This document shows positions 1 through 25,268 of a stretch of DNA of 25,268 nt, piece by piece (the stretch's first letter is position 1; the number at the start of each line of letters is the position of its first letter). Source of the DNA: a virus; the IMG/VR virus record IMGVR_UViG_3300036985_002634, positions 1-25,268 of that record, one strand, 5' to 3'. Under the pieces are notes generated by a model, which saw nothing but the letters and a program-made list of their open reading frames with translations, was not told the origin of the DNA and did no database searches. Position numbers and translations under genes: made by a program.

Positions 1-346
1 TGGACTTCCCAACCTCTTTCTCAAGACTCTTCTCAAGATCAAGGAGCATTTCACGACGGGCGAGAAGAGTTATTAGAAACGCATCGTCCCTCGGCGGTGC
101 TCCCTTCTTTGCTTCACCGTCCTTCTTCACTCCTATCTGGCCGTCCAGGGCCATGCGCTCGCGTTGGTAGTCGTAGAAGCACCGGGTGTTGATTCGTAGC
201 GACTCCATTTGCTGCGCTGTGAAAGTGCGCTCTTCGTCTTTGGGTGTCTCGTGCCCGATGGCTCGCTCTGGATCGATGGGTGCCTCGGTGTAGATGGCTC
301 GCTCCCCTTGGCTGGGTGTCTCGGCAACCGTGGCTACAAAAGTCAT
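1..346 (-). CDS. Partial hypothetical protein, C-terminus off the left edge
   Basis: About 115 residues are visible, beginning MTFVATVAETPSQGERAIY, and the frame is still open at the window edge. The ATG overlaps the stop of the preceding gene as ATGA at 346-343. The first half is polar and acidic. The second half is probably helical, with the motif RINTRCFYDYQRERMALDG followed by a Lys/Glu-rich segment ending LLDLEKSLEKEVGKS. I do not recognise the family. Small helical proteins like this often sit next to terminase genes, but nothing here proves that. Reality of the gene is supported by the overlap and by the absence of stops. Confidence 0.7.
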   Translation of the reverse strand, partial: MTFVATVAETPSQGERAIYTEAPIDPERAIGHETPKDEERTFTAQQMESLRINTRCFYDYQRERMALDGQIGVKKDGEAKKGAPPRDDAFLITLLARREMLLDLEKSLEKEVGKS

Positions 347-534
347 TTCTTCCCTCTCTTCTCAAAAAATTGCCGTACGGTGTCCTCGCTAAGTCCGTTG
401 GCCCTCGCCATCATACGGCGAGCTTCTGTCATAACGGCTACCCTCTCCTTCATATTCATAGGAATCTCGCCCTCAAGATCATCCAACCTAAACGGCAACT
501 CCACAACCGTTATCCTTGGTGACCTCCCCTTCAT
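343..534 (-). CDS. Small hypothetical protein (63 aa)
   Basis: The protein begins MKGRSPRITVVELPFRLDD and is basic at both ends. Its C-terminal half (NMKERVAVMTEARRMMARAN) looks helical. I chose the ATG at 534 because it overlaps the phosphoesterase stop as ATGA (534-531), the pattern seen throughout this window. An in-frame ATG at 588 would lie well inside the upstream gene. The next gene starts on this gene's stop codon, so the two are probably translationally coupled. No recognisable domain; function unknown. Confidence 0.7.
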   Translation of the reverse strand: MKGRSPRITVVELPFRLDDLEGEIPMNMKERVAVMTEARRMMARANGLSEDTVRQFFEKRGKK

Positions 535-1328
535 ATCTTTATGACCTCTTGTGCGAACGTCTTGGGAGACATAAGGTGACTTTCCCATGTATAGTCAGTC
601 TTGGACTTCACATCGAAACAAACTATACCAGTGTCGATTACACCGGAAAACTTCCGTGACCCATACTTTGTCCATACCAACATGGATGGTAGAGTCATCA
701 TCATTTTGTCCGGTCCACCGGCATAGTTGAAATAGTGAACGTGCGACCGTAGAAACAAGTCTGCGTCTGGCTGCCCTCCACGAACGGACCATTCTCGATT
801 CCACATCTTGTCTCTGGCTACAGCCGTATGCCTGCCGTAAGGGATAACAGAACTGGAGACAAAGTGCTTGTAGTCAATCACAAGACCGTTTACATCTCTC
901 CAATCGTGTCCAGAAATTGAAGCGCAGACCTCGCTCGCAATCACGTCCTCCCAATCCTCTTCCTTGCCCGTGTGATATCCTGTCCCATAAGACATCACAA
1001 TCTTTTTCGCATGCATCTCCTTTATGCATACAACAGCCATACTGGACTGCTCGCGCCTGTCTGACGTTAGCAATTCAGTACCGCCGGAAGCCTCGCCCTT
1101 CCCGTCGATGGCGTCACCATTTACAATCAGCAAATCTACGGGTTGAAGCGCCTTGCAAACTGCGGAATACCATTCCCACATCGTGTGCTGAATGAGAGAA
1201 AAATGGTCTCTTTTATTCTCTCCAGAATTGGGTTGAAACATCCACTGCGGGGGAGTCAATCCGGCCTTGTGCCCACAATGAAGATCACCAATGGCTACTA
1301 CCCTCTTCATAGCCCCATCGGTTTCCAT
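531..1328 (-). CDS. Calcineurin-like metallophosphoesterase
   Basis: A 265-aa metal-dependent phosphoesterase. The signature motifs appear in order: GDLHCG (D15 and H17 bind the first metal), VNGD (N70 and D72), GTGYH in place of the usual GNH (H119), and RSHVHYF (H196 and H198). This fits the calcineurin-like fold, whose members hydrolyse phosphoproteins, nucleotides or DNA ends; the substrate cannot be read from sequence. The start at 1328 has a strong GAAGGAG site and overlaps the upstream stop as TAATG. An internal ATG (MKRVVA, 1310) is less well placed. Its position after a NinG-like gene and a small HTH gene recalls lambda NinI, a protein phosphatase of this superfamily, but it is longer than NinI and may not be orthologous. 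Confidence 0.88.
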   Translation of the reverse strand: METDGAMKRVVAIGDLHCGHKAGLTPPQWMFQPNSGENKRDHFSLIQHTMWEWYSAVCKALQPVDLLIVNGDAIDGKGEASGGTELLTSDRREQSSMAVVCIKEMHAKKIVMSYGTGYHTGKEEDWEDVIASEVCASISGHDWRDVNGLVIDYKHFVSSSVIPYGRHTAVARDKMWNREWSVRGGQPDADLFLRSHVHYFNYAGGPDKMMMTLPSMLVWTKYGSRKFSGVIDTGIVCFDVKSKTDYTWESHLMSPKTFAQEVIKI

Positions 1329-1534
1329 TACAACTCCTTCCCTTTTTCGAATCTGTCTTTTACCATCCTGTCAATTGTGTCCTTGTCAAAGAACGAGATC
1401 GTCTGACCCCTTGAATCATCCGTCGCCATCTTCCGAACCGGCTTTACCTTGGATCGCCGGAGCCACTTGTGAACGGAGCTTACGTCTCGTCCAAGGCGAG
1501 AAGCAACCTCCTTAGCCGTTATGTATTCTTTCAT
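1328..1534 (-). CDS. Small helix-turn-helix DNA-binding protein, likely leaderless
   Basis: A 68-aa protein beginning MKEYITAKEVASRLGRDVS. The segment TAKEVASRLGRDVSSVHKWL is a standard helix-turn-helix of the excisionase/MerR-like kind, followed by a basic stretch. It probably binds DNA as a small regulator. I chose ATG 1534 over a TTG at 1570 (which overlaps the upstream stop as TTGA) because a near-consensus promoter ends 7 nt before it and no good ribosome binding site precedes it, so the mRNA may begin at the A of the ATG. Its place between a NinG-like gene and a phosphoesterase parallels lambda ninH. Exact role unknown. Confidence 0.8.
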   Translation of the reverse strand: MKEYITAKEVASRLGRDVSSVHKWLRRSKVKPVRKMATDDSRGQTISFFDKDTIDRMVKDRFEKGKEL

Positions 1535-1541
1535 GCCCCAG

Positions 1542-1570
1542 ATAATACCATGCCATGCCAAGCCTGTCAA
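1542..1570 (-). promoter_or_regulatory. Sigma70-type promoter for the small HTH gene
   Basis: On the minus strand TTGACA (1570-1565) is followed by a 17-bp spacer and TATTAT (1547-1542). The -35 is perfect, the -10 matches 5 of 6 bases, and the spacing is optimal. The ATG of the HTH gene lies exactly 7 nt downstream of the -10, so the predicted transcript has little or no leader. The spacer contains the tandem TGGCATGGCATGG, a possible operator for autoregulation (inference). The -35 overlaps the 3' end of the upstream gene. Confidence 0.75.
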
Positions 1571-1797
1571 GTGCTTTCGTCCGATTCAAACAGGCTCAAC
1601 CCGTCGTCGTCCTCGGGTTCTTCTTCCTCCCGGCGCCGCAGCTTTGCCTTCTGACCCACAACCCAAGGCTCGTCCACGGCCTTGCCGTCTGAATAAATCA
1701 TAAGTGCATCGCAGCAAACGGACCGAAGTGTCCACTTACTGTCACGCCTTTCCCATCCACAGATGGCTTCCTTCTGACAATTCTTACAGCGCAACAC
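1567..1797 (-). CDS. Small zinc-ribbon-like protein
   Basis: About 76 residues. Near the start it reads RCKNCQKEAICGWERR and later SVCCDAL, giving a CxxC pair plus Cys-Cys that could hold one zinc ion. The C-terminus is acidic and low-complexity (RREEEEPEDDDGLSLFESDE). I placed the start at GTG 1797, just after AGGAGG (1807-1802). TTG 1794 is also possible, and an ATG at 1863 would run far into the upstream gene. It overlaps the gene before it by about 14 nt. Function unknown; a nucleic-acid or protein adaptor role is only a guess. Confidence 0.65.
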   Translation of the reverse strand: MLRCKNCQKEAICGWERRDSKWTLRSVCCDALMIYSDGKAVDEPWVVGQKAKLRRREEEEPEDDDGLSLFESDEST

Positions 1798-1972
1798 GAC
1801 CCCTCCTAATTTTATCCCCGGCGTGGATGGCCTGCGCCGCATCCACCCGCGTCTGCGAATCACGGGATATAGTCATGTCGCTTAGGACGCTACGGTAATG
1901 GTCCCGTTCCTTCATAAGCAACCGCAACTTCTCGTCAAGTGCTTCAAATAGAACCCGTGTCGTATCGTCCAT
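1784..1972 (-). CDS. Small helical hypothetical protein (62 aa)
   Basis: Begins MDDTTRVLFEALDEKLRLL; mostly charged and helical, probably a short coiled coil. Two ATGs in tandem (1975 and 1972) follow AGGGAGG. The second has the better spacing and is used here. It is the first gene after the tRNA and the roughly 150-nt non-coding leader, and its 3' end overlaps the zinc-ribbon gene. No family recognised. Confidence 0.65.
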   Translation of the reverse strand: MDDTTRVLFEALDEKLRLLMKERDHYRSVLSDMTISRDSQTRVDAAQAIHAGDKIRRGRVAL

Positions 1973-1975
1973 CAT

Positions 1976-2123
1976 GCCTCCCTAAGCAGTAGCCGGGTTA
2001 CTGCCCACACCATTTGACTCTATGAGGGATTGTCTGCGTCACTATTCAAGCCCTCTTCCAGAAAACAGAATGATTCGCACTCCCGCCAACGGCGGGCTTA
2101 CCATACGCCCGGCTCGCACGGTA
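1976..2123 (-). promoter_or_regulatory. Non-coding leader with two mutually exclusive hairpins
   Basis: No convincing gene lies between the tRNA and the gene starting at 1972. A perfect 6-bp stem with a 3-nt loop (CCCGCC/GGCGGG) occupies 2082-2096. A competing 5-bp stem (CGGGC/GCCCG) occupies 2093-2111 and shares bases 2093-2096, so only one can form at a time. No T-run directly follows either, so this is not a clean intrinsic terminator. An attenuator-like or tRNA-processing role is possible but unproven. Confidence 0.35.
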
Positions 2124-2191
2124 TAGCGGGGCGCAGATTCGAACTGCGTCGGACGGCTTATGAGACCGCCCCGTCTCCAAGACTCCCCGCG
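2124..2191 (-). tRNA. tRNA-like gene with CAU anticodon and a very short D-arm
   Basis: The gene starts 5 nt after the HNH stop codon. The acceptor stem pairs GCGGGG (2190-2185) with CCCCGC (2131-2126). The T-arm is canonical: CGCAG, TTCGAAT, CTGCG (2148-2132). The anticodon loop CTCATAA (2164-2158) carries CAT at 2162-2160, so Met-type or, if modified, Ile2. The oddities are a D-arm of about 11 nt (GTCT TGG AGAC, or a 3-bp stem with loop TTGGA), an anticodon stem extendable to 7 bp, a 2-4 nt variable region, and an unpaired C at position 1 facing T. CCA is not encoded. It may be a working minimal tRNA, a decaying one, or a tRNA-like element. Confidence 0.65.
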
Positions 2192-2196
2192 AAGTG

Positions 2197-2583
2197 TCAT
2201 TTCAGTTCGGCCCTCCGCTCCTCAAGCAGCGCAGCCAACTCTGGGTTGGAAAACTTGCGTGGCTTGGAGTAGTCGGCGTGGAGACGGTCTATCTCCTCCC
2301 GGCCCCACACCCTCTCGGCGTATCTCAGCAGTGGCATAGGGTCGTATTCATGAGTCATGTTGCAACCCCGATCTTGCCGATACAAGTTGCGCTTGTCCCA
2401 CCGGGTGGAGTAGGCGACACGGGAGAACAGGTGCCCGCACTGTGGATACTCTGTGCTCCCGCAGCAGACACACCGGTCGAAGTGCTTCATCACCCACTCC
2501 CGGCACACCGCATCCAAAGCCTTCACGAGCTTGCGGCGCTCCGTGGCGCGAGTCTTGACAGCACCTCCACGCTTCTTGCTCAT
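2197..2583 (-). CDS. NinG/Rap-like HNH-type protein
   Basis: A 128-aa protein. After a basic helical N-terminus (about 1-35) comes a zinc/HNH-like core: RCVCCGS (C38, C40, C41), QCGHLFSR (C49, H51), the stretch TRWDKRNLYRQDRGCN (C74), then MTHEY. This layout is typical of phage NinG (Rap) recombination proteins and related HNH nucleases, which act on branched DNA in phage recombination. The start has GGGGAGG at good spacing. A tRNA follows 5 nt after the stop, and the small gene from the radical SAM pair ends 11 nt upstream. Activity is inferred from the motif only. Confidence 0.78.
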   Translation of the reverse strand: MSKKRGGAVKTRATERRKLVKALDAVCREWVMKHFDRCVCCGSTEYPQCGHLFSRVAYSTRWDKRNLYRQDRGCNMTHEYDPMPLLRYAERVWGREEIDRLHADYSKPRKFSNPELAALLEERRAELK

Positions 2584-2594
2584 CGCCTCCCCTT

Positions 2595-2756
2595 TCAGTA
2601 TTGACAGTTCCCACCACCGCTCGATTGTTGCGGGGGGAGATCCATCGGGACCAGCCGCGCCGGCTTCCGCCCTTCCTCTTTGACAGCAGCACGGGCCTCT
2701 TCGCGGACCATCACGCGGATCGCTGCGAGCAACTCATCCATCTGTTGTTTCTTCAC
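2595..2756 (-). CDS. 53-aa protein coupled to the radical SAM gene; possible precursor peptide
   Basis: Starts at GTG 2756, 7 nt after AAGGA (2768-2764). Another GTG at 2762 overlaps the radical SAM stop as GTGA. The N-terminal 32 residues are helical and charged (KKQQMDELLAAIRVMVREEA). The tail is quite different: RLVPMDLPPQQSSGGGNCQY, with Pro, Gly, Ser and a single Cys. A helical leader plus a short Gly/Cys-rich tail directly downstream of a radical SAM enzyme resembles a RiPP precursor layout. That is a hypothesis: no known precursor family is recognised and no leader-binding domain is seen. It could simply be a small phage protein. Confidence 0.6.
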   Translation of the reverse strand: MKKQQMDELLAAIRVMVREEARAAVKEEGRKPARLVPMDLPPQQSSGGGNCQY

Positions 2757-2758
2757 GC

Positions 2759-3577
2759 TCACATCCTTTGGCTGGTTTGCCAGCCGTCGTAGTATCGCCC
2801 GTCGTAGTACAACACACGTTTGTCGTGCGGTGCCCGCGCCACCTTCGGCCATCCCCTCATCGGCGTCTGGAGACCGCACATCTGCCGGAAGTTCACCGCC
2901 ACGCCGTCGATTACCGCGCTCTTGTTGCAGCCCTCGACAAACGGGTTCTCGTTCAGCCCGTGCGCGTGCTCGAACATCGGAGCCAGACTGACGAACCGCT
3001 CCGCGTCGTTCTTCAACTCCGAGAAACGGACGCTCCATACGCCCGTGTCCTTCGCCCACGCGAGGTATTTGTGCACCGCCAGTTCGTCTGCTACGTGTCC
3101 GAGGATGATGTTGCAGTTGAACCGCACCTTGATCCCACGCCGTCGTAACTCGACCACGGCCCACTCCAGCGTCTCCTGATCCAGCACGATGCCCGTGATC
3201 TTCTGGTTCCGCCCCAGGTCGCTGTCGTGGATCGACACGTTGATCCCGGCCAGCCCGTCGAGCGTGCCCGCCACGAACTCCGCGTTGAACCGCGTCCCGT
3301 TCGTCGTCAGGTACATCGCCTTGTCGTCTCGCGTCTCGCGGAGCAACGGCTTGAGATCGGGATACAGCGTCGGCTCCCCGCCGAGCAGGATCACGCTCTC
3401 CGCGCGGTCCTCGCGGATCAGCTTCGCCAGCGTCGAGTAGCCCACCCGCGCCTCCGGCTTGAACCCGTCCTTCTCCACGCACCACGCGCAAGCGCCGTCG
3501 CACTTCTCGTAGAGCATCACCTCCAGCCAGTTGTCGAAGGCACCGCCGCAGAAGTTCTCGGGGTTGGGTACGCTCAC
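2759..3577 (-). CDS. Radical SAM enzyme
   Basis: A 272-aa protein starting at GTG 3577 (GTGA overlap with the upstream stop; GGGGAGGGG ribosome site). The iron-sulfur cluster motif is KCDGACAWC (C26, C30, C33). The SAM-binding motif follows at LLGGEPTLYP (residues 64-73), then YLTTNGTRF, INVSIHDSD and VRFNCNIILG, in the order expected for the radical SAM barrel. Two further cysteines in the C-terminal part (EGCNKS and RQMCGL) could ligate an auxiliary cluster, but there is no full SPASM set. The substrate is unknown. The flanking 68-aa and 53-aa genes overlap or abut it and are candidate substrates or partners. Codon use is visibly more GC-rich than in the replication genes, suggesting acquisition. 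Confidence 0.9.
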   Translation of the reverse strand: MSVPNPENFCGGAFDNWLEVMLYEKCDGACAWCVEKDGFKPEARVGYSTLAKLIREDRAESVILLGGEPTLYPDLKPLLRETRDDKAMYLTTNGTRFNAEFVAGTLDGLAGINVSIHDSDLGRNQKITGIVLDQETLEWAVVELRRRGIKVRFNCNIILGHVADELAVHKYLAWAKDTGVWSVRFSELKNDAERFVSLAPMFEHAHGLNENPFVEGCNKSAVIDGVAVNFRQMCGLQTPMRGWPKVARAPHDKRVLYYDGRYYDGWQTSQRM

Positions 3578-3780
3578 AGCAGCCCCTCCCCGCGATTGAG
3601 TCCACCACCACGGTCGAGCACTTCCTCGCACGACGCCGTGCGGTACTCCCGGCGCGGCCCTGCTTGCCGCCACGCCGGAACGTGTGGATGCACCCAACCA
3701 TCCGGCCAGCGCCAGTGCTGCGGGTACTTCCGCCACGCCTTCATGCGATCCACCCGGTACTGCTTGACCGCCACGCTCAC
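3574..3780 (-). CDS. Trp/Arg-rich 68-aa protein upstream of the radical SAM gene
   Basis: Starts at GTG 3780, with AGGTGATCC just upstream and a GTGA overlap with the previous stop. It is rich in Trp, Arg, His and Tyr (AWRKYPQHWRWPDGWVHPHV) and ends in a Gly-rich tail (DRGGGLNRGEGLL). Its stop overlaps the radical SAM start, so the two are probably translated together. No domain is recognised. Trp, Tyr, Arg and Lys are the residues crosslinked by several radical SAM peptide cyclases, so it is a second candidate substrate. It may instead be an unrelated basic nucleic-acid-binding protein. Confidence 0.6.
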   Translation of the reverse strand: MSVAVKQYRVDRMKAWRKYPQHWRWPDGWVHPHVPAWRQAGPRREYRTASCEEVLDRGGGLNRGEGLL

Positions 3781-4016
3781 GGGATCACCTGCACGAGAGC
3801 GATGGCACCGGCAGAATTCTGCCTTGTCACCACGAACGTGTGCCCGCCATCGGTGAAGGTACGGTAGTACACCCCGCGACCAAGGTTCACCCACGGGTCC
3901 GGGCCGGTCTCCGCTTCGGGCGAGCCTGAGGCGAACGCCGCCACCGCGACAGCCGCACACAGGAACGCTATCAGCACAAAGCCGACAGCAACGATGGCCG
4001 TTCTTTGCTCGCTCAC
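3777..4016 (-). CDS. 79-aa single-pass membrane protein, EQR-motif family
   Basis: Starts at GTG 4016 (GTGA overlap, GGGAGG site). The N-terminus MSEQRTAIVAVGF runs into a hydrophobic segment (about residues 8-32, VGFVLIAFLCAAVAVAAFAS). A short soluble domain follows, ending DGGHTFVVTRQNSAGAIALV. It resembles the next gene upstream (4013-4306) in both the N-terminal motif and the C-terminal DG-x-x-(F/Y)-V pattern, so the pair probably arose by tandem duplication. The likely topology is N-terminus in the cytoplasm with the C-terminal domain outside the inner membrane. Function unknown. Confidence 0.68.
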   Translation of the reverse strand: MSEQRTAIVAVGFVLIAFLCAAVAVAAFASGSPEAETGPDPWVNLGRGVYYRTFTDGGHTFVVTRQNSAGAIALVQVIP

Positions 4017-4306
4017 GGTTCCTCCCATTTCACGATCGCTGTTCCAGCCCCGTCGCCGTAGCCGACCGCCACCATATACTTCGTCCCGTCGATCTCGTAC
4101 AGGTACATCTTCGCGTAGGACACGGTGTTCGACTCCAGCAGCTTGATCCGCGACACCGGCACGACCTTCTCGACCGATGCCGTTACCCGCCGTGTCGCCT
4201 GCTGCTCCTGCTGCCCGTCCGCTCTGGAAAGGACAACAACAAACGTCAGCACCGCCAGCGCCACGGCGACGGCAATCCACACGATAGTCCTTCGCTGTTC
4301 GCTCAT
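4013..4306 (-). CDS. 97-aa single-pass membrane protein, EQR-motif family
   Basis: Begins MSEQRRTIVWIAVAV, with one transmembrane helix at about residues 8-27 (VWIAVAVALAVLTFVVVLS). A soluble domain follows that includes LYEIDGTKYMVAVGYGDG and ends IVKWEEP. The start has an extended GGGAGGTGGTGAT site. It is the longer paralogue of the next gene downstream, which it overlaps by 4 nt. Likely an inner-membrane protein with an exported C-terminal domain. Roles such as superinfection exclusion are common for such phage proteins, but nothing here identifies one. Confidence 0.75.
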   Translation of the reverse strand: MSEQRRTIVWIAVAVALAVLTFVVVLSRADGQQEQQATRRVTASVEKVVPVSRIKLLESNTVSYAKMYLYEIDGTKYMVAVGYGDGAGTAIVKWEEP

Positions 4307-4307
4307 A

Positions 4308-4451
4308 TCACCACCTCCCTACTGTGTTGTCGTTCGATTCGCGTGCCTTCGCCGCGACTTGCCGCTCGGTGATCCGCCCGATCTTGTAGCCGCAGAACCA
4401 CAACCCCGCCGCTGCCAGCGACACCACGATCACGTATGTCAGACCGGCCAT
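4308..4451 (-). CDS. 47-aa membrane peptide
   Basis: Begins MAGLTYVIVVSLAAAGLWF. A single hydrophobic helix covers about residues 4-22, followed by a basic and polar tail (KIGRITERQVAAKARESND). I chose ATG 4451 because GGAG lies 8 nt upstream; a longer in-frame start at 4535 would sit in the neighbour's coding region. Its 5' end overlaps the 3' end of the 37-aa gene. Part of a run of tiny membrane proteins between the lipoprotein and the radical SAM gene. Function unknown. Confidence 0.6.
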   Translation of the reverse strand: MAGLTYVIVVSLAAAGLWFCGYKIGRITERQVAAKARESNDNTVGRW

Positions 4452-4552
4452 GGTAACATCTCCGCCATCGATAGCGCCGCCACTACGACGCCGACCACAC
4501 ACCAGAATCGCAGCGACACCGCTGCGACCAGCCATTTCTCTTTCGTGCTCAT
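4439..4552 (-). CDS. 37-aa membrane peptide
   Basis: A very short gene starting at ATG 4552, which overlaps the previous stop as ATGA. It encodes MSTKEKWLVAAVSLRFWCVV, then a hydrophobic continuation (GVVVAALSM) and a short tail. One transmembrane helix is likely. The overlap at both ends (ATGA with the gene before, 13 nt with the gene after) fills what would otherwise be a roughly 100-nt gap and supports it being real. No family recognised. Confidence 0.55.
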   Translation of the reverse strand: MSTKEKWLVAAVSLRFWCVVGVVVAALSMAEMLPWPV

Positions 4553-4920
4553 AGGTTCTTTAACTCCCACTCGTAGTCGTGCTCCCACTGCTCATCCGAC
4601 TCCGACAACGGCTTCGGTTCCTTCTGCGTCACCCATCGCACGGTTGTGATGATTGCCAAGATCAGAGCGCCCGCACCCCACGGTGGCAACAGGCAGAATC
4701 CGATTAACCAGAAGTAGACGAGCGCTTGCCAGATTCCTCCCCCCGCCTCCGTAGTGAACATCAGAACCGACGTGCCAGCGTAATAGATCAGCCCGACCAG
4801 CACCCCGAGCACGATCAGCCACCGCCGCGTCATCTCTGACAACGCATCCCACCGTGCTTCAAGCGCGTCACCCGGTTCACTCCACAACGTTGACCAGTCC
4901 TTCATCTCCTTGTTGCTCAT
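4549..4920 (-). CDS. 123-aa multi-pass membrane protein
   Basis: Begins MSNKEMKDWSTLWSEPGDAL, a soluble N-terminus of about 35 residues, then hydrophobic segments at about 37-57 (WLIVLGVLVGLIYYAGTSVL) and 66-95 (ALVYFWLIGFCLLPPWGAGA...LILAII), giving two or three passes. The C-terminus is acidic and aromatic (DEQWEHDYEWELKNL). The ATG at 4920 overlaps the lipoprotein stop as ATGA and has GGAGG 5-6 nt upstream. An inner-membrane location is likely. It lies far from the lysis genes, so I do not call it a holin. Function unknown. Confidence 0.75.
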   Translation of the reverse strand: MSNKEMKDWSTLWSEPGDALEARWDALSEMTRRWLIVLGVLVGLIYYAGTSVLMFTTEAGGGIWQALVYFWLIGFCLLPPWGAGALILAIITTVRWVTQKEPKPLSESDEQWEHDYEWELKNL

Positions 4921-5267
4921 CTGTCCTCCGCCCATCCGTCGATCTGCATGTGCCGGATCACCGTGCCCTTCGGGACGTGGAGCCTGTTTTGGCAAGTCCA
5001 GTATTCCTGCTCCAGATACGGCTCTCCCTCCGCCACGTCCTCGTAGATTACCGTGTCTCTCGCTGACAGCTTCTTTCGCTGCAAGCCGCCGTCGGGAAGC
5101 TGACAGAACACGAAGTAATACTCCGTCTCCGAGATGAACCCACTACCGAGCACGAACGATCCACTCACCGCGCTGTCGTTGAACACACTGACGACCGGAT
5201 ACCGTTTCCAGTCGACGCATCCGGCCAGCACGGCAACAGCAACCAGAATAACCAACAGCCTCTTCAT
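4917..5267 (-). CDS. Putative lipoprotein (116 aa)
   Basis: Starts MKRLLVILVAVAVLAGCVDW: a basic n-region, a hydrophobic core and the lipobox LAGC, so lipidation at C17 and export by signal peptidase II are expected. The mature part is polar, with FVLGSGFISETEYYFVFCQL and VPKGTVIRHMQIDGWAED, and has two more cysteines. GGGAGGG precedes the ATG. I rejected an in-frame start at 5369. Phage lipoproteins are often expressed to block superinfection at the cell envelope, which would fit its membrane-protein neighbours, but no specific family is recognised. Confidence 0.78.
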   Translation of the reverse strand: MKRLLVILVAVAVLAGCVDWKRYPVVSVFNDSAVSGSFVLGSGFISETEYYFVFCQLPDGGLQRKKLSARDTVIYEDVAEGEPYLEQEYWTCQNRLHVPKGTVIRHMQIDGWAEDR

Positions 5268-5401
5268 CCTACCCTCCCCACCCCGAAGTGTAGCATGGAA
5301 GCCACCGTAAGTGCAAACAAAATAATGAAGCCAACCACGATTGCGGCGTCCCGCTGCTCGTGCGTCCACCCCCTACGCCAATGACGTACTGCCCTCAACA
5401 T
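5264..5401 (-). CDS. 45-aa single-pass membrane peptide, EQR-motif family
   Basis: A small gene occupying exactly the gap between the Ala-repeat gene and the lipoprotein gene. The ATG at 5401 overlaps the previous stop as TGATG, and its stop overlaps the lipoprotein start as ATGA. A basic N-terminus ([12 protein letters not shown]) is followed by THEQRDAAIVVGFIILFAL, a transmembrane helix with the same EQR...IV...GF pattern as the two paralogues at 3777-4306. Probably an inner-membrane peptide. Function unknown. Confidence 0.65.
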   Translation of the reverse strand: MLRAVRHWRRGWTHEQRDAAIVVGFIILFALTVASMLHFGVGRVG

Positions 5402-6141
5402 CACATCCTCCTCGCTACATAGAGAACACCGTTAACATCCGTCACGAGGATGTACCCACGGGTCCACACCTCCCACGCACGGCGACAGAAGGCAAGGTGT
5501 TTCGCCATACCTTCGCGGTCGGCCACGATGAGACATAGCGCCATATCCGCCGCATCCCTCGCCGCATCCACCGCCGCATCCCTCGCCGCAGCCCTCGCCG
5601 CATCCCTCGCCGCATCCCCCGCCGCAGCCCTCGCCGCATCCCACGCCGCAGCCCTCGCCGCAGCCATCGCCGCATCCACCGCCGCATCCCTCGCCGCATC
5701 CCTCGCCGCATCCCTCGCCGCATCCACCGCCGCATCCCTCGCCGCAGCCCTAGCCGCAGCCCACGTATCGAACACCTTCCACGCCTTCAGCGGCTTGGCG
5801 TGGTTGTCCAGCCACTTCACCGTCTTGATTGACTCCACGAAGTCCACCGCATCCAGCCACCACTGCGGATGCTTCACCTCCCGTAACAGCCGTGCAGAAC
5901 TGAACGCAGTCTTGTCGTCGTCGCCGTCCATGCCACCGCGCCCTTCGGCCTCGTAGCACTCGCACCCCAACGAGTACCACTTGAAAGGCTTCGTGGTCAG
6001 ATGTAGCCCGTTATGGCACTTGGTCACATCACCCGTAACCGTGTGCCACGCCCCCGGCTCCCCACCCTCGGGCAGAGACCACTGCATGGCCCCGCCGTTG
6101 CACGAAGCGCCAGCCTTGAGCACCTTGTACCACTTACCCAT
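5401..6141 (-). CDS. Phage protein with DUF7666-like N-terminus and Ala-rich repeat region
   Basis: A 246-aa protein. Residues 1-70 ([14 protein letters not shown]...[14 protein letters not shown]...[10 protein letters not shown]) resemble a small phage domain often annotated DUF7666; I recall this from memory and it needs checking. Residues about 127-200 are a low-complexity helix of four-residue units such as RDAA, VDAA and RAAA. The last 45 residues ([19 protein letters not shown]...) are normal globular sequence. ATG 6141 is preferred over GTG 6144 by its spacing from GGAGG. The repeat stays in frame because its DNA unit is 12 bp. Function unknown. Confidence 0.78.
5544..5763 (-). repeat. 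In-frame 12-bp minisatellite coding an Ala-rich helix
   Basis: About 18 diverged copies of a 12-bp unit, on the minus strand GATGCGGCGAGG (Asp-Ala-Ala-Arg), inside the coding region of the gene at 5401-6141. Copies differ mainly at the first two residues. The 12-bp period keeps the frame, so copy number could change by slippage or recombination without breaking the gene. Confidence 0.85.
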
Positions 6142-6437
6142 CACGGCCTCCTCAACTTAGCCGCCGTCACAAACCTCTGCCGCTCAATCTCGCAGAGGGA
6201 GATGTCATCGAAGCAGAAACTATGGGAATTACCCGGTCCCCCGCTCTTTGGTGAAGCCTGAAACAGATACACCACATCACCCGTGTACTTGTCTTTCCAC
6301 GGTTCCGGCAACGTAGCCCTCGGCATGGTCATCATTCCCGACACAAGGAAAGCCTCGTCAACGTAGACTTCGTAGTCCGTTAGCGTTGCGTGTACCGTGT
6401 GCCACCCTTCGGCCTTGGTCTTAGTAAACACTCCCAT
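6141..6437 (-). CDS. 98-aa hypothetical protein
   Basis: Begins MGVFTKTKAEGWHTVHATLT and includes LVSGMMTMPRATLPEPWKDK and HSFCFDDISLCEIERQRFVT. It looks like a compact, mostly beta-strand protein. The ATG at 6437 overlaps the previous stop as TGATG, with GGAGGAG upstream; a GTG at 6440 is less well spaced. No signal peptide or membrane segment. Family not recognised. Confidence 0.72.
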   Translation of the reverse strand: MGVFTKTKAEGWHTVHATLTDYEVYVDEAFLVSGMMTMPRATLPEPWKDKYTGDVVYLFQASPKSGGPGNSHSFCFDDISLCEIERQRFVTAAKLRRP

Positions 6438-6736
6438 CACACTCCTCCATTCCTTCCCGGATGCGGCCTGTGTTTCAAACCCCTTGATGCCTTATAGTAC
6501 CGCCGCAATTCCAACAACTGCGTCCTAACCGACTTCATGTCTATACCAAGTTCAGTCGCTATGTCAAACGTCGATACACCCTCCTTGTCCATCCTTACCA
6601 TAGCCCCTATCTCTGCATCAGAGTATTCAGGGACGGCCACCTTGTCTCGCCCATACCTAACCACCACCGTTGTCGCCGGTGAGCCGGTAATGACGTTATC
6701 CCAACTCTTAGGTCTGTCGTAGATACGTGTGTTCAT
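6437..6736 (-). CDS. Helix-turn-helix DNA-binding protein
   Basis: A 99-aa protein. The segment at about 38-80 (YSDAEIGAMVRMDKEGVSTF, then DIATELGIDMKSVRTQLLEL) is a clear helix-turn-helix of the sigma-region-4/homeodomain-like sort (alpha-turn-alpha with 'STFDIATELGIDMKSV'). The N-terminus carries VVVRYGRDKVAVPEYS, and the basic tail contains LKHRPHPGRNGG. The ATG overlaps the upstream stop as ATGA. It is likely a transcription regulator or replication accessory factor, since it sits two genes after the replication initiator. The target is unknown. Confidence 0.75.
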   Translation of the reverse strand: MNTRIYDRPKSWDNVITGSPATTVVVRYGRDKVAVPEYSDAEIGAMVRMDKEGVSTFDIATELGIDMKSVRTQLLELRRYYKASRGLKHRPHPGRNGGV

Positions 6737-7122
6737 GCCTTCACCACCTTCCCACCGAGCTTTGTCATTATCAGCCCCATGGCCTCACTCACTTGCCTAC
6801 GGGACAGCCACCCGTCTCCCCTTGAGTCCTCTACTATCGGCCAGGACTTTATCATTTCCCAAGTAACAGCCGGGGCCTCCGGCCCCCCACGGAGAGGAGG
6901 AGGTGCGTAGGCATCCATCCGCTTCGCAGCGTCCTCCGCCAAGTCCATCATGTCGTTGACAGAAGGTGGCCCCATCTCCTTCGGGCGCTTCTGCTCAAGC
7001 ACCTCAAGCAGCGCAGCACGGAACTCGTTGGTCTTGGAGGCTGCGTACTGCGCCTCCTTGGCCCACCCGTCACTCTTCCCGTACATGGCCGACACCCTAC
7101 GGGCAAACTCCATGGCTGTCAC
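6733..7122 (-). CDS. Hypothetical protein after the replication initiator
   Basis: About 129 aa from GTG 7122, which overlaps the initiator stop as GTGA (ATG 7113 is an alternative start). N-terminal helices (MEFARRVSAMYGKSD...AQYAASKTNEFRAALLEVLE) are followed by a Pro-rich middle (PPPLRGGPEAPAVTW) and a C-terminal helical part (SRRQVSEAMGLIMTKLGG). The gene directly after a lambda O-like initiator is the usual place for a helicase loader such as P. No ATPase or P-type motif is visible, so that role is only suggested by context. Confidence 0.68.
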   Translation of the reverse strand: MTAMEFARRVSAMYGKSDGWAKEAQYAASKTNEFRAALLEVLEQKRPKEMGPPSVNDMMDLAEDAAKRMDAYAPPPLRGGPEAPAVTWEMIKSWPIVEDSRGDGWLSRRQVSEAMGLIMTKLGGKVVKA

Positions 7123-7913
7123 AGTCCCATCATCTCTTTCTCGCACTCAGGGTGCGTACACATGGCCCCCGTGTGCGTGTTCAGGTGCCCCTTCGGACAC
7201 GTCCACCCACGTACAGCAGCCTTCGCCGTAGTCTCCACCTTCTCTACCTTCGCAGTAACCCAATCACGCCACGGCTCGTTAGGCCCAAGGAACGTACCCG
7301 GGAGCTTGATAAACTGCACCTCGGTGCGCGCCTTCACAACGTGGCGAGCGTAATTAGTAGCAGAGGTGAGTAAGTCAGCGTCGGTAGCCCCTTGCTTACG
7401 GGCGGTCTGGTAGCACTTGAGTGCGCGCTTCTTCTCGGCCTTCCGTGGGTAGACAGACCAAAAGGACTCAAAGGAAGCGTCTAGTGTTGTAGTCTTATGT
7501 TGTTCTCTCTGTATAGAAGATTTGGTGGATTCCATCTCATTGATTTGAGGTTTTCCCACAAATTGATTTGAGGGATTCCCCCATAATGATTCGAAGGTTT
7601 CCCACCTAATGCGGTAGTTCATCTTAGGCGGTATGCCTTTTACTTTGGTTTCAATTACGCCAACGCTAACAAGACGCTTACGGGCAGTCTCCTGTTCCCA
7701 CCTTGTAAGGCCTGTCTCGTCGTACATGTCTTGTGTTGTCTTGTATATCCAACCATCCCATTCACGGATTGCCTCTATACGATACCAGTGGGAAAGTTGG
7801 CAAAACATTACGGCAGGAGTAACGCCGCCCAGCTTGGAGGCGAAGATCGGGAAATAGGCCACGGGACGCCCAAGCATCTGAAAGAACTCTGTGACAGAAG
7901 CACCTGTCTGCAT
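7119..7913 (-). CDS. Lambda O-like replication initiator with internal iteron array
   Basis: A 264-aa protein from ATG 7913 (AGGGAG site). Residues about 15-110 form a winged-helix module as in phage O/DnaD-like initiators (YFPIFASKLGGVTPAVMFCQ, WIYKTTQDMYDETGLTRWEQ, then ARKRLVSVGVIE). A polar linker (about 110-145) is encoded by the iterons. Residues 146-218 (SFESFWSVYPRKAEKKRALK...FIKLPGTFLGPNEPWRDW) match the C-terminal region of phage replication proteins. The last 30 residues hold a possible zinc site (CPKGHLNTHTGAMCTHPEC). It should bind the origin and recruit the replicative helicase. In-frame extension to TTG 8054 is unlikely, as that region carries inverted repeats instead. Confidence 0.85.
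   Translation of the reverse strand: MQTGASVTEFFQMLGRPVAYFPIFASKLGGVTPAVMFCQLSHWYRIEAIREWDGWIYKTTQDMYDETGLTRWEQETARKRLVSVGVIETKVKGIPPKMNYRIRWETFESLWGNPSNQFVGKPQINEMESTKSSIQREQHKTTTLDASFESFWSVYPRKAEKKRALKCYQTARKQGATDADLLTSATNYARHVVKARTEVQFIKLPGTFLGPNEPWRDWVTAKVEKVETTAKAAVRGWTCPKGHLNTHTGAMCTHPECEKEMMGL
7519..7610 (-). repeat. Four contiguous 23-bp iterons (probable replication origin)
   Basis: Four units begin at 7519, 7542, 7565 and 7588, each exactly 23 bp and directly abutting. The minus-strand core is GGGAAWCCCTCAAATC followed by about 7 less conserved bases. The unit at 7519 is the most diverged. Because 23 is not a multiple of 3, successive copies are read in different frames, so the conservation is at DNA rather than protein level. 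They lie in the linker-coding part of the initiator gene, as the iterons of lambda ori lie in gene O. The sequence just beyond (7470-7518) is AT-rich, as expected for an unwinding region. Confidence 0.85.
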
Positions 7914-8079
7914 ATCGCTCCCTAATGGTGAAGGCCACATGCATGTCTGTGGGGGCTTATTTCCACGCCGGGATAGGGTCCGGCTGACATGCACATGGCC
8001 TTCATCACCCCTATCATCAGTGTTGCGGAGCCTATCCCGCAACACTCCTCCCAAGTATGCGGCCTAACGCCGCTCCGTG
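7914..8079 (-). promoter_or_regulatory. Leader of the replication gene with interleaved inverted repeats
   Basis: A 166-nt gene-free region. A perfect 8-bp stem TGTTGCGG/CCGCAACA with an 8-nt loop spans 8022-8045. A pair of about 19-nt arms, TGAAGGCCAYRTGCATGTC and its complement (17 of 19 matching), lies at about 7929-7947 and 7986-8004. A third pair, CGGGATAGG/CCTATCCCG, lies at about 8031-8039 and 7969-7977. The second and third pairs interleave (A-B-A'-B'), so as RNA they could only coexist as a pseudoknot. Each may instead be an operator. Function inferred from position only. Confidence 0.55.
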
Positions 8080-8084
8080 TCAAG
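8055..8084 (-). promoter_or_regulatory. Possible sigma70 promoter for the replication gene
   Basis: A perfect -35 TTGACA (8084-8079) is followed after 18 bp by GCATAC, or after 19 bp by CATACT (8059-8054), a weak -10. It overlaps the stop codon of the upstream HTH gene. If used, transcription would begin near 8047 and produce a leader of about 130 nt holding the inverted repeats. Confidence 0.35.
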
Positions 8085-8283
8085 TCTCCACCAATCTATA
8101 CCTCGCCCACCGCTTCCCATCGCCCCTCTGCGCCTCCGTTATGATACGGTACCCGTCCTTGCGCAAGTCGTTGATACGGGCCGCCAACCGGAAGCACCGG
8201 TACTGCCCAAGGGCCTCCAAGGGTGTAATGTCACCGTGCTGCCGTAGGTGAATCAAAATCTGTGTCGATTGCTTTAGGCTCAT
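8080..8283 (-). CDS. Small winged helix-turn-helix protein
   Basis: A 67-aa protein with the common phage pattern LIHLRQHGDITPLEALGQYR, then CFRLAARINDLRKDGYRIIT and a basic tail (RGDGKRWARYRLVE). This matches the short 'helix-turn-helix domain' proteins found next to phage replication genes; they probably bind DNA through a wing. The start has GGAGG at good spacing and a TGATG overlap with the previous gene. It lies directly upstream of the structured leader of the replication gene, so it is a candidate regulator of that leader (inference). Confidence 0.82.
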   Translation of the reverse strand: MSLKQSTQILIHLRQHGDITPLEALGQYRCFRLAARINDLRKDGYRIITEAQRGDGKRWARYRLVET

Positions 8284-8513
8284 CAGTTCCTCCCTACCAA
8301 ATCGTCAGCCAACACACGTACCATACTCTCAAAATCAAGGTTGGGTTCAGGCTTGTACCCTATGTCTAAACCGGACACTTGGATTGTATGTGTCTTAGGG
8401 TCAAGGTAACCAATAAACGCCCACCCCATTCGCAATCTGTCTGTTGTAATGCAACGGGTAACTCGCCCATGCTCATCGACAAGGATGAATATGGTGGGCA
8501 CCGTAGTCACCAT
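8283..8513 (-). CDS. 76-aa hypothetical protein
   Basis: Begins MVTTVPTIFILVDEHGRVTR and continues GWAFIGYLDPKTHTIQVSGL, a probable small beta-rich fold; it ends ADDLVGRN. ATG 8513 has GGGAGGAACTG directly upstream and overlaps the previous stop as TGATG. The same initiation sequence occurs at the start of the next gene. Family not recognised. Confidence 0.7.
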   Translation of the reverse strand: MVTTVPTIFILVDEHGRVTRCITTDRLRMGWAFIGYLDPKTHTIQVSGLDIGYKPEPNLDFESMVRVLADDLVGRN

Positions 8514-8647
8514 CAGTTCCTCCCTGCCAACGTCGCCTTCCACTCCGCACGGCTCATCCCGTAGGCTATGAGCTTGGCGCAAGCCAAGCCTTCCTTCCAC
8601 ATCTTCAGCCGTGCCCTCCGTAGCCGGTAAGCCTTTATTCTACTCAC
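8513..8647 (-). CDS. 44-aa basic peptide
   Basis: Starts at GTG 8647, with GGAGGAAAGGC upstream and a GTGA junction in the sequence. It encodes MSRIKAYRLRRARLKMWKEG, then LACAKLIAYGMSRAEWKA and ends LAGRN. Very basic N-terminal helix and amphipathic middle; possibly nucleic-acid binding. Its tail (LAGRN plus stop and ribosome site) is nearly the same as that of the next gene (LVGRN), suggesting a duplicated junction. It overlaps the gene before it by 8 nt. Confidence 0.6.
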   Translation of the reverse strand: MSRIKAYRLRRARLKMWKEGLACAKLIAYGMSRAEWKATLAGRN

Positions 8648-8915
8648 GCCTTTCCTCCACTCCTCTTAGCACTGCCTCCAGTACAGCAGCGCCTTGCTCG
8701 GTGGCGTGTAGGCTCTCCACTCTGGTGAGCCCCCACTGCCACATGACAATCCACCCGCCGTCGATCTCGCCACACCACCGTACGTGCACCGTGCTCGGCT
8801 CCGGCGGCACACTCCCGGTCAGTAGCCATGTCAACAGCAGCACGCGCAGAGCACGGCGTATGTGCCGCCACCGCTCCGGGTCGGTGGTGTAGACGAGGCC
8901 GAAGCGGAGACTCAC
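8640..8915 (-). CDS. 91-aa hypothetical protein with one hydrophobic segment
   Basis: Starts at GTG 8915, after GGGAGG, overlapping the previous stop as GTGA. A basic stretch (DPERWRHIRR) precedes a hydrophobic helix (ALRVLLLTWLLTGSV, about residues 22-36). A domain follows with VHVRWCGEIDGGWIVMWQWG and a helical end (LEAVLRGVEERRE). Probably anchored in the membrane or membrane-associated. An ORF in another frame ending at 8644 is a shadow. Family not recognised. Confidence 0.62.
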   Translation of the reverse strand: MSLRFGLVYTTDPERWRHIRRALRVLLLTWLLTGSVPPEPSTVHVRWCGEIDGGWIVMWQWGLTRVESLHATEQGAAVLEAVLRGVEERRE

Positions 8916-9091
8916 ACCGCCTCCCATGCGTCGGTTGTCTCGTCGACATCTTCCTGCACATCCCCGTCCACCGAAAACCACATGAAGTACCGCGTTGTCT
9001 CACCGCATACAACGAGCACCCATTCGTTGCACCTACCATCCCGCCACACCGGCTTCCCCACGGGTGGGTATGCGTCTCGTAGGGCGGTCAT
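8912..9091 (-). CDS. 59-aa hypothetical protein
   Basis: Starts at ATG 9091, with GGGAGG about 5 nt upstream. It encodes MTALRDAYPPVGKPVWRDGR, then CNEWVLVVCGETTRYFMWFS and an acidic tail (VDGDVQEDVDETTDAWEAV). Likely a small beta-sheet protein. Its stop overlaps the next gene's GTG start. Two cysteines are present, but there is no metal motif. Function unknown. Confidence 0.65.
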   Translation of the reverse strand: MTALRDAYPPVGKPVWRDGRCNEWVLVVCGETTRYFMWFSVDGDVQEDVDETTDAWEAV

Positions 9092-9115
9092 CGGCGCCTC
9101 CCGCTACCTTTGCAA

Positions 9116-9190
9116 TCAGGGTTGGGTGCCATGCGTTTCCCACGCCTCCAGCGCCTCACGCGCCCGCCGTACCGCTTCGTCCCTATTCAT
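9116..9190 (-). CDS. Possible 24-aa micro-ORF
   Basis: ATG 9190 overlaps the previous stop as ATGA. The peptide is MNRDEAVRRAREALEAWETH plus GTQP, a helical, charged sequence resembling the N-terminal helices of small phage proteins. It stops 24 nt before the next start. It could be a remnant of a longer gene: another frame reads MAPNPDCKGSGRRR and overlaps the next ATG. Low confidence because of length. Confidence 0.33.
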   Translation of the reverse strand: MNRDEAVRRAREALEAWETHGTQP

Positions 9191-9540
9191 TCCTCCACTC
9201 CCTTCCGGCGTCCGTAGTATACCTTCTCCGGTACGCCTGTATTGACGTTGTACTCTATCAACCATAGCCCATGCAAGTCAGAAAACGCATGGAGCTTGTC
9301 TATCATAACGTTGGCCAAGGACGCATCAGCCTCACTCCACGGCCTCGGCTCGGCCTTCTTGAACCACGGGTGTGTGACCTCGGGCCATTCACCTTCCTCT
9401 ACCAACTCGCTTATCAGAAAGTAAAGGACTTCTATCGCCGTAAACTCACGCCCCGGGAGAGTCAACTGCTCGGCTATGCTTGAAGCATGACCAAAGGCGT
9501 GTGTCTGCTGGCTACGGGCACCCGTACTCTTAGGCTTCAT
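9187..9540 (-). CDS. 117-aa hypothetical protein
   Basis: Begins MKPKSTGARSQQTHAFGHAS. The core (EFTAIEVLYFLISELVEEGE, then WPEVTHPWFKKAEPRPWSEA) is helical and acidic, followed by LANVMIDKLHAFSDLHGLW and a C-terminal strand (NTGVPEKVYYGRR). ATG 9540 follows GGGGGG and overlaps the upstream stop as TGATG. No known domain. Confidence 0.7.
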   Translation of the reverse strand: MKPKSTGARSQQTHAFGHASSIAEQLTLPGREFTAIEVLYFLISELVEEGEWPEVTHPWFKKAEPRPWSEADASLANVMIDKLHAFSDLHGLWLIEYNVNTGVPEKVYYGRRKGVEE

Positions 9541-9839
9541 CAATCCCCCCTATAGTTCCCTACACGACCCGCCGATGCCGTCTCACGCCTACCCTCAATG
9601 ACCGGGGCAGACCCCCACCACCTCTCACCATATACAAGGTTCCACTGGTTGTGAAGGTCATGCTCCGCATCGAACCGCCACGGGGTCATCTCCAAGGCAT
9701 ACCCCGAGATATCCTTGTTGCGCCTACGTATCGGGCACACACCCGTTGCAAGCGGGTGAACTGTCACCGAGAATGGAGGCCAAGAAGGGAATCCGGGAAA
9801 CACTACGTCGATGGCCCTAACGTGGCGGATGTAAGTCAC
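9540..9839 (-). CDS. 99-aa hypothetical protein
   Basis: Starts at GTG 9839 (GTGA overlap; GGGAGG 8 nt upstream). It contains VVFPGFPSWPPFSVTVHPLA, a basic stretch (CPIRRRNKDIS) and several tryptophans (TPWRFDAEHDLHNQWNLVYG, ERWWGS). It is cotranscribed directly after the putative DNA-binding or recombination accessory gene. Family not recognised. Confidence 0.68.
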   Translation of the reverse strand: MTYIRHVRAIDVVFPGFPSWPPFSVTVHPLATGVCPIRRRNKDISGYALEMTPWRFDAEHDLHNQWNLVYGERWWGSAPVIEGRRETASAGRVGNYRGD

Positions 9840-10327
9840 TTGTTCAGCCTCCCGTCAATCTCCTTCTGAACCCACTCGGGCATGTAGTCATCGGGTGTCT
9901 CCTGCACCAAAACCTCCATACCCTTCGGGAACGGCATGTAGGCCGAGATGGCTGCGAAGGGGTTACGGTCGGGCTTCTCGATATGCACGATGTTCAAGTA
10001 CATCTGCTTCCCGTTCAGCGCCGAGGTGTCGAAGGACGACGCCTCCTGCTCTGTGAAGTTCTTGCCTCTCCATGCCTCCAAAGACTTCCTGAGCTTCGCC
10101 TTCTCGTTCATGGAAGCCGTGAACTTCTCAGACAGCAGAAACCGCTTGCCCGCCCGGTCCCCCTCGGCATACCGGTGCTCAAGCTCCACCATAAGGCGGC
10201 ACTTGTGCTGAGGCTGTCCCTCAAAGCCCGGCTGCATTCCAACGTCGATGACTCGGACGCACACGGCACGGCACGGCCCAGCCGGGGGAAGCTCCCTCGG
10301 CCCGCTCGATGCGTTTGTGATAATCAT
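9836..10327 (-). CDS. Putative ssDNA-binding or recombination accessory protein
   Basis: A 163-aa protein beginning MIITNASSGPRELPPAGPCR. The N-terminal strands (CRAVCVRVIDVGMQPGFEGQ, then CRLMVELEHRY) and the pattern GKRFLLSEKFTASMNEKAKL, LRKSLEAWRGKNFTEQEAS, LNIVHIEKPDRNPFAAISAY resemble phage proteins near recombinases that are thought to adopt an OB-like ssDNA-binding fold. This family assignment is from memory of the pattern, not a search. GGAGGAG precedes ATG 10327, which overlaps the previous stop as ATGA. The middle-module location among replication genes is consistent. Confidence 0.65.
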   Translation of the reverse strand: MIITNASSGPRELPPAGPCRAVCVRVIDVGMQPGFEGQPQHKCRLMVELEHRYAEGDRAGKRFLLSEKFTASMNEKAKLRKSLEAWRGKNFTEQEASSFDTSALNGKQMYLNIVHIEKPDRNPFAAISAYMPFPKGMEVLVQETPDDYMPEWVQKEIDGRLNK

Positions 10328-10503
10328 TTCTCCTCCTCGGTCTCGGCCCACTCTTGTATGTATTTGGGAACCGGACCACCCTTCGTGATGTTATTGATCC
10401 ACGCCACGGTGAAGTACCGGGCGTAGGGTCCAAAGTTTTTCTTGGCTGTCTTGCGAAGCAAGCCAAGCCTCCACTCGTCTACCATGAATCTATCCGGCAG
10501 CAC
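10324..10503 (-). CDS. 59-aa hypothetical protein
   Basis: I chose GTG 10503 because AAAGGAG lies 7 nt upstream; ATG 10485 lacks a good site. The sequence reads MLPDRFMVDEWRLGLLRKTA, KKNFGPYARYFTVAWINNIT and ends EWAETEEEK. Small, basic then acidic. Overlaps the gene before by 14 nt and the next by 4 nt. Function unknown. Confidence 0.62.
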   Translation of the reverse strand: MLPDRFMVDEWRLGLLRKTAKKNFGPYARYFTVAWINNITKGGPVPKYIQEWAETEEEK

Positions 10504-10735
10504 GGTTGAACTCCTTTGCTTCTGCGCTACCCATACGAGCCCACACCTCACGGGCCTCGTACTCTATATCGGTGAGCAGACTACCACGCAGCGGCTTAAT
10601 GGACAATAGTTTGGCTGTTTCCTTCGGGCACGTTACGTCAACGTATAGCAAAGAAACTGCGTACCCTGGGAACATGTACCCACCGACACTTAGGTCTATA
10701 CCGCAAAACTTGAACTTGAGTTCTATCTTGTTCAT
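10490..10735 (-). CDS. 81-aa hypothetical protein
   Basis: Begins MNKIELKFKFCGIDLSVGGY, with strands followed by a C-terminal helix (EYEAREVWARMGSAEAKEFN). ATG 10735 overlaps the previous stop as ATGA; the ribosome site is weak, so translation is probably coupled. No domain recognised. Confidence 0.65.
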   Translation of the reverse strand: MNKIELKFKFCGIDLSVGGYMFPGYAVSLLYVDVTCPKETAKLLSIKPLRGSLLTDIEYEAREVWARMGSAEAKEFNRAAG

Positions 10736-10956
10736 GCTTCTACCACCGGCCCTACCGGCTCAAGAGATTCGTCGCAACGTGCGCAGTGCTTCCACGCCCC
10801 GTGATACTCGGCTCTGCCTTCAACGACTTCCCCGTCAACGTCGTAAAGGTCGGCAGTGTCGGTTACCTGTCTACTGTCGGCTTGGGCCAAGTCACCGTTG
10901 GTGTCAACGCAGTCGCAGCAGTAAAACTGCTTGCCGATAATCAGCGCGAGAGTCAC
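10732..10956 (-). CDS. 74-aa zinc-knuckle protein
   Basis: Starts at GTG 10956 (GTGA overlap). Two CxxC pairs, FYCCDCVD near residue 13 and KHCARCDES near residue 58, frame an acidic middle (DLYDVDGEVVEG) and probably hold one zinc ion. Such small phage zinc proteins often bind nucleic acid or another protein. I cannot name a partner. Confidence 0.68.
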   Translation of the reverse strand: MTLALIIGKQFYCCDCVDTNGDLAQADSRQVTDTADLYDVDGEVVEGRAEYHGAWKHCARCDESLEPVGPVVEA

Positions 10957-11231
10957 CGCGCCACCGCCATAATCAGCTTCTTGGCCAGTTCCTCCACCGT
11001 GTCGGCCCCAAGCAGGCGCACGATGTTGCCACTGCACTTCACGGATTGCACCTCAAGGTTGCTGGCGTCACCCTTGGCCCTCACCACGACACGACACCCA
11101 TTCAGTGTCACCGAGCGAACGATTGTCATTCCCTTGGGCCTCCCGCCCTTCTTGCCATTCTCCCGAGACGCACGGCTCCTTGCCTCGCTCGGGATTGCAC
11201 GCAAAAGCCGTGCTGCTTCTCTTGCTGTCAT
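10953..11231 (-). CDS. First gene of the middle operon, likely leaderless
   Basis: From ATG 11231 it encodes 92 aa: MTAREAARLLRAIPSEARSR, then ASRENGKKGGRPKG (a basic motif common in small phage proteins), VRSVTLNGCRVVVRAKGDAS and a C-terminal helix (VEELAKKLIMAVA). A promoter -10 ends 8 nt before this ATG, so an mRNA starting at it is predicted. The alternative ATG 11240 overlaps the -10 box and would need an upstream start. The basic motif suggests nucleic-acid binding. As first gene after the promoter it may be regulatory (inference). Confidence 0.7.
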   Translation of the reverse strand: MTAREAARLLRAIPSEARSRASRENGKKGGRPKGMTIVRSVTLNGCRVVVRAKGDASNLEVQSVKCSGNIVRLLGADTVEELAKKLIMAVAR

Positions 11232-11238
11232 ACCCTTC

Positions 11239-11267
11239 ATAATAAACCTATCGTCGGGTTTCGTCAA
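11239..11267 (-). promoter_or_regulatory. Sigma70-type promoter of the middle/replication operon
   Basis: TTGACG (11267-11262), 17-bp spacer, TATTAT (11244-11239): five of six matches in each box. It lies about 14 bp beyond the terminator of the late genes, so it restarts transcription for the replication module. The ATG at 11231 is exactly 7 nt after the -10, the same geometry as the promoter at 1542-1570. Confidence 0.72.
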
Positions 11268-11280
11268 GGGGTTGAGAGAA

Positions 11281-11310
11281 ATAAAAAAGGCCCCCGTGGA
11301 GGTGGGGGCC
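11281..11310 (-). terminator. Rho-independent terminator of the late operon
   Basis: Minus strand: a 7-bp stem GGCCCCC/GGGGGCC with loop ACCTCCAC, followed immediately by TTTTTTAT. A textbook intrinsic terminator. It lies after the spanin-like genes and before the middle promoter, and there is no matching T-run for the plus strand. Confidence 0.92.
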
Positions 11311-11322
11311 AGGAAGGAATTA

Positions 11323-11349
11323 CGGGTGCAAGTTGGAGGGTAGCACCCG
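11323..11349 (-). other. Hairpin upstream of the terminator
   Basis: A perfect 7-bp inverted repeat CGGGTGC/GCACCCG with a 13-nt loop lies between the last late gene (stop at 11359) and the terminator hairpin. No T-run follows it. It may stabilise the 3' end of the late mRNA or assist termination (inference). Confidence 0.55.
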
Positions 11350-11358
11350 AGTAGTAGT

Positions 11359-11877
11359 CTACAGGACGGCGGCGAGAAAGGCAAGTACCGCAGCAGCCGT
11401 AGCACCCAACCCTATACCGCGCCACACATTACGGGATTTTGTCACCTTCAATAATTGGGCTTCCGCCTCCACTCTGTAAGAGCCGAAGGCCGTTGATAGC
11501 TTCAAGAACGAGCCCCGCAGCCTCTCGTGCTCTTCCCGCAGACTCTCCAAGCTGGAGCCCAACTCCTGCCGCAACATCTCGGAGGCGCTCAATCTCTTCT
11601 CTACTCCTGCCAAGGTCTCCTCTAAGTCTGCCAATTTCTGCGCGGCTTGCTGCAAGCTCAACGCCAATTCGTCTATTGCTTTCTGTTGCCTCATTAAGTC
11701 TGCCTCCAAGTTCGTCAAGATGACGTTTACCTTCAGCAACTTCTCTATTGTACTCGTCAGTAAGTCGCTGGAGGGCTGCGGCGTTTCGTTCGCTCTCAGG
11801 GGCAATCCACAGAAGATAAACAGCAGCGCTACAAAGGGCAGCGCCAAGGGTAACGCACGCCAAGATGAGTAGTACAC
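11359..11877 (-). CDS. Coiled-coil protein with signal-like N-terminus and C-terminal anchor; spanin candidate
   Basis: A 172-aa protein from GTG 11877, with AGGTGA just upstream. A hydrophobic N-terminus (RALPLALPFVALLFIFCGLP) is followed by LRANETP, a possible signal peptidase I site; no proper lipobox. A long coiled coil runs from about 40 to 130 (LADLEETLAGVEKRLSASEM), and a C-terminal transmembrane helix follows (GIGLGATAAAVLAFLAAVL). This resembles a unimolecular spanin that links inner membrane and envelope, but a lipid anchor is not evident. It overlaps the next gene in another frame over about 450 nt. Last gene before the late terminator. Confidence 0.65.
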   Translation of the reverse strand: MYYSSWRALPLALPFVALLFIFCGLPLRANETPQPSSDLLTSTIEKLLKVNVILTNLEADLMRQQKAIDELALSLQQAAQKLADLEETLAGVEKRLSASEMLRQELGSSLESLREEHERLRGSFLKLSTAFGSYRVEAEAQLLKVTKSRNVWRGIGLGATAAAVLAFLAAVL

Positions 11878-11884
11878 GCTTCAC
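11429..11884 (-). CDS. Overlapping coiled-coil membrane protein; Rz-like spanin candidate
   Basis: A 151-aa reading frame from GTG 11884, directly after a TAG stop. The N-terminus KRVLLILACVTLGAALCSAA leads into VYLLWIAPESERN, an N-in membrane anchor or a very short lipoprotein signal (LAC). A long charged helix follows (EIGRLRGDLGRSREEIERLR). This is the layout of the inner-membrane spanin Rz. Nearly the whole gene overlaps the other frame at 11359-11877, as Rz1 overlaps Rz in lambda. The ribosome site is weak and the helix contains many glycines, so it may be a shadow of the neighbouring frame. Confidence 0.45.
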   Translation of the reverse strand: MKRVLLILACVTLGAALCSAAVYLLWIAPESERNAAALQRLTDEYNREVAEGKRHLDELGGRLNEATESNRRIGVELAASRAEIGRLRGDLGRSREEIERLRDVAAGVGLQLGESAGRAREAAGLVLEAINGLRLLQSGGGSPIIEGDKIP

Positions 11885-12292
11885 CTAGTGGTCCCGCAAG
11901 GCCAACTCGTACTTGCTCAAGACTTCTACGGCCCACTGGGGCACCTTGTCCGGCGCCGGCGGCTTGGCATACACACCCAGCCTTACCATCTCACGCCGGT
12001 ACAGAAGGCCGAAGTCAATCTCCAACTTCTTTAGGGCGGCCACCATAAGCTCGTTGCGCTCAAACCGTAGCCTGCGATTGGCCCACCGGACCCCTTTGAC
12101 AACGTGTCGGGTGTAGGCGTTCCACGGGCGCCGTAGCTTCTTGTAGTTGACATTCTTGATTGGTAGAACCGGAAGTTGCTTGAGTCTGCGCCATATCCGG
12201 TAGAAGAACGTAACTACGCAAAGCCCTACTACGGCGAACCAATCCATGATGTTGGACCACGCATCCTTAAACCATCTCACGACCTTGTCCAT
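11885..12292 (-). CDS. 135-aa membrane-anchored basic protein
   Basis: Begins MDKVVRWFKDAWSNIMDWFA, with one transmembrane helix (about residues 16-34, VVGLCVVTFFYRIW). A strongly basic, aromatic segment follows (KKLRRPWNAYTRHVVKGVRW), then a helical C-terminus (FGLLYRREMVRLGVY). ATG 12292 overlaps the previous stop as TAATG and has GAAGG upstream; in-frame starts at 12307 and 12343 are less likely. It sits among lysis genes, so an envelope-related role is possible. Family not recognised. Confidence 0.7.
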   Translation of the reverse strand: MDKVVRWFKDAWSNIMDWFAVVGLCVVTFFYRIWRRLKQLPVLPIKNVNYKKLRRPWNAYTRHVVKGVRWANRRLRFERNELMVAALKKLEIDFGLLYRREMVRLGVYAKPPAPDKVPQWAVEVLSKYELALRDH

Positions 12293-12426
12293 TATGCCTT
12301 CTCCCATCGTCCCTTGTTTATGACCACTATGCACGCCGCGCACATGAGGAACGGCTCATGTACACGAATGTCCAATTCATGCTTGGCTGATGATACCTTG
12401 CGGCACCGGCAGCACTTCCAAGTCAC
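12292..12426 (-). CDS. 44-aa zinc-finger-like peptide
   Basis: Starts at GTG 12426 (GTGA overlap with the holin-like gene) and ends in a TAATG overlap with the next gene. It encodes MTWKCCRCRKVSSAKHELDI, then RVHEPFLMCAACIVV. CCRC and CAAC form two CxxC-type knuckles about 28 residues apart, enough for one zinc ion. The junctions at both ends support it. Function unknown. Confidence 0.65.
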   Translation of the reverse strand: MTWKCCRCRKVSSAKHELDIRVHEPFLMCAACIVVINKGRWEKA

Positions 12427-12740
12427 GCCGTCAATCCCGTAAGGCTGTAACCAGAGAAGAAGGCGAAGGCGATACGGAAGCCAAGATTAACCGGCTTCTG
12501 CTTCCCGGCCTTGGCCTCGGCGTCATTCCCACCACGAGCCATCTCAAGCAGGATAAGGACACCCGAAAGAACAGCCGCCGTGATGATACGCGCCGGGTCG
12601 ATACTAAGGTCGTGCGCCAGCCCACGCTGTACCGCCATCAAGTCGGGTAGGATGCCGTTCACAAACACACCGATAGCGGTGAACAGGATAACAAGAAGGT
12701 CGTCGTACCATCGTTTGATAGTCGTCCATACTTTACCCAT
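12423..12740 (-). CDS. Holin-like three-helix membrane protein
   Basis: A 105-aa protein beginning MGKVWTTIKRWYDD. Three hydrophobic segments lie at about 15-34 (LLVILFTAIGVFVNGILPDL), 51-67 (IITAAVLSGVLILLEMA) and 86-103 (LGFRIAFAFFSGYSLTGL). The loop between helices 2 and 3 is charged. Size, topology and position near the amidase fit a holin, though no specific family is recognised. The strong AAGGAGG ribosome site lies in the loop and stem of a 6-bp hairpin, which could throttle translation. Confidence 0.65.
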   Translation of the reverse strand: MGKVWTTIKRWYDDLLVILFTAIGVFVNGILPDLMAVQRGLAHDLSIDPARIITAAVLSGVLILLEMARGGNDAEAKAGKQKPVNLGFRIAFAFFSGYSLTGLTA

Positions 12741-12742
12741 TC

Positions 12743-12759
12743 TGTACCTCCTTGGTACA
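12743..12759 (-). promoter_or_regulatory. Hairpin over the ribosome binding site of the holin-like gene
   Basis: TGTACC (12759-12754) and GGTACA (12748-12743) pair perfectly around the loop AAGGA. The site AAGGAGG is therefore half in the loop and half in the stem, ending 2 nt before the ATG. Weak hairpins at holin starts tune lysis timing in lambda (the sdi structure). The same role here is inference. Confidence 0.5.
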
Positions 12760-12788
12760 TTCGACGCTAATTGCACCGCTACGGTACA

Positions 12789-12920
12789 CTACAGTGTTTC
12801 CCAATCATCCGGGTCAACATCTTCCTCATCCTCATCTTCCCACTCATCCGGCCAAGGGATTGCCTCTATGCTCTCTTCGGTCCCCATAGGAACCGTGGGC
12901 TCATCAAATACCTCATTCAA
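12789..12920 (-). CDS. 43-aa very acidic peptide
   Basis: Probably starts at TTG 12920, overlapping the previous stop by 8 nt: NEVFDEPTVPMGTEESIEAI, then PWPDEWEDEDEEDVDPDDWE. Extreme acidity suggests a DNA-mimic or a soluble partner of a basic protein, but nothing more can be said. An ATG further in (MGTEES) has no ribosome site. About 48 nt of non-coding DNA follows before the holin-like gene. Confidence 0.5.
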   Translation of the reverse strand: MNEVFDEPTVPMGTEESIEAIPWPDEWEDEDEEDVDPDDWETL

Positions 12921-13134
12921 TATCGTCCAAGTTGATGTCGTAGTCGTCAAGGAACTCTCTAAGAGCATCACGGGCCTCCTGAAATACTTCCTTGTCCTCG
13001 TACTTCACCTTGTTGCGAAGCCACGAATCCATATCCCACAAGGCCAAGTAGGCATGAGTGGCGTTAATGGCCCTACGGGCTGACGTAGCCTCATGAGGGT
13101 CGCTGTCGTCAAAAGATAACGTTATAGTTGCCAT
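12913..13134 (-). CDS. 73-aa acidic hypothetical protein
   Basis: Begins MATITLSFDDSDPHEATSAR, followed by a helical part (RAINATHAYLALWDMDSWLR, then EVFQEARDALREFLDDYDIN). ATG 13134 has AAGG 7 nt upstream and lies 9 nt after the amidase stop. It resembles small phage proteins with an 'SFDDPDD...A..A..AHLALWD' pattern that I recall from other phages, of unknown function. Confidence 0.72.
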   Translation of the reverse strand: MATITLSFDDSDPHEATSARRAINATHAYLALWDMDSWLRNKVKYEDKEVFQEARDALREFLDDYDINLDDIE

Positions 13135-13143
13135 ACACACACC

Positions 13144-13683
13144 TTACACGGCCAAAGCCGCCATAACAATAGCATCCACTGCCCTCCTGAACTTGTGCAG
13201 TTCCTCCGGGTGAGCAACCAGAAACCTAGGACAATCCTTTCCGGTAACCATATTGTGCGTGATGATGTTGGTCATTGGGTCAAGGTCATACCGTATGCAA
13301 AGGTCTGCCGAGAGCAGCCTTGCTTTCGCTTGGACAATCTGCGTGAACCTACCCGTGGCATCGGGGTGGCACAGTTCTATCCCGATAGAGTGGGTGTTGG
13401 CTTGCTCACCGCCAAAGAATGAAGTGGCCCACGGCGTGGCCTTGGCGTGTGGACCGGCATGGTAGGCCACCTCGTTCTCGGGGACACACCGAATTACCTC
13501 TTGTGCGTCAATGACGTAGTGGGCGCTCCCGTAGTTGTCTGTAATGTTATCCCAATAGCGCCGGTTGAACTCTGCGCTCGTACCCGGGTTGCCAACGTAG
13601 TGGATTACCACGGCTTTCACCTCGCCCATAGGGAGTCCCGGGCGAGCCCATGGAGAAGGGTGCAGCAGAGATTCTCGTATCAT
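13144..13683 (-). CDS. N-acetylmuramoyl-L-alanine amidase (endolysin)
   Basis: A 179-aa Amidase_2-family enzyme that cuts the amide bond between muramic acid and the peptide stem of peptidoglycan. Visible core: VIHYVGNPGTSAEFNRRYW (H28), SAHYVIDAQEVIRCVPENEV (Tyr and His), SIGIELCHPDATGRFT, and ITHNMVTGKDCP (H143, K149, C151). The zinc ligands would be H28, H143 and C151, as in T7 lysozyme. No signal peptide, so release needs a holin. ATG 13683 overlaps the upstream stop as ATGA. Neighbours with membrane anchors support a lysis cassette. Confidence 0.93.
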   Translation of the reverse strand: MIRESLLHPSPWARPGLPMGEVKAVVIHYVGNPGTSAEFNRRYWDNITDNYGSAHYVIDAQEVIRCVPENEVAYHAGPHAKATPWATSFFGGEQANTHSIGIELCHPDATGRFTQIVQAKARLLSADLCIRYDLDPMTNIITHNMVTGKDCPRFLVAHPEELHKFRRAVDAIVMAALAV

Positions 13684-13985
13684 ACCACCGCCTGCACGAT
13701 GCCGATAACGGTGGCTGTCAACCCAACAGCCCCGACTGTCATCCCACCGACCTTCCATAGGAGTTTCCGTGCTATGTCATGGGTCAGCATCGTGGCCTCG
13801 ACTTCATCCAACCTCTTCGCGTGCTCTCCAACGTGATCGGCGATCCCCGGCAATCCGTTGCCAAGGATGCTCTGCTCGATCTTGCCGTGGCTCTCCACGA
13901 GCGAGTCTATCTTGCCGGCAAGGTCGTCCAGTTGCGTTATCATCCGCTCAATCAGCGGCCCCTTGTCGCAGGTGTGTTCAGCCAT
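13680..13985 (-). CDS. Coiled-coil protein with C-terminal membrane helix (XhlA-like)
   Basis: A 101-aa protein. Residues 10-65 form an amphipathic coiled coil (LIERMITQLDDLAGKIDSLV ... EHAKRLDEVEA), and residues 78-100 a C-terminal membrane helix (KVGGMTVGAVGLTATVIGIV). Size and layout match XhlA/hemolysin-type or holin-associated phage proteins. It directly precedes the amidase with ATGA coupling, so a role in lysis is likely. GAGGAG precedes the start. Confidence 0.68.
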   Translation of the reverse strand: MAEHTCDKGPLIERMITQLDDLAGKIDSLVESHGKIEQSILGNGLPGIADHVGEHAKRLDEVEATMLTHDIARKLLWKVGGMTVGAVGLTATVIGIVQAVV

Positions 13986-13994
13986 GGTGACTCC

Positions 13995-14486
13995 TCATAG
14001 GTAGACCAGACAAACGAAGATATACACGGTGCTCACGTCCGCGTTGTCTACTGCGTAGGCGAACTCATAGCTTGAGTTGAGCGGGACAACAAACCACGTC
14101 CATCCGAATATGGCTGTCGTTGGATTCTGAGTTACGGCATAGGTGTTCCCACTCCTGTCTTTGATTGATATGGCCCTACCCGCCGTCGTGGCGCTCCGCA
14201 TCTGCACATACCCTGCGACGGCCTTCGTACCCTCAGGTACGTATGCAGCGCACGGGACGGTGATGTCGGTAGTCACCGCTGGGTCGGCTGCGCTTACTAC
14301 GGCTACCGGCGTGATCTTATGGGGTATACCAATTGGAGTCGCAGTCCCGCTCTTGTCCAGCTTGAACGACGCCCGCGCCGTCCGGGTTATCTCCCCCTCC
14401 AGCCGCAGCTTCCCCTTTATTACTACGTCGTTGGCAAAGGTCTTTGTCCCGTACAGGACTTGGGCAGCAGAGGTAAGGAGGCCCAT
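13995..14486 (-). CDS. Putative small tail/fibre structural protein
   Basis: A 163-aa protein beginning MGLLTSAAQVLYGTKTFAND, then VVIKGKLRLEGEITRTARAS, the beta-repeat style common in phage tail fibres and decoration proteins. The C-terminal part (TTDITVPCAAYVPEGTKAVA ... GWTWFVVPLNSSYEFAY) is a small beta-sandwich-like region. It starts by TAATG overlap with the giant internal protein gene and follows the virion block. It has no enzyme motif. A receptor-binding or tail accessory role is inferred. Confidence 0.6.
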   Translation of the reverse strand: MGLLTSAAQVLYGTKTFANDVVIKGKLRLEGEITRTARASFKLDKSGTATPIGIPHKITPVAVVSAADPAVTTDITVPCAAYVPEGTKAVAGYVQMRSATTAGRAISIKDRSGNTYAVTQNPTTAIFGWTWFVVPLNSSYEFAYAVDNADVSTVYIFVCLVYL

Positions 14487-17400
14487 TACTCTTTCCTCTC
14501 CGGCTTGCCGCCGAACAGGGGCCAAAGGCTGGCTTCGTTTATCGCCTTTATCGTCCTGCTGATTAGTACGGCAGGCCCGCCCATAACCCTAATGACTTCC
14601 GGGAGCACCGCGTATACCCCTTGAAGAACCTCTTGCAAGTCAGCGTCCTTGACGCCTTCTGCGGCCTTGGCCACACCTTGGGCGGCTTTATACAGAGGGC
14701 CAACGTATGCCGACTGCGACCCGTAGATACCACGCCCTTCTATGAGACTTGAAAGTGGGTCGCCAATAAACGGGACTGCGGCAACGAACGTAGACAATAT
14801 GTCGGTGGCCAACTCCTTGAAGTTGACAGTCCCATCGTCCTTGCGCGGCAACCTCTTCCTTCCGATAACACCCATTACGATTCCGGTAGTGACAAGACCA
14901 CTGAGAGTCTTGGCAGTAAACACTGTCCGTTGAATGGTCCGCGCCGCCGACTTCGGGTCGTTCTTCTTGTACAGATTCATGTCCGCCATCATGTTGGCGT
15001 TCTGATTCAACTGGTTGTAAAGCATGTGCGCCAATCGCCCGGCATCCGTTTTGAGAATGTACGGCAATACAATGGCATCACCCTGCGGCTGCACCTTAAG
15101 GGTCTCCTCCTGAGCGCGTTCTACCGCCTCCGCTTCAGAAAGGCCCTCGTCTATAGCCGTGTCGTATACAGCCTTCCAACCTTGGAGAATTGTAGCGCCG
15201 TCAACAGCGCCGAGCAGCTTGCTGCCAAGCTCTGCAAACTTCTGCTGGACATTTTGTATCCCGGCAAGCCTGACCCACTCGTCAGCCTTGATAGACTCAA
15301 ACACTTGGTCCATTAGTCTGTCGAGAACGAATGGGTCTCTTGAAGTTACGAAGTCGTACAAGGTCTCGTCCGTACCGAAAGCGCGATTGGTTATCCCCTG
15401 GAGCATTCCCTTGACGGCTGTCTTTGCGTTTATGCTTCTACTGTATTGGAGTATCCCGATGATGGGTAAGTTTTTGAGAATCGTTGTCGGGTTGAGAGTG
15501 ATGCCGCCAGCGATGATACGCCCGCGCAACTTCATCAGCGCCCGCATCATGGGCTCCATCGTGTTCATGCTCGCCGGATTGGCCGAATGGACGATGTGTT
15601 TCTTCATCATGTCCACGATGTCCCTACCGTAAGCACGGGTCAGTTGGGCATTCACTTCCTTGTCAGCCATGATTGAGTTGGCCATCTTCACAGCCCGGTA
15701 CAGCCCCATCAGGCGCTCTTGCTCCTTGATGGAGTTTTCAAATATCTGCATGGCGTTCAAGTGCAGCTTAACCACGGCGCCCGTTCTGGATTTGAGAAAG
15801 TCCTTCGGCATAGCCCCCAACCCGGCTTGCGGATACCGTGTCTTGAATTCTTCAATGACAGCGTTAGGGTTGACGCCGAAGCCGGGGTTCTCCCCCACCT
15901 TGGGGAAGTAGTTTTCCACTACCTTGAACGGAACGCCCACCTCGTCCATGGCGAACTCCATTAGACGGTTCAAGTCGTTGCCACGATACGAGTCTATCAT
16001 GTAGTCACCAAGGGCCATCATCTTAGGACCGATGGCTTTCTTGAAGTCCTCTATGTGCTGCTCTGTGAAATTGTTACCTTCGGGGTCAGTAAGAGAGTTG
16101 TGGGTGTCTTCATTCTGGGACAGGATGTACACCCCAAGTCCTTCCGCCCCGTTGTACAAGTTGCCACCTACGGTGAAAACTCTCTTTATGTCAGATTCCT
16201 TGACGCCAAGGCTCTTCATCTTTTCGTGCCAAGCCGTAAGGCGGCGAACCGCGTTGACCTTCGATTCCCCTACGCCGTTCTTGAAAGCCGTCCACAGATA
16301 CTTCTTGAAGGTCGCACCTACCATTTCCGGCCATCGGTTGGGACGCAGATTGGCGAAGTTGGCCTTACCGATAAGCCCGGGGCCGCGCTGCATCTTAGCT
16401 TCGGCCTTGCCACCCCTCTGCTGGGGGATCGTCTTCTTCGGCTTGTTGGCGGCAGCTTCCAGACGAGCCTGCTCTTTGACCTTTGCCGTTTCTGCTTTCC
16501 ATTCAGCGACCTTGGCCTTGGTAGCCTTAAGCCCTTCTTCCCTTATGGCTTGAGCCTGCTCGTACAGAGACCGCAATTCACCAACCGTCAAATCCTCTAT
16601 CGCCTTGGCGTCGAGAACACGTCTGACCGTAGGCGGGGCTACGCTGTTCTTGTCTATGCCGTAGTTGTAAAGGACGGTCTGCGCCTCTCGGATATTCTTG
16701 CTGATTCGGACATGCCAATTCTTCTGTAGTTCAGCAAGCTGTGTGGCAGCCCGTCCACCTATCCCCGCCGTAGCCTTGTGCATGAATCCCGTTATCAGAG
16801 CCTTGGCCAACTCCACCTTCTTGCGAATGTTGAGTTCAGTAACTTCGTCTGTCCCTTGCTTGACTACCGACATGTCGCCAATAACGTTCTTGACCGTCTC
16901 GGCATCAATGCCTCGAATGTTCCCCGTGTACCCTTCTGCCGTCTCGGCGGTAAGGTTGTCTACCCTGCTCTTGCCCCACCACAGATCACGGGAAGATTCC
17001 TCGGCTTTCAGAGCTTGGTCTATTTGGGCGTCGGCATTCTGGGTCTCCATCTGCTGGCGCTCAAACGGTGTTGCGCTTGCCGGTATCTCCTCAAGAACCG
17101 GCTTGGGGACAGCTTCGTATACTCGTTCGTAGTATTCCTGAGTCTTAATCAACTCCGGGTTAATAGTCCTCGCCCCACGGCCCTCGGCTATAGCCGGTAT
17201 CTCTATCGTAAGGGTTTGGACTTGGCTCACGAAGTCGTCCACCGTGCCGCCGGAAGAAACGACATCCGCAGCCATGGCCGACAGTTCGCCTCTTAGCTTC
17301 TTTTCCTCTTGCGCCCACACCACACCGTTTTCAGCATGAGCCGCTAACACTTCCGACGCCACCCACTCACCCTTAATTACCTCGGCGTGGACCGTAGCTT

Positions 17401-18964
17401 GGGGGTTCTCTCTAATGATTCGGTTGCGAGCCGTATCGGGGACTGCCGGGGCTGGAGTGCCTTCGGGGGCTACAACGGCCTCTGTAGGGGCAGGAGGAGC
17501 CTCTACGGTGGCTTCCACGGCCCGTGCCTGGGCCTCTGCCTGCTCTGCCGCCATCCCGGCAGCAAAGATGGCATCCTTGGCCTTGGCCGCTTCTACTAGA
17601 GCGATAGCCGCCTCTGCCGTGGGTGCCGTAGCCATCGTAGCCTTGGCTTCCGTAAACGCACTCTCTACCGTAGCCGTAGCAGCAGTACGAGCCTCGGGTG
17701 GGGCCGTAGGGTCTATTGCTTGCTCTACAGCATCACGAATAGCAGAAGGAGGAGTGACTACGGCGGCAGGAGCCGCACCGGAAGTCTTGGCCGTTGTCTT
17801 GGATTCACCAATCCCACGGATACCTTCCGTCAAGCCGGGGAGAATACCAGCAGCGAGGAACGTAGGCCACTGCTGAAATACTTGCTTGTATCTTGACGCC
17901 AAGTCCTGTTCCTGCTCAACCGAGTATCCTTCGGATTCGGCTTGGATACGGGCAGCCTTCTCAGCAAGAAACGTAGTTGTCTCTTGGGTCAGTTCTTCCC
18001 CTAATTCTTGCCCACCGCCGCCAATGACTTTGGCCGCAGCCCTTACCGCAAGCTGCGTCAACGCACCATCCCATCCCAATCGTTCGCCAAGCACCTTCAA
18101 GACGCTCTTCGCTTTACCCTTGAACGGCCCAAGCAGTTTTACCAAAGTGGCGTCGCTTAGAAGCTCAATACCCGAATTGATAGCGCCAGCAGTATCAGAG
18201 TACGGGCCAGCCAGTTCATGCGGCACCCCGGCGTCTATCATTTTCCAATAGGCAGACCCTCCCTCTTGTCTACCAATCCCGGTAGCCTGGGTAGCCGTCT
18301 TGGTTAGCAACTGAGCTTGCTTTCGGAACTGGAACGTCAGCGCGTTCTTGGTGAACTCGTAGATGGTATCGCCAATCTGGTTTATCAGATTAGGGTTGCG
18401 TCCAGGCGCAGCCAGTTGCGACCCAACCGTCGCTACCTGTTGCCCAGCCAAGTTGACTGCACCAAGGCCAATCCTGCCAAGAACATTTCGCCTGGATTGG
18501 TCCCCGCTTGGAATCTGCGCTTCAAGTTCCCGGGCCTCTTCTCGCAACTTGGCCCGTTCGTCCGGGTCAGCCGTGCTTCGCGCCTTGCTCCCAAGTTCAC
18601 CTATGCGATTCTGGAGCATAACGGTTTTCCACTCATCCGATATGGCGACCCCGTAGCCTTTTAGTTTGGGATCGGATGAGTTACTCATCGCCTGCGCCTG
18701 ACTCATGGCTTGCCACACCGGAACGCCCAACCCTTCGGAAAGGGCTATGGCGGTGTCGTAGGTGGACTGCACCTTGTCTGGTTCAGAGTGTTGCGCCGCA
18801 AGCCCCGCCGGGATAGGCGGGAGTGACGTGGGGATATCTTGCTGTATCGAAGGCAGCGGCGGTAACGTCTCTTCGGTAATAGGGACTACTGACGGAAGAG
18901 GCGGCAGTTGAGGAGTGGTATCTTCTACCGTTGTTGGGAGTTGAGGGAGAACCCGGTCGCTCAT
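14486..18964 (-). CDS. Large internal virion/ejection protein, T7 gp16-like position
   Basis: A 1,492-aa protein, third of three internal virion genes. The N-terminus has repeated proline motifs (LPQLP, QLPPLPSVVP, LPPLPS, LPPIPAG). A long Ala/Glu-rich section (about 430-530) precedes a segment starting NRIIRENPQATVHAEVIKGE. The C-terminal 500 residues resemble large phage ejection or polyvalent proteins (FFKVVENYFPK-type motif as VPFKVVENYFPKVGENPGFG; LYNQLNQNANMMADMNLYKK; TGIVMGVIGRKRLPRKDDG). I see no transglycosylase motif like the one at the N-terminus of T7 gp16. Likely ejected into the cell to form a DNA conduit. Confidence 0.8.
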   Translation of the reverse strand: MSDRVLPQLPTTVEDTTPQLPPLPSVVPITEETLPPLPSIQQDIPTSLPPIPAGLAAQHSEPDKVQSTYDTAIALSEGLGVPVWQAMSQAQAMSNSSDPKLKGYGVAISDEWKTVMLQNRIGELGSKARSTADPDERAKLREEARELEAQIPSGDQSRRNVLGRIGLGAVNLAGQQVATVGSQLAAPGRNPNLINQIGDTIYEFTKNALTFQFRKQAQLLTKTATQATGIGRQEGGSAYWKMIDAGVPHELAGPYSDTAGAINSGIELLSDATLVKLLGPFKGKAKSVLKVLGERLGWDGALTQLAVRAAAKVIGGGGQELGEELTQETTTFLAEKAARIQAESEGYSVEQEQDLASRYKQVFQQWPTFLAAGILPGLTEGIRGIGESKTTAKTSGAAPAAVVTPPSAIRDAVEQAIDPTAPPEARTAATATVESAFTEAKATMATAPTAEAAIALVEAAKAKDAIFAAGMAAEQAEAQARAVEATVEAPPAPTEAVVAPEGTPAPAVPDTARNRIIRENPQATVHAEVIKGEWVASEVLAAHAENGVVWAQEEKKLRGELSAMAADVVSSGGTVDDFVSQVQTLTIEIPAIAEGRGARTINPELIKTQEYYERVYEAVPKPVLEEIPASATPFERQQMETQNADAQIDQALKAEESSRDLWWGKSRVDNLTAETAEGYTGNIRGIDAETVKNVIGDMSVVKQGTDEVTELNIRKKVELAKALITGFMHKATAGIGGRAATQLAELQKNWHVRISKNIREAQTVLYNYGIDKNSVAPPTVRRVLDAKAIEDLTVGELRSLYEQAQAIREEGLKATKAKVAEWKAETAKVKEQARLEAAANKPKKTIPQQRGGKAEAKMQRGPGLIGKANFANLRPNRWPEMVGATFKKYLWTAFKNGVGESKVNAVRRLTAWHEKMKSLGVKESDIKRVFTVGGNLYNGAEGLGVYILSQNEDTHNSLTDPEGNNFTEQHIEDFKKAIGPKMMALGDYMIDSYRGNDLNRLMEFAMDEVGVPFKVVENYFPKVGENPGFGVNPNAVIEEFKTRYPQAGLGAMPKDFLKSRTGAVVKLHLNAMQIFENSIKEQERLMGLYRAVKMANSIMADKEVNAQLTRAYGRDIVDMMKKHIVHSANPASMNTMEPMMRALMKLRGRIIAGGITLNPTTILKNLPIIGILQYSRSINAKTAVKGMLQGITNRAFGTDETLYDFVTSRDPFVLDRLMDQVFESIKADEWVRLAGIQNVQQKFAELGSKLLGAVDGATILQGWKAVYDTAIDEGLSEAEAVERAQEETLKVQPQGDAIVLPYILKTDAGRLAHMLYNQLNQNANMMADMNLYKKNDPKSAARTIQRTVFTAKTLSGLVTTGIVMGVIGRKRLPRKDDGTVNFKELATDILSTFVAAVPFIGDPLSSLIEGRGIYGSQSAYVGPLYKAAQGVAKAAEGVKDADLQEVLQGVYAVLPEVIRVMGGPAVLISRTIKAINEASLWPLFGGKPERKE

Positions 18965-21142
18965 TTACTCTTCCCTGACCACAGTCCAATCGAGTGTTGC
19001 CGCATCCAAGTCTAATCTAAAAACGGTCCTCCTGATATCTCCGTTCTTGTTTGTCACCGACCGGACACGGTAAGCGTACCTGCGACCACCGGGCGTTGTG
19101 TAGAACGTAGCCGTCCGCTCAGCCTCGGTAGCCGGGGTTGTCTTGGTTACCGTCTCGCCCCTGGCAAACGCCCCCTGTGCAAACTCCCTTTCCCGTCTCT
19201 CGATATCGGCATACCGCTTCTTGTACTCAGCTTCCATGGTAGGAAACTGCGAGATAATCCCAGGGCCTTGCTCGTAAGCAGCAGCCAGTAGGTCGAGTTG
19301 TTTGGCATCGGTAGCTGCGCCGTACATCGTGAATCCCGGGAGTCCAACCTCCCCAAACTTGCCGCGCAAAATATTTGTCTCTAGGAACGTCTCAAGCGAA
19401 GCCTCGACGTGTTTGTCGATGGACGACTGCGCCGCCATCATCAGTTTCTCCGGCGTGATCCCCGGCTGCCTGGATAGCGACTCCAGCGCCGCCAAAGCAT
19501 TCCCCATCTCTATCGCAAGTGCCGACCGGTCATTCGTATTCGCCGCAGCCATAGATGTCTGATAATAGGTTGACAGCATGGATGCCGCTTGCTTGTAGTC
19601 ATCCCGACCGTTGAACGGTTGGATACGAGCATTCCACTTCGCCGCGTCATCCGCAGAAATCCCATGCCCAACTTGCTCTGCTATCCACTGTGTTTTCTGC
19701 TCCACCGTCCATGACGAGTAGTCAAATAGCACCTTTCCGCCAACTTTGGCCGACGCGCCGAACACTCTCCGGTACGCCTCAATTTCCATGGCTTCTGTGG
19801 TCGAGCCTTCACCACTCTCGTGTCGCTTCTGCAACTCTAATCTCTTCGCAAGGATAGCTTCGTAGGCTTTCTCGTCACGGTTCCCGTTCGCATCAAGAAT
19901 CTTGTACCCGTTCCATGCTTCGTTGATTACAGCGATAGGCACTTCAATCCCGGGATTCTTCCCTGCGTCTACCGCCCCATACAGCTTCCCGTACAACGGG
20001 GCCTCTTGCGATACGACACCGGCCTCAATCTGCTTACGGGACTTCACTGCCAACTCGTAAGCTGACCGTATCTCCTTGAATCCAGTGTCGTTATATAGAG
20101 CCGGAGCCTGGGCCGTACCAGCCAATCCCGTCTCCATAGACTCCAAGGATGGCATTTCGGCTTCCATGTTCTGCGACGCCGAGAACAACTGTGTGATTGC
20201 TTTGTTAGCATTCTGACTCTGCTGCGCCTCAAGCCGTTTGTCGGGCGTAAGATTCCAAGCACTAAACAGGGACTCGACTCTTGAGCGTACTACCGTGTCA
20301 TGCGTTGTCCCGGCGAATGCAGCGGCAGCAGACCGCAACTCCTCCGGTGTCGTGTATTCTCCGTTGAGATACTTCTTGTCAAACTCTGGCCACTTCGCGT
20401 CAGCGTCTGCTTGCTTCTGCCTCTGAGCAATATTTGCAAGAGCCGTTGTTTCAAACTGGTAGGACGCGATCATGTCCTCTACTTGACCTTCCTCAAGGCC
20501 ATAGTCCGTAGTCGCCAACAGTTGGATTGCCTTATCGTTGCCGAGCTTGTCAAGTTCCTTCTTGACCTTGTTGTAGTTTCCAATCTTCACGTTGTCCATT
20601 ATCAACTTTACGGACTCTTCTTTGGTCATCGCCCCCGACCGGAATAGTCCAAGGCCAATATCAGGAATTAGTTCAGGCATCCCCATACGGGCTGCGTCCA
20701 TAATGGCGCCCATGCCCGCAGCCTCCGCTTTAACGTCTATCTCGTCTATCGCCATCTTGCGATAGGTGTCTGTTACCGTCTCTCCCTGGACTGTCCACCA
20801 TTTCGCAAACTCATCCCGTGCATCCTGCGTCGTTATGTACTTCGCCGCTGCCTTCTGTTCAATATTTTTCTTTTGTTCGTCCCATCCCTTCCACGTCGCT
20901 TCCCAATTCGGAGCCGTAGAGTTCTGAGCAGCGTAGTCATACTCGTTCGCCGCAGACATGGCATACCGCTGTGCTTCGGTGAACTCCGTAAACACCTTGC
21001 CCTTGTAGAGGGCTTCCCCAGCCTGCCCCGCCGCCTTGGTCAGTGTATCAAGCAGATTAAGGGCTTGCTGACCAAATCTCTGTAGAGACTTACCACGCTG
21101 GAGTTCTGCCCCGGTATCGGGGTATGCGATATCAATAGCCAC
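18965..21142 (-). CDS. Internal virion protein, T7 gp15-like position
   Basis: A 725-aa mostly helical protein. I chose GTG 21142 (GGAGG 5 nt upstream, short overlap with the gp14-like stop) over a longer in-frame start at 21181. It begins AIDIAYPDTGAELQRGKSLQ and continues with many amphipathic helices (MDAARMGMPELIPDIGLGLF; VKKELDKLGNDKAIQLLATT). It ends with a beta-rich tail (YTTPGGRRYAYRVRSVTNKN). Size and order (after gp14-like, before gp16-like) support an ejection-core protein; sequence similarity to T7 gp15 is not obvious by eye. Confidence 0.78.
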   Translation of the reverse strand: MAIDIAYPDTGAELQRGKSLQRFGQQALNLLDTLTKAAGQAGEALYKGKVFTEFTEAQRYAMSAANEYDYAAQNSTAPNWEATWKGWDEQKKNIEQKAAAKYITTQDARDEFAKWWTVQGETVTDTYRKMAIDEIDVKAEAAGMGAIMDAARMGMPELIPDIGLGLFRSGAMTKEESVKLIMDNVKIGNYNKVKKELDKLGNDKAIQLLATTDYGLEEGQVEDMIASYQFETTALANIAQRQKQADADAKWPEFDKKYLNGEYTTPEELRSAAAAFAGTTHDTVVRSRVESLFSAWNLTPDKRLEAQQSQNANKAITQLFSASQNMEAEMPSLESMETGLAGTAQAPALYNDTGFKEIRSAYELAVKSRKQIEAGVVSQEAPLYGKLYGAVDAGKNPGIEVPIAVINEAWNGYKILDANGNRDEKAYEAILAKRLELQKRHESGEGSTTEAMEIEAYRRVFGASAKVGGKVLFDYSSWTVEQKTQWIAEQVGHGISADDAAKWNARIQPFNGRDDYKQAASMLSTYYQTSMAAANTNDRSALAIEMGNALAALESLSRQPGITPEKLMMAAQSSIDKHVEASLETFLETNILRGKFGEVGLPGFTMYGAATDAKQLDLLAAAYEQGPGIISQFPTMEAEYKKRYADIERREREFAQGAFARGETVTKTTPATEAERTATFYTTPGGRRYAYRVRSVTNKNGDIRRTVFRLDLDAATLDWTVVREE

Positions 21143-22091
21143 CAGAGCCTCCAAATTGCAGTTCAGGGACAGCGGCCACAAACCCGCTATTGTTCAAGTA
21201 CGACCGACTATTAGTTGGCGTGAACGAGGTAGTTTGGGGAGTAGCCGACGGTAGCTTCGATACATTCTGCGCTATCCCATATCCGGCACTCGCCGCATCC
21301 ATTATCCCGCCCAACGCTGTAAGGGCCATCCCGGTCCCCTGCATCCATTCAGCCTGAGTCTGCATGTACGCTTGGTCGTCCTCGGACGTAGCACGGTTGT
21401 ACTCCGTAAGCGTCTGTTGCGCCGTAGCCTGCGCCTCCCGCGTGTCTTGTGCACGAATCGTGTCAGCATAGTTCAGTTCCGCCCGAAGCATGTTGTTGCG
21501 GATAACTTGCTGTGTGTATGCCCCCTCGGCCCGCGCCACGCCAATCCCGAGATTGGCGACGGCCACCCGTCTTCCAACAGCCTTACTGACACTCGCTGCC
21601 ATCTTGAGCACGGAACCACTCTCTACTGATACACCGCCAGCACCGGCGGCGGCACCAATCTGCCCCTTAGTCTCTTCACCGGTACGCGCAGTCTCAAGCC
21701 CCTGAACGGCTTGCCCGGCCACTTGAGCCGCGGTTTGGAGCTTCGATACATCCGCTTGCCCTTCCAACTCATTCAGCGTCATGCTTAGGTTGGTAGCAGC
21801 GGCCTCCCTGTCTGCCTCTATGTCGTCAAGCTCGGTCTGGAGGGCTTGCTGAATCTGGTCGTAATATCCACCTGGCTCGTTGAGGATATCAAGGTTCTCG
21901 GCTTGTTGCCGCAGCCGTTCCGCCTCGGCGTCCTGCTGCTGCATTTCGCCTACCGTAATTAGGCCAACGATAGCCCCGGCCAAGAAGCCTAGGAAAGTCC
22001 CAATACCGGGAAGGAACAACGACCCGGCTATGGCTCCAGCAGCAGCAGCCCCGCCTACGGTCCCAATTTGCAATGCCGGATCAACAGCCAT
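21132..22091 (-). CDS. Internal virion protein, T7 gp14-like
   Basis: A 319-aa protein. A glycine-rich hydrophobic segment lies at about 12-47 (GGAAAAGAIAGSLFLPGIGT, then FLGFLAGAIVGLITVG), as in gp14-like proteins that insert in the outer membrane. A long helical region follows (MQQQDAEAERLRQQAENLDI ... RVAVANLGIGVARAEGAYTQ ... MQTQAEWMQGTGMALTALGG), with a polar tail (GFVAAVPELQFGGSGGY). TAATG overlap with the nozzle gene. First of the three ejection proteins. Confidence 0.82.
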   Translation of the reverse strand: MAVDPALQIGTVGGAAAAGAIAGSLFLPGIGTFLGFLAGAIVGLITVGEMQQQDAEAERLRQQAENLDILNEPGGYYDQIQQALQTELDDIEADREAAATNLSMTLNELEGQADVSKLQTAAQVAGQAVQGLETARTGEETKGQIGAAAGAGGVSVESGSVLKMAASVSKAVGRRVAVANLGIGVARAEGAYTQQVIRNNMLRAELNYADTIRAQDTREAQATAQQTLTEYNRATSEDDQAYMQTQAEWMQGTGMALTALGGIMDAASAGYGIAQNVSKLPSATPQTTSFTPTNSRSYLNNSGFVAAVPELQFGGSGGY

Positions 22092-24772
22092 TACCTATCC
22101 CCACTTTCCGAGTCTGCCAGTAGACCCACTACTTCAAACGGGGTAGGCTGCGTGACTACGAGCCATAGGTAGTTGTCCCGGTCAAACTGCCCCGGGAAGT
22201 TCACCGGTACAATATCCGTAGTGAGTAGCGCCGTGCTCGACAAGGCCAAGACGGCTTCCGTGGCAAGGGTGTACGTCGGCCCCATGAACCCACCAAGGGA
22301 GTCATGCACCCACAACAGCGTGTTACTCGTCCTTCGGTTGAGGCCAGCCCCGCTACCGTTAGGCGACCCGTAGTCGCTTCGCATGGTCTGGAGCTTCGAC
22401 GTATAGGGAAGACCAGCGTGCGCTGTAGTCCCGCTATACCCCGTCGTAAACGCTATAGTTCCGGAGGCGGCCACAGTAAGACCGGACAGCCACTCGTTGC
22501 CGTCTATCAGCACGTCCACGAGTTTTCCCGCAAGGTGCGTCAAGGAGCCCATCGTCGCAAAGGTCGCTCCAGCGGTCACGCTCACCCCGCTGTCCAGATA
22601 GTGAGCCGACGTTTGGGATGCCGGGTTCAACGTGCTGAAATATTCCACGTACCTCTTCGTGGAACCCCCGATTGTTCTCTTGACGATTGCCCATACCTCG
22701 TCCTCTGCCCCGCTCGTTGGGACTACTGCGATGCTTTCAAAGTCTCCATCAGTAACTATGCGTGTCCATGCCACTACGTTAGGCGGATGGTAGGTAAGCG
22801 CAAGGAGCGTCCCGTCCCCACGGATGGCGTAGAGAATAGCCTGCGGGTCGTCTTGGTGGGCAAGCTGCGTCACCCCACCCTCGGTGATATGCCCGGCATG
22901 GTAGGTAAGGTCTGGTGACTGCCATGCACCTGTTCCGGCTTGAGGGACGTAGCCACGGATGACTTCGCCGCCACGCTGCACAAAGACAATAGTGTCATGG
23001 ATGCGCACCGGCTTCACGTTGGCAGAGCCGAAGGTAGACTGCTTGAGTGCCTGTACCCCGTTAGGTGTGATGCCAAGGCCCGGCTGGCCACGAAGGACTA
23101 TCTCCTCGGTGCGGGTGCCAACTACAAGCTCCGTGCCGCCCATAATCCACTTAATATCTACGTTGCGATCGCCGGATAGTTTGTAAGTCCACGCTTCGTT
23201 GGCAAGGTCGCCAATGTAAAATACATTCGGCTTGCCCGTCCTCGACCCCCACACGGATGATGGCTCATTGTTTGTTGGACCTATGATAATTCGCTGTTCA
23301 TGAAATGTTACGTCTGCCGGATAATGGTCCGTAGCATCAAAGGATTCGGAATCTTTGGGTTTAGCTACTACGATTTGAGTGAAATAGGAAGTAGCTCCAT
23401 CGCCAATACCGACAAACACATCAGAACTTTGCTTTGTCCAAGTGATTCCATCGTCGCTTTTCAAAACATACGGAAAACCACCTACCGCCATGAACTGGTG
23501 GCCTGTCCATATCATGGACTGGATGGCAGCCGTAAGCCCAGACGGAGGGGACCGCCGTGTCCAACTCGTCCCATTTGCGCTGGTAATTATTTCGGCGCCT
23601 GCAACACTGCCGCCGTGAGCAACCCACAGGCCACTCCCCCCAGGCAGGCCATATGTTAGGCCGTACAGGCGAGTCGTCCCCGTCGGGGTAGTTCTTTGTG
23701 TCCATGCTCCTGTTACGCTGGTAGCCGTATAGATTGTACCAGTTAAGCCGGGATTACCGTAGGCGGATGCAACCCAAAGTGTTGTCGAATTATCTACAGC
23801 GCCAGAACTGTAAATGTCTGTCATGATAACAGAACCTGCCAACGCCACTGACGTCCAAGTGTGGGCATTTATTGAATATCCCGACTTCGCAACACCTCCT
23901 ATTCGCCAACCGTATTCAACAGGATTATAACCGATTGCAAAGAAGGTTCCAGTCGCAGGCGCGGATTTCTCTACCCAAGTAGTACCCAAATCGTAACTAA
24001 CCCATAGGCACCCACTGACTGCCGTGCTTTCATCGTTGATGAGTACCATTTTACTAGAACCGGCCCTAACATTGTAACCGCTATTAGCTGGAGTATTGGG
24101 TATGGTGGGGAATGTGCTAACCCACGATATGGCATCATCGCTTAAATAGGATTCGTTGGTTCCGACGACAATCCATGTCCCGTCCAACCATGCCCCTCTT
24201 AAAGCAGGCCCGTCACCGGTTGTCGGCAATACAATATCTTTCCAATCCTCACCGTCTATCGAAAACACCCCTCGCCCGTAAGAGCCAAAAATACCGATTC
24301 CGTTCCCAGATATGATAGGGTCTATTCCAAGCGTCCAACTCGCCGCACTGGTAAACGCCAACTTCCGCATGGCATACGCCGGGTGCGTCCAGTAGACAGC
24401 CTTCTCGTCGGGGATGTACTGCCACCGAAGGTCCGACAAGTCAGCCGTGCTCCACGGCGTCGCCACCTCGTATGGCGCACCGATGACACTGTGGCTCGAC
24501 TGCTGGAAGAACCGCATGTAGGCATCGCCAAGCTCCAGCACGAAGCTGTTGGTGGTGTCTATCTCAACCGGGACAAGAATGGTCTCGTCGGCAGAGTCTT
24601 TCACCTCACGGACAAACCGTGTCCCCGGGCGTCGGATGGCACTGCCGGTCTTGCGAACAATCCAGTTCTCAAGCGTCCGCGCCCCGCGCTGCGTTACCTC
24701 GTTGGCAATACCGTCGAGCCTCGGGTCTAGTTCCCCACTACCAAAGTCACGGGGAGGCGGTCGGCTTCTCAT
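22091..24772 (-). CDS. Tail nozzle (gp12-like) protein with inserted beta-propeller
   Basis: An 893-aa protein. Residues 1-140 (DFGSGELDPRLDGIANEVTQ, ARTLENWIVRKTGSAIRRPG, WQYIPDEKAVYWTHPAYAMR) and residues from about 478 (DATDHYPADVTFHEQRIIIG, ANEAWTYKLSGDRNVDIKWI, IVFVQRGGEVIRGYVPQAG) match podovirus tail tube/nozzle proteins (T7 gp12 type). Between them, residues about 150-455 hold seven Asp-box-like S-x-D-x-x-x-W motifs (SIDGEDW, SDDAISW, SYDLGTTW, SINAHTW, SVTGAW, SANGTSW, SDDGITW). ATGA overlap with the gp11-like gene. The inserted part looks AT-richer. Confidence 0.85.
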   Translation of the reverse strand: MRSRPPPRDFGSGELDPRLDGIANEVTQRGARTLENWIVRKTGSAIRRPGTRFVREVKDSADETILVPVEIDTTNSFVLELGDAYMRFFQQSSHSVIGAPYEVATPWSTADLSDLRWQYIPDEKAVYWTHPAYAMRKLAFTSAASWTLGIDPIISGNGIGIFGSYGRGVFSIDGEDWKDIVLPTTGDGPALRGAWLDGTWIVVGTNESYLSDDAISWVSTFPTIPNTPANSGYNVRAGSSKMVLINDESTAVSGCLWVSYDLGTTWVEKSAPATGTFFAIGYNPVEYGWRIGGVAKSGYSINAHTWTSVALAGSVIMTDIYSSGAVDNSTTLWVASAYGNPGLTGTIYTATSVTGAWTQRTTPTGTTRLYGLTYGLPGGSGLWVAHGGSVAGAEIITSANGTSWTRRSPPSGLTAAIQSMIWTGHQFMAVGGFPYVLKSDDGITWTKQSSDVFVGIGDGATSYFTQIVVAKPKDSESFDATDHYPADVTFHEQRIIIGPTNNEPSSVWGSRTGKPNVFYIGDLANEAWTYKLSGDRNVDIKWIMGGTELVVGTRTEEIVLRGQPGLGITPNGVQALKQSTFGSANVKPVRIHDTIVFVQRGGEVIRGYVPQAGTGAWQSPDLTYHAGHITEGGVTQLAHQDDPQAILYAIRGDGTLLALTYHPPNVVAWTRIVTDGDFESIAVVPTSGAEDEVWAIVKRTIGGSTKRYVEYFSTLNPASQTSAHYLDSGVSVTAGATFATMGSLTHLAGKLVDVLIDGNEWLSGLTVAASGTIAFTTGYSGTTAHAGLPYTSKLQTMRSDYGSPNGSGAGLNRRTSNTLLWVHDSLGGFMGPTYTLATEAVLALSSTALLTTDIVPVNFPGQFDRDNYLWLVVTQPTPFEVVGLLADSESGDR

Positions 24773-25268
24773 CTTACATCACTCCACAACTGCTCCGGCT
24801 CAGGCGTCCCCTCGCTCCCCATGGCGTTTGTCAACTTGGCTCTCGCAAGAGCACTCTGGTATTCGGCACGCATATCGGCCCGTAAGTTTTTGTCCGAGTG
24901 AATACGCATGCCTACGAACCACGCGAGTCTTGCAACAATCACTTCCACAAGGTCCGGTTCGTAGAGGCTCGGGTCTGTCTCTTGCTTCGTGTACACAATC
25001 CCGGCATTTTCCACATTCGTGTACAGCCGCGTCCGCTCTTTCCTCCATAGGTAACTCTCGTCCCTCCCGAATTGCTCGTCAATGACTTCCCACACCTTCA
25101 TGCAGTCGGTGGGAAGGTCGTATACGTAAGACCACTCACTTCCAGGCGATACCGTAACCCGGCCACCCGAAACCCATGCCGTATAACTCGTCCCGTCCGT
25201 CGAAGTACCGTCAAGGCCGTACAAGGATATGGCGTTAGACGTTGCCGACTTAACCCGGAACGTGTATC
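24769..25268 (-). CDS. Tail tube (gp11-like) protein, partial, N-terminus off the right edge
   Basis: The frame is open to the window edge: YTFRVKSATSNAISLYGLDG precedes the TTG at 25224, so that codon is not the true start. The visible 165 residues include SGGRVTVSPGSEWSYVYDLP, TDCMKVWEVIDEQ, RLYTNVENAGIVYTKQETDP and YEPDLVEVIVARLAWFVGMR. This is the pattern of podovirus tail tubular protein A (T7 gp11 type), which joins portal to nozzle. It ends in ATGA overlap with the nozzle gene, as in T7-like order. Confidence 0.85.
   Translation of the reverse strand, partial: YTFRVKSATSNAISLYGLDGTSTDGTSYTAWVSGGRVTVSPGSEWSYVYDLPTDCMKVWEVIDEQFGRDESYLWRKERTRLYTNVENAGIVYTKQETDPSLYEPDLVEVIVARLAWFVGMRIHSDKNLRADMRAEYQSALARAKLTNAMGSEGTPEPEQLWSDVR

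Follow-up and report, generated by a model that had tools for sequence, protein, structure and literature searches.

The locus and its three genes

Does a phage radical SAM enzyme modify a short protein encoded beside it? The question is raised by a 25-kb virus fragment from IMG/VR (record IMGVR_UViG_3300036985_002634; the whole stretch of 25,268 nucleotides is hereafter called the window); two of its proteins, a tail protein and a tail tubular protein, have matches to podovirus-type PHROGs. The minus strand holds three consecutive ORFs in the order upstream small ORF, radical SAM gene, and downstream small ORF, and the initial annotation had proposed both small proteins as possible substrates of the enzyme. 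The upstream ORF (3574-3777 or 3574-3780, minus strand) encodes 67 or 68 aa rich in W, R, and Y, and the enzyme gene (2759-3577, minus strand), which has a GTG start preceded by GGGGAGGGG, encodes 272 aa. The translation of the downstream ORF (2595-2756 or 2595-2762, minus strand) has 53 or 55 aa from either of two GTG starts; the GTG at 2756 is the likelier start, because the ribosome-binding site AAAGGA (2764-2769, minus strand) lies 7 nt upstream of it. Scans with PHROGs, NCBIfam, PADLOC, and Pfam returned no convincing family match for either small protein.

The three-gene unit first described, with a radical SAM enzyme carrying C26/C30/C33 and GGEP at residues 66-69 and a downstream 53-aa protein ending in SSGGGNCQY, was confirmed by the ORFs and by the Pfam scan. 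Indeed, the enzyme scored 44.8 bits against the Pfam Radical_SAM family (cut-off 29.5), the sole Pfam family above its cut-off, and 2759-3577 (minus strand) is a genuine radical SAM gene. We rejected gene overlap as evidence of coupling: in this part of the phage, roughly every second gene junction has an overlap of one or four bases, so those of the trio are no sign of a special link.

In the translated enzyme, the SAM [4Fe-4S] motif C26-x3-C30-x2-C33 (3479-3502, minus strand) is invariant in alignments A2 and A6, and the GGEP motif (3371-3382, minus strand) is near-invariant in the alignments. The initial annotation had noted two extra C-terminal cysteines, which are C217 (2927-2929, minus strand) and C234 (in MCGLQT; 2876-2878, minus strand), but had missed a third, the N-terminal C10 (3548-3550, minus strand). 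Each of the three is invariant in 15 relatives and is a candidate ligand of an auxiliary cluster. Near the C-terminus, residues 255-266 form the family signature VLYYDGRYYDGW (2780-2815, minus strand; alignments A3 and A6).

Just downstream of the radical SAM pair lie a NinG/Rap-like endonuclease gene and then a tRNA-Met (CAT) (2123-2583, minus strand). A tRNA link was considered on the basis of this one tRNA-Met and was set aside, as neighbours vary among relatives. Elsewhere in the window, a 247-aa protein with long repeats (5401-6144, minus strand) has weak PHROG matches to families without functional annotation, and a 1,492-aa protein without a PHROG match (14486-18964, minus strand) is encoded between the tail and lysis genes.

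A recurrent cysteine tail in close relatives

Single-sequence searches of viral_contigs and genome_contigs returned no relatives, and an exact search with a degenerate DNA pattern found nothing. Relatives were found by alignment-based searches (A1-A3) with distant phage homologues, and later alignments added more. Among them, seven other enzymes are window-like (L008, L009, L010, L037 with its copies L038 and L039, L040, L120, and L121); these enzymes are 42-48% identical, and their contigs are between 14 and 459 kb long.

All eight window-like systems have a C-terminal C-x-Y, in which the middle residue and the codons vary. In six of the eight, the tail is fused to the enzyme (L008 GCQY, L010 GCHY, L037 GCNY, L040 GCDY, L120 GCRY, and L121 GCVY), and in two it stands in a separate ORF, downstream in the window (NCQY) and upstream in L009 (GCVY). 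As background, when ORFs with 60 aa or more were called mechanically in the collected loci, 13 of the 5,095 ended in C-x-Y, family members included. The fused relatives run on from the signature VLYYDG..Y.GW into a helical module and then into the tail. The window peptide likewise consists of a helical segment and a Gly-rich tail, the proposed core SSGGGNCQY (2598-2624, minus strand; Cys codon 2604-2606, Tyr codon 2598-2600). When it was aligned with seven relatives (A8), A23, G49, C53, and Y55 were invariant (55-aa numbering). This alignment, weak in the helix and exact in the tail, marks the window peptide as the split counterpart of the fused C-terminal modules. The L009 partner, a 59-aa protein encoded directly upstream of its enzyme, has a helical hairpin that scores above the Pfam cut-off as a SHOCT-like domain; in L008, the fused module hits this same Pfam family below the cut-off.

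The idea that both small neighbours are substrates is thus supported for one of them. The downstream gene belongs to a system with a C-x-Y tail in 8/8 cases, whereas the 67/68-aa upstream ORF stands beside none of the seven other window-like enzymes and was rejected as a second partner. In the same way, the expected linkage of three genes across related phages proved to be a linkage of the enzyme with its tail module and does not extend to the upstream ORF. Relatives lacking both small genes, which the initial annotation had regarded as speaking against peptide modification, are such only superficially, since those without a separate small ORF have the tail fused to the enzyme. For the downstream gene, peptide modification, proposed from the recurrent tail, is the best-supported reading.

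Other genes around the window-like enzymes were also recorded. On the 459-kb contig of L009, tandem small Cys-containing paralogues with ends like tCxExIIxxIIE flank the radical SAM gene (3286-4461 and 6128-6621). Around that of L121, on a 236-kb phage contig, there are tandem paralogues of ~75 aa with C-termini like FRxLLxxxI (44-2971 and 8045-9140). An RtcB-like gene lies upstream of the radical SAM gene in L040, and in Erwinia phage Y3 and Yersinia phage fHe-Yen9-02 (L006 and L140) the radical SAM gene with its tail is directly preceded by an RNA 2'-phosphotransferase gene. A link to RNA through these genes was rejected, their recurrence being too weak.

Tails across the wider family

The system is wider than the window and is unnamed in the libraries searched. 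Gly/Ser-rich tails with Cys are also present with more distant phage enzymes, either on the enzyme or in a neighbouring ORF. In Erwinia jumbo phages and a Yersinia phage, the tail is fused and contains from two to four copies of C-x-[Y/F]. In the tails of ten Erwinia-type jumbo phages, each of the 31 Cys that are followed by a residue at +2 has Y or F in that position, over a background of ~6% Y+F in the tails, with fewer independent events than counted because the sequences are related. These tails are 21% identical, compared with 63% for the enzymes of the same ten phages.

Megaphage enzymes have a homologous ORF of 86-129 aa directly upstream, in which the C-terminal Cys is invariant and the end is usually DGCGxGG..SSC-like; in L017, two ORFs of this partner family lie upstream in tandem. 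The i+2 aromatic residue is present in the window-like and Erwinia-type groups and not in the megaphage group, in which tails end in ..SC. The extra conserved cysteines of the enzyme number three in the window-like and megaphage groups, as an equivalent trio, and only two in the other groups. Furthermore, L045 and L048 have fused GGGC tails, and a 29-aa ORF downstream in L053 ends in GCGGGGGCGNS. The member in Lak phage B1 (L141) and a related contig (L042) is divergent, and its Cys tail is encoded by an ORF of its own downstream of the enzyme; in Lak phage B1, this ORF has 166 aa and ends in SGGCGNTYGSPYHHWSGGC.

L013 and its near-copy L002 have the enzyme without a recognisable tail nearby. 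The cellular relatives, from Clostridia and Bacilli genomes, lack a C-x-Y tail, and their enzymes come in tandem pairs: in L058, L062, L064, and L069, the two radical SAM genes of the tandem are related and share the cysteine framework, and in L062, L064, and L069 the second radical SAM paralogue ends in DRGAC.

To count the tails, we used a rule that accepts C-x-[Y/F] ends or Gly/Ser-rich tails with two Cys. It was positive in 31 of 35 family loci, in 9 of 169 control genes taken from these loci, and in 0 of 24 other radical SAM loci; the nominal p values of this comparison are not to be taken literally, because both the rule and the limits of the family were chosen post hoc, with the tails already known, and because the loci are related. 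The value of 31/35 comes from a replacement for an earlier, stricter composition rule that had missed most window-like tails. L014, L017, and L028 have visible Cys tails yet fail the rule.

In the tree of the enzyme domain, enzymes with fused, upstream, and downstream tails are interspersed, and the arrangement switches several times. Even the window-like clade (support 97/93) includes six fused members, one upstream, and one downstream. Repeated fusion or fission of two genes is a classic mark of functional linkage. The literature searched, in which subscription journals were mostly missing, described no phage system of this kind.

Family models and predicted fold

No curated family covers the window enzyme together with its tail system. 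A clear match to an enzyme such as QueE or MoaA had been named at the outset as an outcome that would speak against peptide modification. No such match to QueE, MoaA, or viperin was found: among NCBIfam models, the window enzyme scored 48.3 bits with MoaA (curated cut-off 284), 31.0 bits with viperin (equivalog cut-off 180), and 20.5-21.7 bits with the QueE models (cut-offs 260-300), and every other NCBIfam model listed was likewise far below its curated cut-off. The 25 best NCBIfam matches for this enzyme do not include the mycofactocin maturase model. Nine relatives were scanned as well, and among the matches listed none reached a curated NCBIfam cut-off. As the initial annotation had noted, there was no leader-binding domain: the Pfam scan found no RRE in the window enzyme or in the partners. 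The RRE domain is common, although not universal, in RiPP systems with a radical SAM maturase.

AlphaFold2 gave models with a confident barrel for L120 (window-like, fused; mean pLDDT 87) and L022 (Erwinia-type; mean pLDDT 77). In both, the tail is unfolded (pLDDT <50) and is thus predicted to be disordered; these are single-chain models, with which transient docking is still compatible. The closest solved fold is MoaA (Foldseek E 4e-12; Z 18.6, rmsd 3.6, 241 aligned), tied in Z with viperin (Z 18.3, rmsd 3.1, 217 aligned). The fold neighbours listed also include enzymes that modify peptides (SuiB, SkfB, PqqE, EpeE, and CteB), with Z from 13.9 to 17.9. MoaA and viperin act on nucleotides. The predicted fold by itself cannot pick between a nucleotide and a peptide substrate.

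These two closest folds, together with the MoaA score and the 39.5 bits obtained with pVip, the PADLOC viperin model, are what would favour a viperin- or MoaA-like nucleotide enzyme, engaged in ddhNTP or cyclic nucleotide synthesis, with a tail that merely docks to another protein. We consider this quite improbable, as the scores stay far under the viperin and MoaA cut-offs and most matches are confined to the core barrel, which is all that pVip covers, and as the C-terminal region with C217, C234, and YYDG-YDGW is matched by no such model.

The tail as a putative substrate

The reading that we prefer, and regard as probable, is that the Cys-containing tail is the substrate of the enzyme, modified in cis or in trans in a minimal phage RiPP-like system. 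The tail behaves like a substrate core because it is flexible, holds the sole strictly conserved residues of a fast-changing segment, is repeated, and is supplied in cis or in trans. The enzyme would be the maturase of this phage-encoded system, and its substrate tail would come in trans from the 53/55-aa neighbour, as in the window, or in cis from the extended enzyme itself, as in most relatives. In the small protein, the helical part would serve as the leader or for docking, with the flexible GGG-x-C-x-Y tail forming the core. The 5'-deoxyadenosyl radical produced when SAM is cleaved at C26/C30/C33 would take a hydrogen from one of the tail residues. An auxiliary cluster with C10, C217, and C234 as its ligands could offer an open iron for the tail Cys to bind, and this Cys could form a thioether close to the i+2 aromatic. 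The Cys thioether is a first guess, made because the conserved Cys trio could hold an open-site cluster, the proposed binder of the substrate Cys in SkfB- and CteB-type enzymes (PMC8326336).

Several observations count against the substrate reading, namely the lack of an RRE in the Pfam scan and of an evident peptidase or exporter in the ORF lists around five relatives, MoaA and viperin as the closest folds, L013 and L002 with no tail recognisable nearby, the megaphage tails without an i+2 aromatic, and the presence of only two extra conserved Cys outside the window-like and megaphage groups. Alternatively, the tail could take part in catalysis, whether supplied in cis or in trans, by gating the radical, donating an H atom, carrying sulfur, or adding an Fe-S ligand, with a small molecule or nucleic acid as the true substrate. 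The C-terminal GG tail of MoaA, the closest fold (tied with viperin), probably enters the active site as a flexible arm, and Cys and Tyr are radical-competent residues. We hold this to be unlikely: the two to four C-x-[Y/F] copies per tail, with fast divergence elsewhere, suit a substrate better, as do the two tandem partner ORFs beside one enzyme in L017, and the MoaA models are far below cut-off. Several precursors beside one enzyme are a trait of multi-precursor RiPP systems.

A conserved end on the enzyme or on its partner also recalls targeting signals. In eukaryotes, Fe-S delivery is steered by the tripeptide [LIM]-[DES]-[WF] at the C-terminus of client proteins or of adaptors (PMC10623007), and the C-terminal C-x-Y could similarly be a tag for an Fe-S assembly factor of the host or the phage, which would be recruited directly or with the small protein as an adaptor. 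This is very improbable, since the motif is internal and repeated in Erwinia-type tails and differs in the megaphage group, and prokaryotic orthologues are described as lacking the tripeptide (PMC10623007).

Returning to the substrate reading, the ORF lists around five relatives were read by eye, and no peptidase or exporter was noticed; for this reason, the product may remain inside the infected cell, although the host could encode such functions. More tentatively, and with less confidence than in the substrate reading itself, it is possible that these genes form a widespread, undescribed phage class modifying its own or a partner's Cys-x-aromatic tail by radical chemistry, with a mature product that is a modified phage protein kept inside the cell and not secreted as a peptide, perhaps bearing a new crosslink or redox cofactor used in infection. 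If so, phages from small podovirus-like ones to megaphages would carry their own radical-SAM peptide-modification modules, fused and split, and would be a new source of enzyme chemistry. Phage radical SAM genes now annotated as "hypothetical" or "MoaA" would gain a first substrate hypothesis, and the role of a modified Cys-x-Tyr tail in the infected cell would become a testable question.

Comparison with known systems

MoaA and viperin provide the closest structures of the enzyme core; unlike them, the window enzyme has its own C-terminal signature, ends in QTSQRM without the C-terminal GG of MoaA, and scores far under their curated cut-offs. The mycofactocin precursor has an invariant CGVY C-terminus (PMC3023750), and the MftA/MftC pair resembles the window in having a small peptide, with a C-terminal motif ending in Tyr and a nearby Cys, beside a radical SAM gene. 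The window peptide, however, ends in GNCQY, not CGVY, and there is no mycofactocin operon.

The sactipeptide and ranthipeptide maturases SkfB, CteB, and PapB share with the window enzyme a radical SAM fold match, extra C-terminal Cys, and a Cys-containing substrate, which is here a proposed one. The phage enzymes differ from them in that the searches found neither an RRE nor a canonical SPASM motif, in reaching no curated model, and in having the core fused to the enzyme in most members.

The last trait is shared with the borosins, in which the core peptide is either fused to the enzyme (OphMA-type) or a separate neighbour (SonM/SonA) (PMC8429565). Borosin enzymes are SAM N-methyltransferases, and the Pfam scan found no alpha-N-methyltransferase domain in the window enzyme; here, by contrast, the enzyme is a radical SAM protein, the carriers are phages, and the putative core is Cys-x-aromatic. 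The analogy is in architecture alone: in both systems, the core, a putative one in the phages, is placed at the C-terminus of the enzyme or encoded as a separate neighbouring peptide.
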